Of a stretch of DNA of 63,483 nt, positions 1-63,483 are shown one piece after another (position 1 is the first letter of the stretch; each line of letters starts with the position of its first letter). The position numbers were made by a program, and so were the translations under genes. Origin of the DNA: Deinococci bacterium (GTDB lineage: Bacteria > Deinococcota > Deinococci > Deinococcales > Trueperaceae); assembly GCA_030149325.1 (NCBI GenBank), contig JASBRS010000019.1, forward strand, positions 1 to 63,483, given 5' to 3'. Under the pieces are notes generated by a model, which saw only the letters and a list, made by a program, of their open reading frames with translations, was not told the DNA's origin and ran no database searches.

Positions 1-93
1 GGCGCCCCCCCCCCCCCCCCGCGACCCCACCACCCCCCCCCCCGCGGGGGTGGGGGCGGGCCCTCGGCCCCCCCACCGAGCGGGGTCACGACG
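1..93. repeat. Homopolymer C tracts and GC hairpin at window edge
   Basis: Two long runs of C (about 18 and 11 bases) sit in the first 45 bases, which read as G-runs on the minus strand. Positions 49-56 and 70-77 form a GGTGGGGG/CCCCCACC hairpin just downstream of the stop of the minus-strand solute-binding protein gene, so this could be its terminator. On the minus strand the G-runs could also form a G-quadruplex. Position at the very start of the window means the tract length may be a sequencing or assembly artefact. Confidence 0.5.
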
Positions 94-1431
94 CTACTGC
101 AGCGCGCTGATGCGCTGCTGGAGCTGATCGGCCGCGGTGGCGGCGTCGATCTCGCCGTCGAGGTAGCGACGCACCGTCTCGGCCATCACGCGCGTGCCGT
201 AGAGCCGCCCGATGAGGGCGCCCTGGCCCTTCGAGTAGGCCCAGCGGCTGCCGGTGTCGAGGCCCTGGACGATGTTCTGGATGACCTCGGGCGCGTAGAA
301 CTGCGACATCGGCGCCTTGCGGTCGACGCCCATCGGCAGTTGCGCCCAGCCGTCGACGAACTTCGTGGGCTGGTCGGCGGTGCCGCGACGAACCGGGAAG
401 AAGCCCTCGGGCGCGAACGACAGCCAGTCCAGGTAGCCGTCGCCCAGCAGGTACTCGACGAACTGCTGCGCCTTGGCGGTGTCGGCGTCGACGGTGATGC
501 CCAGGTAGGTGACGCTGGCCCAGCCGGCGCCTTCGGGGTTGCTCGGTCCGGAGACGCGCGTGACGATGCCGGTGTTCTCGGCCAGCTTCGGGCTGGTGGG
601 GTCCGCGAAGGCGGTGACCGGCACGGAGTCGCGAAGGCCCGCGAGCTCGTCGAGGATGAACGGCGACCACACGATCATGGCGGCCTTGCCGGCGAGGTAG
701 AGCTCGCGCGACTGCTGCCAGTAGAGGTTGCCCTCGGGGCTGGCGTCGGCCAGCTTCTTGTAGAACTCGAGCACCTGGACGGTCTTGTTCTTGTCGAGGT
801 TCACCTTGCCGTCGGGACCGATCAAGGTCACGCCGTTGGCGAGGAAGAACTCCTCGAGGACCTGCATGGTGTAGTCGTTGTTGACGTCGGTGGCGGCCAC
901 GAAGCCGAACATGTCGGGCGGGTTGCCGAGCACCTCGATGGCCTTCTCGATGTCGGCGAAGGTGGTCGGCGGCTGGAGCCCGTGCTGCGCGAAGAGGTCC
1001 TTGCGGTAGAGGATGAGCTGGGTCCACCCGCTCAGCGGCACGGCTGCGGTATCGCCCTTGTAGGCGACCTGGGCCAGCGCGCCGGGCGCGAAGGTCCCCC
1101 GACCGAGCTGGTCGACGACCTCGTTGGCGGCCTGCGTGTCGAGGATGCCGGCGTCGGCCCAGCCGATCGACTGGCTCTGCGGCGTGATGATCACGTCGGG
1201 CAGCTCGCCCGCGGCGTAGGCCGCCGTGACCCGCGACGCGATCTCGCTCTCCTCGACGGGCACCAACTGCACGCTGACGCCGGTCTTGGCCTGGAAGTCG
1301 GCGACGATCTGCTGTTGCTTGGCCATGCGCTCCGGCTGCACCTCGGTGGTCCAGAAGACCAACTGCGCGGACGCGGCGCCGGCGAGCAGCAGGGCCAGCA
1401 GGCTCACGGCTACGACGAACGTTCTCCTCAT
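94..1431 (-). CDS. Sugar-type ABC transporter solute-binding protein
   Basis: A 445-residue secreted binding protein of the family 1 (MalE/UgpB-like) class. Residues 1-22 form a signal peptide (basic MRRTF start, long Leu/Ala core, cleavage after ASA). The mature part shows the usual fold cues: an early LVFWTTEV strand, a PDVIITPQ segment and a late GDGYLDWLSFAPEGFFPVRR stretch near the ligand-facing C-terminal lobe. The start at 1431 is chosen over an in-frame ATG 23 codons upstream because an AGGAGGG Shine-Dalgarno lies just before it and the signal peptide begins there. Its substrate cannot be read from sequence. Partner permeases are not in the window; they would lie beyond position 1 or elsewhere. 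Confidence 0.88.
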   Translation of the reverse strand: MRRTFVVAVSLLALLLAGAASAQLVFWTTEVQPERMAKQQQIVADFQAKTGVSVQLVPVEESEIASRVTAAYAAGELPDVIITPQSQSIGWADAGILDTQAANEVVDQLGRGTFAPGALAQVAYKGDTAAVPLSGWTQLILYRKDLFAQHGLQPPTTFADIEKAIEVLGNPPDMFGFVAATDVNNDYTMQVLEEFFLANGVTLIGPDGKVNLDKNKTVQVLEFYKKLADASPEGNLYWQQSRELYLAGKAAMIVWSPFILDELAGLRDSVPVTAFADPTSPKLAENTGIVTRVSGPSNPEGAGWASVTYLGITVDADTAKAQQFVEYLLGDGYLDWLSFAPEGFFPVRRGTADQPTKFVDGWAQLPMGVDRKAPMSQFYAPEVIQNIVQGLDTGSRWAYSKGQGALIGRLYGTRVMAETVRRYLDGEIDAATAADQLQQRISALQ

Positions 1432-1655
1432 CGATCCCTCCTGAAGGTCGATCCCGGATGGCTTCGGGTTCCCCTGAACGCCTGCCCTCCTTTCGATCAC
1501 GACAGCTCGGCCGCTGCCCCGCCGATGGCGTGCAACGAGCCGGAGTTGGAGGAGAGGACGACGAGCCCCTGGAGGGCGTACGACGCGTCTGCGAAGCGCC
1601 TGGGACAGCTTCCGTTGTGCCTACTGGACAGTATCCTCGACCGGAACGGACTCCG
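1432..1655 (-). other. 224-bp leader region of the solute-binding protein
   Basis: No gene is seen on either strand. A GATACT hexamer (minus strand, around 1630-1635) may be a -10 box, which would leave a leader of roughly 190 nt before the binding-protein gene. No riboswitch consensus was recognised. Confidence 0.3.
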
Positions 1656-2072
1656 TCAGTGACGGCCCTGTCGGGGAGCCGCCTGCGGGGGCTCGTCGTC
1701 GGCTTCGGCCAGCGTGCGTGCCAGCACCCGCATCGCGGCCAGCGCCCGCGGGAAGCCCGCGAACAGCGCGACCTGCAGGATCGTCTCGCGCAGCTCCGTG
1801 ACGCTGGCGCCGCAGCGCAACGCGCCGCGCAGGTGGGTGGGGAGCTCGCGCTCGGCGCCGAGCGAGGCCAGCAGCCCCACCGCCAGCAGCTCCCGCGTCC
1901 GGAGGTCGAGCCCCGGGCGTTCGAACACGTCGTCGTAGGCGACGCCCACGATGAGGTCGGCGAGGTCCTCGTCGGCGGAGCGCAGCGCGCGCTCGATACG
2001 CTCGGCATCGGGCCCCCAGATCGCAGCGCGGGCGCCGACGTCGCGGTCGTCGCGAGGATCGTCGGCGTTCAC
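1656..2072 (-). CDS. Carboxymuconolactone decarboxylase family protein
   Basis: A 138-residue protein with the CMD/AhpD-like core: a helix-rich LDLRTRELLAVGLLASLG segment followed by LPTHLRGALRCGASVTELRETI. In the family this layout is shared by 4-carboxymuconolactone decarboxylase and by peroxiredoxin-linked AhpD-like proteins. AhpD-type activity needs a CxxC pair, which is absent here (only one Cys), so a decarboxylase-like or unknown role is more likely. The GTG start at 2072 shares GTGA with the stop of the upstream thiamine pyrophosphokinase gene, so the two are probably translationally coupled. A link to thiamine is only positional. Confidence 0.75.
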   Translation of the reverse strand: MNADDPRDDRDVGARAAIWGPDAERIERALRSADEDLADLIVGVAYDDVFERPGLDLRTRELLAVGLLASLGAERELPTHLRGALRCGASVTELRETILQVALFAGFPRALAAMRVLARTLAEADDEPPQAAPRQGRH

Positions 2073-2737
2073 GTGCGCGCCTCGCCCCACTCCACGATCA
2101 GCGCCACGACACCGTCGTGGACCGTCACGGTGGGGCCCCCGGCGGCCCGGTTGGACACCCCGAGGCCGACGCCGAACGGCAGGCGTTCGCGTGTCAGCGG
2201 GAAGCGGGCGCCGCCGACGTCGACCGTCGCGTCGCCGACCAGGCTCTGCAGGCTGAACACGGTGCCCGTCGGGAGCTCGAGCGCCAGCGCGTCGCCGGCC
2301 GCCAACAGGTACACCTCGTGCTCGGCGCCGATGAGGCGGACCGCCACGCCGAGCTCGGCGCGCAGGCGGGCGGCGATCAGCAGCGCCGCCAGCGTCTGAT
2401 CGAGCCGGCCGTCGAGCACGCCCACCAGCACCAGCTCCCGGACGCCGCGGTCGAGGGCGACGGCCACCGCCAGCTCCAGGTCGAGTTCGTCCTTGTCGCT
2501 GGGGTGCTCGTGCCGAGGGACGTCCGGGTAGGCTCGCCGCAGCGCCTCTCCGGCACTGTCGAAGTCGCCGACCCACAGGTCGGGGACGAGGGCCAGCGCC
2601 TCCGCCAGCGCCATGCCGCCGTCGGCGGCCACCACCAGGTCGACGTCCGCCAGGGCGGCGCGCACCCGCTCCGGCAGGTCGACGCGTCCGCTGGCCAGCA
2701 CGGCCGCGCTGCGGACGCGTCGGGACGTCGCGCTCAT
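2069..2737 (-). CDS. Thiamine pyrophosphokinase
   Basis: A 222-residue enzyme that transfers pyrophosphate from ATP to thiamine, giving the cofactor TPP. Diagnostic motifs are AADGG (37-41), GDFDS (57-61) and SDKDELDLELA (80-90), followed by a GVLDGRLDQTLA loop; these make up the catalytic domain, with a C-terminal beta thiamine-binding domain. The ATG overlaps the stop of the upstream ABC ATPase gene (ATGA at 2734-2737). Location after a thiamine importer makes a salvage route: import, then pyrophosphorylation in the cytoplasm. The gene name thiN is used for this family in some bacteria. Confidence 0.93.
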   Translation of the reverse strand: MSATSRRVRSAAVLASGRVDLPERVRAALADVDLVVAADGGMALAEALALVPDLWVGDFDSAGEALRRAYPDVPRHEHPSDKDELDLELAVAVALDRGVRELVLVGVLDGRLDQTLAALLIAARLRAELGVAVRLIGAEHEVYLLAAGDALALELPTGTVFSLQSLVGDATVDVGGARFPLTRERLPFGVGLGVSNRAAGGPTVTVHDGVVALIVEWGEART

Positions 2738-3744
2738 GCGCCGTCCAGCTCCTGCCAGGCCTCGGCCGGGACGTGGAGCCTCAGTTGCTGTCCCTCCGTG
2801 GGCGCTCCGGGGAGCTCGCGGTCGTAGCCCTCCCAGGCCAGCTCGATCCCCCAGTCGGGCAGCGCCAGCCGCAGCTTCCAGCGGAGCCCGTCGCGCGCCA
2901 CGCCGCGGACCACGGCGTCGGTGCCGCCGCCGCCGTCGGCGGCGGGCAGCACGCGGGTCAGGTCGCTGCGGAGCAGGGCGGGGCCACGCTGCGGGGCGCC
3001 CGGCACGCGCGCCAGGTCGGCGGCCTCGAAGACGTTGCGGTGGCCCAGGAAGTGCGCCAGCCAGCCGGTGCGGGGGTGCTCCAGGACCTCCTCGCGGGTC
3101 CCCACCTGGGCGAGGCGCCCGCTCTTCATCACGGCCACCCGGCGCGCGATCGTGAAGGCCTCGGACTGATCGTGGGTGACGTAGACGGCGCGTACCGGCA
3201 GCGACGACAGGAGGCCGCTTAGCTCGTCCTTGAGCGCCTCGCGCAGGGTCTGGTCGAGGTTCGAGAGCGGTTCGTCGAGGAGCAGCACCTCGGGCCGCGG
3301 CGCCAGCGCGCGTGCCAGCGCCACCCGTTGCTGCTGCCCTCCGGAGAGCTGCTGCACGCGGCGCCGTTCGAGCCCGGCCAGGCCGACGAGCTCGAGCAGC
3401 TCGCCGACGCGCTCGCGCTGCGCCGCGCGCTCCCAGCGCAGCTCCACCAACCCGAACGCCACGTTCTGGCCGACGTCGAGGTGGGGGAAAAGCGCGTAGT
3501 CCTGGAACACCATGCCGAAACGGCGGCGTTGCGGCGGGAGCTGCGTGATGTCGCTGCCGTCGAGGCTGAGATGGCCGGCGTCCGGGGCCTCGAGCCCCGC
3601 CACCAGGCGCAGCAGCGTGCTCTTGCCGCAGCCGCTCGGCCCCAGCAACGCCAGCGTCTCGCGCTCGTCGAGCTCGAGCGTCACGCCGTCGACCGCGCGG
3701 GTGGCGCCGTAGTGCTTGCGGAGCTCGTGCAGGTGGAGGCTCAT
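2734..3744 (-). CDS. thiQ: Thiamine ABC transporter ATP-binding protein
   Basis: A 336-residue ABC ATPase. Walker A is GPSGCGKST at 35-43, the Q-loop lies in the FQDYALFPHLD segment, the ABC signature LSGGQ is at 133-137 and Walker B VLLLDEP at 153-159, followed by the H-loop YVTHDQSEA. About 120 C-terminal residues form an accessory TOBE-like domain, as in PotA/FbpC/ThiQ-type ATPases. Substrate assignment rests on neighbours: ThiP-like permease upstream, TPK downstream, ThiB beyond. It would couple ATP hydrolysis to thiamine import at the inner membrane. A TATGAT box 12 bases before the ATG may give it a private promoter. Confidence 0.9.
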   Translation of the reverse strand: MSLHLHELRKHYGATRAVDGVTLELDERETLALLGPSGCGKSTLLRLVAGLEAPDAGHLSLDGSDITQLPPQRRRFGMVFQDYALFPHLDVGQNVAFGLVELRWERAAQRERVGELLELVGLAGLERRRVQQLSGGQQQRVALARALAPRPEVLLLDEPLSNLDQTLREALKDELSGLLSSLPVRAVYVTHDQSEAFTIARRVAVMKSGRLAQVGTREEVLEHPRTGWLAHFLGHRNVFEAADLARVPGAPQRGPALLRSDLTRVLPAADGGGGTDAVVRGVARDGLRWKLRLALPDWGIELAWEGYDRELPGAPTEGQQLRLHVPAEAWQELDGA

Positions 3745-3756
3745 CGGGGCCCCAGC

Positions 3757-3762
3757 ATCATA
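3757..3762 (-). promoter_or_regulatory. Candidate -10 box of thiQ
   Basis: TATGAT on the minus strand, 12 bases before the ATG at 3744, predicting a leader of about five bases. The 76-bp gap after thiP makes a separate start plausible, but read-through from thiP is equally possible. Confidence 0.4.
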
Positions 3763-3820
3763 CCGTCGCCGGCAGCCGCGGCCCCGACGCCAGGGTCGCC
3801 GCCCGGTCCTGCGTCGCGGC

Positions 3821-5401
3821 TCAGAACTCGCTCCGTCCCCGCCGCTGGAGCAGCAGCATGACCGCTCCGGTCACCAGCATGAGCACCAGCGCCAGGGCCA
3901 GGGCGGCGCCGTAGTGTTGGGGTCCCGGGCGGCCCAGGCGGTCGTAGATGGCGACCGGCAGGGTGGCGTAGCGCGGACGCACCAGCAGCAGGGTGGCGCC
4001 GAACTCGCCCATCGACACCGCGAACGCGAAGCTGGCGGCGGTGAGCAGCGCCGAGCGGAGTTGCGGCAGCTCGACGCGGCCGAGGATCCGCAACGGTCCC
4101 GTCCCGAGGCTGGCGGCGGCAGCGTTCAGCGTCGGGTCGAGCCCGCGCAGGGCCGGCAGCAGCGAGCGCGCCACGAAGGGGAAGGCGATGAGGGCGTGCG
4201 CGATGGGGATGCCCCAGGGATGGGCGACCAGGGCAGGGAATGCCAGCAGGTAGCCGAAGCCCAGCGTGACCGGGCTGGTCGCCAGGGGCAGCAGGCTGAG
4301 GGGGTCGAGCGCGGCCCAGCGCCCGCGGACCACGGCGTAGGCGACCGCGAAGCCGATCAGCAGGGCCAGCAGGGTGCTCAGGGATGCGAACAGCAGCGAG
4401 TTGCGCAGCGCCAGCCCGAGCGAGGCGAAGCCCAGCACCCCCGAGGGGCGCAGCGCGGCGGCGAGGTTGGCGAACGACGGGAAGCTGCCGCCCGCGCCCT
4501 GCAACGCGCCGACGGCGAGCGCGGCGAGCGGCGAGAGGATGAGGGCGGCGGCCAGCAGCAGCTGCAGTCCGAGCGCCAGGCGCGCTGCGCCGCGCGGCCG
4601 GGGCAGGGCGCTGCGGTACGCCGGCAGCGCCAGCGCCAGGCGCGCCTGCGCGCGGGTGTACACCAGCGTGACCAGACCCACCAGCACGAGCTGCGCCACC
4701 GCCAGCACGGCGGCCGGCCCGAGTTCGAGGAGGTGGGCGGTGAGCTGGTAGATCTCCACCTCCAGCGTGGCCAGCCGCGGGGTGGGCGCGAGGATGAGGA
4801 TGACGCCGAAGCTGGTGAAGCAGAACAGGAACACCAGCGTGGCGGCGGCCAGCAGCGCCGGCATCGCCAGCGGCAGGCTGACGCGCAGGGTGGCCCGCCA
4901 GGACCCCGCCCCCAGCGTGCTGGCGGCCTCCAGCAGGCGCGGCGCGGCTCCCTCCAGGAAGCCGCCTACCACGCGGACGACGATGGCGTAGTTGTAGAAC
5001 ACGTGCGCGAGCAGCACCAGCAGGAGCGTGTTCCGCAGGTCGAGGCCGCTCAGGCCGCGCGGCCCGAACAACGCCAGGAACCCGATGCCGGCGACCACCG
5101 TCGGCATCACGAAGGGGATGGTGAAGGCCGCGTTCAGGAAGCGCTTGCCGCGGAAGTCGTAGCGCGCGAACAGCAGGGCTCCCGGCAGCCCGAGCGCCAC
5201 CGTGAGCACGGTGGAGAGAAGGGCCTGGCCGGCGGTGAAGCCCAGACGTTGCCAGTAGTAGGGGTTGCTCGCCACCTGCGCCGGGGCGCCGCCGTCGGTG
5301 AAGCTGCGGGCCAGGATGACGGCCAGAGGGTACAGGAAGAAGACGGCCAGGAACGCCGAGGCGGCCACGCCGAGGAGTGCGCCGAGCGCGTTCGGCCGCA
5401 T
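3821..5401 (-). CDS. thiP: Thiamine ABC transporter permease (double-domain)
   Basis: A 526-residue integral membrane protein with about twelve hydrophobic segments, i.e. two fused permease halves as in ThiP and FbpB. Each half carries an EAA-type loop that contacts the ATPase: LEAASTLGAGSWRATLRVSL in the first half and AAAASLGTGPLRILGRVELP in the second. The N-terminal GALLGVAASAFLAVFFLYPL segment is the first membrane helix. It lies between thiB-like and thiQ-like genes, which supports thiamine as substrate; the related iron(III) permeases are the main alternative. The start at 5401 is seven bases behind a TAGACT box, so the message may be leaderless and independent of the riboswitch upstream of thiB. 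Confidence 0.9.
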   Translation of the reverse strand: MRPNALGALLGVAASAFLAVFFLYPLAVILARSFTDGGAPAQVASNPYYWQRLGFTAGQALLSTVLTVALGLPGALLFARYDFRGKRFLNAAFTIPFVMPTVVAGIGFLALFGPRGLSGLDLRNTLLLVLLAHVFYNYAIVVRVVGGFLEGAAPRLLEAASTLGAGSWRATLRVSLPLAMPALLAAATLVFLFCFTSFGVILILAPTPRLATLEVEIYQLTAHLLELGPAAVLAVAQLVLVGLVTLVYTRAQARLALALPAYRSALPRPRGAARLALGLQLLLAAALILSPLAALAVGALQGAGGSFPSFANLAAALRPSGVLGFASLGLALRNSLLFASLSTLLALLIGFAVAYAVVRGRWAALDPLSLLPLATSPVTLGFGYLLAFPALVAHPWGIPIAHALIAFPFVARSLLPALRGLDPTLNAAAASLGTGPLRILGRVELPQLRSALLTAASFAFAVSMGEFGATLLLVRPRYATLPVAIYDRLGRPGPQHYGAALALALVLMLVTGAVMLLLQRRGRSEF

Positions 5402-5408
5402 GGTTCGC

Positions 5409-5414
5409 AGTCTA
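5409..5414 (-). promoter_or_regulatory. Leaderless-type -10 box of thiP
   Basis: TAGACT on the minus strand, seven bases before the ATG. This spacing places the transcription start at the start codon. Confidence 0.55.
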
Positions 5415-5528
5415 GCGCCGGCCGCCGGGGAGGCGGACGGGATCGCCGTCGGTGACGCGCTTCGACGGCTCGGGATGGGGTGGACCCACGTCCTGGACGA
5501 GATGTTCCCGGCCTCGGTCCATCGGCCC

Positions 5529-5558
5529 TAGACAAGCGACCCCGCGGTCGGGTACAAC
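5529..5558 (+). promoter_or_regulatory. Candidate promoter of the 46-codon ORF
   Basis: TAGACA (5529-5534), an 18-base spacer, and TACAAC (5553-5558) form an acceptable sigma-70 type promoter on the plus strand, ending about 57 bases before the ATG at 5616. Confidence 0.4.
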
Positions 5559-5615
5559 TCTCGCGTGGAGCCGACGCCGGCGATGTCCGGTGTTTGGCAT
5601 GCGAGGAGGCACGCC

Positions 5616-5756
5616 ATGCTCCGCTGGCTTCGAAGGATCCGCCTGGGCCCGAAGGCTCGGCCGGCGCGCGCGGTGGCCCGTTCGATCCGCCACGAACGTG
5701 CGGTGCTCGAGCGTTGGGCCAGGCGCACGCAGAACGACCCCTACAAGCAGTCTTGA
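5616..5756 (+). CDS. Small basic protein, 46 residues, unknown
   Basis: A short ORF in the gap between thiP and thiB, on the opposite strand. It has a strong GAGGAGG Shine-Dalgarno seven bases before the ATG, a candidate promoter upstream and hairpins (5763-5774 and 5784-5815) downstream. The product is very rich in Arg (starting MLRWLRRIRLG, with about 12 Arg in 46 residues) and ends NDPYKQS. I recognise no family. It could be a nucleic-acid-binding or ribosome-associated micro-protein, or an RNA with an incidental ORF. The complete set of expression signals is the reason for calling it. Confidence 0.5.
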   Translation: MLRWLRRIRLGPKARPARAVARSIRHERAVLERWARRTQNDPYKQS

Positions 5757-5783
5757 CCCGGCAGGCCACGGCCTGACACGGGA

Positions 5784-5815
5784 GTGGGTGGGCGCCCCTC
5801 GGGGTGCCCACCCAC
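5784..5815. terminator. GC hairpin between thiB and the small ORF
   Basis: GTGGGTGGGC pairs with GCCCACCCAC, extended by a G-T wobble and CCCC/GGGG, giving a 15-bp stem with almost no loop. It lies 27 bases after the thiB stop (minus strand) and 27 bases after the small-ORF stop (plus strand), so it could serve both. There is no T-run on either side. Confidence 0.6.
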
Positions 5816-5842
5816 CGCCTTCAGGGCCGAACGCCTGGCGCG

Positions 5843-6919
5843 TCAGCGTACCGCCGCCGGGTCGCGGCCCTGCTGGACGACGGCCGTCCACTGCTCGATC
5901 CAGCGCTTCTCCCCGGCGGCGATCGCCTCCGGACTGAGGGTCGCCGTCTGCTCCGCGGTAGGGACGGGGCCGTAGGTGGTGAACGCGGCCGGCACGGTGG
6001 CGCCGGTGATCACCGGGTAGACGAACATGTTGAGCGGCATGTCCTCCTGGAAGCGCTTCGACAGCATGAAGTCGATGAACGCCTCGGCGGCCTTGCGGTG
6101 CCGGGTGCCCTTGAGGATGCCGGCGGCCTCGATCTGCAGCCAGGCGCACTTGGGGCACAGCACGTTGGCGGTCGGGCTGTCGGTCAGCTCGGTCTTGGAG
6201 AAGATCACCTCGGCCGGCGGGCTGGTGGTGTAGCTCGCCACGATGGGGCGGTCGCCGCCGTAGCGGCTGAAGGCGGTGTTGTAGGCCTCGTCCCAGCCGC
6301 TGGTGACCTGGACGCCGTTGTCGCGGAGCTTCGCCCAGTAGTCGAGCCAGTCGCCGGGGTGGTTCTGGCCGAAGCGCGCGATGGTGGTGAGCATGAACGC
6401 CAGGCCGGTGCTGGAGGTGGCGGGGTTCTCGACCACCAGCAGGTTCTTGTAGGCCGGCTCGGTCAGCACCGAGAGATCGATGGGAACGGGCACCCCGGCC
6501 TTGGCGAGCGCCGCCTTGTCGGCGTTCAGGTCGACGTAGCCGGCATCGATGGGCGTGACCAGGTGGTCGGGATCGAAGCGGTAGGCCGGCTGGACGGTGG
6601 ACAGCAGCGGGCTGACGTACGGCTCGAAGATACCGGCGTCGCGCGCGCGCACCAGGAGGCTGTTGTCGACGCCGTAGAGCACGTCGGCGATGGGGTGGTC
6701 CTTGGTGAGGATGGCGCGGTTGACCTCCGCCCCGGCATCACCGGCCTGCACGAACGTGACCTGGATGCCGGTCTGGTCGGTGAAGGCCTGGATGACGTCC
6801 TTCGAGACCGCGAAGGCGTTGTGCGTGAGCACCGTCAGCGTCTCGGCCAGGGCGCTGCCGCCGATCAGTCCTGCCAGCGCCAGGGCGACGAGGAGGGTAC
6901 GGGTAGGTGGGGCTCTCAT
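5843..6919 (-). CDS. thiB: Thiamine-binding periplasmic protein
   Basis: A 358-residue secreted protein that captures thiamine for ThiPQ. Residues 1-25 are a signal peptide cut after ALA. Family hallmarks of ThiB are present: LTVLTHNAFAVSK at the mature N-terminus, VLYGVDNSLL, ENPATSSTGLAFML, SYTTSPPAE at 229-237 and CAWLQIEAAGILKG. Start chosen at 6919 because AAGGACCACC precedes the ATG and the signal peptide begins there. The 5' leader carries a TPP riboswitch and a clear sigma-70 promoter, so expression should fall when TPP is plentiful. It is separated from thiP by 441 bp and a strong hairpin. Confidence 0.95.
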   Translation of the reverse strand: MRAPPTRTLLVALALAGLIGGSALAETLTVLTHNAFAVSKDVIQAFTDQTGIQVTFVQAGDAGAEVNRAILTKDHPIADVLYGVDNSLLVRARDAGIFEPYVSPLLSTVQPAYRFDPDHLVTPIDAGYVDLNADKAALAKAGVPVPIDLSVLTEPAYKNLLVVENPATSSTGLAFMLTTIARFGQNHPGDWLDYWAKLRDNGVQVTSGWDEAYNTAFSRYGGDRPIVASYTTSPPAEVIFSKTELTDSPTANVLCPKCAWLQIEAAGILKGTRHRKAAEAFIDFMLSKRFQEDMPLNMFVYPVITGATVPAAFTTYGPVPTAEQTATLSPEAIAAGEKRWIEQWTAVVQQGRDPAAVR

Positions 6920-6980
6920 GGTGGTCCTTCCCTTCGATCACCGAGAGGCCGGTCGTGCGACGTGCGATGTGGGAGTAGAA

Positions 6981-7061
6981 GGCGTCACGCTTCCTCCGCC
7001 CGCATGACCGGGATCAGGTTCAAGGGTCTCTCTCAGCCCCGAGGGGCACCCCTGGTGACCC
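6981..7061 (-). promoter_or_regulatory. TPP riboswitch (THI element)
   Basis: The minus strand carries the conserved TPP-aptamer boxes in order: GGGGTGCC, GGGCTGAGA, then ACCCTTGAACCTGATC, followed by GGTCATGCGGGCGGAGGAA. The outer stem P1 is supported by GGTCAC (7055-7060 complement) pairing with GTGAC (near 6984-6988). The distance to the thiB Shine-Dalgarno is about 50 bases, with no obvious terminator, so control of translation initiation is more likely than attenuation; CGCCTTC just after the aptamer could pair with GAAGGG near the ribosome site (inference). Confidence 0.96.
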
Positions 7062-7065
7062 TTCG

Positions 7066-7094
7066 AAGCTAGCGCGCTGGGGCCGCGCTGTCAA
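7066..7094 (-). promoter_or_regulatory. Sigma-70 promoter of riboswitch-thiB
   Basis: TTGACA (7089-7094), 17-base spacer, TAGCTT (7066-7071) on the minus strand. The predicted start lies at the 5' edge of the TPP aptamer. Confidence 0.8.
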
Positions 7095-7170
7095 CGACGC
7101 GCGCTGCTCGCCGCGACGACGCGCTCCGAGGCGCCCTCCGGGTGCGACGCCGTGGGGGGCCGGGCCATCC

Positions 7171-7176
7171 TAGACT
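7171..7176 (+). promoter_or_regulatory. Candidate -10 box of the aldo/keto reductase gene
   Basis: TAGACT, about 39 bases before the ATG, leaving a short leader that contains a GGAGG ribosome site. Confidence 0.45.
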
Positions 7177-7215
7177 GGGCGGAGCGGCGCGAGGCGCCGG
7201 GAACGGAGGCGCGCC

Positions 7216-8205
7216 ATGCGCGAGCGGCGTCTGGGGAAGACGGGCTACGACATCGGCGAGGTGGGGTTCGGCACCTGGGCGTTGGGTGGCGACTGGGAGG
7301 CGGTTCCCGAGGAGCGTGCGCTCGACAGCCTGCGGGCCGCCCTCGACGCCGGCGTGACCTTCCTCGACACCGCCGACGTCTACGGCGACGGCCGCAGCGA
7401 GCGCCTCATCCGGCAGGTCCTCGAGGAGCGCGGTCGTCCCGACGGGGTGGTGGTGGCCACCAAGGCGGGCCGTCGCCTCGACCCCCACGTCGCCGACGGC
7501 TACGACTACCCGCACCTGGCGGCGTTCGCGCGCCGCAGCCTGGAGAACCTCGGGGTGGACAGCCTCGACCTGCTCCAGTTGCACTGCCCGCCCACCGACG
7601 TCTACCGCTCCGACACCGCCTTCGAGGCGCTCGAGCGCATGCGGGCCGAGGGCATGCTGCGCCACTACGGGGTCAGCGTCGAGACGGTCGAGGAGGCCGA
7701 GCTGGCGCTGGAGCACGAGGCCGTGGCGACCGTGCAGATCATCTACAACATGTTCCGCCTGAAGCCCGCCGAGACCTTCTTCGGCCGGGCCCGCGAGCGC
7801 GACGTGGGCATCATCGTGCGCGTCCCGCTGGCCAGCGGGCTGCTCTCCGGCAGCATGACGCGGGAGCGGGTCTTCGCCCCCGACGATCACCGCGCCTACA
7901 ACCGCCACGGCGAAGCCTTCGACGTGGGTGAGACCTTCTCCGGCGTGGACTTCGAGTCGGGCCTGGCTGCCGCCGAGGAGCTCAAGGCGCTGGTGCCCGA
8001 CGGTCACAGCCTGGCGCAACTGGCGCTGCGCTGGATCCTCATGCACCCGGCGGTCTCGGTGGTCATCCCCGGCGCTCGGCGGCCCGACCAGGTCCGCGCC
8101 AACGTGGCGGCGGCGGAGCTACCGGCGCTCCCGCCCCGCACCATGCAGCGCGTGCGCCAGATCTACGACGCCCACATCCGGGCGCTGGTGCACCAGCGCT
8201 GGTAG
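7216..8205 (+). CDS. Aldo/keto reductase
   Basis: A 329-residue NADPH-dependent oxidoreductase of the AKR superfamily (TIM barrel). The catalytic tetrad is visible: D51 and Y56 in LDTADVYG, K83 in ATKAG and H123 in LQLHC. The C-terminal IPGARRPDQVRANVAA segment is the NADP-binding loop typical of the YajO/YghZ-like branch. The physiological aldehyde or ketone is not predictable. A GGAGG site precedes the ATG. The gene converges with the RDD gene, with only 15 bp between stops. Confidence 0.9.
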   Translation: MRERRLGKTGYDIGEVGFGTWALGGDWEAVPEERALDSLRAALDAGVTFLDTADVYGDGRSERLIRQVLEERGRPDGVVVATKAGRRLDPHVADGYDYPHLAAFARRSLENLGVDSLDLLQLHCPPTDVYRSDTAFEALERMRAEGMLRHYGVSVETVEEAELALEHEAVATVQIIYNMFRLKPAETFFGRARERDVGIIVRVPLASGLLSGSMTRERVFAPDDHRAYNRHGEAFDVGETFSGVDFESGLAAAEELKALVPDGHSLAQLALRWILMHPAVSVVIPGARRPDQVRANVAAAELPALPPRTMQRVRQIYDAHIRALVHQRW

Positions 8206-8220
8206 GGCTTCGGGGCGCGG

Positions 8221-8787
8221 CTAGGCGTCGGTCTCCACCACCCGGGTGCCGGCGAACCGGTCGCCCCAACGCCGTCCCTCGGGGTCGCTGTAGGTCAGGT
8301 AGGCCTCGATCAGGGCCAGGACCAGGCCGGCGATCCACACCAGCGGGATGAACAGCCAACCCAGGATCGGGATCAGCACCAGGATCAGGGCCAGCGACGA
8401 GACCGACAGCGTCCAGTTGCGGCGCGCCGACACGCGCAGCGTCACGGGCGAGCCGTCGTCGCACAGCGGCCGCAGCCGCATCAGGCGCTTGCCGAGCGAG
8501 CGGTGGTCCATGAAGTCGAGATCGAAGCCGTCACGGAACAGCATGTAGAGCCCCGCCACGATGCCCCCGAGCCAGACGAGCCCGACCAGCGAGAACAGGC
8601 GGCTCAGGACGCCTGCGATGAAGACGTCGATGAGGAGCGCCAGGAAGCGCTTGACGAGATCGGCCTTGGCGGCCGCCGGGGTCTCCGCCGGTGCCGCGGC
8701 GCCCTCGGGGGCACCGAGCCCTGCGGTGGGTGCGGGCTCCGGCGCCGTCGCGGCGTTGGGGTCCTGCGGATGGTTCGGATCGCTCAT
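8221..8787 (-). CDS. RDD family membrane protein
   Basis: A 188-residue protein: a Pro/Ala-rich N-terminal arm of about 50 residues, then an RDD domain starting LVKRFLALLIDVFIAGVL, with three to four membrane segments and a conserved RSLGKRLMRLR loop, ending in DRFAGTRVVE. RDD proteins are poorly understood; some affect ion transport or Na+/H+ exchange. Start at 8787 is preferred over one 32 codons upstream because GGGAG precedes it and the upstream extension looks like read-through of GC-rich leader. A TACACT hexamer near 8893-8898 (minus strand) may be its -10. Confidence 0.85.
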   Translation of the reverse strand: MSDPNHPQDPNAATAPEPAPTAGLGAPEGAAAPAETPAAAKADLVKRFLALLIDVFIAGVLSRLFSLVGLVWLGGIVAGLYMLFRDGFDLDFMDHRSLGKRLMRLRPLCDDGSPVTLRVSARRNWTLSVSSLALILVLIPILGWLFIPLVWIAGLVLALIEAYLTYSDPEGRRWGDRFAGTRVVETDA

Positions 8788-9064
8788 GTCGGACTCCCTT
8801 CTCCTCCTCGTGGACGAGGCGCAGCGGGTGGCCGGTACGCGGGCCCCCGGCCCGCCTCGACGTGGCCGACGCGATGTCGGCACGTCAGCGCAAGTGTAGC
8901 GGCGGACCGGTCGGGTCGGCGGTGCGAAACGCCATCACGGCGCGAGCCAGGGCCGGGGCGAGCGTCCCTCCGGGACGGTCGGGAGCCGGGGTAAGGTGGT
9001 CCTGGAGGTGCTCGAGGCGCCGTGCGCCGGGCCGGCGCGGCCGGCCTACCCCGAGCGGTAGCAC

Positions 9065-11242
9065 ATGGCACAGACACACGCGTTCTTCGTGGTCCCGACC
9101 GGTCCTGGTGTGGGCCTGACCTCGGTCTGCCTGGGGTTGGTGCGCGCGCTCGACCGGGAGGGGTTGCGGGTGGCCTTCTTCAAGCCGATCCGCCAACCCG
9201 GTCCCGACGAGGGGCCGGAGCGTTCCACCCACTTCGTCCGGCGCACCACCACACTCACCCCGCCCGACCCCATGCCCTTCACGGACGCCGAGGCGATGCT
9301 GACGGCGGGCAAGCTGCCGGAGCTGTTGCAGGAGCTGGTGGGCCGCTACCAGCGCACCGCCGAGGGCGCCGACGTGGTCATCATCGAGGGGTTGGTGGCG
9401 ACCGCCGACCAGCCCGGGCTCGACACCCTCAACGCCGACATGGCCCGTGCCCTCGACGCCGAGGTGCTGCTGGTGGGGGCTGTGGGCCGCGGCTCGTTGG
9501 AGGCCTTCAACGATCGCATCGACCTGGTCGCGGGTCAGTACGGCGGCGTGAGCAGCGCCAAGGTGCTGGGGGTGATCGTCAACAAGCTCAACGCTCCGCG
9601 GCAGGAGGTGGTGGGGAGCACCCGGACCGAGCTGCACCTGCCGGAGACGCCGCTCACCGCCGAAGCGATCGTTGCCGCCTGCCCGGTGTTCTCCGAGGGC
9701 GACTTCCACCTCTACGGAGCGGTGCCGTGGCAGCAGGCGATGGTGTCGCCGCGGACGCTGGACATCGCCCAGCACCTCGGCGCGCGTGCCCTGGTGGAGG
9801 GCGACATCGCCCGCAGGCGCGTGGTGGACGTGTCGCTGGTCGCGCGCACGGTCGCCAACATGACGCACCGCCTGCGCCCCGATGCGCTGCTGGTCACGCC
9901 CGGCGACCGCGACGACGTGCTCCTGGCCGCGTGCATGGCCGCGTCCAACGGGGTGCCGCTGGCGGGCGTGGTCCTCACCGGGGGCATCACCCCCAACGCC
10001 AACATCGTGAAGCTCTGCGAGCGGGCGTTGCAGACCGGGCTCCCGCTGCTGCTGGTCGACAGCGACTCCTACGTGACCTCGGCCCGCGCGGCCGCCATGA
10101 ACCTCGAGGTCCCCATCGACGACCTCGAGCGCATCGAACGCGTCATGGACACGGTCGCCAGCTTCCTGGACACCGAGCGCCTGCGCGCCCGCATCGCCAC
10201 CGACCGGGAGCCGCGGTTGTCGCCGCCGGCGTTCATGTACCGCCTGGTGGAGCGAGCGCGGAGGGCGGCGAAGCGCATCGTGCTTCCCGAAGGGGAGGAG
10301 CCGCGCACCGTGCGCGCGGCCGCCATCTGCGCCGAGCGCGGTATCGCGCAGTGCGTGCTGATCGGCGACCCCGACGAGGTGCGGCGGGTGGCGGAGGCGC
10401 AGGGCGTGACGTTGGGGGAGAGCATCGAGGTGCTCGAGCCCACCGATGCCATGCGCGAGCGCTACGTCGACACCATGGTCGAGCTCCGCAGCCACAAGGG
10501 GCTCACCGCCGACGGCGCCCGCGAGCAGCTCCGCGACACGGTGGTGCTGGGAACGGTGATGCTGGCGCGCGGCGAGGTCGACGGCCTGGTCTCGGGCGCC
10601 CTGCACACCACCGCCAACACCGTGCGTCCGGCGCTGCAGCTCATCAAGACGCGCGAGGACGCCAAGCTGGTGTCGTCGATCTTCTTCATGTGCCTCCCCG
10701 AGCAGGTGCTGATCTACGGCGACTGCGCGGTCAACCCCGATCCCACGGCCGAGGAGCTAGCCGATATCGCGGTGCAATCGGCCGAATCGGCGCTGGCCTT
10801 CGGCATCCCCCCGCGCATCGCCATGATCAGCTACTCGACGGGCACCTCCGGGAGCGGCAGCGAGGTCGAGAAGGTGCGCGAAGCGACCCGCATCGCGCAG
10901 GAGCGGCGGCCCGACCTGACCTTGGATGGACCGCTGCAGTACGACGCCGCCACGGTGGAGAGCGTCGCCCGCTCCAAGGCGCCCCAGAGCCCGGTGGCGG
11001 GCCGCGCCACGGTGCTGATCTTCCCCGATCTGAACACCGGCAACGCCACCTACAAGGCGGTGCAGCGCAGCGCCAACGTGGTCTCGATCGGCCCCATGCT
11101 GCAGGGCCTGCGGCGTCCCGTCAACGACCTGTCGCGCGGCGCGTTGGTCGACGACATCGTCTACACCATCGCTCTCACCGCCATCCAGGCGGAGCAGGTC
11201 GAGCGCCTGGGGTCGGGGGAAGTGGCGGCGCAGCCGGCCTGA
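9065..11242 (+). CDS. pta: Phosphate acetyltransferase (long form)
   Basis: A 725-residue enzyme interconverting acetyl-CoA plus phosphate with acetyl phosphate plus CoA. Three domains appear in order: a BioD-like P-loop domain with PTGPGVGLTSV near residue 11, a DRTGG regulatory domain (about 230-350), and the catalytic PTA domain from about 390 (RIVLPEGEEPRTVRAA through STGTSGSGSEVEKV and FPDLNTGNATYKAVQR). Length matches E. coli Pta (714). No ackA is adjacent. With acuABC also in this window, acetate/acetyl-CoA balance is a local theme. It converges on the alcohol dehydrogenase gene with 15 bp between stops. Confidence 0.96.
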   Translation: MAQTHAFFVVPTGPGVGLTSVCLGLVRALDREGLRVAFFKPIRQPGPDEGPERSTHFVRRTTTLTPPDPMPFTDAEAMLTAGKLPELLQELVGRYQRTAEGADVVIIEGLVATADQPGLDTLNADMARALDAEVLLVGAVGRGSLEAFNDRIDLVAGQYGGVSSAKVLGVIVNKLNAPRQEVVGSTRTELHLPETPLTAEAIVAACPVFSEGDFHLYGAVPWQQAMVSPRTLDIAQHLGARALVEGDIARRRVVDVSLVARTVANMTHRLRPDALLVTPGDRDDVLLAACMAASNGVPLAGVVLTGGITPNANIVKLCERALQTGLPLLLVDSDSYVTSARAAAMNLEVPIDDLERIERVMDTVASFLDTERLRARIATDREPRLSPPAFMYRLVERARRAAKRIVLPEGEEPRTVRAAAICAERGIAQCVLIGDPDEVRRVAEAQGVTLGESIEVLEPTDAMRERYVDTMVELRSHKGLTADGAREQLRDTVVLGTVMLARGEVDGLVSGALHTTANTVRPALQLIKTREDAKLVSSIFFMCLPEQVLIYGDCAVNPDPTAEELADIAVQSAESALAFGIPPRIAMISYSTGTSGSGSEVEKVREATRIAQERRPDLTLDGPLQYDAATVESVARSKAPQSPVAGRATVLIFPDLNTGNATYKAVQRSANVVSIGPMLQGLRRPVNDLSRGALVDDIVYTIALTAIQAEQVERLGSGEVAAQPA

Positions 11243-11257
11243 CGTGCCAGCCGCAGC

Positions 11258-12313
11258 TCAGAAGCGGGTGATGACGGAGAGGCCCTGCTGGGCGAAGTCG
11301 CCCATGGCGCGCAGCTCGTCGCCGGCCTGGTCCAGGCCGATGCGGCGGCCGATGAGCCGGCCGACACCGAGGCCGCGGTCGACGACGAAGCGGAGCAGGT
11401 CCGGGTAGCGGCTCGCGGCCATGCCGTGCACGCCGCTCACGGTGAGTTCGCGCTTGATGATCTCGAGCATCGGCATCGGCGGCATGGCGTCGTCGGCGAG
11501 CAGCAGCCCGGCCTGGACGTGGCGGCCGCGGCGGCGCAGGCTCCGCACGGCCTGCGCGGCGGTGACGGGGGAGCCGACGGCGTCGAGGGAGACGTGGGCG
11601 CCCCCCTGGGTGAGCTCGACGACGCTCGCCGCGGCGTCGCCCGCCGACGGAGCAGCCTCGGCGCTCGCCAGCACCGTGGCGTCGGCGCCGAGGGCACGCG
11701 CTCGCTCCAACCGCTGCTCGTCGAGGTCGACGGCGATCACGCGGGCGCCCAGCGCGGCCCCGATCATCACCGCCGACAGGCCCACGCCGCCGCAGCCGTA
11801 GACCGCCAGCGTCTCGCCCGCGGTCAGCGCGGCACGGTCCACCAGCGACGCGAACGAGGTCATGAAGCGGCAGCCCAGGGCGGCCGCCTCCTCGAAGGAC
11901 AGGGCGTCGGGCAGGCGCACCACGTTGACGTCGGCGTGCGGGACCCACACGTACTCGGCGAACGAGCCGGGGCCGTCGAAGCCGGGCTGGTACTCGTGGT
12001 GGCAGAGGTTCTGCCGGCCCGAGCGGCACTCGCTGCAACGCCCGCAGCCGCAGCAGAAGGGGGCGGTGACGCGCTCCCCGGGCGTTACCCCGCGCACCTC
12101 GGGCCCGACCGCCACCACCTCGCCGGCGAACTCGTGACCGGGCACGTGCGGTGGCACCACCGACGGGTCGTGCCCCATCCAGGCGTGCCAGTCGCTGCGG
12201 CACACGCCGCTGGCCCGGACGCGGACCACGGCGCCGTCCGGGCCGGGCTCGGGATCGACCCGCCGAACGACGGTGAGGGGGGCGCGGTAGGCGTCGTACT
12301 GGGCTGCTCGCAT
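11258..12313 (-). CDS. Zinc-dependent alcohol dehydrogenase (MDR family)
   Basis: A 351-residue medium-chain dehydrogenase. The catalytic zinc site is seen as C38 and GHE (59-61), the structural zinc lobe as a Cys-rich CCGCGRCSECRSGRQNLC segment (87-104), and the NAD-binding Rossmann motif as GCGGVGLSAV near 169. The order and Cys spacing fit alcohol or polyol dehydrogenases; the true substrate is unknown. Start at 12313 follows a GAGGAG site; an in-frame ATG 14 codons upstream is less likely. Confidence 0.9.
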   Translation of the reverse strand: MRAAQYDAYRAPLTVVRRVDPEPGPDGAVVRVRASGVCRSDWHAWMGHDPSVVPPHVPGHEFAGEVVAVGPEVRGVTPGERVTAPFCCGCGRCSECRSGRQNLCHHEYQPGFDGPGSFAEYVWVPHADVNVVRLPDALSFEEAAALGCRFMTSFASLVDRAALTAGETLAVYGCGGVGLSAVMIGAALGARVIAVDLDEQRLERARALGADATVLASAEAAPSAGDAAASVVELTQGGAHVSLDAVGSPVTAAQAVRSLRRRGRHVQAGLLLADDAMPPMPMLEIIKRELTVSGVHGMAASRYPDLLRFVVDRGLGVGRLIGRRIGLDQAGDELRAMGDFAQQGLSVITRF

Positions 12314-12445
12314 GGCGGCTCCTCGAGGGGACGTAGCGGCGCGCTGCCGCCGCACCGGTACCGTTCGGGCGGCGGAGCGGTAGGCGTCGCTGCCAGCCTA
12401 CCGTGGCGGGCTCGGCGCCTCCCGGCGGCGCCGGCGTCGGCACCG

Positions 12446-12451
12446 TATACT
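12446..12451 (+). promoter_or_regulatory. -10 box of mutS2 with near-zero leader
   Basis: TATACT, nine bases before the GTG start at 12461, predicting a leader of only two or three bases. Confidence 0.6.
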
Positions 12452-12460
12452 GTGCCCGCC

Positions 12461-14788
12461 GTGCACGTCACCGATGCCACCCTCCAGAAGCTCTCGTTCG
12501 GACGGGTCCGAGAGGCCCTCGCCGAGCGGGCCGGCACCCGCATGGGGGCCGAGCGCGCGCTCGCCGTCGCCCCCGAGCTCGGTCCGGCGGCGCTCGAGAC
12601 GGCGCTCACCCGCGTCGAGGAGGTGGTGCTGGGCGGCGACCTGGCGCTCGGGGGCATCGAGGACGTCCGGCCGTTGCTGGCTCGGGTGCGCGAGGGCAAC
12701 CTTCTCGACGGCCGCGAGATCCTCTCGGTGGCCTACACCCTCGACGCGGCCGCCACGCTGCGGCGGGCCATCGTCACCAGCGGGCGGCCCGCGTTGTCGG
12801 AGCTGGCGGCCGCCATCGGCAGCTTCGATGGGGTGCTCCGGCAGGTCCGGGAGCAGCTCGATCCCGAGGGCAACGTCCGTGACGATGCCACCCCCAAGCT
12901 GGCCGACATCCGGCGACGCCTCCACCCGCTCCGGGGCCGCATCCGCGACCGCCTCACGCGCCTGCTGGAGACGCATGCGGCCAGCGTGCAGGAGCCGATC
13001 ATCACCCTTCGGCGCGATCGCTACGTGATCCCCGTGCGCGCCAGCGCGCAGTCCAGCGTCCCCGGCATCGCCGTCGATCGCAGCGACTCGGGCGCGACGG
13101 TGTTCATCGAACCCGCCTCGGTGGTGCCCCTGAACAACGAGCTGGCGCTGCTGGAGATGGAGGAGCGCGACGAGGTCCGGCGCATCCTGCAGGCGCTGGG
13201 GCAGCGTCTGGCGGGGGAGCCGGCCGTGGACGCCAGCCTCGAGGTGGTGGCGGAGCTCGACCTGGCGAACGCCAGCGCGCGGCTGGCGCGCGACTGGCGG
13301 CTGGCGCGGCCGACGTTGGGCGACGGCGGGCCGTTGCGACTGCCCCTGGCGCGCCACCCGCTGATCGACGGTTGCGTCCCCAACACCCTCGAGCTCACCG
13401 ACGCGCGTCGCCTGCTGGTGGTCACCGGACCCAACGCCGGCGGCAAGACGGTGCTGCTCAAGACGCTGGGTCTGGCGGTCGTGATGGCGGCCAGCGGGCT
13501 GTTCGTGGCGGCCGGAGACGATGCCGAGGGCACCGCGTCGGCTCGGCTGCCGCGTTTCGATGCCGTACTCAGCGACATCGGCGACGAGCAGAGCATCGAG
13601 GCGAGCCTGAGCACCTACGCCGGTCACCTCCAGAACCTGAAGGCCATCGTGGAGCGCTCCGACGAGCGCACCCTGGTGCTCATCGACGAGCTGGGCTCCG
13701 GCACCGATCCCGACGAGGGCGCGGCGCTGTCGCAGGCGATCCTGGAAGCGGTGCTGGACCGCGGGGCGCGAGGGCTGGTCACCACGCACCTGGCCCCGCT
13801 CAAGGTGTTCGCGTCGGAGACCGACGGGGTCCAGAACGCCGCCATGCGCTTCGACGTCGACGCGCTCGAGCCCTCCTACCAGCTCGTGGTGGGGCAGCCC
13901 GGGCGCTCCTACGCGCTGTCGATCGCCGCTCGCCTGGGGCTCCACGGGCCGCTGCTCGAGCGGGCTTCGGAGCTCCTCGGGCCGGAAGGCGAGCGTCTGG
14001 AGTCGCTGCTGGAGACGCTCGAGGACCAGCGCGCGGCGCTCCAGGGCGAGCTGGCCGAGGCTCAGGCGGCGGGCGAGCGCGCACGGCGCGAGGCGGAGCT
14101 GTTGCGCACCGAGATCCAGCGCCTGCGCGAGCGCGAGGAGGCGTTGCTGGCCCAGGCGGCGGAGCGCGCCGACAGCCTGCTGCAGGACACCTTGCAGCAG
14201 GCGGCGAGGCTCAAGCGCACCGCCACCGGCGACCCCAACCAGCGCTCGAGGGCGCTGGAGGAGCTCCAGCAGCTCCGGCGCCAGACGCGCGACCGGGCCG
14301 CCAAGCGGTCGCCGGCCGAACGCGAGGAGGGACTCCGCCCGGGGGTCCAGGTGCGCGTGAGCTCGTACGAGGCGGAGGGGCCGGTCCTCGAGGACCGCGG
14401 AGCCACCGTGCTGGTGCAGTTGGGGTTGCTCAAGGTGGAGGTCCCGCGGCGCGACGTGGCGCCCGTGAAGCCGCCGGAGCGCGCGCCCTCGCGCCCGCGC
14501 AGGGCGGCCGACGTGCCGCCGCCGGGGACGGCGGAAGGTCGCTTCGACGACGAGCTCAACATCCGCGGGGAGCGCGTCGAGCCGGGGCTCGAGAAGGTGC
14601 GCGACTTCGTGACGGAGGCGCACGCCCTCAAGGTCGGCAGGGTACGCATCCTGCACGGCAAGGGCACCGGAGTGCTGCGCGACGCCGTGCGCGCCTACCT
14701 GAAGGGCGACAAGCGCGTGGAGCGCTTCGAGGACGCCGTGCCGTACGAGGGCGGGCACGGCGTCACGGTGGCCTACCTGCGGGTCTAG
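12461..14788 (+). CDS. mutS2: Endonuclease MutS2
   Basis: A 775-residue MutS paralogue that limits homologous recombination and, in some bacteria, rescues collided ribosomes. Core/clamp helices occupy the first 300 residues; the ATPase has Walker A GPNAGGKT (323-330), the FDAVLSDIGDEQSIEASLST segment and Walker B LVLIDELGSGTDPDEGAA; a coiled coil follows (about 510-620); and a C-terminal Smr nuclease domain has LNIRG (699-703) and HGKGTG (732-737). The GTG start is chosen because the family N-terminus begins there and a TATACT box sits just before it; the long upstream open frame is antisense to the dehydrogenase. Confidence 0.96.
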   Translation: MHVTDATLQKLSFGRVREALAERAGTRMGAERALAVAPELGPAALETALTRVEEVVLGGDLALGGIEDVRPLLARVREGNLLDGREILSVAYTLDAAATLRRAIVTSGRPALSELAAAIGSFDGVLRQVREQLDPEGNVRDDATPKLADIRRRLHPLRGRIRDRLTRLLETHAASVQEPIITLRRDRYVIPVRASAQSSVPGIAVDRSDSGATVFIEPASVVPLNNELALLEMEERDEVRRILQALGQRLAGEPAVDASLEVVAELDLANASARLARDWRLARPTLGDGGPLRLPLARHPLIDGCVPNTLELTDARRLLVVTGPNAGGKTVLLKTLGLAVVMAASGLFVAAGDDAEGTASARLPRFDAVLSDIGDEQSIEASLSTYAGHLQNLKAIVERSDERTLVLIDELGSGTDPDEGAALSQAILEAVLDRGARGLVTTHLAPLKVFASETDGVQNAAMRFDVDALEPSYQLVVGQPGRSYALSIAARLGLHGPLLERASELLGPEGERLESLLETLEDQRAALQGELAEAQAAGERARREAELLRTEIQRLREREEALLAQAAERADSLLQDTLQQAARLKRTATGDPNQRSRALEELQQLRRQTRDRAAKRSPAEREEGLRPGVQVRVSSYEAEGPVLEDRGATVLVQLGLLKVEVPRRDVAPVKPPERAPSRPRRAADVPPPGTAEGRFDDELNIRGERVEPGLEKVRDFVTEAHALKVGRVRILHGKGTGVLRDAVRAYLKGDKRVERFEDAVPYEGGHGVTVAYLRV

Positions 14789-14817
14789 CGGCCACCGGGG
14801 CACGGCCGGCCGCGTGG

Positions 14818-14823
14818 CATACT
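14818..14823 (+). promoter_or_regulatory. Leaderless-type -10 box of the HAD gene
   Basis: CATACT, seven bases before the ATG at 14831. Confidence 0.4.
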
Positions 14824-14830
14824 GGCAGCC

Positions 14831-15457
14831 ATGCGCCCGGTCATCGTGTTCGATCTCGACGGCACCCTGGTCGACTCCCTCGGCGACATCGTGGCCAGCT
14901 TCCTGGCGGCGTTCCCGGCGCGCGGCCTGGCCACGCCGGACGAGGCAGCGGTGCGCAGCACCCTGGGGCGGCCGTTGGAGGAGATGTTCGCGGTCTTGGC
15001 CCCGGCCCATGAGGTCGAGCCGCTGTGCGGCGCCTACCGCGCGCACTACGCCGAGCACATGGCCGACCGCAGCCGCCCCTTCCCGGGGGTACCGGAGCTC
15101 CTCGGCGACCTCGGCGAGCGCGGCTACCTGCGCGTGGTGGCGAGCACCAAGCGCACCGAGACGGCGCAGCGCTTGGTCGACACCACGGGCCTGGCGCCCC
15201 TGCTCGATCACGTCCAGGGCACCGATGCACCGCCCTACAAGCCGGCACCGGACGTGGTCCTGCGGGCGATCGGCGCCGTGGGGGGCCGCGGCGCCTGGAT
15301 GGTGGGCGACGCCGCCAGCGACGTCCTGGCCGGCCGAGCGGCCGGGCTCGACACCTACGCCGTGAGCTGGGGGACGCACGACGCCGCGCGGCTGGCCGAG
15401 GCGGGGCCGACCGTGCTCGAGCCCGACCTGAAGCGCCTGCCGACGCTCCTGGGCTGA
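14831..15457 (+). CDS. HAD family phosphatase (phosphoglycolate phosphatase-like)
   Basis: A 208-residue HAD hydrolase with motif I DLDGTLVD (nucleophile D8, acid D10), motif II in VVASTKR, motif III Lys in YKPAPDVV, and motif IV GDAASDVLAGRAAG. A helical cap is inserted between motifs I and II as in Gph/PGP enzymes that remove phosphoglycolate made during repair of DNA ends. Substrate is unproven. It starts 42 bp after mutS2, so it can be co-transcribed, and also has a possible leaderless promoter. Confidence 0.88.
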   Translation: MRPVIVFDLDGTLVDSLGDIVASFLAAFPARGLATPDEAAVRSTLGRPLEEMFAVLAPAHEVEPLCGAYRAHYAEHMADRSRPFPGVPELLGDLGERGYLRVVASTKRTETAQRLVDTTGLAPLLDHVQGTDAPPYKPAPDVVLRAIGAVGGRGAWMVGDAASDVLAGRAAGLDTYAVSWGTHDAARLAEAGPTVLEPDLKRLPTLLG

Positions 15458-15487
15458 GAGAGCCCGTCGGCCGCGGCCGAGCGATGT

Positions 15488-15508
15488 CGGGGCGCTTCAC
15501 ACGCCCCG
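15488..15508. terminator. Short GC hairpin after the HAD gene
   Basis: CGGGGCG pairs with CGCCCCG around a seven-base loop, between the HAD stop and the next promoter. No T-run. Confidence 0.35.
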
Positions 15509-15522
15509 CACGGTGCGCTCGG

Positions 15523-15528
15523 TAGCAT
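15523..15528 (+). promoter_or_regulatory. Leaderless-type -10 box of the LOG-family gene
   Basis: TAGCAT, five bases before the ATG at 15534. Confidence 0.55.
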
Positions 15529-15533
15529 GCAGC

Positions 15534-16220
15534 ATGGACAACCTGGAGAAGCAGTACGTCATCGACGCCCTGGCGGAGGACTCATGGCGGATGTTCCGCA
15601 TCATGGGCGAGTTCGTCCAGGGGTTCGAGGAGATGGCGGATGTGGGGAAGGCGGTGACGATCTTCGGGTCGGCGCGCTTGCAGGAGGGGAGCACCACCTA
15701 CGACAAGGCACGGGAGCTGGCGGTCGACCTCGCCCGCAGCGGCTACGCCATCATCACCGGCGGTGGCCCCGGCATCATGGAGGCGGGCAACCGCGGGGCG
15801 ATGGAGGCCGAGGGGCGGAGCATCGGCCTGAACGTCGACCTCCCGCACGAACAGCGCCCCAACGGCTTCCAGACCGACAGCCTGAAGTTCAAGTACTTCT
15901 TCGTTCGCAAGGTGATGCTGGTGAAGTACTCCACGGCGTTCGTGGTGTTCCCCGGGGGGTTCGGCACCATCGACGAGCTGTTCGAGGCGCTGACCCTGAT
16001 CCAGACCAAGAAGATCAAGCCCTTCCCGGTGTACCTGATCGGCGTCGACTACTGGCGCGGGATGCTGCAGTGGCTGCAGGGCACGCTGTTGCGCATGGGC
16101 ACCATCAGCGAGCACGACCTGCACCTGTTCAAGGTCGTCGACGACATCAGCACCATCGCCGACGAGATCGACGACTACTACCGCAGCGAGCACCACGGGG
16201 GGTTCAACCTGCCGTGGTGA
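15534..16220 (+). CDS. LOG family protein (Rossmann-fold nucleotide-binding)
   Basis: A 228-residue lysine-decarboxylase-like/LOG family protein. The two family signatures are GGGPGIMEA (77-85) and PGGFGTIDE (140-148). Proteins with these motifs hydrolyse nucleoside 5'-monophosphates at the N-glycosidic bond; in bacteria the group includes pyrimidine/purine 5'-nucleotide nucleosidases (PpnN/YgdH-like) and cytokinin-type LOG enzymes. The start at 15534 rather than seven codons earlier follows from the adjacent TAGCAT box. Stands alone between a HAD gene and hsp20. Confidence 0.9.
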   Translation: MDNLEKQYVIDALAEDSWRMFRIMGEFVQGFEEMADVGKAVTIFGSARLQEGSTTYDKARELAVDLARSGYAIITGGGPGIMEAGNRGAMEAEGRSIGLNVDLPHEQRPNGFQTDSLKFKYFFVRKVMLVKYSTAFVVFPGGFGTIDELFEALTLIQTKKIKPFPVYLIGVDYWRGMLQWLQGTLLRMGTISEHDLHLFKVVDDISTIADEIDDYYRSEHHGGFNLPW

Positions 16221-16279
16221 TCGCTCGGCAGGGGCCGAGGGCTCGCGTAGGAATCGTGCCGCCGAGAGCATCACGAGAC

Positions 16280-16309
16280 TTGACAATAGGACGCTCAGGT
16301 TTCTATACT
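16280..16309 (+). promoter_or_regulatory. Strong promoter of hsp20
   Basis: TTGACA (16280-16285), 18-base spacer, TATACT (16304-16309): the best sigma-70 promoter in the window. No CIRCE-type repeat is seen. Confidence 0.8.
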
Positions 16310-16323
16310 CCTCCTTGGAAGAC

Positions 16324-16357
16324 GGGGCCGGAGCGGGGTGGGTGCACCCCCGGCCCC
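16324..16357 (+). promoter_or_regulatory. Stable hairpin in the hsp20 leader
   Basis: GGGGCCGG pairs with CCGGCCCC and an inner GGGTG pairs with CACCC around a four-base loop. It lies inside the roughly 75-nt leader and ends about 20 bases before the AAGGAGGAG ribosome site. It could protect the message or insulate the ribosome site; sequestration is not evident. Confidence 0.5.
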
Positions 16358-16389
16358 CGAGGTCGCAACGAACGCAAGGAGGAGACACC

Positions 16390-16827
16390 ATGGCCCTCGT
16401 ACGCAACGCCCGTACCCTGCCGGTGAGGCGCTTCGCCATCGATCCCTTCGAGGAGTTCGACCGGATGCTGGGTGAGTTCGCCGGCCCCCTGCAAGGCCGC
16501 ACGGAGTGGATGAGCTACCCGATCGACCTCTACGAGACCGACAACGACCTGGTGCTGGAGATGGCTGTCCCCGGCGTCCGCACCGAGGACCTCGACATCA
16601 GCATCGAGGGCCGTCAGCTCAGCGTCCGGGGTCACCTCCCCGAGTCCGAGGAGAACGGCCGGCGCTACTGGCTGCAGAGCATCCCGCGGGGCGACGTCAG
16701 CCGCACCGTCAAGCTCCCCGCCGCCGTCGAGGTCGACCGCATCCGTGCACACGTGGCCGACGGCATGCTGGTGCTCACCATGCCCAAGCTGGCGGAGTCG
16801 AAGGTCCACAAGATCACCATCGAGTGA
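16390..16827 (+). CDS. Small heat shock protein Hsp20
   Basis: A 145-residue alpha-crystallin chaperone that holds unfolding proteins. The N-terminal arm (FAIDPFEEFDRMLGEF) precedes the crystallin domain starting near PIDLYETDNDLVLEMAVPGV; the A-x-x-x-G-V-L-like strand appears as VADGMLVLTMPK; and the C-terminal I-x-I tail is KITIE. AAGGAGGAG lies eight to nine bases before the chosen ATG. A strong promoter, a structured leader and a perfect terminator make this a self-contained transcription unit. Confidence 0.95.
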   Translation: MALVRNARTLPVRRFAIDPFEEFDRMLGEFAGPLQGRTEWMSYPIDLYETDNDLVLEMAVPGVRTEDLDISIEGRQLSVRGHLPESEENGRRYWLQSIPRGDVSRTVKLPAAVEVDRIRAHVADGMLVLTMPKLAESKVHKITIE

Positions 16828-16864
16828 CGCCGCTTCGCGGCACGGCGCGCGAGGCCGCGCGCCC

Positions 16865-16895
16865 GGGGCACCCCGCCGACGAGGCGGGGTGCCCC
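16865..16895 (+). terminator. Terminator hairpin after hsp20
   Basis: GGGGCACCCCGCC pairs perfectly with GGCGGGGTGCCCC around a five-base loop, followed by a weak T-containing stretch. Confidence 0.8.
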
Positions 16896-16953
16896 GCTTC
16901 GTTCCCGTGCCCGCTCACGTGGGGCGCCATCGATGCGCCGGCCGGCGCCGGAG

Positions 16954-16959
16954 TATGGT
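16954..16959 (+). promoter_or_regulatory. Leaderless-type -10 box of the MATE gene
   Basis: TATGGT, eight bases before the ATG at 16968. Confidence 0.45.
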
Positions 16960-16967
16960 GAGCCGTC

Positions 16968-18344
16968 ATGATGGCGTGGTGGCGGGAACTCGGTGGTCTG
17001 GGGCGGCTGGCGGTGCCGCTGGTGCTGGCGCAGCTCGCCCAGAACGGCATGGGCGTGGTCGACACGCTCATGGTCGCCAGGCTGGGTCCCGACGCCTTGG
17101 CCGGCATCGCCTTGGGGAACGCCACGTTCAGCTTCGTGATGATCATCGAGATGGCGGTGTTGCTGGCGGTGGGGCCGATGGTCTCGCAGGCGCACGGTGC
17201 GCGCCGCCCCGACGAGGCCGCGCGGGCCGGCCGTCAGGGGCTGTGGCTGGCGGCGGGACTGTCGCTGCCGACCCTGGTGCTGTTCCACAACGTACGTCCC
17301 CTGCTCCTCCTCGCCGGGCAGGACCCCGCCATCGCGACGTCGGCCGCCGGCTACATGCAGGCGGTGGCGTGGGGGTTGCCGTTCGTACTGGCGCTCACGG
17401 CGCTGCGGGGCTTCCTCGAAGGGCACGGCGACACCCGGCCCATCCTGGTGGTGGCCGCCCTGGGCGTGGGGCTCAACGTGGTCGCCAACGACCTGCTGAT
17501 GTACGGCCGTTGGGGATTGCCGCGTCTCGGGCTGATGGGCACGGGGTATGCCACCGCCATCGTCTACGCCGCGATGGCCGTCGCGGTCGCCGTCTACCTG
17601 CGCCTTCGCTACCGCCGCTACCGCTTGTTCGCCGGGCTGCGCCACCCCGATGCGCCGACGATGCGGGAGATCGTCCGGATCGGCTTCCCCATCGGCCTCA
17701 CGCTGGGCTTCGAGGTCGGCATGTTCATGGTCACGGCCCTGCTCATCGGGCGCTTCGGCGACGCCGCCCTCGCCGGCCATCAGATCGCCCTGCAGACCGC
17801 GTCCACCACCTTCATGGTGCCCCTCGGCATCGGCACCGCGGCCGGCATCCGCGTCGGTCAGGCGGCGGGGAGGGGAGATCCCGTCGGGATCGCCCGGGGG
17901 GGAACGGTCGGCATCGTCCTGAGCGCGCTGTTCATGTTCGGAGCGGCGGTGACCTTCTGGTCGGTGCCGGACGCCGTCATCGGGCTGTACCTGAACGTCG
18001 GCGACCCCGCCAACGCCGAGGTCGTGCGCTTCGCTCGCACCTTCCTGTTCGTCGCGGGAGCGTTCCAGGTCTTCGACGGCATCCAGGTCTCCGCCTCGGG
18101 TGCGCTGCGCGGCCTCAAGGACACCCGGCGCCCCATGCTGCTGACCCTGGTGGCGTACTGGCTGGTGGCCGTCCCGCTGGGGGCCTGGCTCGCCTTCGCT
18201 GCGGGGATCGGTCCGGTCGGGCTGTGGTACGGCCTGGTCGCGGGCCTGGCGATCGCGGCCGTGCTCCTCGCGGCCCGCTTCTTCCGTTCCCGGCGCGCCG
18301 CCGCGCCGGCCGTGGCGCTGCCGGGCGGCAGCGAGCTGCGGTAG
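16968..18344 (+). CDS. MATE family efflux transporter (NorM-like)
   Basis: A 458-residue, twelve-helix exporter of the MATE family, which drives drugs or cationic compounds out using Na+ or H+. Typical features are LAVPLVLAQLAQNGMGVVDT in helix 1, GPMVSQAHGARRPDEAARAG after helix 2, the ALRGFLEGHGDT loop, and the repeat-half equivalent AGHQIALQTASTTFMVPLG. Two ATGs are adjacent; the first is used because of the -10 spacing. Substrate is unknown. Confidence 0.93.
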   Translation: MMAWWRELGGLGRLAVPLVLAQLAQNGMGVVDTLMVARLGPDALAGIALGNATFSFVMIIEMAVLLAVGPMVSQAHGARRPDEAARAGRQGLWLAAGLSLPTLVLFHNVRPLLLLAGQDPAIATSAAGYMQAVAWGLPFVLALTALRGFLEGHGDTRPILVVAALGVGLNVVANDLLMYGRWGLPRLGLMGTGYATAIVYAAMAVAVAVYLRLRYRRYRLFAGLRHPDAPTMREIVRIGFPIGLTLGFEVGMFMVTALLIGRFGDAALAGHQIALQTASTTFMVPLGIGTAAGIRVGQAAGRGDPVGIARGGTVGIVLSALFMFGAAVTFWSVPDAVIGLYLNVGDPANAEVVRFARTFLFVAGAFQVFDGIQVSASGALRGLKDTRRPMLLTLVAYWLVAVPLGAWLAFAAGIGPVGLWYGLVAGLAIAAVLLAARFFRSRRAAAPAVALPGGSELR

Positions 18345-18415
18345 ACTGGGGCCTCCATCGCCCCGCCCCGCCACGGACCTGCCGGTCCGGCGGCGAAGGC
18401 GGGTCGCGGCGTCCT

Positions 18416-18886
18416 ATGCGCATCCCAGGTCTACGACACTACCTCGAGGCCCCCGAGTTGGGGCGAGCGCAGGCGGCGCTGGTGCTGCGCGGCGTGTTCG
18501 CGGCCATGTTCCTGGCGCAGCTCGCCGTCGCCCTGGTGCTGGCGGTGGCGATGCGTGTCATCGACCCGGTGACCACCCGCCCCAGTCCGCTGCTGGGGTG
18601 GGTGCTGGTGGCCATCTCGGTGCTGGAGCTGCCGTTGGGCTGGGCGCTGGCGAGCGTCGCAGGCCGCGGCCCCGACCGCCGTCGCGCGCTGTCGGCGGTG
18701 TTGCTGAGCGCGGTGGTGCTCTCCACCCCCGCCTGGTTCGCCGCCCTGGCGCTGGCGACGGGCCAGCGTGGGCTGCCGGTGGCGGTGCTCTGGGGGGTGC
18801 TGGCGGTGTACTACGCCACCGGGGTGGCGTTCGCCGGCCGCTTCGCGAGCCGCGCCGCGCAGGCACCGCCGCTCCCGTCGGACTGA
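18416..18886 (+). CDS. Four-helix membrane protein, unknown
   Basis: A 156-residue protein with an amphipathic N-terminus (MRIPGLRHYLEAPELGRAQ) and about four hydrophobic segments (near 25-48, 62-80, 94-112, 120-140). I recognise no family. It starts 71 bp after the MATE gene and may be co-transcribed with it; a TAGACT box overlapping the MATE stop (18342-18347) could also drive it. Ends 4 bp from the convergent lrp stop. Codon use is like its neighbours. Confidence 0.7.
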   Translation: MRIPGLRHYLEAPELGRAQAALVLRGVFAAMFLAQLAVALVLAVAMRVIDPVTTRPSPLLGWVLVAISVLELPLGWALASVAGRGPDRRRALSAVLLSAVVLSTPAWFAALALATGQRGLPVAVLWGVLAVYYATGVAFAGRFASRAAQAPPLPSD

Positions 18887-18890
18887 AGCC

Positions 18891-19406
18891 TCAGCCCCTT
18901 CCCTCCGACGCCGCCCCGGCCCGATCGGCCTCCGCCTCGCGCTCGCTCTGCGCGAACCACTCGCGCCAGTCCCACGAGCTCTTGAGGACCTCCGCGAGCT
19001 GGAACGTCTCCGTGCTGGTGATGTCGGGGCAACGTTCGGGGAGCTCCTCGCTGACGAAGGCGTGGAGCTGCTTGACGCTGCTGTGCAGGGTCTGGATCAC
19101 GATGTCGGCCTGACCGAACGAGGTACCCACGAAGCGGACGTGCGGGAGCTTCGCCAGGGTGGCCGCGGTGCGGGTGACGGTGCCGGGGCGCGCCCGGATG
19201 AGGATGATGGCGGCGACCTCCACGCCCAGTTGGAGTGGATCTCCGACGGCGGTGATGTGGATGAGCCGGTTCTCCTGCAGGCGCGCCACCCTCGAGCGGA
19301 TGGTGCTCTCCGCGATGCCCAGATCCCGGGCGATGTCGCGGAACGGGCGGCGGCCGTCGTCCTCCAGGGCGATGATGATCGCCTTGTCCAGTTCGTCGAG
19401 CTGCAT
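18891..19406 (-). CDS. Lrp/AsnC family transcriptional regulator
   Basis: A 171-residue regulator: an N-terminal winged HTH (LDELDKAIIIALEDDGRRPF, then RDIARDLGIAESTIRSRVAR) and a C-terminal RAM ligand-binding domain (about 65-145). Lrp-type proteins sense amino acids or similar metabolites. It is divergent from a peptide ABC transporter operon, 270 bp away, which it may control. The start at 19406 sits behind GGGAGG; an ATG 14 codons upstream is possible. A good promoter, TTGCCA-17-TATGCT, is upstream. Confidence 0.92.
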   Translation of the reverse strand: MQLDELDKAIIIALEDDGRRPFRDIARDLGIAESTIRSRVARLQENRLIHITAVGDPLQLGVEVAAIILIRARPGTVTRTAATLAKLPHVRFVGTSFGQADIVIQTLHSSVKQLHAFVSEELPERCPDITSTETFQLAEVLKSSWDWREWFAQSEREAEADRAGAASEGRG

Positions 19407-19450
19407 GCCGCCTCCCATGCGCAGCGTCCCCTCGATTCCACGTCGCAATC

Positions 19451-19479
19451 AGCATAACGGCATCCTACGTGCTTGGCAA
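19451..19479 (-). promoter_or_regulatory. Promoter of the lrp gene
   Basis: TTGCCA (19474-19479), 17-base spacer, TATGCT (19451-19456) on the minus strand, 45 bases before the chosen ATG. It lies back to back with the TATAAT of the divergent operon. Confidence 0.7.
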
Positions 19480-19502
19480 TGCGCAACCGAGCGACGATTC
19501 TG

Positions 19503-19508
19503 TATAAT
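19503..19508 (+). promoter_or_regulatory. Perfect -10 box of the peptide ABC operon
   Basis: TATAAT; no good -35 is found at 16-18 bases, which suggests activator dependence. The leader to the GTG at 19677 would be about 160 nt. Confidence 0.55.
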
Positions 19509-19676
19509 CATGCGCAAGACGCGACGCCTACCGGCGAGGGCGGACGCCCCCGCAACGGACCGTCGAGGCTACCCCATCGCGGAGGGAGGCTGCGATCCGC
19601 ATCGTCTTCGAGGGGCGAAGAGAGTCGACACGCTCGGTACAGACGCCACGCTAGGTGGTGGGAGAGGGAGTCGTCC

Positions 19677-21464
19677 GTGGGTAAGGACCCGAACGACACG
19701 GACGCCGCGAAGCGGCGGACGCTGGAACGTGAGATCGAAGAGGCCAAGGAGTTCGACCCCGAGGATCCGCTGTTCGGACTGACCGTCGAGGAGCTCAGCG
19801 GGCCGCGGCTCAGTCGCCGCGCGGTGCTGCGGCTGATGGCCGCCGCCGGCGCGCTCTCGGCGTTGCGCTTCGCGCCGGGCCTGGGCGACGTCGCCTACGC
19901 TCAGGGAACCGCCGGCGGCCACCTCAAGGCCGGATGGGCCGGCACCGGCGAGATCCAGACGCTCGATCCGGCGCAGATCAACCAGGTGCTGGAGTTCCAG
20001 ATCGCCTCCAACGTCCTCAGCGGGCTGACCCACATCAACCCGAAGCTGGTGGCGGAGGGCGACCTCGCCGAGACCTGGACGGTGACGCCCGACGGCCTGC
20101 ACTACACCTTCAAGCTGCGGCAGGGGGTCACCTTCCACAACGGGGATCCCTTCACCGCCGACGATGTGCTGTACACCTTCAACCGTTCCAAGAACCCCGA
20201 CCTGTCGATCCAGTCGAGCGTGCTGGCGGGTGTCGACAACGTGGTGAAGGTCGACGACCACACCGTTCGCTTCGACCTGAAAGCGCCGCAGGCATCGTTC
20301 CTGGTCAAGGTGCTCGAGCGCTCCAGCGGCCGCGCCATGGCGATCGTCAACAAGCGGGCCATCGAGGAGATGGGAGCCAGCGCCTACGGCCTCATGCCGG
20401 TGGGCACCGGGCCGTTCAAGGTCACCGCCCACCAGCTCGGACAGGGCGTGGAGCTCGAGAAGTTCGCCGACTACTACGACCCCTCGCGCCCGAAGCTCGA
20501 CAAGGTCACCATCACGCCCATCGTGGAGCCCGAGCCGCTGGCCGCCGCCATCGAGGCCGGCGACATCCAGATCATCGGGGGCAACCCGCCGGCCGCGGAG
20601 CTGATCGACCGTTTCGTCGCCAACCCCGACCTGGTGGTCAGCCAGATCCCGGGCCCCGGCTTCCAGTCGCTGTGGCTCAACCCCTGGAAGGACCCGATGC
20701 GGGTCCCCGACTTCGACAAGCCCTTCTCGGAGCTGGTCAAGGAGAAGGGGTTCATGGTGCGCCTGGCCATCGCCAAGGCCTTCGACCGCGCCGACCTCAT
20801 CAAGCGCGCGCTGTTCGGCCGCGGCGTCCCCGCGTTCGGGAGCATCAACCCGGCCATGGGCTACTTCTACGACGATGCCATCGACGGCACCAGCGAGCAG
20901 CGCTTCGACGTGGCTGCGGCCCAGAAGCTGCTGGCCGACGCCGGCTTCCCGGGCGGCAAGGGCTTCCCGACCATGAAGCTGACGATCACCCCGGCCGGGC
21001 GCCGCGAGGGCCAGATCATCGCCGACATCCTCAAGCGCAACCTGGGCATCACCGTCGAGCTGGACGCCAAGGACTTCCCCGTGCTGATCGAGGAGTTCGA
21101 CGCCAACAACTACGACATGCTGCGCGTCGGCTCGGGCGGCGACTACGACCCGGACGACGGGCTGGTCGACTGGATGCTGACGACCTCGAAGTTCAACGGT
21201 CCCAAGCGCGACAAGGCGACCGAGGCGTTCGGCTACTTCTCCGACAAGGAGGTCGACAGCCTCACCGCGCAGGAACGGGTGGAACCCGATCTCGCCAAGC
21301 GCAAGGCGCTGGTCCAGCAGGCCAACAAGATCACCTCCGACAAGGTGGCGTCGGCGTTCCTTTACCACCCGCTGGACATCCTGGTGTACCGCAAGGAGAT
21401 CGTCTACCCGGCCGAGAGCCGCATCCCCGGACTCGTCGACCTGGACCGCGTCAGCTTCGCCTAG
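19677..21464 (+). CDS. Peptide-type ABC transporter solute-binding protein (family 5)
   Basis: A 595-residue extracytoplasmic binding protein of the DppA/OppA class. A charged N-terminal arm of about 40 residues precedes a twin-arginine signal (LSRRAVLRLMAAAGALSAL) with cleavage near AYAQ. Family segments include EIQTLDPAQ, LAETWTVTPDGLHYTFKLR and VTFHNGDPFTADDVLYTF. GTG at 19677 is chosen because GGAGAGGGAG precedes it; the frame is open further upstream but lacks a site. First gene of an operon with two permeases; ligand could be peptides or other compounds (nickel, sugars). Confidence 0.93.
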   Translation: MGKDPNDTDAAKRRTLEREIEEAKEFDPEDPLFGLTVEELSGPRLSRRAVLRLMAAAGALSALRFAPGLGDVAYAQGTAGGHLKAGWAGTGEIQTLDPAQINQVLEFQIASNVLSGLTHINPKLVAEGDLAETWTVTPDGLHYTFKLRQGVTFHNGDPFTADDVLYTFNRSKNPDLSIQSSVLAGVDNVVKVDDHTVRFDLKAPQASFLVKVLERSSGRAMAIVNKRAIEEMGASAYGLMPVGTGPFKVTAHQLGQGVELEKFADYYDPSRPKLDKVTITPIVEPEPLAAAIEAGDIQIIGGNPPAAELIDRFVANPDLVVSQIPGPGFQSLWLNPWKDPMRVPDFDKPFSELVKEKGFMVRLAIAKAFDRADLIKRALFGRGVPAFGSINPAMGYFYDDAIDGTSEQRFDVAAAQKLLADAGFPGGKGFPTMKLTITPAGRREGQIIADILKRNLGITVELDAKDFPVLIEEFDANNYDMLRVGSGGDYDPDDGLVDWMLTTSKFNGPKRDKATEAFGYFSDKEVDSLTAQERVEPDLAKRKALVQQANKITSDKVASAFLYHPLDILVYRKEIVYPAESRIPGLVDLDRVSFA

Positions 21465-21550
21465 CCCGCCTGGGCTCTCGCATCCGCTGCCGAGCTGCAG
21501 AGGGCTCGGCGGCGGATCGAGCGCCGGCTTCCGAGCGTGAGGAATCTTCG

Positions 21551-22498
21551 TTGACCAGCTATCTTCTCAAGCGCGTGCTGGGTGCGATCGTCGTGATGTG
21601 GGCGGTCGCCACGCTGGTGTTCTTCATGCTGCGCGCGGTGCCCGGCGACCCGCTGCAGGCCATGCTCTTCGATATCGGCGACCCCCACGCCGCCGACGTG
21701 TTGCGCCACAAGTACGGGCTCGATCGGCCCGTGTACGTGCAGTACGCCCTGTGGATGTGGAACGTGGCGCACGGTGATCTGGGGGCGTCGATCTACGGCA
21801 GCCGCGTGCCCGTGACCCAGATCATCGCCGAGGCCTTCCCCCGCACCATGGCGCTGGCGCTGTTCGCGTTCGTCATCGCCATGGCGATCGCGGTGCCGGC
21901 CGGCATCGTCTCGGCCGTGCGCAAGAACACGCCGCTCGACCACGGTTTCACCTTCCTGGCCTTCCTGGGCCTGTCGATGCCCGACTTCTGGCTCGGTATC
22001 GTGCTCATCATCGTCTTCGCCGTGAAGCTGCACTGGCTGCCCGCCATCGGCTTCGCCCCGTTGAGTCAGGGGTTCGGCCCCTGGGTCGAGCACCTGATCC
22101 TCCCGGCCACGGCCATCGGGACCGCCTTCTCCGCCATCCTGGCGCGCATGATCCGCTCGTCGATGCTGGAGGTGATGAAGGCCGACTTCATCACCGTGGC
22201 GCGCTCCAAGGGCCTGGTCGAGACCCGCGTGGTCCTGAAGCACGCCTTCCGCAACGCCCTCATCCCGGTGATCACGGTGGTGGGGATCGCGTTCGCGCTG
22301 CTGATGGCGGGCGCCGTGGTGGTCGAGAACGTCTTCGCCATCAAGGGCCTCGGCCGGGTGCTCATCCAGGGCATCCTCAACCGCGACTACCCGGTGGTGC
22401 AGGGCGCCATCCTGGTGGTCTCGGCCATCTTCGTGTTCATGAATCTCGTCGTGGACGTGCTCTACACCTTCATCGACCCGCGCATCCGGTTGAGGTGA
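21551..22498 (+). CDS. ABC transporter permease, DppB type
   Basis: A 315-residue inner-membrane permease with the N-terminal SYLLKRVLGAIVVMWAVATL helix, the AVPGDPLQ motif typical of DppB/OppB, six hydrophobic segments and the EAA loop VARSKGLVETRVVLKHAFRN. The start is TTG at 21551 behind GAGGA; no ATG or GTG fits the conserved N-terminus. Forms a heteromer with the following DppC-type permease. Confidence 0.93.
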   Translation: MTSYLLKRVLGAIVVMWAVATLVFFMLRAVPGDPLQAMLFDIGDPHAADVLRHKYGLDRPVYVQYALWMWNVAHGDLGASIYGSRVPVTQIIAEAFPRTMALALFAFVIAMAIAVPAGIVSAVRKNTPLDHGFTFLAFLGLSMPDFWLGIVLIIVFAVKLHWLPAIGFAPLSQGFGPWVEHLILPATAIGTAFSAILARMIRSSMLEVMKADFITVARSKGLVETRVVLKHAFRNALIPVITVVGIAFALLMAGAVVVENVFAIKGLGRVLIQGILNRDYPVVQGAILVVSAIFVFMNLVVDVLYTFIDPRIRLR

Positions 22499-22503
22499 GG
22501 ACG

Positions 22504-23406
22504 ATGACCGATCCCCTTCCCCTCCTCGAACCCGGCGTACCCGTCGCCCAAGCACGCCGCAAGCGCGCGCGATGGTTGAAGCTGCTGCTGGCCGACCGGC
22601 GCGCCTCGATCTCGCTGGTGGTGCTGGTGGTGCTCGTCGGGGCGGCCGTGTTCGCCCCCTACGTGTCGCCGGCGCAGCCCGACGCCATGGCCTTCGACAT
22701 GCTGACGCCCCCGAGCTGGGCCCACCCCTTCGGCACCGACGACCTCGGGCGCGACCTGCTGAGCCGCGTCATCTTCGGCGCGCGCATCTCCATCTTCGTC
22801 GGCATCGTGACGGTGGTGTCGTCGATGCTGATCGGGGTGCTGATGGGTCTGCTCGCCGGCTACTACGGCGGCTGGCTGGACACCGTCATCATGCGCTACA
22901 TCGACCTGCAGTGGGCGTTCCCCAACTTCATCATCGCGGTGTACCTGGTGGCCGTCTTCGGGGCCGGACTCTCGAACGTCATCATCGCGGTGTCGCTGGC
23001 CTTCCTCGACGACTTCGCCCGCATCGCGCGCGGCATGGTGCTGACCGTGCGCGAACGCGACTACGTGGAGGCGGCCCGGGCGTTGGGAGCGTCGGACCTG
23101 CGTCTGATGCTGCGGCACATCCTCCCCAACTCGCTGGCCCCGCTCATCGTGCAGGCCACCGTGAGCGTGTCCTACGCCATCCTGGCCGAGGCCGGCCTGA
23201 GCTTCCTGGGGCTGGGCGTGAAGGCATCGACCCCGACCTGGGGGCTCATCCTCAGCGACGGCCGCAGCTTCATCAGCCGCGCCTGGTGGCTGGGCATCTT
23301 CCCGGGCGTGGCCATCATGGTGACGGTCCTGGCCATCAACTTCTTCGGCGACTTCCTGCGCGACGTCTTCGACGTGCGCGAGGCTGCGGTGGAGGAAGGC
23401 GCCTAG
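22504..23406 (+). CDS. ABC transporter permease, DppC type
   Basis: A 300-residue permease. A cytoplasmic arm of about 30 residues with an RRKRARW-like basic run precedes helix 1; HPFGTDDLGRDLLSRVIFGA is the DppC signature; the EAA loop is EAARALGASDLRLMLRHILP. It starts 5 bp after the dppB-type stop; a GTG overlapping that stop is an alternative. No DppD/DppF ATPase gene follows, so the complex must borrow ATPases encoded elsewhere. Confidence 0.93.
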   Translation: MTDPLPLLEPGVPVAQARRKRARWLKLLLADRRASISLVVLVVLVGAAVFAPYVSPAQPDAMAFDMLTPPSWAHPFGTDDLGRDLLSRVIFGARISIFVGIVTVVSSMLIGVLMGLLAGYYGGWLDTVIMRYIDLQWAFPNFIIAVYLVAVFGAGLSNVIIAVSLAFLDDFARIARGMVLTVRERDYVEAARALGASDLRLMLRHILPNSLAPLIVQATVSVSYAILAEAGLSFLGLGVKASTPTWGLILSDGRSFISRAWWLGIFPGVAIMVTVLAINFFGDFLRDVFDVREAAVEEGA

Positions 23407-23429
23407 CCGGGGCGCCCGGGCAGGGACGG

Positions 23430-23435
23430 TAGACT
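23430..23435 (+). promoter_or_regulatory. Leaderless-type -10 box of the chromate transporter gene
   Basis: TAGACT, six bases before the ATG at 23442. Confidence 0.6.
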
Positions 23436-23441
23436 CGACGC

Positions 23442-23984
23442 ATGCAGCTCTTCCAGCTCTTCTGGTCCTTCGCCAAGGTCGGGCTCTTCGGCTTCGGGGG
23501 CGGGCCGTCGATGATCCCCCTGATCCAGGAGGAGGTCGTCGAGGTCCAGCACTGGCTCACCAAGGACGAGTTCCTCGACGCCTTCGCGTTCGGCAACTCG
23601 CTGCCGGGGCCGATCGCGACCAAGATGGCCGGCTACGTGGGCTTCAAGGTGTCGGGCTGGCCGGGGGCGGCCATGGGGCTCATCGGCGTCGCCGTACCCA
23701 CCATCATCGCCATGATCGCGCTCGGGAGCCTCTACCTTCGCTATCGCAACAGCCCCGTGTTCGAGAACTTCCTGCGCGGCGTGCGCCCGGTGGTGATCGC
23801 GCTGCTGGCGCTGGTGGTGTGGCAGTTCGCGCCGCGGGCCTTCGGCCTGCCGCCCCAGTGGCTCAAGAACTGGGCGCTGTGGCTGCTGGCGGTGGCCGCC
23901 TTCTTCCTGTCGATCCGCTACAACGTGCACCCCGCGCTGCTGATCGTGGCGGGGGGTCTGCTCGGCGTCCTCGTCATCCACTGA
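23442..23984 (+). CDS. Chromate transporter, single CHR domain
   Basis: A 180-residue short-chain CHR protein with FAKVGLFGFGGGPSMIPLI at the N-terminus and AFGNSLPGPIATKMAGYVG, the two signature segments of ChrA, plus about five to six membrane helices. Long ChrA proteins have two CHR domains; short ones normally work as pairs encoded side by side. No partner gene is adjacent here. Function could be chromate efflux or transport of another oxyanion. Confidence 0.88.
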   Translation: MQLFQLFWSFAKVGLFGFGGGPSMIPLIQEEVVEVQHWLTKDEFLDAFAFGNSLPGPIATKMAGYVGFKVSGWPGAAMGLIGVAVPTIIAMIALGSLYLRYRNSPVFENFLRGVRPVVIALLALVVWQFAPRAFGLPPQWLKNWALWLLAVAAFFLSIRYNVHPALLIVAGGLLGVLVIH

Positions 23985-24008
23985 GCGGGAGCGGCAGGCT
24001 CCGGCAGG

Positions 24009-24014
24009 TACACT
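24009..24014 (+). promoter_or_regulatory. Candidate -10 box of the PPIase gene
   Basis: TACACT, about 76 bases before the ATG at 24091. Confidence 0.4.
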
Positions 24015-24090
24015 GCCGACGCCCCCGCCGGCCCCCCGGCCGCGGGGAGGGTCCGCACGCGACGCGTTCGGGCGCCAGGGAGGGAGCCCC

Positions 24091-24534
24091 ATGAGCATCG
24101 CCAAGACCGGCGACACCGTGCGCGTGCACTACACCGGCCGCCTGGACGACGGCACCGTCTTCGATTCCTCGCACGAGCGCGAGCCGCTCGAGTTCCAGCT
24201 CGGTTCCGGTCAGGTCATCCCCGGGTTCGATCGGGCGGTCGAGGGCCTCGCGGTCGGTGAGGCCACCGAGACCCGCATCGAGGCCAGCGACGCCTACGGC
24301 GAACCTCGCGACGATCTGATCGTCCAGGTACCCCGCGACCAGGTCCCTGAGGAGCTGGGCGTCGCGCCCGGGATGCAGCTGGAGCTGCGGCAGCCCGACG
24401 GCGGCAGCATGCCGGTGACGGTCACCGCCGTCGACGAGACCAGCGTGACGCTCGACGCCAACCACCCGCTCGCGGGCAGGCCGCTGACGTTCGAGCTCGA
24501 GCTGGTGGCGATCGGCGGTACCTCCGAGGCATGA
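24091..24534 (+). CDS. FKBP-type peptidyl-prolyl isomerase, SlyD-like
   Basis: A 147-residue folding helper. The FKBP half starts DTVRVHYTGRLDDGTVFDSS and continues GSGQVIPGFDRAVEGL; the inserted IF chaperone domain covers about 70-125; and DANHPLAGRPLTFELELVAI returns to the FKBP fold. The His-rich nickel tail of E. coli SlyD is missing, so a metal role is unlikely. GGGAGGGAG precedes the ATG. The stop overlaps the next start (ATGA). Confidence 0.94.
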   Translation: MSIAKTGDTVRVHYTGRLDDGTVFDSSHEREPLEFQLGSGQVIPGFDRAVEGLAVGEATETRIEASDAYGEPRDDLIVQVPRDQVPEELGVAPGMQLELRQPDGGSMPVTVTAVDETSVTLDANHPLAGRPLTFELELVAIGGTSEA

Positions 24535-25304
24535 CGCCGGACCCCCGCCGCACGCTGGCCCTCGAGATCGCGGCGGCCGACGCCCTCCCGCCACGTGAGC
24601 GCGTCGATGACGACGGTTGGCGCTTGAGGTTCAACGACGGCGTGACGCGCCGTCGCAACTCCGTCTTCGCCGAGCACCCGGGCATCGATCCGCTGGACGC
24701 CAAGCTGGCGCGCGCCGAGGCCTTCTACCGTGAGCGCGGCGCCGTCGCGCGCTTCCAGGTGACGGCGGCGTCACGACCGCCGGAGCTGGCGCGCGCGCTC
24801 CGCGAGCGCGGGTACCACTGCCTCGCCGGAGCCCTGGTCCAGACGCTCGAGTTGACCGCTGGGGACGACCCCGTCCCGCCGGAGGACCCCCACCTCGGCT
24901 CACTGGAGCTGGCGGACGCGCCGACGCCGGCGTGGCTCGGCGCCCTCGAAGCGGCCGGCCCGAACCCTCAGGGCGAAGCCGAGCTGCGGGCGGCCAACCT
25001 GTGGGCCGTCGCCGCGCCCCGCGCGTTCGGAGCGGTGCGGGTCGGGAACGAGATCGTGGCGGTGGGTCTCGTGGCGGTGGCGGCGCCCTGGGCAGGGTTG
25101 TTCAACATGGCCACGCTCCCGGCGTGGCGGAGGCGTGGCCTGGGACGGTACCTGATCCGGGCCCTGACGGGGTACGCGCGCAGCCACGGCGCCGAGATCG
25201 CCTACCTGCAGGTGCACCCCGACAACGTGGGCGCGCGGGCGTTGTACGCGTCCGCGGGGTTCGCCACCCACCACCGCTACGACTACTGGGAGGCGCCCGG
25301 CTGA
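24531..25304 (+). CDS. GNAT family N-acetyltransferase
   Basis: A 257-residue protein with an N-terminal degenerate GNAT-like half and a C-terminal active-looking half: MATLPAWRRRGLGRYLIRAL is the acetyl-CoA-binding motif A, followed by YLQVHPDNVGARALYASAGF. This two-part layout occurs in many uncharacterised acetyltransferases. Substrate unknown. Translationally coupled to the PPIase gene and convergent with mreB, 19 bp apart. Confidence 0.85.
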   Translation: MTPDPRRTLALEIAAADALPPRERVDDDGWRLRFNDGVTRRRNSVFAEHPGIDPLDAKLARAEAFYRERGAVARFQVTAASRPPELARALRERGYHCLAGALVQTLELTAGDDPVPPEDPHLGSLELADAPTPAWLGALEAAGPNPQGEAELRAANLWAVAAPRAFGAVRVGNEIVAVGLVAVAAPWAGLFNMATLPAWRRRGLGRYLIRALTGYARSHGAEIAYLQVHPDNVGARALYASAGFATHHRYDYWEAPG

Positions 25305-25323
25305 GGGCGTCCGGGTCCGCGCG

Positions 25324-26334
25324 TCAGTAGCGCAGGACGGTGCTGCGGGCGTCCTGCAGCACGTGCGACATGTCCAGGGCCTTGGCCGTACCCAGCACCA
25401 CGCAATCCTCCGGCGTCTCCGCCACGGCGACCGGGATGTTGGTCACGCGCCGCAGGTAGGCGTCGAGGTTGCGCAACTTGGCGCCGCCCCCGGTCATCAC
25501 GATGCCGCGCTCGATGACGTCCGAGACGAGCTCGGGCGGTGCCTGCTCGAGCACCTTGCGGACGCCCGCGCCGATCTTGTCGAGCGAGCTGGCGAGGCTG
25601 CGCACCACGTCGTCGGTGGTGATGGTGATCGACTTCGGCATGCCGTCGATGAGGTCGCGCCCGCGGACCTCCATGCTGCGCTCCTCGTCGTCGCCGGCGA
25701 CGGTCGCGGCCCCGACGGTGCGCTTGATCTCCTCGGCCGTGCGGTCGCCGATGAGCAGGTTGTGCTGGGCCTTGACGAACGCCATGAGATCCCGATCGAA
25801 GGTGTTGCCGGCGATGCGCAGGCTCTCGGAGACCACGATGCCGCCCATGCTGATGATGGCGATGTCGGTGGTGCCGCCGCCGATGTCGATGACCATCGAC
25901 CCGACCGGATCGGCGATGTTGATGCCGGCGCCGATCGCGCCGGCGACCGGCTCCTCGATGAGGAAGGCCTTGCGCGCGCCGATCTCGTTGACGGCCTGGA
26001 GCACGGCGCGCTTCTCGACCTCGGTGATGCCGCTGGGGATGCAGACCATGATGTTGGGGCGGAGCAGCCGGTTGGCGCCGGTCAGGACCTTCGAGATGAA
26101 GGCCTTGAGCATCTTCTCGGTGAGGGTGTAGTCGGCGATGACGCCGTCCGCCATCGGCCTCACGGCGGTGATGTTGCCGGGCGTGCGCCCGAGCATGCGG
26201 TAGGCGTCCTGACCCACGGCCTTGACGTCGGTGGTGCCCTTGACGACCGCGATCACGGCAGGTTCGCGCAGCATCACGCCCTTGCCCTTGACGTGGATGC
26301 GTACGTTGGTGGTCCCGAGATCAACCCCGATCAT
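25324..26334 (-). CDS. mreB: Rod-shape protein MreB
   Basis: A 336-residue bacterial actin that guides lateral wall synthesis. It has the phosphate-1 loop GVDLGTTNVRIHVKGKG, the PRPMADGVIADY-type segment, VIDIGGGTTDIAIISMGGIV (phosphate 2) and the adenosine motif IVMTGGGAKLRNLD. The usual mreC/mreD partners do not follow. TAGCGT lies six bases before the ATG, indicating a leaderless, monocistronic message. Confidence 0.95.
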   Translation of the reverse strand: MIGVDLGTTNVRIHVKGKGVMLREPAVIAVVKGTTDVKAVGQDAYRMLGRTPGNITAVRPMADGVIADYTLTEKMLKAFISKVLTGANRLLRPNIMVCIPSGITEVEKRAVLQAVNEIGARKAFLIEEPVAGAIGAGINIADPVGSMVIDIGGGTTDIAIISMGGIVVSESLRIAGNTFDRDLMAFVKAQHNLLIGDRTAEEIKRTVGAATVAGDDEERSMEVRGRDLIDGMPKSITITTDDVVRSLASSLDKIGAGVRKVLEQAPPELVSDVIERGIVMTGGGAKLRNLDAYLRRVTNIPVAVAETPEDCVVLGTAKALDMSHVLQDARSTVLRY

Positions 26335-26340
26335 GGCGCT

Positions 26341-26346
26341 ACGCTA
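26341..26346 (-). promoter_or_regulatory. Leaderless-type -10 box of mreB
   Basis: TAGCGT on the minus strand, six bases before the ATG at 26334. Confidence 0.55.
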
Positions 26347-26428
26347 ACAGGTCTGCGCCTCCGGCGTGTCGGGGGGTGGTGCGGACGCGACAGGCACGAG
26401 CGTTAGCATGGACACCGAGGAGGTCCGC

Positions 26429-27421
26429 ATGAAGGCCATGGTGGTGGGGGAGGGCGGCGAGCTCCGCTTGGCCGAAGTTCCGGAGCCGGGCTTGCGCCCC
26501 GGCGAGGTGATGGTGGACGTCCACGCCACGGCGCTCAACCGCGCCGACCTGGCGCAGCGTGCGGGCCACTACCCGCCGCCGCCGGGCGAGAGCGAGATCC
26601 TCGGCCTCGAGATGGCTGGGGTGGTGGCGAGCGTCCCCGAGGGCGTGCGTGGGGTGCAGGTCGGCGACCGCGTGTGCGCGCTGCTGCCCGGGGGCGGCTA
26701 CGCCGAACGGGTGGCGGTGCCTGCCGGGATGCTCATGGCCGTCCCCGATGGCTGGAGCTTCGCCAAGGCGGCGGCGCTGCCGGAAGCCGCCTTCACCGCC
26801 TTCCTCAACCTCTTCCTGGAGGCCGATCTGCGCAGCGGCGAGCGCGTGCTGATCCACGGCGGCGCCAGCGGCGTGGGGACCGCCGCCATCCGGCAGGCGG
26901 TGCTCGCGGGAGCGCACGTCATCACCACCGCGGGCTCGAGCGCCAAGGTCGAGGCCTGCCGGCGCCTGGGCGCCGAGCTGGCGATCGACTACCGCAAGGA
27001 GGACTTCGCCGAGGCGGTGCGCGAGCACACCGGCGGCGCCGGCGTCGACGTCATCCTCGACATGGTGGGGGAGGCGTACTTCCCCCGCAACCTGGACCTG
27101 CTGCAGGTCGGGGGCCGGATGGTGTTCATCGCCAGCCTCAGCGGCCGCCGGGCGAGCTTCGACATCCGTGAGCTGATGGCCAAGCGCGCCATGCTGAAGG
27201 GGTCGACCCTGCGGGCGCGGCCGCTGGCCGAGAAGCTGCGCATCCGGCGGGCGTTCGAGGAGCGCTTCGGCCAGGCGCTGATCGAGGGCCGGCTCGATCC
27301 GGTCGTCGACCGCGTCGTGCCGCTGGCGCACGTCGACGAGGCCCTCGCGCAGATGCGGGACAATCGCAACATCGGGAAGATCGTTCTGGCCGTTCGGGAC
27401 GACGCCGAGAGCGCCTCCTGA
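26429..27421 (+). CDS. NAD(P)H:quinone oxidoreductase (zinc-free MDR)
   Basis: A 330-residue medium-chain reductase of the QOR/PIG3 branch. It lacks the zinc ligands of alcohol dehydrogenases and has NRADLAQRAGHYPPPPGESE near the N-terminus, the nucleotide loop HGGASGVGTAAIRQAVLAGA and the C-terminal DNRNIGKIVL. Likely reduces quinones or enones with NADPH. ATG at 26429 is behind GAGGAGG; an ATG seven codons upstream is in frame but lacks the site. TAGCAT at 26406-26411 may be the -10. Confidence 0.9.
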   Translation: MKAMVVGEGGELRLAEVPEPGLRPGEVMVDVHATALNRADLAQRAGHYPPPPGESEILGLEMAGVVASVPEGVRGVQVGDRVCALLPGGGYAERVAVPAGMLMAVPDGWSFAKAAALPEAAFTAFLNLFLEADLRSGERVLIHGGASGVGTAAIRQAVLAGAHVITTAGSSAKVEACRRLGAELAIDYRKEDFAEAVREHTGGAGVDVILDMVGEAYFPRNLDLLQVGGRMVFIASLSGRRASFDIRELMAKRAMLKGSTLRARPLAEKLRIRRAFEERFGQALIEGRLDPVVDRVVPLAHVDEALAQMRDNRNIGKIVLAVRDDAESAS

Positions 27422-27462
27422 GGCGCGTGGCCGGGAAGGCAACCTCGGGGGCGGCCCCGACC

Positions 27463-27490
27463 GGGGGGCGGCGGTCCTAGGACCGCCCCG
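27463..27490 (+). terminator. Hairpin after the quinone oxidoreductase gene
   Basis: GCGGTCC pairs with GGACCGC around TA, extended by further G-C pairs with one bulge. No T-run. Confidence 0.5.
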
Positions 27491-27591
27491 GAGGTCGATG
27501 CCACGCTAGCGTCCGCGAGCCTGCCGGAGCGGCTCGCACCCGGCGTGGGCCCAAGGCTTCGCGGCACGCCTCCGGGATGCGCGCGAGCGGA

Positions 27592-27597
27592 TAGGCT
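27592..27597 (+). promoter_or_regulatory. Leaderless-type -10 box of the methyltransferase gene
   Basis: TAGGCT, six bases before the ATG at 27604. Confidence 0.5.
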
Positions 27598-27603
27598 GGA
27601 CCC

Positions 27604-28335
27604 ATGCAGGCGCGTCCGTTCACCGCTCTGGCCGAGGTCTACGACGCCATCATGGCCGACGTCGAGTACGACGACTGGGTGGCGTTCGTGGCCCGGACCG
27701 CGCGGGAGCGCGGCTGGGCGGGGGAGCGCGCGCTCGACGTCGGCTGCGGCACCGGCAACGCCACCGGCCCGATGGCGGCGCGGGGTGTCGAGGTCGTCGG
27801 CGTCGACGCCTCCGAGGCGATGCTGCGGGTGGCCCGCGCCAAGTTCCCGGGGCTCCGTTTCCACCGTGCCGACGTGCGCGAGCTGCGGCTGGGCGAGCGC
27901 TTCGGGCTCGCCTACTCGGTGTTCGATGCGCTGAACAACCTCACCACCGCCGACCATCTCGCCGCGGCGCTGCAGCGCATCGGTGAGCATCTCGGGCCCG
28001 GCGGCGTGCTGATGTTCGACGTCAACACCAGCGTGGGCCTGCGCGACCTGTGGGAGGGCGGCCTGGTCGAGGGGTGGGCCGACGAGGTGTACTACCGCTG
28101 GGTGCACAGCTTCGACGAGGCCTCGGGCCTGGCCAAGGTCGAGGCCTACTGCGAGACCGAGAACGGCGACTTCACGGAGGTCCACTACGAGCGCCCCTAC
28201 GACCCGCCCGAGTTGACGACGCTGCTCGAGGGGGCCGGTTTCGAGGCCGTCGAGGCGCTCAGCTACCCCAGCGGCGATCCGGCCCCCGAGGATGCCGCTC
28301 GCGTGTGGATGGTGGCGCGGCGGCGGGCCCCCTAG
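27604..28335 (+). CDS. Class I SAM-dependent methyltransferase
   Basis: A 243-residue methyltransferase. The N-terminal YDAIMADVEYDDWVAFV segment and motif I LDVGCGTGNATGPMAARG define the SAM site; EVVGVDASEAML is motif II; LAYSVFDALNNLTT is the post-motif loop. The profile matches small-molecule or protein methyltransferases of unknown substrate. Convergent with the next gene, 22 bp apart. Confidence 0.88.
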   Translation: MQARPFTALAEVYDAIMADVEYDDWVAFVARTARERGWAGERALDVGCGTGNATGPMAARGVEVVGVDASEAMLRVARAKFPGLRFHRADVRELRLGERFGLAYSVFDALNNLTTADHLAAALQRIGEHLGPGGVLMFDVNTSVGLRDLWEGGLVEGWADEVYYRWVHSFDEASGLAKVEAYCETENGDFTEVHYERPYDPPELTTLLEGAGFEAVEALSYPSGDPAPEDAARVWMVARRRAP

Positions 28336-28357
28336 ACGAGCGCCCGCCTGCTCCGGT

Positions 28358-29242
28358 TCAGCCCTCGCTCTCCAGCCCCGCCTGCTCGCGCACGATGCGC
28401 GCGATGTTGGAGACGTCCTCGTCCCCCAGGCCGCGGCCGATCAGGCTGGTCTCGAGCTGTTCGACGTAGGCGGCCACCGGCACCGACACGCCCAGCTCCC
28501 GCGCCGCATCCAGGGCGATCCCCAGGTCCTTGCGGTGGAGCCGGGTCCGGAAGCCCAGCGGGTAGTGATCGACGATCATGTTGGGGCCGCGGTGGGTCAG
28601 GCACCACGAGCCGGCAGCGCCGCCCGAGACCGCAGCGTGCGCGGCCTCGATATCGATGCCGGCCGCCAGTCCCAGGGTCAGCCCTTCGGCCACCGCCGCG
28701 TAGGTCCCGGCGATGATGACCTGGTTGATGGCCTTCGTCACCTGGCCCGCGCCGCTGGGTCCGACGCGGGTGATGGTCGACCCCAGCACCTCGAGGACCG
28801 GCCGCACCCGCTCCAGCACCTCGGGGTCGCCGCCCACCATGATCGACAGGGTGCCGCGCTCGGCCCCCTCGCTGCCGCCCGAGACCGGTGCGTCGAGCAT
28901 CGCCACCCCGTGCTCGCCCAAGGCCGTGGCGATGAGGCGGGTGGTGGCGGGGCTGATGGTGCTCATGTCGACGAGCACGCTGCCCGCATCCATCCCGAGG
29001 GCCGCTCCCTCCTCGCCCAGCACCACCGCCTGCACGTCCGGGGTGTCGCTGACCATGGTGATGACCAGCTCGCGGTCGCGAGCGCACTCGCGCGGCGTGG
29101 CGGCACCGCGGGCGCCGAGCGCCGTCAGCGGCGCCTCGCGCTCCCGCGTGCGGTTGTGCACGGTGAGATCGTGCCCCGCCTCGAGCAGGCGTCGCGCCAT
29201 CGGCGCTCCCATGGTGCCCAGTCCAATGAAGCCGATCCTCAT
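28358..29242 (-). CDS. 3-hydroxyisobutyrate dehydrogenase-like NAD(P) oxidoreductase
   Basis: A 294-residue beta-hydroxyacid dehydrogenase. The Rossmann start is IGFIGLGTMGAPMARRLLEA, the substrate motif DAPVSGGSEGAERGTLSIMV follows near 120, and the catalytic Lys lies in GAGQVTKAINQVI. Candidates are 3-hydroxyisobutyrate, tartronate semialdehyde or succinic semialdehyde. Its ATG overlaps the acuC stop (ATGA at 29239-29242), making it the last gene of the acu operon. Confidence 0.9.
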   Translation of the reverse strand: MRIGFIGLGTMGAPMARRLLEAGHDLTVHNRTREREAPLTALGARGAATPRECARDRELVITMVSDTPDVQAVVLGEEGAALGMDAGSVLVDMSTISPATTRLIATALGEHGVAMLDAPVSGGSEGAERGTLSIMVGGDPEVLERVRPVLEVLGSTITRVGPSGAGQVTKAINQVIIAGTYAAVAEGLTLGLAAGIDIEAAHAAVSGGAAGSWCLTHRGPNMIVDHYPLGFRTRLHRKDLGIALDAARELGVSVPVAAYVEQLETSLIGRGLGDEDVSNIARIVREQAGLESEG

Positions 29243-30477
29243 CCGGGTCCCTCCCGATCGTCGTGGCGCGTGGCCTCGGCGTCGGTCCCGCGCTCGGCCC
29301 AGATGGTCTCCAGGACCTCCATCAGCCGAGCCGCGACCGCGCGGTTGTGCGAGCTTACCGTAGCCCGTCGCGGCACCGGCGGCCACGACGAAGGATCGTC
29401 GACCATGGTCTCGGGCAGCGGCAGCGCGCTGCTGCCCGCCCAGCGTTCGCGCCAGGTCTCGGGCACCCGCTCCGGCAAGGTCACGCCGGCGACCGCCGCC
29501 CACAGCAGCGACCAGGCGCGCGGGACCGTCCTGTAGGGGTCGTAGCCGCCCCCACCGGTGGCCACCAGGCGCCCACCGGTGAGCGCCTCGCTGAGCTCCA
29601 CCACACGGCGGTAGCTCGCTCCCATGGCGGCGAGGCTGACCGACAGGTCGGCCAGGGGGTCGTCGCGATGCATGTCGGCGCCCGCCTGCAGCACGATCAG
29701 GTCGGGACGGAAGGCCTCGAGGGCGCGCGGGACCACGGTCTCGAACGCTTCCAGGAAGGAGGCGTCCTCGGTGAAGGGCTCGAGCGGCATGTTCACGGCC
29801 AGGCCGCGCCCCGGCCCACGCCCGGTCTCGTAGGTGTGGCCCGTGCCGGGGAAGAGGTAGCGTCCCGATTCGTGCAGGCCGATGGTCATGACGTCGGGGG
29901 TGTCGTAGAACAGCCACTGCACGCCGTCGCCGTGGTGGACGTCGAGGTCGAGGTAGGCCACACGCAGCCCGTGGGCGTCGACGGCGCGGCGGATGCCCAG
30001 CGCCAGGTCGTTGTACACGCAGAAGCCGGAGGCCTTGGCGTGCATGGCGTGGTGCAGTCCGCCCGCCAGGTTGACGGCGCGGGTCGCGGCGCCCGAGGCC
30101 ACCAGCTCGACGGCGCTCACGGTCGCCGCGCACACCCGCAGCACCGCTTCGTGCATGTTCGGGAACACCGGGTTGTCGCCGGTGCCGAGGCCGAAGGCGT
30201 AGGCCTCGTCGCCGGCATCGCCGCGCGACGCGCGCTTGACGGCGTCGATGTAGCGCGTGGCGTGCACGCGGGCCAGCTCCCGTTCGGTGAGGGGCCCGAC
30301 GTCGGCGTAGGCCTCGCGGTCCAGGGCGCCGGTGGCTTCCAGCAGCGTCCGGGTGAGCTCCAGGCGCTCCGGCCGGAAGGGGTGTTCCGGCGCCAGCTCG
30401 TAGGCGGCGAGCGAGGCGTCGTAGACGAAGCGTACGCTCGGCGTCGAGCCGCCGGACGGGGCCGCCCCCTCGCTCAC
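29239..30477 (-). CDS. acuC: Acetoin utilization deacetylase AcuC
   Basis: A 412-residue class I-like histone deacetylase fold protein that in Bacillus removes acetyl groups from acetyl-CoA synthetase. Active-site residues are all present: GGLHHAMHAKASGFCVYND, LDLDVHHGDGVQ, QAGADMHRDDPLADL and GGGGYDP. The GTG at 30477 shares GTGA with the acuB stop; an ATG nine codons upstream (30504) is the alternative. Follows acuA and acuB in the same order as in Bacillus. Confidence 0.94.
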   Translation of the reverse strand: MSEGAAPSGGSTPSVRFVYDASLAAYELAPEHPFRPERLELTRTLLEATGALDREAYADVGPLTERELARVHATRYIDAVKRASRGDAGDEAYAFGLGTGDNPVFPNMHEAVLRVCAATVSAVELVASGAATRAVNLAGGLHHAMHAKASGFCVYNDLALGIRRAVDAHGLRVAYLDLDVHHGDGVQWLFYDTPDVMTIGLHESGRYLFPGTGHTYETGRGPGRGLAVNMPLEPFTEDASFLEAFETVVPRALEAFRPDLIVLQAGADMHRDDPLADLSVSLAAMGASYRRVVELSEALTGGRLVATGGGGYDPYRTVPRAWSLLWAAVAGVTLPERVPETWRERWAGSSALPLPETMVDDPSSWPPVPRRATVSSHNRAVAARLMEVLETIWAERGTDAEATRHDDREGPG

Positions 30478-31160
30478 GAGGTGGGGGTCTTGTCGATCGG
30501 CCACAGCACCACGAAGCCGGCGTCGCGCAGATGGTGGGCCAGCCGCCGCCCGTCGACGGTGCTCACGCGTAGCACGAAGGTCACCGACTCGGCGTCGGCG
30601 CGCGAGGTCATGACGCTGGAGACGTTGTGCTTGCGCTCGGCGATGGCCGCGAGCAACGAGGCGAGGGCGCCGGGCCGGTTGGGGACCTCCACCTCCAGAC
30701 GGGTGGCGGCCTCGTACACCCCCGACATCCGCACCAGGGCATCCAGCATGTCGATGCCGGTGACGATGCCGACCAGGCGGTCGCCGTCCATGACGGGCAT
30801 GGCGCCGATCTTGTGCTCGCGCAGGGTCTTGGCGGTCTCCTCGATGGGGTCGAGGGGGTGGGCGGTCAGCACCGGGCTCACCATCACGCGGCGCACCGGA
30901 TCGACGGCCGCCACGCCGGCGGGCGCCATCGGATGCTCGGCGCCCACCAGCCGCAGGTCGCGGTCGGAGACGATGCCGACCAGCCGATCGACGGCGTCGT
31001 CGGGGGCCTCCCCGGTCAGTCGCGCCGGCCCGCTGCCGCCGCTCTCCAGGATCGGGAAGTGGCGGATGTTGCGCTGCTCCATCAGGGCGTTGACGTCCTT
31101 GATCGGCATGTCCGGGCCGATCGCCACCACCTGGCGCGTCATGATGTCCTGTACCAGCAT
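30474..31160 (-). CDS. acuB: AcuB-like CBS and ACT domain protein
   Basis: A 228-residue regulator with two CBS motifs (VQDIMTRQVVAIGPDMPIKD at the start and VMVSPVLTAHPLDPIEE in the second) and a C-terminal ACT domain (RLEVEVPNRPGALASLLAAI). CBS pairs usually bind adenosine nucleotides and ACT domains bind amino acids. In B. subtilis acuB has no assigned catalytic role. The first CBS carries an extra Gly/Pro-rich loop (about 40-58). GGAGGGAAGC precedes the ATG; TATCCT at 31208-31213 may be a separate -10. Confidence 0.92.
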   Translation of the reverse strand: MLVQDIMTRQVVAIGPDMPIKDVNALMEQRNIRHFPILESGGSGPARLTGEAPDDAVDRLVGIVSDRDLRLVGAEHPMAPAGVAAVDPVRRVMVSPVLTAHPLDPIEETAKTLREHKIGAMPVMDGDRLVGIVTGIDMLDALVRMSGVYEAATRLEVEVPNRPGALASLLAAIAERKHNVSSVMTSRADAESVTFVLRVSTVDGRRLAHHLRDAGFVVLWPIDKTPTS

Positions 31161-31240
31161 GCTTCCCTCCGCGGACTCCGGGGCCGCCGCTCCGGGGCCA
31201 CCGTCCAGGATACCGTCTGGCGCCTTCCTACCGGCCGTCC

Positions 31241-31843
31241 TCAGCCGTAGAAGCGCGGACGCGTCCGCAGCCGATGGAACTCCTCGACGACGGCCGGGTC
31301 GGCGTGGGCGCCGATGCGGGCCATGAGCTGGTTGGCGGCGCTGCTGCGGATCTCGGCGTCGGCCGTCGGGAAGGGCACGAAGCCGGCGCTGCGGTACAGC
31401 CGCTCCAACAGCCGCTTGTAGGCGAAGTCGTTGAGGCCCGTGCGCTTGAGGTCGTAGTGCCAGACGTACATGGTGGCGAAGACCACGGTGTCCTCGTAGC
31501 GCCCGTCCTCGAAGCTGGCGGCGAGAAGACGCTCCGCGAGGCGCTGGCCGCGGTACGGCGGGGCCACCTCGACGGCCCCCAGCTCGATGATGCGGCCGGT
31601 ACGGTCCTCGCCCCACGACTCCACGTCGGACGGCGGGTGGAAGGCCGCGTACGCCACCATGACGCCGTCGTCGACGGCCACGCTGACGCAGGTGAGGGGA
31701 TCGCGGGCGATGCCCACGAGGGCCTGGTGCTGCTTGGCCGAGGGCCGGAACATGTCGATGGCGGGATGGGGCTCGAGGGTGGCCAGCCGGTCGCCGTCCA
31801 GGCACACCTCGATGCGGGCGGCCCTCTCCGCCGCGACGCTCAT
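31241..31843 (-). CDS. acuA: AcuA-like protein N-acetyltransferase
   Basis: A 200-residue GNAT enzyme. Its segments FRPSAKQHQALVGIA, IIELGAVEVAPPYRGQRLAE, YVWHYDLKRTG and NQLMARIG match the distinctive Bacillus AcuA pattern, in which AcuA acetylates and switches off acetyl-CoA synthetase. Together with AcuB and the deacetylase AcuC it forms a reversible lysine-acetylation switch. The ATG at 31843 has no clear Shine-Dalgarno and starts 16 bp after the big ATPase stop, so translation may depend on read-through from that gene. Confidence 0.93.
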   Translation of the reverse strand: MSVAAERAARIEVCLDGDRLATLEPHPAIDMFRPSAKQHQALVGIARDPLTCVSVAVDDGVMVAYAAFHPPSDVESWGEDRTGRIIELGAVEVAPPYRGQRLAERLLAASFEDGRYEDTVVFATMYVWHYDLKRTGLNDFAYKRLLERLYRSAGFVPFPTADAEIRSSAANQLMARIGAHADPAVVEEFHRLRTRPRFYG

Positions 31844-31859
31844 GGTACGGGTGGGAGGA

Positions 31860-34800
31860 TCACGTGGGCACGGCGTTGCGCCGGTGCCGCCAGCGCGCCA
31901 CCAGCGCGTCGGGCAGGCGGGCGGGGCCCACGTCGGGGCGCACGTCGAGCCCCAGGAGCTCACCCAGGCGGACGTGCTCGCGCCAGGCTCCGTCGCCCGG
32001 GGGCATGCGCTCCGCGCCCTCGCCGAAGGCCCGCAGGAGTCCCTCGTGGTAGGCGGACAGGTCGGGGTCCTCCAGGGCGGCGGCGAGCCGTTCGGCGGCC
32101 TCCTCGGAGGCGCCGAGCTGCAGCTGGGTGGCGCCGGCCAGCGCGACGTACTGCGCCCGCAACCCGAGGTCGCCACGCTCGCCCGTGCCGGCCGCGGGCA
32201 GGGAGGCGCGGAGGGCGGCCTCGCCGCGAGCCAGGGACTCGGCGGCGCCGGAGGTGTCGGCCATCCGCAGGTAGGCGGCGACGGCGGCGGCGGACGCCTC
32301 GGCGCGCTGGTACTCGAAGCGCGAGGTCGCCACCGCCACCTCGGCGTGCTCCAGCGCCGCCTCCGGGCGGTCCGCCACCAGGCTGGCGTGCAGGTGGGCC
32401 TTGCGGACCAGCCCGGCGAACACCTGATCGCCCTCGCGGGCCTCCAGGGCGTCGAGCACTTCGCCGATCCGCTGGCGTGCATGCCGCAGATCGGGGAGGT
32501 CGGCCTGCGCCAGGGGCAGGACGGGGAGCGGCAGCCGGAAGGGCTGCGCCAGCCCGCGGCAGGCGTACGCCAACCCGATGTGCAGGGTGGTCCGCAGGAT
32601 GCGGTACTCGGCGTCGACCTCCATGGCGCGAGCGTAGGCACGGAAGCGCTCGATGGCGCGCGTCAGCGAGAAGGTGGCCTCTTCGAAGCGCCCCTCGGCC
32701 AACAAGGCCAGCGAGGCTTCGTCGTCGACCTTGGCCAACCAGAACTCGCGTTCGACGGGCTCGGCCTCCGAGGTCTCCAGGATGCTGCGCGCCGCCGCGA
32801 AGTCCTGCTGGGCGCTGAGGACGTCACCCATGCGGCGGTAGAGGGTGCCGCGGCGGGCCAGGAAGCGTGTCTGCTCCTGGACCAGCGCCTCCGAGCGATG
32901 GGCCAGGCGGACGGCCAGGTTGAGCTCGCGCAGAGCGCCGTCGAAGCGCCCCAGCTTGAGGGCGACGTCGCCCTTCTGGAAGGCGATCCGGGCGCGGATG
33001 AGGTCGTCGTCGGTGTGCACGCCGTCGAACTCGGCGAGGGCGCCCTCGAGGTCGCCGCGGTCCTTGGCGATCAGGCCCGCCCACACGTCGGCCTTGGCGC
33101 GCGCCAGCTCGCTGGCGGCATCGTCGTCGTCGACCCGTTCGAGCTCGCGCCGGGCGTCCACGTCGATGAGGCGTGCGGCCTCGTCGAGGCCGCTGCGCCA
33201 GCGCGCGATGCTCGCCCGAACCAGCGCCACCTCGGCGCGCAGGAGCGCCACCTCGGTCCCGGGGCAGGTCGCGAGCAGCCGCTGGGCCTGCTCGAAGCGG
33301 CCCTTGAGGACCTCGCCCTCGGCGCGTTTGAGGAGCGTCCAGGCGCGCACGTCGGCGTCGTCGGACGCCGCCAGGGCATCGAACGCGGCCACCGCGTCGG
33401 CGTGGTCGTAGCTGCCCAGCTTGACGTAGTGGGCGGCCACCTGACGTGCGATGCCTTGGAAGTCGGGGCCGCCGTCGAGCTCGCTCTCGGCGGCACTCCA
33501 GATGCGGCGCACCAGCGACTGCTGGATGCTGTGGCGACGCAGCCAGGTGGTCATGGTGTCCCAATCGCGTGCCTCGAAGACGTGGTGCAGGAAGCGCGAC
33601 GCCTTCTCCGAGCCGGGCTCGCGCCAGGCGGCGTCACGGTAGCCATCGGCGGCCGCCAGGTTGAGCGCGCGGTAGCGCTGCGGATCGCTGTCCTGGAGGC
33701 GCTGCCGCAGCGCGCGCGCGAGCTGCCGCGAGAAGCACCGGAAGGCGTCGTCGCTCCCCGGGACGGCGTCGAGGAACGCCAGCTCGAAGGTGTTGAGCTC
33801 GGCGCCGGGATTGCTGCGGAGGCGGGTGAGGACGTCGGAGCGGAAGGTCGGGAACTCGGGGATCGACAGCACCGCCAACGCCGACAGGAAGTCGCGCAGG
33901 CGCGCATCTCCCGAGGCCTCGACGAGCTTGCTGAGCTGCTCGATGGAGAGCTGGCTGCCCTCGAGCGCCTGCTCGCCGACGGGCTCGCGTACCTCGGCGA
34001 GCAGCGTCAGCGTGCGGAGCTCCTCGAACGACCTGCCGGCGCGCTGCACGATGTCCTCCTGTTGCGCCGGGGGCAGGTGCGGGAGGCGCGCCTTGACGAA
34101 CCTACGGGCCTCGGAGGTGGTGGGCGGGGTCAGCTTGATCGGACCGTCGAAGGTCCCCAGGCGCTGCATGGTACGCGCGGGGATGTCGGCCATGCTGGCC
34201 AGCACGGCCACATCGGGCAGACGTCCGAGGGGCTCGAGCAGCGAGAGCCACAGCCACTCCGAGGCGCTCACCCGGGGCACCTCGGGAGTGTTGAGGCGGA
34301 GGGGCGCCAGGCCCAGGCTGTCCTGTCCGGAGAGCGACTGCGAGACGTGGAGCAGGAACACGGTGCGCTCGTCGCCGTGGCGTGCGGCGTCGATGATGAC
34401 GCGCGCCACCTCGGCCTGGGCGTCGGCCTGCACGGCGAAGGCGCTCGAGCTCCCGATGCGCAGCAGCTTGCTCTCGATCAGCTCCGACGGGACCCCGAGC
34501 GCCTGCGCCAGCCGGCTCAGGGCGCTCGCGAGGTCGCTGCTGGAGAACTCCAGGCGGACAATGCGGTCGGCCGCCCGCGGCGGGATCTCGAGGGCCTGCT
34601 GAACGTAATCGGCCAGCAGGGTCTTGCCCGAACCCGGCCGGCCGGTCACCAGCAGACGCGGCGTCTCGCCGCTGCGCACCCCGCCCACGAACGTCCGGTA
34701 GGCGCGGCGCTTCTCGCGCCCGAGCAGTTGCAGCACCTCCTGCTCGGCCGAGCTCCCTGGGGAGAGCAACACCTCCAGTTCGGGAGCCCGGAACGGCGGC

Positions 34801-35051
34801 TGTCCCGTCGACTGCCACAGCTCGGTGAGGATCTCGAACAACACCCGCTTGTCGGGGAGCTTGCCCTTGTCGCGGTAGATGATGTTGCGCACCACGTTGG
34901 GGTTGGCGCCGCGGCGCTCCATCTCCTTGCGCAGCCAGTTGATGCTGCCCAGGACGCCGTTGGCGTCGCGTTTCTGGCCGACGGTCTTGCGTACGGCCTC
35001 GAAGATGCCACGCCACGGGCTGACGTGTTCGTCGGGAGGAGCGGAAGCCAT
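31860..35051 (-). CDS. Large P-loop ATPase with TPR-like tail, STAND-like
   Basis: A 1063-residue protein of unknown function. Residues about 15-85 form a small helical domain (LRKEMERRGANPNVVRNIIY) that I do not recognise. A P-loop NTPase follows with Walker A GRPGSGKT at 137-144; the Walker-B-like strand TVFLLHVSQSL (230-240) has His where Asp is normal. Residues about 360-500 look like a winged-helix/arm region, and about 540-1050 are alpha-helical repeats of TPR type (for example GRFDGALRELNLAVRLAHRS). This layout fits STAND signalling ATPases. TAAGAT eight bases before the ATG suggests a leaderless message. It is the first gene before acuABC, 16 bp from acuA. Confidence 0.8.
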   Translation of the reverse strand: MASAPPDEHVSPWRGIFEAVRKTVGQKRDANGVLGSINWLRKEMERRGANPNVVRNIIYRDKGKLPDKRVLFEILTELWQSTGQPPFRAPELEVLLSPGSSAEQEVLQLLGREKRRAYRTFVGGVRSGETPRLLVTGRPGSGKTLLADYVQQALEIPPRAADRIVRLEFSSSDLASALSRLAQALGVPSELIESKLLRIGSSSAFAVQADAQAEVARVIIDAARHGDERTVFLLHVSQSLSGQDSLGLAPLRLNTPEVPRVSASEWLWLSLLEPLGRLPDVAVLASMADIPARTMQRLGTFDGPIKLTPPTTSEARRFVKARLPHLPPAQQEDIVQRAGRSFEELRTLTLLAEVREPVGEQALEGSQLSIEQLSKLVEASGDARLRDFLSALAVLSIPEFPTFRSDVLTRLRSNPGAELNTFELAFLDAVPGSDDAFRCFSRQLARALRQRLQDSDPQRYRALNLAAADGYRDAAWREPGSEKASRFLHHVFEARDWDTMTTWLRRHSIQQSLVRRIWSAAESELDGGPDFQGIARQVAAHYVKLGSYDHADAVAAFDALAASDDADVRAWTLLKRAEGEVLKGRFEQAQRLLATCPGTEVALLRAEVALVRASIARWRSGLDEAARLIDVDARRELERVDDDDAASELARAKADVWAGLIAKDRGDLEGALAEFDGVHTDDDLIRARIAFQKGDVALKLGRFDGALRELNLAVRLAHRSEALVQEQTRFLARRGTLYRRMGDVLSAQQDFAAARSILETSEAEPVEREFWLAKVDDEASLALLAEGRFEEATFSLTRAIERFRAYARAMEVDAEYRILRTTLHIGLAYACRGLAQPFRLPLPVLPLAQADLPDLRHARQRIGEVLDALEAREGDQVFAGLVRKAHLHASLVADRPEAALEHAEVAVATSRFEYQRAEASAAAVAAYLRMADTSGAAESLARGEAALRASLPAAGTGERGDLGLRAQYVALAGATQLQLGASEEAAERLAAALEDPDLSAYHEGLLRAFGEGAERMPPGDGAWREHVRLGELLGLDVRPDVGPARLPDALVARWRHRRNAVPT

Positions 35052-35059
35052 CGTGGGTC

Positions 35060-35065
35060 ATCTTA
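35060..35065 (-). promoter_or_regulatory. Leaderless-type -10 box of the large ATPase
   Basis: TAAGAT on the minus strand, eight bases before the ATG at 35051. Upstream AT-rich bases (35080-35095) may carry the -35. Confidence 0.5.
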
Positions 35066-35160
35066 TCCCCCGATCCGTAAACAAGTACACAGGCAGGAGA
35101 CCCGACGGGCCGGCCGGGCCCCCGGTAGGGAGCGCTCCGGGCCGGGCGCCGAGCCGGTGC

Positions 35161-35166
35161 TATGCT
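35161..35166 (+). promoter_or_regulatory. Leaderless-type -10 box of mqnC
   Basis: TATGCT, seven bases before the ATG at 35174; an ATG inside the box itself is not usable as a start. Confidence 0.55.
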
Positions 35167-35173
35167 CGTGGCC

Positions 35174-36316
35174 ATGGACGTGCTCCACGAAGCTGCGACG
35201 GGGAGGCGCCTGACGCCCGAGGAGGCGGTCGGCCTGTACCGTACGCCGCTGTTCGCGCTGGCCGCGGCGGCCGATGCGGTGCGGCGCCAGCGCACCGACC
35301 CCGAGGTGGTCACCTACCTCATCGATCGCAACATCAACTACTCGAACGTGTGCTCGGTGGGGTGCAGCTTCTGCGGCTTCTACCGGACGCGGCGTCAGGA
35401 CGACGCCTACGTGCTCGGCTACGACGACATCTCCGACAAGGTGCGCGAGCTCGAGGAGGTGGGGGGGACCCGCATCCTGATGCAGGGGGGCGTGAACCGC
35501 TACCTGCCGATGGAGTGGTACGTCGAGCTTCTGCGCTTCCTGAAGGAACGGCACCCCGAGGTCCGGGTGGAGGCCTTCAGCCCCGAGGAGATCAAGGGCC
35601 TCTCCGAGCTGACCGGCATGACCTCCCGGGAGGTGCTCGTGGAGCTGCAGGCGGCCGGCCTCGACGGCCTCCCCGGCGGTGGCGGCGAGATCCTGGTCGA
35701 CGACGTCCGGCACGCGCGCCACGTGGCGCCCGGCCGCATCTCGTCCGACGACTGGATCGCCATCATGGCCGAGGCCCAGGCGCTGGGGCTCTACACCACC
35801 GCCACCATGGTGATCGGCTTCGGCGAGACGCCGGAGCAGCGGGTGGCCAGCATGATGCGGATCCGCGACCAACAGGACCGGGCGCTGGCGACCCACGGCA
35901 ACGGCTTCTCCGCCTTCATCTCCTGGACGCTGCAGACGCAGGGCGTCCGCATCGCCGGCAAGGTGCCCGGCGCCGGAGCGCACGAGTACCTCCAGAACGT
36001 GGCCGTCAGCCGCCTGCTGCTGGACAACGTCCCCAACTTCCAGGCCTCCTGGCCGACGATGGGCTACAAGGTCGCGCAGACGGCGTTGTCGTTCGGCTGC
36101 AACGACTTCGGCAGCACCATGCTGGAGGAGAACGTGGTGTCGCAGGCGGGCGCGCGGCACCGCTCCACGCCGGAGCGCGAGATCGTCCGGCAGATCGTCG
36201 ATGCGGGCTACCGGCCGGCGCAGCGCGACAGCCTCTACGGAGTGGTCCGCTACCCCGACGTGGACGTCCTGCTGGCGGTCCCCGAGGCGGCCGCGCCCGG
36301 CGCGGCCGCGGACTGA
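35174..36316 (+). CDS. mqnC: Cyclic dehypoxanthinyl futalosine synthase
   Basis: A 380-residue radical SAM enzyme of the futalosine route to menaquinone; it cyclises dehypoxanthine futalosine. The iron-sulfur motif is C60-x3-C64-x2-C67 in NINYSNVCSVGCSFCGFYR. Other MqnC-type segments are GGGGEILVDDVR, TTATMVIGFGETPEQRVASM, FSAFISWTLQTQ and FGCNDFGSTMLEENVVSQAG. The related MqnE differs in these regions. Followed 11 bp later by mqnX. Confidence 0.94.
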   Translation: MDVLHEAATGRRLTPEEAVGLYRTPLFALAAAADAVRRQRTDPEVVTYLIDRNINYSNVCSVGCSFCGFYRTRRQDDAYVLGYDDISDKVRELEEVGGTRILMQGGVNRYLPMEWYVELLRFLKERHPEVRVEAFSPEEIKGLSELTGMTSREVLVELQAAGLDGLPGGGGEILVDDVRHARHVAPGRISSDDWIAIMAEAQALGLYTTATMVIGFGETPEQRVASMMRIRDQQDRALATHGNGFSAFISWTLQTQGVRIAGKVPGAGAHEYLQNVAVSRLLLDNVPNFQASWPTMGYKVAQTALSFGCNDFGSTMLEENVVSQAGARHRSTPEREIVRQIVDAGYRPAQRDSLYGVVRYPDVDVLLAVPEAAAPGAAAD

Positions 36317-36327
36317 CGCCGACGAGG

Positions 36328-37479
36328 GTGCTGACGCGCGAGCTGCTCCGGGCCGAGGTGGTCTACAACGGCCTCGGCACGCCCCGGCGTGACGGTGCGG
36401 TGGTGATCCAGGACGACGGTCGCCGGCGCCAGGTGATCGCGGTGCAGGCGGCCGCCGAGGCGAGGCGTGCCTTCCCCGACGCGGTCGAGCGCGACGCCGG
36501 CTTCGCGCTCTCGCCGGCTCCCGTCAACGCCCACACCCACCTCGACCTCAGCTCCATGCCCTACACGGCCGGCAGCTACCCGGCCTTCATCGACGCCGTC
36601 ATCCGCCACCGCGACGGTGGCGCGCGCGGGCTCGAGGCCGCGCGGCGCGGCCTGGACGAGGTGCTCGCGGGCGGCGTGTCGGTGGTCGGCGACATCGTCA
36701 CCGACGAGGAGGTCATGCGCTTCCTGCTCGGCCACCCCGGGGTGACGGGCGTGGCCTACTGGGAGGTGCTGGGGCCGGACCCGGCGCGGGCCGACGAGGT
36801 GTTCGAGGCCACCCGCCGCCGTCTGGCGCACTTCCGTGCGTTGGAACGCGACGGCGGCGTACGTGTCGGCCTCAGCCCGCACACGCCGCACACCGTCAGC
36901 GCGCCGCTGCTCCAGCGCCTGGCAGCGCTGGCGCGGGCCGAGGCGATCCCGATGCAGATCCACGTGGCGGAGACGGCCGACGAGGTGCGCCTGCACCGTC
37001 ACGGCGACGGCCCGCTGGCGGAGTTGCTGGGGCGCTTCGGGGTGCCCTGGCGGGCGAGCGGCCGGAGCCCGCTGGGCTACCTCGCCGAGTTGGGGGTGCT
37101 GGACGCCCGCCCCACCCTGGTGCACATGGTCCACGTCGACGAGGACGACGTCCGCAGGGTGCAGCACGCCGACTGCGCCGTCGTGCACTGTCCTCGCTCC
37201 AACGCGGCCCTCGGCTGCGGGCGCTTCCCGTGGGAGCTCTACGCCCGCTTCGGGGTGGACGTCGCCTTCGGCACCGACTCGCTCGGCTCGTCGCCGTCGC
37301 TGGCGGTCACCGACGAGGTGGCCGCGGCGCGGGTGGTGCACGGCGAGCGCGCCAGCCCGCAGGCGCTGGTGCGCGCCGCGGTGAAGGGCGGCTACCGCGC
37401 GCTCGGCATGACGCCGCCGCGCCTGCTGCGAGGGGCGGAGGCCGACGGCCTGTTCGCCTGGCCCGTGTCGACTGCGTGA
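36328..37479 (+). CDS. mqnX: Aminodeoxyfutalosine deaminase (amidohydrolase)
   Basis: A 383-residue metal-dependent amidohydrolase. Metal ligands are H69-x-H71 in NAHTHLD, a His in IHVAETADE, and FGTDSLGSSPSL near the C-terminus. In the variant futalosine pathway MqnX turns aminodeoxyfutalosine into futalosine before MqnB acts; position right after mqnC makes this call likely. GTG at 36328 is the first start fitting the frame after the mqnC stop; the ribosome site is weak, so coupling is likely. Generic chlorohydrolase/cytosine deaminase function is the alternative. Confidence 0.85.
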   Translation: MLTRELLRAEVVYNGLGTPRRDGAVVIQDDGRRRQVIAVQAAAEARRAFPDAVERDAGFALSPAPVNAHTHLDLSSMPYTAGSYPAFIDAVIRHRDGGARGLEAARRGLDEVLAGGVSVVGDIVTDEEVMRFLLGHPGVTGVAYWEVLGPDPARADEVFEATRRRLAHFRALERDGGVRVGLSPHTPHTVSAPLLQRLAALARAEAIPMQIHVAETADEVRLHRHGDGPLAELLGRFGVPWRASGRSPLGYLAELGVLDARPTLVHMVHVDEDDVRRVQHADCAVVHCPRSNAALGCGRFPWELYARFGVDVAFGTDSLGSSPSLAVTDEVAAARVVHGERASPQALVRAAVKGGYRALGMTPPRLLRGAEADGLFAWPVSTA

Positions 37480-37561
37480 CATCGCCGGAGGAGCCCACGA
37501 CCGTAGATTGGGAACGACCACCACGCGTCGAGCTCGCTCGAAGCGCCCCCTGGGAGGATCC

Positions 37562-37888
37562 ATGGCAGACACCCACGTCCTGACGGACGACAACTTCAGT
37601 GCCGAGACCAGCGACGGGCTGGTGCTCGTCGACTTCTGGGCGCCCTGGTGCGGCCCCTGCCGGCTGGTCGGGCCGGTCATCGAAGACCTCGCCGGCGACT
37701 ACCAGGGCAAGGTCAAGGTCGGCAAGCTGAACGTCGACGACAACCAGCAGGTCGCCATGCAGTTCCGGGTGATGAGCATCCCGACCGTCATCCTGTTCAA
37801 GGACGGCCAGCCGGTCGAGACGATGATCGGGGCGCAACCCAAGAGCGCCTACCAGAAGAGGCTGCAGCCCTACCTTCAGGCCAACTGA
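37562..37888 (+). CDS. trxA: Thioredoxin
   Basis: A 108-residue thioredoxin with the active site WCGPC (C30, C33) in VDFWAPWCGPCRLVGPVIE and the cis-Pro loop VMSIPTVILFKDG. It reduces disulfides in the cytoplasm. GGGAGG precedes the ATG; TAGATT near 37504 may be its -10, so it need not depend on the mqn genes. Ends in a very strong terminator. Confidence 0.97.
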   Translation: MADTHVLTDDNFSAETSDGLVLVDFWAPWCGPCRLVGPVIEDLAGDYQGKVKVGKLNVDDNQQVAMQFRVMSIPTVILFKDGQPVETMIGAQPKSAYQKRLQPYLQAN

Positions 37889-37906
37889 AGCCCTCGAGGC
37901 AGAACC

Positions 37907-37951
37907 GGGACGCCAGGGCCGGGCTCCGAACGGAGCCCGGCCCTGGCGTCC
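37907..37951. terminator. Long perfect hairpin after thioredoxin
   Basis: CGCCAGGGCCGGGCTCCG pairs perfectly with its complement around two bases, and three or four further pairs extend the stem to about 21 bp. It separates converging trxA and the large secreted-protein gene, so it probably works both ways. Confidence 0.85.
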
Positions 37952-37960
37952 TTCGAGCTG

Positions 37961-39847
37961 TCAGTGGATCGGCAACAGGGTGTGGCCGACGCGGAGGTCA
38001 CCCTGCCACACCACCCAGCCGCGCCGTGTCCCGAGGTGACCGGCCACCACGTCGAGGGCATCGGCGGGCAGCTCGGTCACCGCCAGGAGCTCGGCCAGGC
38101 CGGGCGCCGCGGCCGCGGGTGCGGCCGTCGGGGCGGGGTGCGCGGAGTGACGCGCCTCGGCCAGGGCGCCCTGCAGCGCGAAGGCCAGCGGCTGCGCTAC
38201 CGACCGCAGCACGGCGGCCGCACCGTGCAGGTCGGCGGCAGGATCGTCCGCTCGTACCGCGCTGGCGTCGGACGGCGCCGCGGCCAAGGCTGCCGCCAGC
38301 GGTCCGGCGTGGACCGTGGGGCCGCCTCGGTAGGTGTCGACGATGCTGCGCAGCGCGGCCGAGGGTGACGCCAGCACCAGCCAGTTGCCGACCAGCGCGA
38401 CGCCGACATCGACACTCGGACCGATCTGGATGCGCGTGAAGCCCACGTCCCGGTAGCTCTCGCTGCGCACCGCCACCAGGGCTCGGGGGGGAACGCCGCC
38501 GGCGCGCTCGGCAGGGAGGGTGTCGAGCAGGACGCCCAGGGCGGCGCCGATCCGATCGAGCCCCGCGCGCGCCTGGCCGGCGGACGCCACCGGCACGATC
38601 GTCACCTGGGCCGGGAGGCCCAGCAGCGCCTGCGGCGTGCCCGTCGGGGCAGGGAGCTCGACCGAGGTGACGACGTTGCCCAGCCAGGGGAAGAGATCGG
38701 CGGAGAGGTCGATGCCGGTGCGCTGGCGCAGCAGCACTAGCGGGTCGAGCGGCTGGCCGCCGGCAGCGGTGACGTCACGGACGAGCCCCGCAAGGTAGTC
38801 GGCCCAGGCCGAAAGGCGGAGGTTCGACGCCTCCACGCCCAGCGCGCTCGCCGGCACCAACAGGCTGGGGCGGGCGTGACAGCCGTCGCAGCGGATCAGG
38901 CGGGCCAGCGTGGGGTCGCCGCCTTCGGCATCGACGTGGACCCAGCTCTCCTGCACCTGGCCATCGGCCGTGTCCTGGACGCGCCATGCCGACCAGGGAA
39001 CGGTGCGAAGGGCGGATTGCAGGCGCGTGAGCGCAGTTCGGGCCGTGGGGTCGGCAGCGACGCCTGGGACGGTGCCGAGGAGGTCGGCGACCGCGGCACC
39101 ATCGAAGGTCACGCCGAGACCGGGGCCGGTGAGTGCCGGGCTCGAGCCCGCCCCCGAGGTGGTCAGGTTGGGCTCGGAGCTGCCATGCGCGAGCCGCACC
39201 GTGGTTCTCTCCAGGTCGGCGCTGGTGGACACCGCCAGCACGTCGCCGAAGCGAGCGGCGGTGACCTCCGTGCCCTCGAAGCTCAGGGGCAGCAGGGCCA
39301 CGCCGTCCTGCTCCAGGGCGGAACCGTGGCCGAAGCACGTGTGCAGGGCGTCGAGCACCGCGCCGGGGGTATCGGTGCTGCCGGGCGCGAACCTCAGGAG
39401 CAGCAGGGCTGCAGGCAGCGGGACGCGTGCGGTAGCCGAGATCGCCAGCAGCCCCTCCTGCAGGTCGGGCGAGAGGTTCGCGAGCGCGGGGCAGTGAGGG
39501 GCGAGGGTGCTCGGCCGGCCCTTGCCCTGGAGGAGGTCGAGCACGGCGCCGATCGCTGCGGAGGCCCGGCCGTCGCCCGCTTGCGGGCCACCGAGGGTGT
39601 CCCGCACGTACGTCAGCCCTGCCACCAGCGTCTGCCGGGCGGTCGCGACGTCGAGCCCGGCGAGGTCGCGCCGGAGGGCGGGGTAGCTGGTGTCATGGCC
39701 GCCGACGTGCACCGCCAGCACGGTGGAGCTCGGCGCCAGAGCCGCCAGCGGCGCGGCGGCGTAGCCGCCGGCCGTTCCCAGTACGACGACCGCCAGGACG
39801 GCACGTAGCAGCACGTCCGCGCGGAGCGGGATGGAGCCTCGAAGCAT
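37961..39847 (-). CDS. Large secreted protein, unknown
   Basis: A 628-residue exported protein. The N-terminal MLRGSIPLRADVLLRAVLAV region is a signal peptide or anchor. The body resembles uncharacterised secreted proteins of the DUF3352 type, with alternating segments such as PWLGNVVTSVELPAPTGTPQ and VALVGNWLVLASPSAALRSI. It contains one CDGCH stretch (the C-x-x-C-H pattern of covalent haem) but no other cytochrome feature, so haem binding is doubtful. AAGGGGGC lies before the ATG. Only 64 bp separate it from the lipoprotein gene. Confidence 0.75.
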   Translation of the reverse strand: MLRGSIPLRADVLLRAVLAVVVLGTAGGYAAAPLAALAPSSTVLAVHVGGHDTSYPALRRDLAGLDVATARQTLVAGLTYVRDTLGGPQAGDGRASAAIGAVLDLLQGKGRPSTLAPHCPALANLSPDLQEGLLAISATARVPLPAALLLLRFAPGSTDTPGAVLDALHTCFGHGSALEQDGVALLPLSFEGTEVTAARFGDVLAVSTSADLERTTVRLAHGSSEPNLTTSGAGSSPALTGPGLGVTFDGAAVADLLGTVPGVAADPTARTALTRLQSALRTVPWSAWRVQDTADGQVQESWVHVDAEGGDPTLARLIRCDGCHARPSLLVPASALGVEASNLRLSAWADYLAGLVRDVTAAGGQPLDPLVLLRQRTGIDLSADLFPWLGNVVTSVELPAPTGTPQALLGLPAQVTIVPVASAGQARAGLDRIGAALGVLLDTLPAERAGGVPPRALVAVRSESYRDVGFTRIQIGPSVDVGVALVGNWLVLASPSAALRSIVDTYRGGPTVHAGPLAAALAAAPSDASAVRADDPAADLHGAAAVLRSVAQPLAFALQGALAEARHSAHPAPTAAPAAAAPGLAELLAVTELPADALDVVAGHLGTRRGWVVWQGDLRVGHTLLPIH

Positions 39848-39911
39848 GATGAGCCCCCTTCTGCGGCCGCGGTGCCCCCCGGAGACGTGTGCGGCGGGCG
39901 ATGGGGCCGCG

Positions 39912-40274
39912 TTACGGCGTGGCGATGCGCCGGACGCCGGCCGGCGAGACCAGCCAGACGATGCCCGGGACCTGGCTGGAGGTGATCCGGAGCCGGTACG
40001 ACGAGCCGTTCTGGGCGTACGACTCGAGCGTCCAGCGGGCGCCGGGCGGCAGGGTCACGTCGACCAGCACGTTGGTGGTGTAGCTGCCGGACTCGAGGTA
40101 GCCGATGGCCATGCGATGGAACACGATCTGGGCGGTCCGGTCGACCTGTCCGGCGGCGTCGCCCGCCGGCAGCGGTGCCTGCGTCGTCGGTGCGCAGCTC
40201 GCCAGCAGCAGCGTCAGCGACGCGATGGCGGCGAGCAGGGCCGCGACGGCGGTGCGAGCGGGTTCGGTCCTCAC
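39912..40274 (-). CDS. Small lipoprotein, unknown
   Basis: A 120-residue protein with a type II signal: TAVAALLAAIASLTLLLASC, where LLASC is the lipobox, so Cys27 is predicted to carry lipid. The mature part is a small beta-rich domain with no recognised family. GTG start at 40274 lies six bases behind TAGCAT, so the message is probably leaderless. Confidence 0.78.
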   Translation of the reverse strand: MRTEPARTAVAALLAAIASLTLLLASCAPTTQAPLPAGDAAGQVDRTAQIVFHRMAIGYLESGSYTTNVLVDVTLPPGARWTLESYAQNGSSYRLRITSSQVPGIVWLVSPAGVRRIATP

Positions 40275-40280
40275 GACACC

Positions 40281-40286
40281 ATGCTA
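40281..40286 (-). promoter_or_regulatory. Leaderless-type -10 box of the lipoprotein gene
   Basis: TAGCAT on the minus strand, six bases before the GTG at 40274. Confidence 0.55.
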
Positions 40287-40337
40287 CAGGCTGCCGGCGC
40301 CGGGATGCTGCGAGGTCGGCGGCATCGAGCCCTGCGT

Positions 40338-41030
40338 TCAGCGGTCGAGCACCGGCGCGAGCGCCAGGCGCACGACGTAGCGCTGCGCTCCCTCCTTCTG
40401 CTCGTAGCGCAGCAGCAGCTCGTACATCTCGCGCTGCAGCGCCTTGGCGTCCTCGAAGTCGAGGGTGACGCTGTCGCGCCACGACGACAGTACCGCCGGG
40501 GCGCCGGCGTCGAGGGTCGTGGCGTCCGCCTCCGGCGTGACCGCCGTCTGCACCTGCAGCCGCCCGCGCTCGTCGCGGTAGATGCGGGTGCCCCAGGTGC
40601 CGAGCGCCTCGATGCGGGCGCGCACCACGTTGCGGCGGAGCTGGCGTTCCCAGAAGGCGTCGCGCTCGGCCAGCGAGGCCTCCAGCGACTCCGCGGCGGT
40701 GGCCTCGAAGGGCACGAAGAACAGGTCGGCCACGGTGCGGTAGCGCTTGATCGCGCGGCCGCGGCGCGGCGTCTCGCCCACGACCTCCAGCAGACCGGCG
40801 GCCAGGAAGCGCTGGACCCTCTTGAGGACGGTGTTGGGACGCTCGCCGCCATCGAGGGCGGCCTCGCCGATGGTGCGCTCGCGGCCCAGGAAGGGGGCGA
40901 GCTGGCGCAACGTGGTGGGGTTCATGAGCAGCTCTGCGGCCGCGGGATCGCGTACCAGACGGAAAGGCTGGGCAGGGGACGGGGGTTCGGGAGCCGGCCT
41001 CGGCCGGCTACGTGAATCGGGGACCTTCAT
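40338..41030 (-). CDS. Winged-helix transcriptional regulator, unknown target
   Basis: A 230-residue protein with an ArsR-like winged-helix at about 35-95: [20 protein letters not shown], then [20 protein letters not shown] and a wing ending [19 protein letters not shown]. The C-terminal 130 residues are helical/beta and may bind a ligand or dimerise. It is divergent from aconitase by 202 bp, so control of acn is a fair guess. Start at 41030 rather than four codons earlier follows from the TATGCT box. Confidence 0.78.
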
Positions 41031-41037
41031 GTCACGT

Positions 41038-41043
41038 AGCATA
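41038..41043 (-). promoter_or_regulatory. Leaderless-type -10 box of the winged-helix gene
   Basis: TATGCT on the minus strand, seven bases before the ATG at 41030. Confidence 0.55.
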
Positions 41044-41109
41044 GGACGAGACTGGACCCAGAGGGGGCGGGAGCGCTTCCGAGCGACCGGGAGATCTCCT
41101 CGGGGCCGC

Positions 41110-41115
41110 TACAAT
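41110..41115 (+). promoter_or_regulatory. -10 box of aconitase
   Basis: TACAAT, giving a leader of about 110 nt before the ATG at 41233. Confidence 0.5.
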
Positions 41116-41232
41116 GGGTCCCGCAGGCGGACCTCGTCGGTTCGCGCCCGGGTCGAAGCGCCCGACGCCGCCGCTCCGGTGCGATGCCGGGGTGGCCCGA
41201 GGCGATCCCCTCCCCTCTGCGAAGGAGCAAGC

Positions 41233-43968
<2,736 letters not shown>

Positions 43969-43984
43969 CGTCGGGAAGCTGAAC

Positions 43985-44028
43985 GCCGGCGCGCCGGGTG
44001 GGAAATCCTTCCCGCTCGGCGCGCCGGC
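43985..44028 (+). terminator. Terminator hairpin after aconitase
   Basis: GCCGGCGCGCCG pairs with CGGCGCGCCGGC and an inner GGGAA pairs with TTCCC, giving a two-part stem. The next -10 box starts six bases later. Confidence 0.75.
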
Positions 44029-44034
44029 CTCACG

Positions 44035-44040
44035 TATACT
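44035..44040 (+). promoter_or_regulatory. Leaderless-type -10 box of the 139-codon gene
   Basis: TATACT, six bases before the ATG at 44047. Confidence 0.65.
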
Positions 44041-44046
44041 CGGCCC

Positions 44047-44466
44047 ATGCGGGGTTTCCTCACCTTCCTGGTCATCGCCGCCATCGTCTTCTTCGCCGTC
44101 GGCGAGACGCACGGCTGGTACCTCGGCATCCCGTCGCACACGCCCGTGTTCGTGTACAAGATGACGGCCTCGGGGCAGGCGTCGCGCCAGACGTTCAACG
44201 TCGATGCCCTGCCGGTCAAGCTGACCGGCACCGTGCGGCACGGCAGCGTCGAGGTCAAGGTGATCTTCCAGACGCCCGAGAGCTTCCAGTCCATGAAGCC
44301 CGCGGGCCCCGACGACACCATCTTCGAGCAGACCTACAGCAAGGGGCAGCGCATCGCCATCGACCGCAAGTTCGAGGGCGGCAAGGGCGACTACACCGTG
44401 GTCCTGAACTTCACCGACGCCACCGGCCTGTTCCGGCTCGTCGTCCCCAACGAGAACCAGCTCTAG
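44047..44466 (+). CDS. Membrane-anchored protein of 139 residues, unknown
   Basis: One N-terminal hydrophobic helix (GFLTFLVIAAIVFFAVGET) followed by a soluble beta-rich domain facing outward (TFNVDALPVKLTGTVRHGSV and similar). No family recognised. It sits in its own unit between the aconitase terminator and the convergent SDR gene, 15 bp away. A textbook TATACT-N6-ATG start supports expression. Confidence 0.75.
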   Translation: MRGFLTFLVIAAIVFFAVGETHGWYLGIPSHTPVFVYKMTASGQASRQTFNVDALPVKLTGTVRHGSVEVKVIFQTPESFQSMKPAGPDDTIFEQTYSKGQRIAIDRKFEGGKGDYTVVLNFTDATGLFRLVVPNENQL

Positions 44467-44481
44467 CGGCCCGGCAGGGGC

Positions 44482-45342
44482 TCAGCCGCGGCCCTTGCGC
44501 TGGGCCTCCAGCGCGTCCCAGACCTCCGGCGGCACGGCGTCGAGGACGTTGAACTCGCCGGCGCCGTAGCTGTGCTCGCCGCCGTCGATGTACACCAGGT
44601 CGCCGGTGATGAACGAGGCCTCGTCCGACAGCAGGAAGCTGGCGAGGTTCGCGAGCTCCTCGTGGCGCCCCACGCGCCCGAGCGGGATGCGGTCCTCGAA
44701 CAGCTTCTGGATCTCCGGGGTCGGCATGAGCCGGCTCCAGGCACCCTCGGTGGGGAAGGGGCCGGGCGCGATGGCGTTCAGGCGGATGCCGTACTTGCCC
44801 CACTCCCCCGCCAGGGAGCGCGTGAGCGATACCACCCCGGCCTTGGCCACGGCCGAGGGCACCACGTAGCCCGAGCCGGTCTCGGCGTAGGTGGTGGCGA
44901 TGGACAGCACCGTCCCGCTCCGGCCCGCAGCGATCCAGCGGCGGCCCAGCTCCAGGGTGCAGTACACGCTGCCGTGCAGCACGATGCCCAGCACGGCGTC
45001 GAAGGCGCCAGGGGTGAGCCGCTCGGTGGGGGAGATGAAGTTCCCGGCGGCGTTGTTGACCAGCGCGTCGATGCCGCCGAAGCGGGCCTCGACGGCGTCG
45101 AACAGCGCCTTCACCGCCTCGGGATCGCGCACGTCCAACGCGAACGGCAGGACCTCGCCTCCGGTCGCCTCCTCCAGCGCGGCGGCCTCGCGCTCGAGCC
45201 TCTCCAGCCGCCGGCTGGCGATGGCGACGCGGGCGCCAAGCTGCAGGAAGCGCTCGACCATCGAGCGCCCGAGTCCGCTACCGCCGCCGGTGACCACGAC
45301 GACCTTGTCCGCCAGCAAACCGTCTCGGAACATGGTGTCCAT
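44482..45342 (-). CDS. 2,4-dienoyl-CoA reductase-like SDR
   Basis: A 286-residue short-chain dehydrogenase. The cofactor motif is VTGGGSGLGRSMVERF and NNAAGNFISPTERLTPGAF follows. In the catalytic region the usual Y-x-x-x-K is replaced by SAVAK, with Tyr displaced upstream in TTYAETGSGY; this arrangement is typical of 2,4-dienoyl-CoA reductases of beta-oxidation, which reduce conjugated dienoyl-CoA with NADPH. Start at 45342; an ATG three codons later (45333) is possible. Confidence 0.88.
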   Translation of the reverse strand: MDTMFRDGLLADKVVVVTGGGSGLGRSMVERFLQLGARVAIASRRLERLEREAAALEEATGGEVLPFALDVRDPEAVKALFDAVEARFGGIDALVNNAAGNFISPTERLTPGAFDAVLGIVLHGSVYCTLELGRRWIAAGRSGTVLSIATTYAETGSGYVVPSAVAKAGVVSLTRSLAGEWGKYGIRLNAIAPGPFPTEGAWSRLMPTPEIQKLFEDRIPLGRVGRHEELANLASFLLSDEASFITGDLVYIDGGEHSYGAGEFNVLDAVPPEVWDALEAQRKGRG

Positions 45343-45432
45343 CTTGGCACGCCAGGCGGACGCCAGGAGGAGGCCGCCCGTGTACGAATTCCCGGAGCCG
45401 GCGCCGGCGATCCCGCGGGATACTGGACGCGT

Positions 45433-46545
45433 ATGCCGTTGCGCGCGCTCCGAACGTTACCGGCGCTGCTGTGCCTGGCGCTGGCGGCCCAGGCCTGGGC
45501 CGGGATGACGATCCGTGTCCTGCTGGCCAGGACACCCGAGGCCACGATCGTGGCCGAGGGCGCCCACACCGGAGCCGTCGACGGCGGGGTGCCGTTCAGG
45601 TCGCCCGCCGGTCTGAGCTGGCCCGCCTCCGCCCAGGACGGGCGTCTGCTCATCGACGGGCACGCCGTGGGCGTCCACCTCGACCTGACCGGTGAGGGCG
45701 CGCCGCTGGCGTTCGACGGGCACCGCTTCCGCGGCACCCTCCGCCTCATCGCGGCCGGCAACGTCGTCGAGGTCGTCGACGTCCTCGATATCGAGGCGTA
45801 CCTGCGCGGCGTGGTCCCGGCCGAGATGGCGGCGAGCTGGCCGATGGCGGCGTTGGAGGCCCAGGCGGTGGCCGCCCGCAGCTACGCCCTCAGTTCGCTA
45901 CGGCCGAGCGCCGACTACGACGTGTGCGCCACCAACGAGTGCCAGGTCTACCGCGGCATGGATGTCGAGAACCCCAGATCCGACCAGGCGGTGCGCGCTA
46001 CCGCGGGCGTCGTGGTCACCTACGACGGCCGCGTCGCCCGCACCTACTACCACGCCGATTCCGGCGGGACCACGGCCTCCAGCAGCGAGGTGTGGGGCAC
46101 CGCCGTGCCCTACCTCGTCTCCCGGCCGGACGTCGTCGGTCCGAGCCCCTTCGACCACTGGGAGGTCCGCCTCGACCCCGGCCTCGTGGCGCGCACGCTG
46201 AGCGCGTCGGGGGATGACGTGGGGACGGTCCGCGGGTTGCGGGTGCTGGCGCTGAGCGGTTCCGGACGCGTCGATCGCCTGCAGGTGCTCGGTACGCACG
46301 CCGATGCCGTCCTCGACGGCGTGGAGATCAACCACCTGGCGCGGGCCTGGGGGCTGAAGTCGACGCGCTTCAGCGTGGTCTCGGGCCTGATCGTGCGGGG
46401 CGAGGGGTGGGGGCACGGCGTGGGCATGAGCCAGTACGGTGCACGTGCCCTCGCCGACGAGAGCTACGACTACACCCAGATCCTGGCGTTCTACTACCCG
46501 CACACGCACCTGGTGCGCTGGGTCACCACCACGGCAGGGCGCTGA
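45433..46545 (+). CDS. SpoIID/LytB domain secreted protein
   Basis: A 370-residue exported protein. Residues 1-23 are a signal peptide. The SpoIID core shows DIEAYLRGVVPAEMAASWPM, EAQAVAARSYALSS, YYHADSGGTTASSSEVWG and, near the end, GEGWGHGVGMSQYGARALAD. Members are peptidoglycan lytic transglycosylases in sporulation or amidase enhancers; in a non-sporulating organism a wall-remodelling role is likely. A GATACT hexamer lies eight bases before the ATG. Convergent with the csoR-like gene, 19 bp apart. Confidence 0.9.
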   Translation: MPLRALRTLPALLCLALAAQAWAGMTIRVLLARTPEATIVAEGAHTGAVDGGVPFRSPAGLSWPASAQDGRLLIDGHAVGVHLDLTGEGAPLAFDGHRFRGTLRLIAAGNVVEVVDVLDIEAYLRGVVPAEMAASWPMAALEAQAVAARSYALSSLRPSADYDVCATNECQVYRGMDVENPRSDQAVRATAGVVVTYDGRVARTYYHADSGGTTASSSEVWGTAVPYLVSRPDVVGPSPFDHWEVRLDPGLVARTLSASGDDVGTVRGLRVLALSGSGRVDRLQVLGTHADAVLDGVEINHLARAWGLKSTRFSVVSGLIVRGEGWGHGVGMSQYGARALADESYDYTQILAFYYPHTHLVRWVTTTAGR

Positions 46546-46564
46546 CGGCCCCCGCGCGCGTGCC

Positions 46565-46915
46565 TCAGCCGCGCGCCAGGCGCACCGCGCTGATCATCTC
46601 CTCGACGTCGCCCTTGCCCTCGCGGAAGTCCGCCTGGCAGGAGTCGAGGAACTTCTCGAGGATCACGTCGCCGGTGGCGTCGAGGGCCTTGCGGATGCCC
46701 GCCAGCAGGATCAGGACGTCGTGGCAGTCGCGGTTCTCGTCGATCATCTTCTGCAGACCGCGCACCTGGCCCTCGAGGCGTCTCAGCCGGTTGATGATCT
46801 TCCGCTTCTCGTCGTCGCTGATGTTCAAGGCCCGCTCCCAACGGGGTCCGGAGAGCGCGGGGGCGGCCGACGCGTCGTCGGTCCCGTCCGGGCCGCGCCT
46901 CCGAGGCGTACCCAC
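46565..46915 (-). CDS. CsoR/RcnR family repressor lacking the copper His
   Basis: A 116-residue all-helical repressor (DUF156). The core reads NRLRRLEGQVRGLQKMIDEN. The two conserved Cys are C64 and C93, but the His that precedes L-x-x-C in copper-sensing CsoR is F89 here (ILEKFLDSC). A Cys-x-Cys set without His is known from the persulfide sensor CstR, so sulfur sensing is possible. The GTG at 46915 is seven bases behind TATGAT; the alternative TTG at 46828 (87 residues) would remove the odd N-terminal arm. Confidence 0.82.
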   Translation of the reverse strand: MGTPRRRGPDGTDDASAAPALSGPRWERALNISDDEKRKIINRLRRLEGQVRGLQKMIDENRDCHDVLILLAGIRKALDATGDVILEKFLDSCQADFREGKGDVEEMISAVRLARG

Positions 46916-46928
46916 TGGGGGTATCATA
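46909..46928 (-). promoter_or_regulatory. CsoR-type operator overlapping its own promoter
   Basis: TACCC (46909-46913), five bases, GGGTA (46919-46923) is the G-tract inverted repeat bound by CsoR-family proteins. It directly follows the TATGAT -10 box (46923-46928, minus strand) and covers the predicted transcription start, implying autorepression. It could also affect the plus-strand gene starting at 47002. Confidence 0.75.
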
Positions 46929-46989
46929 CGGGATTCGAGCGACCGAGGGAGGGACGGGGGTCCCGGGCCTTCGCGTGTCTCCGACCTGC

Positions 46990-46995
46990 TACCCT
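46990..46995 (+). promoter_or_regulatory. Leaderless-type -10 box of the 107-codon gene
   Basis: TACCCT, six bases before the GTG at 47002. Confidence 0.4.
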
Positions 46996-47001
46996 GGTGC
47001 C

Positions 47002-47325
47002 GTGGCGGAGGGTCGGGGTCCAGTCAACTTCGTCGGCCTTCTGGCCGTCCTGGCGGCGACATCGTTCGTGCTCCCGCTGCTCGTGCAGGGGTGTCAGGCG
47101 TTGGGGTTGCCGCGGGGCGTGAGTGTCAGCGTGTCGTCGATCGTCGCCGCGGGGGTGGCGCTGCTGTGGCTCGCGCGGGTGCTGCGCGCGGCGAGGACGC
47201 GCGGGCGCTCCGCACCGGGCCGGGGGGCCGGGCGACCGATGCCGGCAGCCGGCGGCAGCGGCGGCGTGGACGTCGTGCCGGTGCGGTTGCGCGAGGCCGA
47301 GGAGGAGCAGCGTGCGAGCCTATAG
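47002..47325 (+). CDS. Small membrane protein, unknown
   Basis: A 107-residue protein with two hydrophobic segments (FVGLLAVLAATSFVLPLLVQ and SVSVSSIVAAGVALLWLA) and a basic, Gly-rich cytoplasmic tail. No family recognised. GTG at 47002 is chosen from the -10 spacing. The 3' end overlaps the next small gene by 14 bp, pointing to coupled translation. Confidence 0.6.
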   Translation: MAEGRGPVNFVGLLAVLAATSFVLPLLVQGCQALGLPRGVSVSVSSIVAAGVALLWLARVLRAARTRGRSAPGRGAGRPMPAAGGSGGVDVVPVRLREAEEEQRASL

Positions 47326-47524
47326 GGGGCGCGTCCACGGCGGACAGGTGGTCCTGGACGAGGGGGTGCGCCTCCCCGAAGGGGCCACGGTGACGGTGAC
47401 GATCGGCGAGGCCGAGTTCATCCGCGCGACCCTGAGGGCCGCGTTGCGGCGCAACACCCGTCGCCGCAGCCGCGGCCGCATGCTGCGCCCGATCTACCTG
47501 AACGCCCACGGCCACGGTCGGTGA
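47312..47524 (+). CDS. DUF104-like (AF2212-type) antitoxin homologue, orphan
   Basis: A 70-residue protein whose first half, GRVHGGQVVLDEGVRLPEGA followed by TVTVTI, matches the swapped-hairpin AbrB/DUF104 antitoxin pattern. The second half is basic (RRNTRRRSRGRML). No PIN-domain toxin gene is nearby. GTG start behind GAGGAGGAG; the stop shares GTGA with the rsmI start. It may be a small nucleic-acid-binding regulator rather than an antitoxin. Confidence 0.6.
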   Translation: MRAYRGRVHGGQVVLDEGVRLPEGATVTVTIGEAEFIRATLRAALRRNTRRRSRGRMLRPIYLNAHGHGR

Positions 47525-48336
47525 GTCGGCTCAGCCTGGTCCCGACCCCGATCGGCAACCTCGGGGACATCACCCAACGGGCGCTGCAGGTGCTACGGGA
47601 AGCGGACCTGGTGGCCGCCGAGGACACCCGCCGCAGCAGGATCCTGCTGGACCACTTCGGGATCACGACCCCCCTGGAGCGGCTCGACGCCCACACCATG
47701 GAGACGCGCGCGCGGGCGCTGTTGGAGCGCACCTCCCACCTCGCCTACGTCACCGACGCCGGGACTCCGGGGATCAGCGACCCCGGCGCCGAGCTGGTGC
47801 GTCACGCCCTCGCCCTGGGGTGCGAGGTCGAGGTGCTGCCGGGTCCGACGGCGTTCGTGCCGGCGCTGGTGCTGTCGGGGTTGCCGACCGCCCGCTTCAC
47901 CTTCGAGGGGTTCCTGCCGCGCAAGGGCTCCGAGCGTACCCGCCGACTCAGGGCCATCGCCGCCAGCACCGCCACCAGCCTGCTGTACGAGGCGCCGCAG
48001 CGGCTCGCCGGAACGCTCGAGGACCTGCGAGGGGCCTGCGGCGACGATCGCCAGGGCAGCGTCAGTCGCGAGCTGACCAAGCGCTTCGAGGCCACGGTGC
48101 GGGGGACGCTGCGCGACCTGGCCGATCGCTTCGCCGGCGAGCGGGTGCGCGGTGAGGTGGTGATCGTGGTGGCGCCGGCCGCGGCAGCGGAGCCGTCCAC
48201 GCCAGCCGAGACCATGACGGCGGCGCTGGTCGCCGCCGGCATCCGGGGCCGGTCGCTGCGAGCGGCGCTGGCGGAGCTCGGGGTCGCGCGGAACGAGGCC
48301 TACCAGGCGGCGCTTGACTACCCCGAGGAGGCCTAG
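47521..48336 (+). CDS. rsmI: 16S rRNA (cytidine-1402-2'-O)-methyltransferase
   Basis: A 271-residue SAM-dependent enzyme that methylates the ribose of C1402 in the ribosomal decoding site. Family signatures are LVPTPIGNLGDITQRAL, AAEDTRRSRILLDHFGI, DAGTPGISDPGAELV and FTFEGFLPRKGSER. The GTG start overlaps the preceding stop. Followed by mfd, 62 bp later. Confidence 0.96.
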   Translation: MSRLSLVPTPIGNLGDITQRALQVLREADLVAAEDTRRSRILLDHFGITTPLERLDAHTMETRARALLERTSHLAYVTDAGTPGISDPGAELVRHALALGCEVEVLPGPTAFVPALVLSGLPTARFTFEGFLPRKGSERTRRLRAIAASTATSLLYEAPQRLAGTLEDLRGACGDDRQGSVSRELTKRFEATVRGTLRDLADRFAGERVRGEVVIVVAPAAAAEPSTPAETMTAALVAAGIRGRSLRAALAELGVARNEAYQAALDYPEEA

Positions 48337-48353
48337 GGCAGCGCTCGCCCTGG

Positions 48354-48359
48354 TACGAT
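48354..48359 (+). promoter_or_regulatory. Candidate -10 box of mfd
   Basis: TACGAT, about 40 bases before the ATG at 48399; the leader holds a GGAGGAGAG ribosome site. Confidence 0.4.
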
Positions 48360-48398
48360 GCGCGGGCTGCGCCGCCGGCGCGGAGGAGAGATCCCGAG

Positions 48399-51300
48399 AT
48401 GGATGCGACCGAGCCCCTCACGACCCTGCGAGGGCGCCTGCTGGGGCAGCCCAGCGCGGCGCGTCTGGCGTTGTTCGCCCGTGCCCAAGGCCCGGCCGTG
48501 CTGCTGACCACCGAGGAGCGCCTCGAGCTCTTCCGCGACGCCCACCTGTTCGGGGACGCCGCCACCGTCGAGCCGGCGTTGGCCGACTGGCACGAGCGCC
48601 GCGGCAAGGTGGTGGTGAGCCTCGGGCGCGCCCTCGAGCGCTTCCCCGACGATCCCCAGGAGCTGGCGCTGGAGTTGCGTCTGGGCGCCGCCTACCCGCG
48701 CGACGACCTGCTCGAGCGGCTGTTGAGCTACGGCTACGAGCGCGACGGCCTGCCGGGCTTCACCGTCCGCGGCGACACCGTGCTGCTCCACCTCGATCCC
48801 GAACGGCCCGACGACGAGCTGCGGCTGTCGTTCTTCGGGACCGAGCTCGACGGCATCGAGCGCGACGGACACGCCCTCGACGAGGTCGTGTTGGGGCCGC
48901 TGCCGGGCGCCGAGCTCGATCGCAGCACCTGGACCGCGCGGATGCTCGAGAAGCTGCCCGGCCCGGTGTTCCTCGACGGGCCCGAGCTCTTCGCCGGCGA
49001 GATCGGCGACGAGGCCCTCACCGCCTGGCTGTGGTCGCACCTCGGCGCACGCGAGGTGCTGTCGTTCGGGCGCGATCCGCTGGAGCTGGCGACGGCCGAG
49101 GTACCACTGCAGCCCCTCGGGTACTACCGCGGCAAGCTGCGGGACATGGCGGCCGACGTCGAGACCTGGGTGCGCGACGGCTACAGCGTGCACGTGCTCC
49201 TCAAGTTCGAGCGCACCGGCCGCTACCTGCGCGAGAAGGTGATCGAGCACCTGCCCAGCGCCTGGCACGCCCGCGTGCAGGACCGGCCCGGGGAGATCTC
49301 GCTGGTGCTGGGGCGCAGCGTGCGCGGCGGCTACCGCGATCCCGAGCGACGCGAGGTGGTGCTCAGCGAGGAGCTGCTGTACGGCTACCAGGGCGGGCGC
49401 CGGCTGGCCAAGCTTCCCGGCAGGCGCGTGCACGATGCCTCGCAGCTCACCATCGGCGACTACCTCATCCATCCGGACCACGGCATCGGGCGTTTCCTGG
49501 GGCTCGAGCCGCGCCAGGTGGTCGGGGTCACGCGCGACTACCTCCAGCTGCAGTACGCCGGCGAGGGCAAGCTCTACCTGCCGGTGGAACAGCTCCCGTT
49601 GCTCCGGCGCCACCCCGGCACCACCGACGACCCGCCTCGGCTGTCGACGCTCGGCACCAACGAGTGGGCGCGCGCCCGCGAGCGCGCGCGCGTCAACGCC
49701 CAGGCGCTGGCGGCCGAGCTCATCAAGACCTACGCCGCCCGCCAGGTCAGCGAGGGAACGGCCTTCCCGGCGGTCGCCGAGTGGGAGCCGCTGATCGAGG
49801 AGAACTGCCCCTTCACGCTCACGCCCGACCAGGCCACGGCGGTGCGCGACACCCTCGCCGACATGGAGCGCACGGTGCCGATGGACCGCCTGATCTCCGG
49901 CGACGTGGGCTTCGGCAAGACCGAGGTCGCCATCCGCGCCGCCCATCGTGCCGTCGGCAACGGCGCTCAGGTCGCCATGATGGTGCCCACGACGGTGCTC
50001 GCCAAGCAGCACTACGACACCTTCCGGGAGCGCTTCGCGGGGTTGCCGGTGCGGGTCGAGATGCTGTCGCGCACCACCACCGACCGGGACGCCCGCGCCA
50101 TCTTCACGGGGCTCGCCGACGGTACCGTGGACATCGTCGTCGGCACCCACCGCCTGCTGAACGAAGGCCTTCGCTACAAGCGCCTGGGCCTGCTGGTCAT
50201 CGACGAGGAACATCGCTTCGGGGTGGGGCAGAAGGAGAAGCTCAAGGGGCTCAAGGCCAACCTCGACGTACTGTCGCTGTCGGCCACCCCCATCCCGCGC
50301 ACGCTGTACATGAGCCTGGTGGGGCTGCGCGACGTGTCGCAGATCATGACACCCCCGGAGGGCCGCAAGCCCATCCAGACGGTGCTGCAGCCCTACGATC
50401 CGATGGTGGTGCGCGAGGCCGTGCTGGCGGAGCTCGAGCGCGGCGGCAAGACCTTCTACATCTTCGACCGCATCGGCGCCATGAGCCTCCGCGCCCGCAC
50501 GCTGTCGCAACTGGTGCCGGAGGCCCGCATCGGGGTGGCGCACGGCCAGATGGACTCGGGCGAGCTCGAGGACATCATGCTGGGCTTCGAGGAAGGCGCC
50601 TACGACGTGCTGCTCTCGACCACCATCGTGGAGTCGGGGCTCGACATCGCCGGCGCCAACACCCTGGTCATCGAGCGCGCCGACCGCCTCGGTCTCGCCC
50701 AGCTCTACCAGTTGCGCGGGCGGGTGGGTCGGCGGCAGACCGAGGCCTGGGCGTACCTGCTCTACCCCGGCAAGCTCACCGAGCAGGCGCAGCGGCGGCT
50801 GTACGCCATCGCCGAGCTCAACGACCTCGGCTCCGGACACCTGCTGGCGGAGAAGGACATGGAGATCCGCGGCGTGGGCAACCTGCTCGGGCCGGAACAG
50901 CACGGCAACATCGCGGCGGTCTCGATCGAGGTCTACACCGAGATGCTGGCCGAGGAGATCGCCAAGCTCAAGGGCGAGGCAGCCGCGGCGGAGGTGCCTC
51001 CCGTCAGCATCGACCTGGGGCTCGATGCCCGCCTCAGTCCGGCCTACATCGCCGACGACGACGTGCGCATCAACTTCTACGGCCGCTTCGCGGAGACCGG
51101 CAACCTGGCGGAGCTCAGCCGCATCGCCAAGGAGATGCGGGAGGCCTTCGGCCCCCTGCCCCCCGAGGTCAAGGCCTTCGTGGAGCTGGTGCGCCTTCGC
51201 CTGCTGGCCGGGAGCAAGGGCGTCGTGACCGTCAAGGAGCACATGACCGACGTGCAGCTCAGCTTCGCCGTCGACCTCGACGGTCTCGACTTCGACGCCC

Positions 51301-51431
51301 GTCGGCTGAAGGCGTTGCCGTTCCAGGTCGAGGCCACCCGCTACCCGCCGGGCTTCAGCATCAAGAAGCGGGGGCTCAAGGCCGAGGCGCTGGTGGGGGC
51401 GATCCAGGACGTGCTGTACCTGGTCGGTTGA
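48399..51431 (+). CDS. mfd: Transcription-repair coupling factor
   Basis: A 1010-residue translocase that pushes stalled RNA polymerase off damage and recruits UvrA. Order: a UvrB-homology/UvrA-binding region, a CarD-like RNA polymerase interaction domain ([19 protein letters not shown] near 350), RecG-like helicase lobes with Walker [16 protein letters not shown] near 500, the [13 protein letters not shown] box near 605 and [20 protein letters not shown] near 750, then a TRCF C-terminal domain. Somewhat shorter than E. coli Mfd (1148), as in other Deinococcota-type proteins. Confidence 0.97.
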
Positions 51432-51486
51432 GGCCGGGCCGTCGGCCGGGGCCGAGGGCCCGGCCCCGTCTTCTCACCCGGGTCCG

Positions 51487-51535
51487 ACCCAAGCGAACGC
51501 CCGGGGCCGCATCGGCCCCGGGCGTTCGCTTGGGT
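51487..51535. terminator. Bidirectional 23-bp hairpin between mfd and the barrel gene
   Basis: Positions 51487-51509 pair perfectly with 51513-51535 around a three-base loop; the arm begins ACCCAAGCGAACGCCC. It is the longest perfect stem in the window, placed between two convergent genes. No T-run on either side. Confidence 0.85.
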
Positions 51536-51549
51536 TCTCGGGTGCTAGC

Positions 51550-52023
51550 TCAGAAGTGGTAGTTGAAGCCCAAGCGTCCGAAGAAGCCGGCGAAGAAGCC
51601 GGGCACGAAGTACACGCTCGGGCCCGCCTCGAAGAACACGCCGCCGGGTTCGAAGCCGACCTGACCGAGGCGGTACTCGACGCCCCCGAAGGCGTTCACG
51701 CCGACGGCCATGCCGCCGAGGTACCCGAACGACGCCGTCGGACCGAGGCCCGCGTAGACCGAGAGCGGAAGATCACCGGTGTCGACCGGCAGGTTGTACA
51801 TGCCGTCGACGCCGACGCTGAAGCCGTAGCCGAAGTAGCCGAAGCCCAAGTTGGCCCGGACGCTGAGGTCGGGGGCCACGTTGCTGACGCCGAAGTGGAA
51901 GTTGGCGCCGGGATAGCCCGCGCTCACGCCAGCCCAGTAGTGTTCCGCCGCCATGTCCTGGGCGAACGCAGCACCCACTCCGAAGACCGTGACGGCCAGT
52001 AGCGTGATCAGAACTTTGCGCAT
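51550..52023 (-). CDS. Secreted beta-barrel-like (outer-membrane) protein
   Basis: A 157-residue protein with a signal peptide (residues 1-21, cut after FAQ region) and a Gly/Tyr/Phe-rich body of short alternating strands (ANLGFGYFGYGFSVGVDGMY). It ends FNYHF, the aromatic C-terminus of outer-membrane barrels. About eight strands are possible. Start at 52023 behind GGAGGG; promoter TTGTGG-17-TATAAA upstream. No specific family recognised; likely abundant envelope protein. Confidence 0.8.
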   Translation of the reverse strand: MRKVLITLLAVTVFGVGAAFAQDMAAEHYWAGVSAGYPGANFHFGVSNVAPDLSVRANLGFGYFGYGFSVGVDGMYNLPVDTGDLPLSVYAGLGPTASFGYLGGMAVGVNAFGGVEYRLGQVGFEPGGVFFEAGPSVYFVPGFFAGFFGRLGFNYHF

Positions 52024-52077
52024 GCAAACCCTCCAAACGAGATTGAGAAGAGTAGGACGGTCTCCTCGCCTGCGCCG

Positions 52078-52106
52078 TTTATAGCACAGCACGCGATTCG
52101 CCACAA
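52078..52106 (-). promoter_or_regulatory. Promoter of the beta-barrel-like gene
   Basis: TTGTGG (52101-52106), 17-base spacer, TATAAA (52078-52083) on the minus strand. The region is clearly richer in A/T than the surroundings. Confidence 0.65.
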
Positions 52107-52165
52107 GTAGGCAACTTCACACGCATGCGATGGGCATCGCGTTTCCGGCGCTTCGCGGTCCCTTG

Positions 52166-52516
52166 TCAGGAGCTCGAGAATCGTTCGCGGATGCGCCGTT
52201 GACGATCGCGCTCGAGCTGCGAGCGACGGTTGCAGCAGGGAAGGCGTCCGTGACGCTGTTGGAAGGCGGCCAGCAGCTCGGCTTCCTCCGCCTGCGGGAC
52301 GCGACTGTAGCGGTAGCGCCAGTACGCTGCCCGCTCGGCGATGCAGCCCGGCCGCGCCAGGTGCTGGCGCAGCCGGTTGGGCACGTCGCGGGCGGACTGC
52401 CCGATGTAGATCACGGAGCGCTGCTCGTCGGCGATCTCGTACACCCCGGGCATGGCGTCGCGTCCGCGTGCCGGCGGGAGCCGGTCGAGCCGGCGCCAGC
52501 GTGCGGCGATGCCCAC
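52166..52516 (-). CDS. GIY-YIG domain protein
   Basis: A 116-residue protein with the GIY-YIG nuclease fold: PGVYEIADEQRSVIYIGQSA (GVY and YIG strands), a basic helix DVPNRLRQHL with the conserved Arg, and a C-terminal EAEELL-like Glu followed by PCCNR. Standalone small GIY-YIG proteins have unknown roles. GTG at 52516 lies 6 bp after the era stop; an ATG 21 codons inside is an alternative start. Confidence 0.8.
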   Translation of the reverse strand: MGIAARWRRLDRLPPARGRDAMPGVYEIADEQRSVIYIGQSARDVPNRLRQHLARPGCIAERAAYWRYRYSRVPQAEEAELLAAFQQRHGRLPCCNRRSQLERDRQRRIRERFSSS

Positions 52517-52522
52517 CCGGGT

Positions 52523-53485
52523 CTAGACCTCGTAGCCGAGCTCGCGCAGGGCCTCGCGGTCCTCGCGCCAGGCCGACTTGACGACCACCTCGAGCTCGAG
52601 GAACACGCGCTCGTCGAGGAAGATCTCGAGCTGCTTGCGCGCCGTGCGCCCGATCTCCCGGATCATGGTGCCGCCCTTGCCGATGACGATGCGGCGGTGG
52701 CCCGTCTTCTCGACCCAGATCTCGGCCGTGATGACGATGGGCTCGTCGCTGCCCTCGGGCGGGTCCTGCCAGTCCACCACCAACACGGCGACCGAGTAGG
52801 GGAGCTCCTGGCGCAGGTGCAGCATGGCGCTCTCGCGCACGATCTCGGCCACCCACTGCTCGCGGGTCTGGTCGCTGCGGATGTCGGGCGGGAAGAAGAA
52901 GGGGGCCTCCGGCAGCGCCTCCATCAGGTCGTCGCGGAGCGCGTAGACGGCCTTGGGGTCGTTGAGCGCCGACAGCGCCAGCACCCGCTCGGCCTCCGGA
53001 TAGAGCTCCTTGTAGAGCGACAGCGCCTCCTCGGGGTAGCGCGCGGCGTCGAGCTTGTTGCCGACCAGGATGACGCGCGTGGCCTCCGGCAGGTTGTGGA
53101 GCATGCGCGCCACGTCGCGGTCCTCGCGCGTCGGCGGGTGCCGGAGATCGGTCACCCACAGCACCACGTCGACGTCGGCGACCGCGTCGCGGATCTCGCG
53201 CCTCATGTAGCTGTCGAGCTCCGACCGCCCCTGGTGGTGCAGGCCGGGGGTGTCTACGAAGACCAGTTGGTGGTCCTCGTGGGTGTAGATCCCGCGCACA
53301 CCGCGGCGCGTGGTCTGCGGCTTGGGGGTGATGGGCGCGACCTTGACGCCCAGCAGCGTGTTGAGCAGCGTCGACTTGCCGACGTTGGGCTTGCCCAAGA
53401 TGGCCACGAAGCCGGAGTGCGTGCTCCCGGCGGTGGCATCGGTGAGGGGCGTCGGGTCTTCGAGGTGATCAGAACGGTCCGTCAC
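52523..53485 (-). CDS. era: GTPase Era
   Basis: A 320-residue GTPase that binds the 3' end of 16S rRNA during 30S assembly. G1 is GKPNVGKST (31-39), G3 DTPG near 78-81, G4 NKLD (143-146), then a KH domain with [21 protein letters not shown] 20-residue Asp/Thr-rich arm precedes the G domain. GTG at 53485 is behind GGAGAGG; the frame continues upstream through the tRNA region, which cannot be coding. Confidence 0.96.
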
Positions 53486-53590
53486 GCTTGCCGTCCTCTC
53501 CGTTCCGTCGTCCCGGCCGCCTCCGCCGCTGGAGCGGCGGCGCGGGCGGGTGCGATCATGGTACCGCGCAGGCTGGCGCTTGCCGTCACG

Positions 53591-53620
53591 ATTCGAGGGG
53601 CCCCGGAGGGCCCCTCGAAT
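53591..53620 (-). terminator. Hairpin downstream of tRNA-fMet
   Basis: ATTCGAGGGGCC pairs with GGCCCCTCGAAT around six bases: a 12-bp perfect stem seven bases after the tRNA 3' end. Confidence 0.75.
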
Positions 53621-53626
53621 CGGCTT

Positions 53627-53703
<77 letters not shown>

Positions 53704-53781
53704 GCGCAGCAAAAGTAAGTGTAGCTCTGCTCGCCCGGCGGTGTCAAGGTGCGGGGCGACCTCGCTGGCCGGCAGGAGGGC

Positions 53782-54591
53782 TCAGTCGAGGCCGCAGAAC
53801 GCCTCGTAATCGACCAGCTCCGTCACGCTAGGGGCGTCGCCGCAGACGGGGCAGGACGCGTCGCGATCCAGCGTGAAGCGGTGGAAGTCGGCGCCGGCCG
53901 CATCGACGTGGAGGAGCGTCCCGATCAGCGGCGCACCCAGCCCCAGCAGCAGCTTGAGCGCCTCGTTGGCCATCAGGCTGCCCACGATGCCGGGCAGCAC
54001 CCCCAGGACCCCCGCCTCGGCGCAGTTGGGCACCGTCCCCGGCTCCGGCGGCTGAGGGAAGAGGCAGCGGTAGCAGGGCCCGCGCCGGCCGTCGCGCTCG
54101 GCGGCGAACACGCTGACCTGGCCCTCGAACTGCGACAGGGCCCCGTAGACCAGCGGTGTGCCCTCCAACACGCAGGCGTCGTTGACCAGGTAGCGGGTCG
54201 GGAAGTTGTCGCTGCCGTCGATCACAAGGTCGACGCCCGCGACCAGGCCGCGCGCGTTGGCCCGACTCAGGCGCTCGTGGTGGGCCTCCACCGACACGTC
54301 GGGGTTGAGGTCGGCCAGCCGCGCCGCGGCCGACGCCGTCTTGGGGCGCCCCACGGTCGAGTGGGTATGCACCACCTGGCGCTGAAGGTTGCTCGCCTCG
54401 ACGTCCTCGTCGTCGACCAGCACGATGCGCCCCACGCCCGCCGCCGCCAGGTAGAGCAGCACCGGGGAGCCCAGGCCGCCGGCGCCCACCACCAGCACGC
54501 GGGCGTCCAGCAGTCGCTGCTGGCCCGCCGCGCCGACGCCCGGCAGGATGATGTGGCGGGCGTAGCGGTCCAGTTGGTCGCGGCTGAACAT
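53782..54591 (-). CDS. MoeB/ThiF family adenylyltransferase
   Basis: A 269-residue E1-like enzyme that adenylates the C-terminal Gly of a sulfur carrier such as MoaD or ThiS. It begins RYARHIILPGVGAAGQQRL, has the nucleotide loop GAGGLGSP (36-43), the DGSDNFPTRYLVND segment, the region PNCAEAGVLGVLPG and two CxxC zinc knuckles (CYRC and CPVC). No rhodanese domain is attached. The sulfur-carrier partner is not in the window. TAGACT five bases before the ATG suggests its own leaderless promoter. Confidence 0.92.
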   Translation of the reverse strand: MFSRDQLDRYARHIILPGVGAAGQQRLLDARVLVVGAGGLGSPVLLYLAAAGVGRIVLVDDEDVEASNLQRQVVHTHSTVGRPKTASAAARLADLNPDVSVEAHHERLSRANARGLVAGVDLVIDGSDNFPTRYLVNDACVLEGTPLVYGALSQFEGQVSVFAAERDGRRGPCYRCLFPQPPEPGTVPNCAEAGVLGVLPGIVGSLMANEALKLLLGLGAPLIGTLLHVDAAGADFHRFTLDRDASCPVCGDAPSVTELVDYEAFCGLD

Positions 54592-54596
54592 GGCCC

Positions 54597-54602
54597 AGTC
54601 TA
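54597..54602 (-). promoter_or_regulatory. Leaderless-type -10 box of the moeB-like gene
   Basis: TAGACT on the minus strand, five bases before the ATG at 54591. Confidence 0.55.
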
Positions 54603-54615
54603 CGAGGGCGTGCGC

Positions 54616-55917
54616 CTAGGCGCCGTGCAGTCCGGTCTCCAGCACCAGCGGCACGGCGACGGCCTCGTCGGTCACGGCCAGGGTGCCGTCCAGCAGACCC
54701 CGGGCGGCGTCGAGGCCGCGCCCGGCGCGGTGGACCAGGGTGAGCAGGGGCTCGTCGCGGGCCACCTCGTCGCCGACCTTGGCGTGCAGCACGATGCCGA
54801 CGCCGGGGTCGACGGGGTCGCCCTTGCGCGCCCGCCCCGCGCCCAGCACGCCGGCCGCTCGGCCGACGGCCAGGGCATCGAGCTCGGCCAGCACCCCGGA
54901 GCGCTTCGCCCGGATCACCTCCCGCCCCTCGGCCAGCGCCAGCCCGTCGACGGCGCCGGGGTCGCCACCCTGCGCCGAGATCCAGCGTTCGAAGCGCTCG
55001 TACGCCTGGCCGCCGTCGATCAGGGCCTCCAGCTCGGAGCGCGTCCGCGGCAGGCCGCTGGCCTCGAGCACCTCGCCGGCGAGCACCAGGCACAGCTCGC
55101 GCAGGTCGTCGGGACCCTCGCCACGCAGACACGCCACGGCCTCCTGCACCTCCAGGGCGTTGCCGACGGCCCGGCCGAGGGGCTGGGCCATGCTGCTCAG
55201 CACCGCCCGCATGGTGCGGCCGGCGTGGCGGCCGATGGCCACCATGGCCTCGGCCAGAGCCCTCGCCTCCGCCGGCGTCTTCATGAACGCCCCGCTGCCC
55301 ACCTTGACGTCGAGGACGATGGCGGACGCCCCGCCCGCCAGCTTCTTGCTCATGATGCTGCTGGCGATGAGGGGCAGCGACTCCACCGTTCCGGTGGCGT
55401 CGCGAAGGGCGTAGAGCAGCCCGTCGGCGGGGGCGAGGTCCTTCGACTGCCCCGTCACCACCACGCCGACCTCGCGGGCCTGGCGCAGGAAGTCCTCGTG
55501 GCGGAGATGGGAGCGGAAGCCGGGGATGCTCTCGAGCTTGTCGACGGTGCCTCCGGTGTGCCCCAGGCCGCGCCCGCTCATCTTCGCGACCGTGGCTCCG
55601 GCCGCCGCCAGCAGCGGCGCCAGCACCAGGCTGGTCTTGTCGCCGACGCCGCCCGTCGAGTGCTTGTCGACGGTGTGCGGGAGGCCCTCGAGGTCGAGGA
55701 CGTCGCCCGAGGCCGCCATCACGCGCGTGAGCTGCGCCGTCTCGCGGTCGCTCATGCCGCGCCAGCACACCGCCATCAGCCATGCGGCCACCTGGTAGTC
55801 GGGGACGCTCCCCTCCAGGTAGCCGCGGATGAAGGCTTCGAGACGCTCGGGGTCGTGCTCGGCACCGCCGCGCTTCTCCAGGATGACGTCGACGGGGCGC
55901 AGGTCGGAGACTGCCAT
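54616..55917 (-). CDS. Pyrimidine-nucleoside (thymidine) phosphorylase
   Basis: A 433-residue enzyme that splits thymidine/uridine with phosphate. The active-site segment [19 protein letters not shown] (K85, H86, S87, T88) and [18 protein letters not shown] are diagnostic. The C-terminal alpha/beta domain is complete ([12 protein letters not shown]). Clusters with two deoxynucleoside kinases upstream. TAGCAT six bases before the ATG points to a separate start. Confidence 0.95.
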
Positions 55918-55923
55918 GGCGTC

Positions 55924-55929
55924 ATGCTA
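55924..55929 (-). promoter_or_regulatory. Leaderless-type -10 box of the phosphorylase gene
   Basis: TAGCAT on the minus strand, six bases before the ATG at 55917. Confidence 0.55.
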
Positions 55930-55964
55930 CGACGCCGTGCGGGCGCTCCGAACGGCGGCGGGAG

Positions 55965-57422
55965 CTAGCCCAGGCGGCGGCGCGCTTCGGCCGCCTCGTC
56001 CCAGGGCAGCGTCTCGTGGGCGCGCTCGAGGGTGGCCTCGTGGCCCTTGCCGGCCAGCAGGACCACGTCGCCGGGGCGAGCCTCGGCGAGGGCGCGCGCG
56101 ATAGCGTCGCCACGATCGGGGACCAGGTGGACGTCCTGCCCGATCACCCCGCCGGCCTCGCGGGCTCCCTCGGCCATGGCGGCGAGGATGGCGTCCAGAC
56201 TCTCCGAGCGGGCGTCCTCCTCGGTCAGCACGACCACGTCCGCGAGCCGGGCGGCGGTGGCCCCCAGCGGGCGCCGCTTCCCCGGGTCGCGTTCGCCCGC
56301 GGAACCCAGCACCACCACGACGCGCCCCGGTGCCGGCGGCCGGACGGCGTCGAGGGCCTTGGCCAACGCCGGCGGGGTGTGGGCGAAGTCGACGATCACC
56401 GAGAAGGGGCGGTCCTGGACCACCTGCATCCTCCCGGGGACGCCGGCGAAGTCGGCCAGTGCCGCGGCGCCGCGCGCGAGATCGATCCCCACCTCACGCG
56501 CCGCGGCGAGGGCGGCGACGGCGTTGTGGGCGTTGTAGCGGCCCACCATCGGGAGGCGCGCCCGTACCCGCTCGTCGCCCGCGGTGATCACCAGCTCGAG
56601 CGCCCCCGGTTCCTCGTGGACCGCCTCGAGGCGCACGTCGCTGGCGGGGTGCTCGCCGTACGCCACGACCCGGCGGGCGGCCTCGGCGAAGGCGGCGAAG
56701 TCGGGCTCGTCGCGGTTGAGGACGCTGACCTCGGAGCGGCGCATCAAGGTGCGCTTGGCGTCGCGGTAGGCCTCGAGGGTGCCGTGGTGGTCCAGGTGCT
56801 CGGGGGAGAGGTTGGTCCACACCCCGACCCGGAAGGCGATGCCGTCCAGGCGGCGCAGCGAGAAGCCGTGCGAGCTGCACTCCAGCACCACCCGCTCGAG
56901 ACCCAGGTCGACGCAGCGTGCCAGCAGCGCTTGCACTTCGGTGGCCTCGGGCGTGGTGAAGTGGCCCTCGAGCGGTACGGCGTCGTCCCCGAGCCGGATG
57001 CCGGCGGTGCTGATCAGACCCGCGCGCCCCTCGGCCGCGAACAGGTGGTGGAGCAGCGTGGCGGTGGTGGTCTTGCCGTCGGTGCCGGTGACGCCGAGGA
57101 CGCTCAGGCGCTCGGACGGGCGGCCGTGGAAGGCGGCCGCCAGCCGGGGCAACGCCTCCCGGGCGTCGGCGACGCGGACGTACGGAACGCCACCCCAGGG
57201 GAGCGACGCGGGCAGATCGGCCTCGCCCACCACCGCGACCGCGCCCGCGGCCACCGCTTCGGCCAGGTGGTCGTGGGCGTCGAAGCGTTCGCCACGCCGC
57301 GCCACGAACAGCGCACCCGGGACGACCCGGTCGTGGTGCTGCACGACGGCCGTCACCTCGACCCCGGCCCCGGCGTCGAGGCGCACTCCGAGCGCCTCGC
57401 TCAGCAGGCGCGCCAGCTCCAC
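55965..57422 (-). CDS. murE: UDP-MurNAc-tripeptide ligase
   Basis: A 485-residue Mur ligase that adds the third, diamino, residue to UDP-MurNAc-L-Ala-D-Glu. ATP loop GTDGKTTT (113-120), ECSSHGFSLRRLDGI, NLSPEHLDHHGT and the late LLAGKGHE are all present. The amino-acid selecting DNPR motif of meso-DAP enzymes reads EDAR here (402-405), which fits a different third residue such as L-ornithine. GTG at 57422 lies 4 bp after the upstream kinase stop. No other mur/fts genes adjoin it. Confidence 0.94.
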   Translation of the reverse strand: MELARLLSEALGVRLDAGAGVEVTAVVQHHDRVVPGALFVARRGERFDAHDHLAEAVAAGAVAVVGEADLPASLPWGGVPYVRVADAREALPRLAAAFHGRPSERLSVLGVTGTDGKTTTATLLHHLFAAEGRAGLISTAGIRLGDDAVPLEGHFTTPEATEVQALLARCVDLGLERVVLECSSHGFSLRRLDGIAFRVGVWTNLSPEHLDHHGTLEAYRDAKRTLMRRSEVSVLNRDEPDFAAFAEAARRVVAYGEHPASDVRLEAVHEEPGALELVITAGDERVRARLPMVGRYNAHNAVAALAAAREVGIDLARGAAALADFAGVPGRMQVVQDRPFSVIVDFAHTPPALAKALDAVRPPAPGRVVVVLGSAGERDPGKRRPLGATAARLADVVVLTEEDARSESLDAILAAMAEGAREAGGVIGQDVHLVPDRGDAIARALAEARPGDVVLLAGKGHEATLERAHETLPWDEAAEARRRLG

Positions 57423-57426
57423 GCCG

Positions 57427-58050
57427 CTACCCCACCATCGGCGCGACCAGGCCGCTGCGCTCCACCAGCTCGAGCAGCGCGGCACGGTCGGCGGGGCGAT
57501 GGACGAAGTCGAGCTCGTCCGCGGGTACGGTCACCACCGGCGAGAGGTCGTAGTCGTCGATCCAGGCCTGGTAGAGGCGATCCAGCGACACCAGATAGGC
57601 GTCCTCGATGCCGGCCTCGTAGCCGCGCCCGCGCTGACGGATGTGACGCCGGAGCGTGGGCAGATCGGCCCGTAGGTAGATGAGCAGGTCGGGGGGCCGG
57701 AGCGCCGCGCTGATCGCCTCGTACATGGTGCGGTAGCTGCGGTGGTCGCGCGCGTCGAGGATGCCGCGCTCGTGGAGGTTGCGCGCGAACACCGCGGCGT
57801 CCTCGTAGACGGTGCGGTCCTGGATGACGCGTTGCCCGGGATTCACCTGGCGGAGGTGCTGGCGCAGGCGCGCCGCCAGGAAGAACATCTGGGAGTGGAA
57901 GGCGTAGCGGCGCATGTCGCGGTAGAAGTCCTCGAGGTACGGGTTCTCGTCGACCGCCTCGTAGACCGGCTCGAGGTGGTAGCGCTCCGACAGGATGCGC
58001 GTGAGACTGGACTTGCCGGCTCCGATGTTGCCGGCCACGGCCACGTACAT
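57427..58050 (-). CDS. Deoxynucleoside kinase (dAdo/dCyd type)
   Basis: A 207-residue kinase of the dNK family. P-loop GNIGAGKSS (7-15), substrate segment EAVDENPYLEDFYRDMRRY, the DRT variant of the D/E-R-S motif (QDRTVYEDAAVFA) and a lid R-x-R-G-R stretch (RQRGRGYEAG). Comparable to Bacillus deoxyadenosine/deoxycytidine kinase. GAGGAGG lies before the ATG; it follows the next kinase by 9 bp. Confidence 0.93.
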   Translation of the reverse strand: MYVAVAGNIGAGKSSLTRILSERYHLEPVYEAVDENPYLEDFYRDMRRYAFHSQMFFLAARLRQHLRQVNPGQRVIQDRTVYEDAAVFARNLHERGILDARDHRSYRTMYEAISAALRPPDLLIYLRADLPTLRRHIRQRGRGYEAGIEDAYLVSLDRLYQAWIDDYDLSPVVTVPADELDFVHRPADRAALLELVERSGLVAPMVG

Positions 58051-58059
58051 GCCGCCTCC

Positions 58060-58662
58060 TCAGGCCGCCCGGGCCTGGCTGATGAGCTCGCGCAGCAGCG
58101 CCCTGCGGTCGTCCTCGTTGGCGACGTAGTCGACCTCCGCCGCCTCGACCACGTGCACGGGGTAGGGGGCGTGCCGGAAGTGGTCGTCGTAGGCCTCGCC
58201 GATGCGCTGCAGGTAGTCCGGGTCGATGGTGTGCTCGAAGGGGCGTCCGCGCTTGGCGATGCGCTCGAGCAGCAGCGCGGGTTCGGCCCGCAGGTAGACG
58301 ACCAGATCGGGGCGCGGCAAGCGCGGACGGAGCTGCTCGAAGAGCTCGCGGTAGAGCTCCCACTCGGCACCGGCGAGGTTGAGCGATGCGAACAGGAAGT
58401 CCTTCTCGAACAGGTAGTCCGAGACGGTGTGGCGATGGAACAGCGCCTCCTGTGCGAGCGCCATGTGCTGGCGGAAGCGCGACAGCAGGAAGAACACCTG
58501 GGTCTGGAAGGCGTAGCGCTGCGGGTCGTCGTAGAACGACGCCAGGAACGGGTTCTCCTCGACCACCTCGAGCACGACGCGGGCGTCCAGCTCCGAGGCC
58601 AGGTAGTGGCTCAGACTGGTCTTGCCGACCCCGATCGGCCCTTCAACGACGATGGTGGCCAT
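58060..58662 (-). CDS. Deoxynucleoside kinase (dGuo type)
   Basis: A 200-residue paralogue of the downstream kinase: P-loop GPIGVGKTS (8-16), EVVEENPFLASFYDDPQRYA, HTVSDYLFEKDFLFA (the segment seen in deoxyguanosine kinases in place of DRS), and lid AKRGRPFE. The pair resembles the dgk-dck pair of Gram-positive bacteria, whose products can form heterodimers. Start at 58662; TATACT 24 bases upstream. Confidence 0.92.
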   Translation of the reverse strand: MATIVVEGPIGVGKTSLSHYLASELDARVVLEVVEENPFLASFYDDPQRYAFQTQVFFLLSRFRQHMALAQEALFHRHTVSDYLFEKDFLFASLNLAGAEWELYRELFEQLRPRLPRPDLVVYLRAEPALLLERIAKRGRPFEHTIDPDYLQRIGEAYDDHFRHAPYPVHVVEAAEVDYVANEDDRRALLRELISQARAA

Positions 58663-58686
58663 GGCCCCGCCCCTGCACAACGACCG

Positions 58687-58692
58687 AGTATA
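58687..58692 (-). promoter_or_regulatory. -10 box of the kinase-murE operon
   Basis: TATACT on the minus strand, 24 bases before the dGuo kinase ATG. It is the apparent promoter for both kinases and murE. Confidence 0.6.
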
Positions 58693-58771
58693 CCGGGCCC
58701 CGAGGGCCCCGCCACGGCTCCCCGCGGAGGCCGCTGTCGGAGGCTCGCCGGGTGCGTCAGGGGCGCTATGC

Positions 58772-58777
58772 TACAAT
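58772..58777 (+). promoter_or_regulatory. -10 box of the CBS/HlyC gene
   Basis: TACAAT, eleven bases before the ATG at 58789, giving a leader of about five bases; an overlapping TATGCT (58767-58772) is also possible. Confidence 0.55.
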
Positions 58778-58788
58778 CCGCCTAGCTG

Positions 58789-60213
58789 ATGGAAGACAAT
58801 CCAGCGGACCGATCTACCCGTTTCCTCCGTCCCGTCTTCTTGGTCCTTGCCCTGCCCCTCCTCAGTGTGGTCATCGCCAAGGCGCCGGTCGTCCAGCGCG
58901 GCGTCAGCGCCACGCAGATCGCCCTGCTGGCGGTCCTGCTGCTGCTGTCGGGGGTGATGTCGGGCTCGGAGACGGCCCTCACGGCCCTGGGCGAGTGGAA
59001 GATCCGGCAACTCCGCGAGGAGGGCCAGGACCCGACCGGAGCCTTCGCGCTACTCGAGCGCCAACCCACGCGCTTCATCACCACCCTGCTGATCGGCAAC
59101 AACCTGGTCAACATCGCAGCGGCCTCGCTGATCACCCAGATCGCCATCCAGATGGCGCAGAGCTACGGCTTCGGGGAGTCGCTGGCGGTCGGCTACGCCA
59201 CCGGCATCACCACGCTGCTGGTGCTGATCTTCGGTGAGATCACCCCCAAGTCGATCGCCGTGCACCATGCCGTGGGCTTCTCGCGGGCGGTCATCCGCCC
59301 GGTCTACGTGATGTCGATCGTGCTCTACCCGATCGGGCTGGCGTTCGCCTGGATCACCGGCTCGGTGTTGCGGCTGTTCCGGCTCGAGCCCTCCGGCAAT
59401 CCCCTGCTCACCGAGAACGAGCTGCGCCTGATGCTGCGCAGCGCCGAGGAGTCGGGCGTCATCGAAGCCCAGGAGCAGGAGATGATCAAGGGCATCATCG
59501 ACCTCGAGGAGACGGTGGTGCGGGAGGTGATGACGCCCCGCGTGGACGTCGTCGCGGTGCAGGAGGAGGCCAGCATGATGGAGCTGCTGCGCCTCACGAC
59601 CGAGCACGGCTACAGCCGCCTGCCGGTCTACGGCGAGACCATCGACCACATCCGCGGCATCGTCTACGCGCGCGACCTGCTGCCCTACCTGGAGCGCCCC
59701 GAGGCGCTGGAGCGCACCCGCGTGGCGGACCTGATGACGCCGCCGCAGTACGTTCCGGAGACGCTCTCGATCCTCAACCTGCTGCGGGACATGCGCATCC
59801 GCAAGAACCACATGGCGGTGGTGGTCGACGAGTTCGGTGGGACGGCCGGCCTGGTGACGCTCGAGGACATCATCGAGGAGATCACCGGCGAGATCTACGA
59901 CGAGACCGACGAGGAGGAGGAAGAGGACATCGTGCTCCTCGAGGACGGCCACTACCGGATCCAGGGCTCGGCGCACCTGGAGAGCGTGGCCGACGACCTC
60001 CACCTCAGCTTCGAGGACGACGGCGAGTACGACACCCTGGCCGGCTTCCTGATCGACGAGTTCGGGCACATCCCGCACGTGGGGGAGACCCTGCACTACC
60101 AGGGCGTGCGCTTCATCGTGGAGCAGGCCGACGAACGTCGTGTCATCACCGTGCTGGCGTGGGTCGAGGAGGTCGCTCCCAGCGAAGCGCCCGTCAACGA
60201 AGCCGGCGCCTGA
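58789..60213 (+). CDS. Hemolysin C/CorC-like membrane protein with CBS pair
   Basis: A 474-residue protein: a four-helix DUF21/CNNM transmembrane domain (GVMSGSETALTALGEWKIRQ, GNNLVNIAAASLITQI), a CBS pair that binds adenine nucleotide (VMTPRVDVVAVQEEASMMEL and LMTPPQYVPETLSI), an acidic linker and a C-terminal CorC_HlyC domain. Relatives (CorB/CorC, YhdP) export Mg2+ or Co2+. The hemolysin name is historical. MFS gene follows 7 bp later. Confidence 0.94.
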   Translation: MEDNPADRSTRFLRPVFLVLALPLLSVVIAKAPVVQRGVSATQIALLAVLLLLSGVMSGSETALTALGEWKIRQLREEGQDPTGAFALLERQPTRFITTLLIGNNLVNIAAASLITQIAIQMAQSYGFGESLAVGYATGITTLLVLIFGEITPKSIAVHHAVGFSRAVIRPVYVMSIVLYPIGLAFAWITGSVLRLFRLEPSGNPLLTENELRLMLRSAEESGVIEAQEQEMIKGIIDLEETVVREVMTPRVDVVAVQEEASMMELLRLTTEHGYSRLPVYGETIDHIRGIVYARDLLPYLERPEALERTRVADLMTPPQYVPETLSILNLLRDMRIRKNHMAVVVDEFGGTAGLVTLEDIIEEITGEIYDETDEEEEEDIVLLEDGHYRIQGSAHLESVADDLHLSFEDDGEYDTLAGFLIDEFGHIPHVGETLHYQGVRFIVEQADERRVITVLAWVEEVAPSEAPVNEAGA

Positions 60214-60220
60214 GCCGGTC

Positions 60221-61432
60221 GTGACGCGGCTCCCGGCCCGCTCCGCCTACCTGCTCTACGCCGCTGGCAGCGGGCTGTTCTTCGCCTGCTACAGCACCCT
60301 CGCCAACGTCTACCGGGTCGAGATCGCGCATCTCGACGCGCTCCAGTTGGTGCTGGTCGGCACCGTATTGGAGGCAGCGGTGTTCCTGTTCGAGGTGCCG
60401 ACCGGGGTGGTGGCCGACAGCGTCAGCCGCCGCCTGTCGGTGCTGATCGGGGTCGCGCTGATCGGGTTCGGCTTCCTGCTGGAGGGGGCGCTGCCGCTGT
60501 TCGGGACCATCCTGCTGGCGCAGCTGCTGTGGGGGATCGGCAGCACCTTCGAGAGCGGCGCGGTCGACGCCTGGGTCGCCGATGAGGTCGGGGAGGCACG
60601 GACACCCGACGTCTTCCTGCGCGGCGCGCAGGCGGGGCAGGCGGCGGCGCTGGTCGGCATCGTGCTGGCGGCGCTGGTGGGCCGGCTCGGCCTGGCGTGG
60701 CCGCTGCGGCTGGCGGGGATGGGCTTCCTGCTGCTGACCGTGGTGCTGGCGTCGACGATGCAGGAGACGCGCTGGCGGCCGTCCCCGGGGACGGCCTTCC
60801 GCGCGACCCTGCGGGCGGGGCTGGCGGCCGCAGGGTCGCGTCCGGCGCTGCGTTGGACGGTGCTCGCAGCGCTGCTGGCGGGTGCGGCCTCGGAGGTGTT
60901 CGACCGGCTGTGGCAGGCGCGCGTGCTGAGCTTCCCGCTGCCGCTGGCGGAGCGGCTCGGCACCTCCGGGTTCTTCGGGGTGATCGCCGCCCTCACCATG
61001 GGCGCGAGCCTGATCGTCACGGAGCTGGCGCGTCGGCGCCTGGACGCTGGCGACACCCGCGCGCTGGCGCGCGCGCTGGCCGGGATCACCGCCGTGGTCG
61101 CGGTGGCCGTCGCCGGTTTCGGGCTGGCGGGCAACGTCGAGCTGGCGCTCGCCTGCTACTTCACGGCGGTCCTGATGCGACGCGTTCACGCGCCCCTGTT
61201 CCGGGCGTTGGTGAACCGCCGCGCCCACAGCGCGGTGCGCGCCACCGTGTTCTCGTTGCTCAACCAGGCCGACGCGCTGGGACAGATCGCGGCCGGCCCC
61301 GCGTTGGGGCTGCTGGCGTTGGCGGCCGGCATGTCGTGGGCCTTCGTGGCGTGCGCCGTGGTGCTGGTACCCGCGGTGATGATCTTCGCTCGTCCGTTGG
61401 CGCGATCCGAGTCCGTCGCCGCCGCGGACTGA
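60221..61432 (+). CDS. MFS transporter
   Basis: A 403-residue, roughly twelve-helix major facilitator. The loop 2-3 motif is VADSVSRRLSVLIGVALIGF with EVPTGVVAD before it, typical of drug-type exporters with a Glu-Val-Pro-Thr-Gly signature. GTG at 60221 is 7 bp after the previous stop and is the first start giving a normal N-terminus; the Shine-Dalgarno is weak. Converges with alr, 3 bp apart. Substrate unknown. Confidence 0.9.
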   Translation: MTRLPARSAYLLYAAGSGLFFACYSTLANVYRVEIAHLDALQLVLVGTVLEAAVFLFEVPTGVVADSVSRRLSVLIGVALIGFGFLLEGALPLFGTILLAQLLWGIGSTFESGAVDAWVADEVGEARTPDVFLRGAQAGQAAALVGIVLAALVGRLGLAWPLRLAGMGFLLLTVVLASTMQETRWRPSPGTAFRATLRAGLAAAGSRPALRWTVLAALLAGAASEVFDRLWQARVLSFPLPLAERLGTSGFFGVIAALTMGASLIVTELARRRLDAGDTRALARALAGITAVVAVAVAGFGLAGNVELALACYFTAVLMRRVHAPLFRALVNRRAHSAVRATVFSLLNQADALGQIAAGPALGLLALAAGMSWAFVACAVVLVPAVMIFARPLARSESVAAAD

Positions 61433-61435
61433 GCT

Positions 61436-62542
61436 TCAGTCGCCGCGGTAGCGGCGCTGCACGCGGCGTCCGACCCCGGTGAGCAGCTCGTACGAGATGG
61501 TGCCGATGGCGGCGGCGAGTGCCTCGGCGTCCGGGCCGGCCGGGCCCCACAGCGTTGCCACGTCCCCCGGGACGACGTCGTCGTCGCCGACGTCGAGCAT
61601 GAGCTGGTCCATGCACACCCGCCCCGCGACCTCGACCCGGCGTCCGGCGAGATCGACGCTCCCCAGGTTGGAGAGCTGTCGCGGGTAGCCGTCGGCGTAG
61701 CCGATCCGGACGGTGGCCACGGTGGTCGCGCGCGAGGCGGTCCAACGTCCGCCGTACGACACCGCCGTCCCCGCCGGAACGCGCTTGACGAACGTCACCG
61801 GCGCCTGCAGCGTCATGGCGGGCCGGAGCTCTGGCTCCAGGGCCCGGATCTCCGGGCTGGGCGCGTAGCCGTAGAGGGCGATGCCCGGCCGCACGAGGTC
61901 GTAGTGGGCCTCGGGGAACGCCAGCAGGCCCGCGGAGTTGGCGACGTGGCGCAGTCCGTGGGGGATGCCGTCGCGGCGGAGCGCCGCCAGCGCCTGCTCG
62001 AAGCGCTCGAGCTGCGCCAGCGTCGGCGCGCGATCGGGTTCGTCGGCGCGCGCCAGGTGCGTCCACACCCCCTCGAGCGCCGTGCGCGGCTCGCGGTCGA
62101 GGGCGCGGGCCAGCTCGACCGCGTCGGGCCAGGGGCGGCCCAACCGGCCCATGCCGGTGTCGATCTTGAGGTGGCAGCGCAGCGGCCGGTCGAGTCCGGC
62201 GCCCCGCACCGCTTCCAGGCCGGCCTCATCGACGATCGTGACCGCGACGTCGGCCTCGGCCAGCCGCTGCAGGGAGGCACGGTCGCGGCACGGGCCGAAC
62301 AGCAAGAGGTCCCCGGCGATGCCGGCGGCGCGCAGCTCCAGCGCCTCGTCGGGGGTGGCGACCCCGAACCAGGCGACCCCCTGCTGCGCCAGGCGGCGGG
62401 CCACCTCGACCGCCCCGTGCCCGTAGCCGTCGGCCTTGACGGCCGCCAGAACGCCGCTGCCGGACGTCAGGCGACGGCGCAAGCGGGCCAGGTTGTGGTC
62501 CAGTGCGAGCAGATCGATGGTGGCGGTGGGCCCGTCCAGCAT
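61436..62542 (-). CDS. alr: Alanine racemase
   Basis: A 368-residue PLP enzyme making D-alanine for peptidoglycan. PLP Lys is K36 in AVKADGYGHGAVE; the second-domain RVCMDQLMLDVGDDDVVPGD and the substrate Tyr in VSYGGRWTA are present. The start at 62542 (MLDGPTATIDLLALDHN) is used because an upstream ATG lies inside the TATGCT -10 box, seven bases ahead. Confidence 0.95.
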   Translation of the reverse strand: MLDGPTATIDLLALDHNLARLRRRLTSGSGVLAAVKADGYGHGAVEVARRLAQQGVAWFGVATPDEALELRAAGIAGDLLLFGPCRDRASLQRLAEADVAVTIVDEAGLEAVRGAGLDRPLRCHLKIDTGMGRLGRPWPDAVELARALDREPRTALEGVWTHLARADEPDRAPTLAQLERFEQALAALRRDGIPHGLRHVANSAGLLAFPEAHYDLVRPGIALYGYAPSPEIRALEPELRPAMTLQAPVTFVKRVPAGTAVSYGGRWTASRATTVATVRIGYADGYPRQLSNLGSVDLAGRRVEVAGRVCMDQLMLDVGDDDVVPGDVATLWGPAGPDAEALAAAIGTISYELLTGVGRRVQRRYRGD

Positions 62543-62549
62543 GGCGTCA

Positions 62550-62555
62550 AGCATA
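62550..62555 (-). promoter_or_regulatory. Leaderless-type -10 box of alr
   Basis: TATGCT on the minus strand, seven bases before the ATG at 62542. Confidence 0.6.
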
Positions 62556-62594
62556 CCGAACGGGGTGCGCGCCGCGTGCTTGGGGCGGGTCGGC

Positions 62595-63483
62595 TCAGCG
62601 GGTCCAGCCGGTGCGGCGCTCGAGCCACTTCACCAGGCTGGAAGCGGCCAGCGTGAGGCTGATGTAGAGCAGCGCCACGGTGTTGAACGGCGGGAACACC
62701 TGGAAGGTGGCCGCCTGGAACTCGCGGGCGCGCTGGGTGATGTCGCGTACCGACAGCACCGACAGCAGCGAGGTGTCCTTGAGCATGGCGATGAACTCGT
62801 TGCCGAGCGGCGGCACCACGATGCGGAGCGCCTGCGGCAGGATGACGTAGCGCGCGGTCTGCCAGCCGTTCAGGCCCAGGCTGCGGGCGGCCTCGGTCTG
62901 GCCGTGCGGGATGGCCTCGATGCCGGCGCGGAAGATCTCCGCCAGGTAGGCGGCGTAGCCGAGGGCGATGCCCACCACGCCGCGCGTCAGACGGGACATG
63001 TTGATCAGGCCGCCGGTGGCGTCGCGGATCGCTCCCTGCAGCGGGAAGCCCACGTACAGGATGATCACCAGCATGGGGATGCCGCGCAGGGCGTCGATGT
63101 AGAGCTCGGCGAAGATGTTCAGGGGATGGCGGCCGCTCTGGGCGGCGCCGAAGGTCAGCAGCAGGACGGCGACGCCGAACACCAGCAGGGCCATCGCGGG
63201 CTGCATCAGGCTGGGCGCGAGGAAGTGCGTCCGCCACACCACGGGGATGTCGGCGGGCGCCAGCTCTGCGGGCACGAACGCGGCCTGCACGGTGCCGTCC
63301 CGCAGCAGCTTGATCGCCGCCTGGGGGTCGATGGCGGCCCGGACCGGCAGCGTCTGGCCCTCGCCCCCGGGGAAGGCGCCGTTCTTGACGGTGTCGGCAG
63401 CGCCGGCCGGGGTGCCTTCGATGATGGCGACCTTGCCGCCGGTGTGGCCGATGACCACGTACTCGACCTTGGGGCGCGTGAAC
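62595..63483 (-). CDS. Polar amino-acid ABC permease, 5' end outside window
   Basis: Partial: the frame stays open to the end of the window, so the true N-terminus is missing. The visible 296 residues begin with a soluble segment (about 80 residues, e.g. GTPAGAADTVKNGAFPGGEG) resembling the C-terminal lobe of a solute-binding protein, then five or so membrane helices of the HisM/GlnP class with the EAA loop EAARSLGLNGWQTARYVILP and a KDTSLLSVLSVRDI segment. This suggests a binding-protein/permease fusion for amino-acid uptake. Confidence 0.88.
   Translation of the reverse strand, partial: FTRPKVEYVVIGHTGGKVAIIEGTPAGAADTVKNGAFPGGEGQTLPVRAAIDPQAAIKLLRDGTVQAAFVPAELAPADIPVVWRTHFLAPSLMQPAMALLVFGVAVLLLTFGAAQSGRHPLNIFAELYIDALRGIPMLVIILYVGFPLQGAIRDATGGLINMSRLTRGVVGIALGYAAYLAEIFRAGIEAIPHGQTEAARSLGLNGWQTARYVILPQALRIVVPPLGNEFIAMLKDTSLLSVLSVRDITQRAREFQAATFQVFPPFNTVALLYISLTLAASSLVKWLERRTGWTR

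Follow-up and report, generated by a model that had tools for sequence, protein, structure and literature searches.

Putative transcriptional regulators of acetate metabolism in a two-branch family of STAND-like proteins from Deinococcota

The window (the whole stretch of 63,483 nucleotides analyzed here, from a bacterium of the family Trueperaceae) contains a gene for a STAND-like protein of 1063 residues, tentatively referred to as STAND-I to distinguish it from a second branch of the same protein family, STAND-II. On balance, we lean towards STAND-I being a STAND-like transcription factor that controls its own operon by binding a site with GTGTA in the STAND-I promoter, with STAND-II regulating acetate genes. 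The family is named in none of the libraries that we searched, and we conclude that its members most likely act in C2 metabolism as STAND-like transcription factors. DNA binding by the STAND protein, autoregulation, the ligand, and the direction of control are what we infer from the observations below.

The STAND-I gene runs on the minus strand from an ATG at position 35051 to a TGA at position 31860, as delimited by its open reading frame, its orthologues, an AlphaFold2 model, and Foldseek matches. Its product consists of an N-terminal HTH-like domain, a NOD, an arm, and a TPR sensor. In the AlphaFold2 model (40 sequences, mean pLDDT 88.5), N-terminal helices and a small hairpin are followed by an alpha/beta P-loop domain (residues 132-307), by helical and winged-helix parts, and by a long paired-helix array that extends to the C-terminus. 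The first-ranked Foldseek match of this model in the PDB is 6mfv (E 1.9e-9; TM-score 0.34 by target length), and model and match together place the NOD-WHD-arm-repeat sensor fold in STAND-I. The sensor, at about residues 566-1060 (31872..33356, minus strand), is delimited by helices of the model, a weak TPR_8 match, and TPR matches in the PDB; in the Pfam scan, AAA_16 and TPR were seen only below the cut-off. An initial annotation, made from the sequence alone and giving no strand, had described a STAND-like architecture with about 500 residues of TPR-like repeats and a Walker B in which His replaces Asp, and the model and the orthologues bear out all three.

The same annotation had left a small helical domain at the N-terminus unrecognized, and indeed the N-terminal ~90 residues of STAND-I matched no Pfam or NCBIfam family. 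Residues 1-90 are the best conserved stretch of the protein, with the signature GSINWLRxxMExRGANPNVVRNIIYRDKG in the orthologue alignment, and the domain core (residues 12-81; 34809..35018, minus strand; model pLDDT 82) has predicted helices at residues 12-24, 37-46, 51-60, and 65-81. Searched alone, this domain gave weak PDB matches, of which the nameable top ones were a phage repressor, C-protein, EspR, and Cro, and matched an immunity repressor, HipB, and Cro in BFVD with E 0.05-0.07; across searches, its Cro/C1-type fold matches ranged from E 0.05 to 5, none being better than 0.05. The fold thus points weakly to a Cro/C1-type HTH, and sequence profiles do not support this: Pfam gave no HTH_3-type match, and hhalign against two XRE domains of the same genome was negative, which speaks against an XRE identity by sequence profile. 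We regard the domain as probably DNA-binding, and residues 51-60 (PNVVRNIIYR) are proposed as its recognition helix. A LuxR- or SARP-type regulator, an identity that the initial annotation had allowed for, was ruled out, as the Pfam scan (E 1) found neither a C-terminal LuxR HTH nor SARP/BTAD domains in STAND-I. The window genome (G000) also contains an ordinary 870-codon frame (L313, L035; G000:C44:71571-72395) encoding an XRE-type HTH with an AAA_16 P-loop, which offers a useful canonical comparison.

Downstream of this domain, LLGREKR (residues 109-115; 34707..34727, minus strand), in which G111, R112, K114, and R115 are nearly invariant, resembles what we take to be the hhGRE motif that precedes the P-loop in STAND proteins. 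The Walker A motif GRPGSGKT (residues 137-144; 34620..34643, minus strand), which fits the consensus GxxxxGK[T/S], has its G, K, and T invariant in 26/26 STAND-I rows of the alignment. The Walker B strand, FLLHVSQ (residues 232-238; 34338..34358, minus strand), is degenerate: the acid position is occupied by His235, which 25 of 26 orthologues retain and one replaces by Gln, Ser237 is kept in all 26, and the acidic Walker B (hhhhD[D/E]) of STAND NTPases is absent from these 26 rows. GRS at residues 339-341 may correspond to the GxP motif, a placement made by eye at a site that has no Pro. With the Walker B acid missing, STAND-I probably binds nucleotide but hydrolyzes it slowly or not at all. 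Since the Walker B motif fails and the effector domain belongs to no named family, we regard STAND-I as a probable regulator working like PH0952 or STAND proteins of the MalT type and not as a canonical STAND ATPase.

STAND-I orthologues are present in 30 of the 37 genomes of the Trueperaceae, with 45-63% identity and no internal stop, as a single-copy, vertically inherited gene, and the family occurs in nearly all Thermaceae. The 30 include one truncated orthologue, in G002 (L060; G002:C91, 7864-9045), which at 393 aa contains only the N-terminal domain and part of the P-loop domain; acuC lies ~1.6 kb from its start, and the gene seems to be decaying or rearranged. Profile searches gave matches in 95/111 Deinococcota genomes, some of them merely TPR or P-loop noise. 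A scan of 84,980 species with two short patterns, which could miss distant relatives elsewhere, returned only Trueperaceae and related Deinococcota MAGs, Thermus, Meiothermus, Calidithermus, and one Thermaceae MAG. Such a distribution bears on the reading of STAND-I as an anti-phage or abortive-infection protein (Avs-like), with the unrecognized N-terminal domain as effector, to which the STAND architecture and the presence of Avs3 (8dgc) among the Foldseek matches lend some color. We give this reading very little credence: besides the vertical distribution, PADLOC returned P-loop noise only, with no defence model above noise, no defence neighbours were seen around STAND-I, and its promoter motif is conserved and private. 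A defence-system identity was ruled out on the PADLOC result, the neighbours, and the distribution, and the Pfam and PADLOC scans agree with the initial annotation in revealing no nuclease, TIR, or protease effector.

In the phylogenetic tree, STAND-I, which includes the window gene and is confined to Trueperaceae, separates from STAND-II, which is found in Thermus, Meiothermus, and Truepera and whose members in the tree come from Thermaceae, G038, and the Trueperaceae genomes G010, G012, G013, and G017, these four containing both branches; an f2-family lineage (G041) branches beside STAND-II. Outside STAND-I, the Walker A Thr is replaced by Gly in 11 of 14 aligned rows, and Glu stands in the His235 column in 13 of the 14. 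As the Walker motifs have degenerated differently in each branch, both STAND-I and STAND-II look unable to hydrolyze ATP normally, and the loss of the Walker B acid in one branch vs. that of the Mg-binding Thr of Walker A in the other would provide a natural test of how the STAND switch works. In four Thermus genomes (G091, G098, G102, and G107), STAND-II is split into at least two pieces while aceA is intact, suggestive of frameshifts or decay; two pieces in G107 overlap by a few bases.

STAND-I heads an operon-like run of minus-strand genes, comprising acuA (GNAT acetyltransferase; 31241..31843), acuB (CBS-CBS-ACT; 30474..31160), and acuC (histone-deacetylase fold; 29239..30504), which were assigned from Pfam domains and gene order, and ending in a 3-hydroxyisobutyrate-dehydrogenase-like gene (hibadh; 28358..29242). 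The start of acuA is 16 bp past the STAND-I stop and, as previously noted, acuA lacks its own ribosome site, no AGGAGG-type site being found in the gap. On the other side, STAND-I shares an intergenic region with the divergent mqnC (35162..36316, plus strand). Farther away in the window (57427-58680, minus strand), there is a tandem pair of similar P-loop kinase genes, which seem to be deoxynucleoside-kinase-like.

The link to acuABC raised by the initial annotation holds in part. The gene after STAND-I is acuA in genera g1, g5, g8, g10, and g13, acuB in g12 and g15, and acuC in g14 (G013), and acuC is near the truncated STAND-I copy in g3; acuA, acuB, or acuC follows STAND-I in about nine genera. 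The link has been kept in G009 and G013 after rearrangement, with mqnC and hibadh not nearby. In genus g16, G005, and G024, STAND-I and hibadh are retained with no acuABC in between, several genera have lost acuABC and kept STAND-I, and many genomes contain acuA without STAND-I. The link is conserved but not obligate, and the distribution rules out acuABC as an obligate partner. Such mutually independent losses, together with the synteny of the whole mqnC-to-mreB block within the family, are also what an ordinary conserved housekeeping STAND/TPR scaffold might display, its acuABC and mqnC neighbours reflecting inherited order and its motif being merely its promoter. We find this improbable, as the acu link survives in G009 and G013 despite the broken block, the promoter motif recurs at STAND-II and aceA promoters of other families, and STAND-II lies beside aceA in distant lineages.

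The promoter of STAND-I contains a conserved element, TGTGTACTTGTTTAC, at the -35 position (35077..35091, minus strand), identified by alignment of orthologue upstream regions, and a -10-like TAAGAT (35060..35065, minus strand) 8 nt before the ATG, which aligns with TAAACT, TACAAT, or TAGAAT of orthologues. The aligned regions share cTGTGTACTtGtNtAC at -35 and, past a spacer, TANNNT, with the start codon lying 6-12 nt beyond it, an arrangement suggestive of a leaderless promoter. TGTGTACT occurs in 19/30 STAND-I promoters vs. 0.3% of random windows, and TGTAC in 26/30 vs. 3%; the exact motif is missing from some orthologues (L043, L012, L058, and L060). TGTGTAC is found in 16 of 22 STAND-I promoters and in none of 62 other upstream regions (acnA 0/15, mreB 0/13, mqnX 0/16, acuA 0/7, acuB 0/11). 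Its count upstream of mqnC (10/14) is due to the common intergenic region; the motif is present without adjacent mqnC in G017, G001, and G008, with near-matches in G009, G013, and G005. The GTGTA motif could nonetheless act for mqnC, or a different regulator could bind it.

Genome-wide, the pattern TGTGTACTN{15,19}TANNNT has exactly one match in each of G000, G007, G025, G033, and G015, always at the STAND-I promoter, and a search for extra copies allowing 3 mismatches performed no better than a reversed-pattern control. A private, gene-specific element of this kind is more in keeping with autoregulation than with an alternative sigma factor or a global regulator. A near-copy of the motif, CTGTGTACTTGTGTAC, stands before a luciferase-like monooxygenase gene in G013 (L260; G013:C1, about 1173071), possibly as a second target and possibly by chance. 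The earlier suggestion that STAND-I drives expression of the acetylation module gains indirect support from the operon-like run, from the family-wide conservation of the promoter motif, and from the ties of STAND-II to acetate genes.

In Thermus, STAND-II is located between the genes for isocitrate lyase and SufC. These are numbered TTHA1836 and TTHA1838, respectively (PMC7662524), which would make TTHA1837 the STAND-II gene; our literature search found no paper naming TTHA1837 or connecting Thermus isocitrate lyase with a TPR protein. By coordinates, STAND-II adjoins aceA in Thermus, g31, g29, Calidithermus, and two Meiothermus; in G013 the two genes are neighbours in convergent orientation. 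Of the 111 genomes, 53 have isocitrate lyase, and each of these 53 has a member of the STAND family. GTGTA or TACAC occurs in 33/34 deduplicated STAND-II promoters and 30/30 aceA or aceBA promoters, ranking second and first, respectively, among 512 5-mer pairs, and in STAND-I promoters comes third after words that overlap it. The counts are not independent of phylogeny, and coding DNA forms part of the background.

Upstream of aceA, or of aceB where aceB and aceA form an operon, are mostly two GTGT-N13-15-ACAC palindromes, nearly all such pairs being spaced 32 or 33 bp centre to centre, and four families carry GTGTA sites there. The tandem palindromes are also found in Meiothermus with aceA unlinked to STAND-II and in G012, G013, and G038, and the aceA region of G041 has just two TACAC half-sites. 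In the complete genome G038, GTGTAN{11,13}TACAC has three sites (reversed control, 0), located 125 bp before STAND-II, in front of aceB, and about 50 bp before ppdK; G013 has seven, two at aceB and one between divergent acs genes, and in each of two Thermus genomes one site lies about 40 bp upstream of ppdK. The ppdK sites of G038 and the two Thermus genomes (L254, L263, L302), ~40-50 bp before the gene, are GTGTA-N13-TACAC palindromes, which would extend the putative regulon to gluconeogenesis. Other matches in G013, G080, and G101 fall inside genes, lie close to transposases, or are unclear. G017, which has STAND-II and no isocitrate lyase match, retains a perfect site in the promoter of its STAND-II gene. 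With the laxer GGTGTN{14,15}ACACC, aceA was found again in several Thermus and in G067, as was ppdK in G101 and G038; it was ruled out as a specific pattern, its control counts being similar in several genomes. What STAND-I promoters have in common with STAND-II targets is the GTGTA word alone, without the full palindrome, and no convincing GTGTA operators were found upstream of acs or ppdK in genomes that have STAND-I only, so the STAND-I regulon may be its own operon alone.

As a working mechanism, a ligand or partner on the TPR array would switch STAND-I between a closed and an open, multimeric, DNA-binding form, the signal being, at a guess, a report of acetate/acetyl-CoA state. The N-terminal HTH-like effector would bind the GTGTA-containing site in the STAND-I promoter and, by autoregulation, control STAND-I-acuA-acuB-acuC-hibadh. 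STAND-II would regulate aceBA or aceA, ppdK, acs, and itself through the GTGT-N13-15-ACAC palindromes, tandem at aceA. More broadly, and at a little under an even chance, the two-branch family (found here only in Deinococcota) would run acetate/C2 metabolism without a canonical ATP-hydrolysis site. In Thermus, Meiothermus, and Truepera, STAND-II would then act on aceBA, ppdK, and acs as an as yet unnamed regulator of the glyoxylate shunt and of gluconeogenesis, its GTGTA palindromes at aceA being tandem and phased by three helical turns, and STAND-I would autoregulate the acuABC operon. If true, one regulator family would join transcription of aceBA, acs, and ppdK with acetylation of acetyl-CoA synthetase by AcuA. 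The proposal gives a function-level hypothesis with named operators for a family that almost all genomes of Thermus, Meiothermus, and Trueperaceae contain, and is directly testable in the genetically tractable Thermus.

The strongest rival is that the GTGTA sites belong to another regulator, e.g., of the CRP/FNR family, and that the STAND gene is a co-regulated target whose product acts by protein-protein signalling. For T. thermophilus TTHB099, the binding site is TGT(A/g)N8(T/c)ACA, and deleting the gene raises isocitrate lyase and PEP synthase mRNA (PMC7662524); TTHB099 has TGTA/TACA half-sites in common with the operators here and affects isocitrate lyase expression, and TGTGTACTTGTTTACG in the window resembles its 16-mer. 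We nevertheless regard this explanation as unlikely. The TTHB099 site is 16 bp with N8, whereas the aceA and aceBA operators measure 21-23 bp, separate GTGT from ACAC by 13-15 bp, and are mostly tandem at 32-33 bp; in many STAND-I orthologues the second half of the site is not conserved, whereas TGTGTACT is; and no TTHB099 site is reported near TTHB099's own gene (PMC7662524). One motif match per genome, as seen for STAND-I in several genomes, also ill suits a global regulator.

Among known STAND proteins, GutR has an N-terminal DNA-binding domain followed by NOD and TPR, and the DNA-binding domain of MalT, the E. coli maltose activator, is C-terminal and of LuxR type. STAND-I differs from MalT in the proposed N-terminal position of its DNA-binding domain and in having no LuxR domain. 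MalT is a ligand-switched, multimeric STAND transcription factor with a TPR sensor, in which hydrolysis resets the switch (PMC4381067), and is our proposed working model for STAND-I. AfsR, as described in PMC10936776, likewise has the order DNA-binding domain, NOD, and TPR; STAND-I would share this order with GutR and AfsR but lacks a SARP domain and has different proposed targets. PH0952 of Pyrococcus horikoshii (6MFV), the first fold match, is predicted to be a STAND transcription factor and combines an N-terminal DNA-binding domain with a NOD, an arm, and a TPR sensor (PMC6468293), an organization that STAND-I resembles, its own N-terminal domain being probably of DNA-binding type. The N-terminal domain of PH0952 is ArsR-like, whereas that of STAND-I belongs to no family and is at best Cro/C1-like, and the Walker B acid has been lost in STAND-I.
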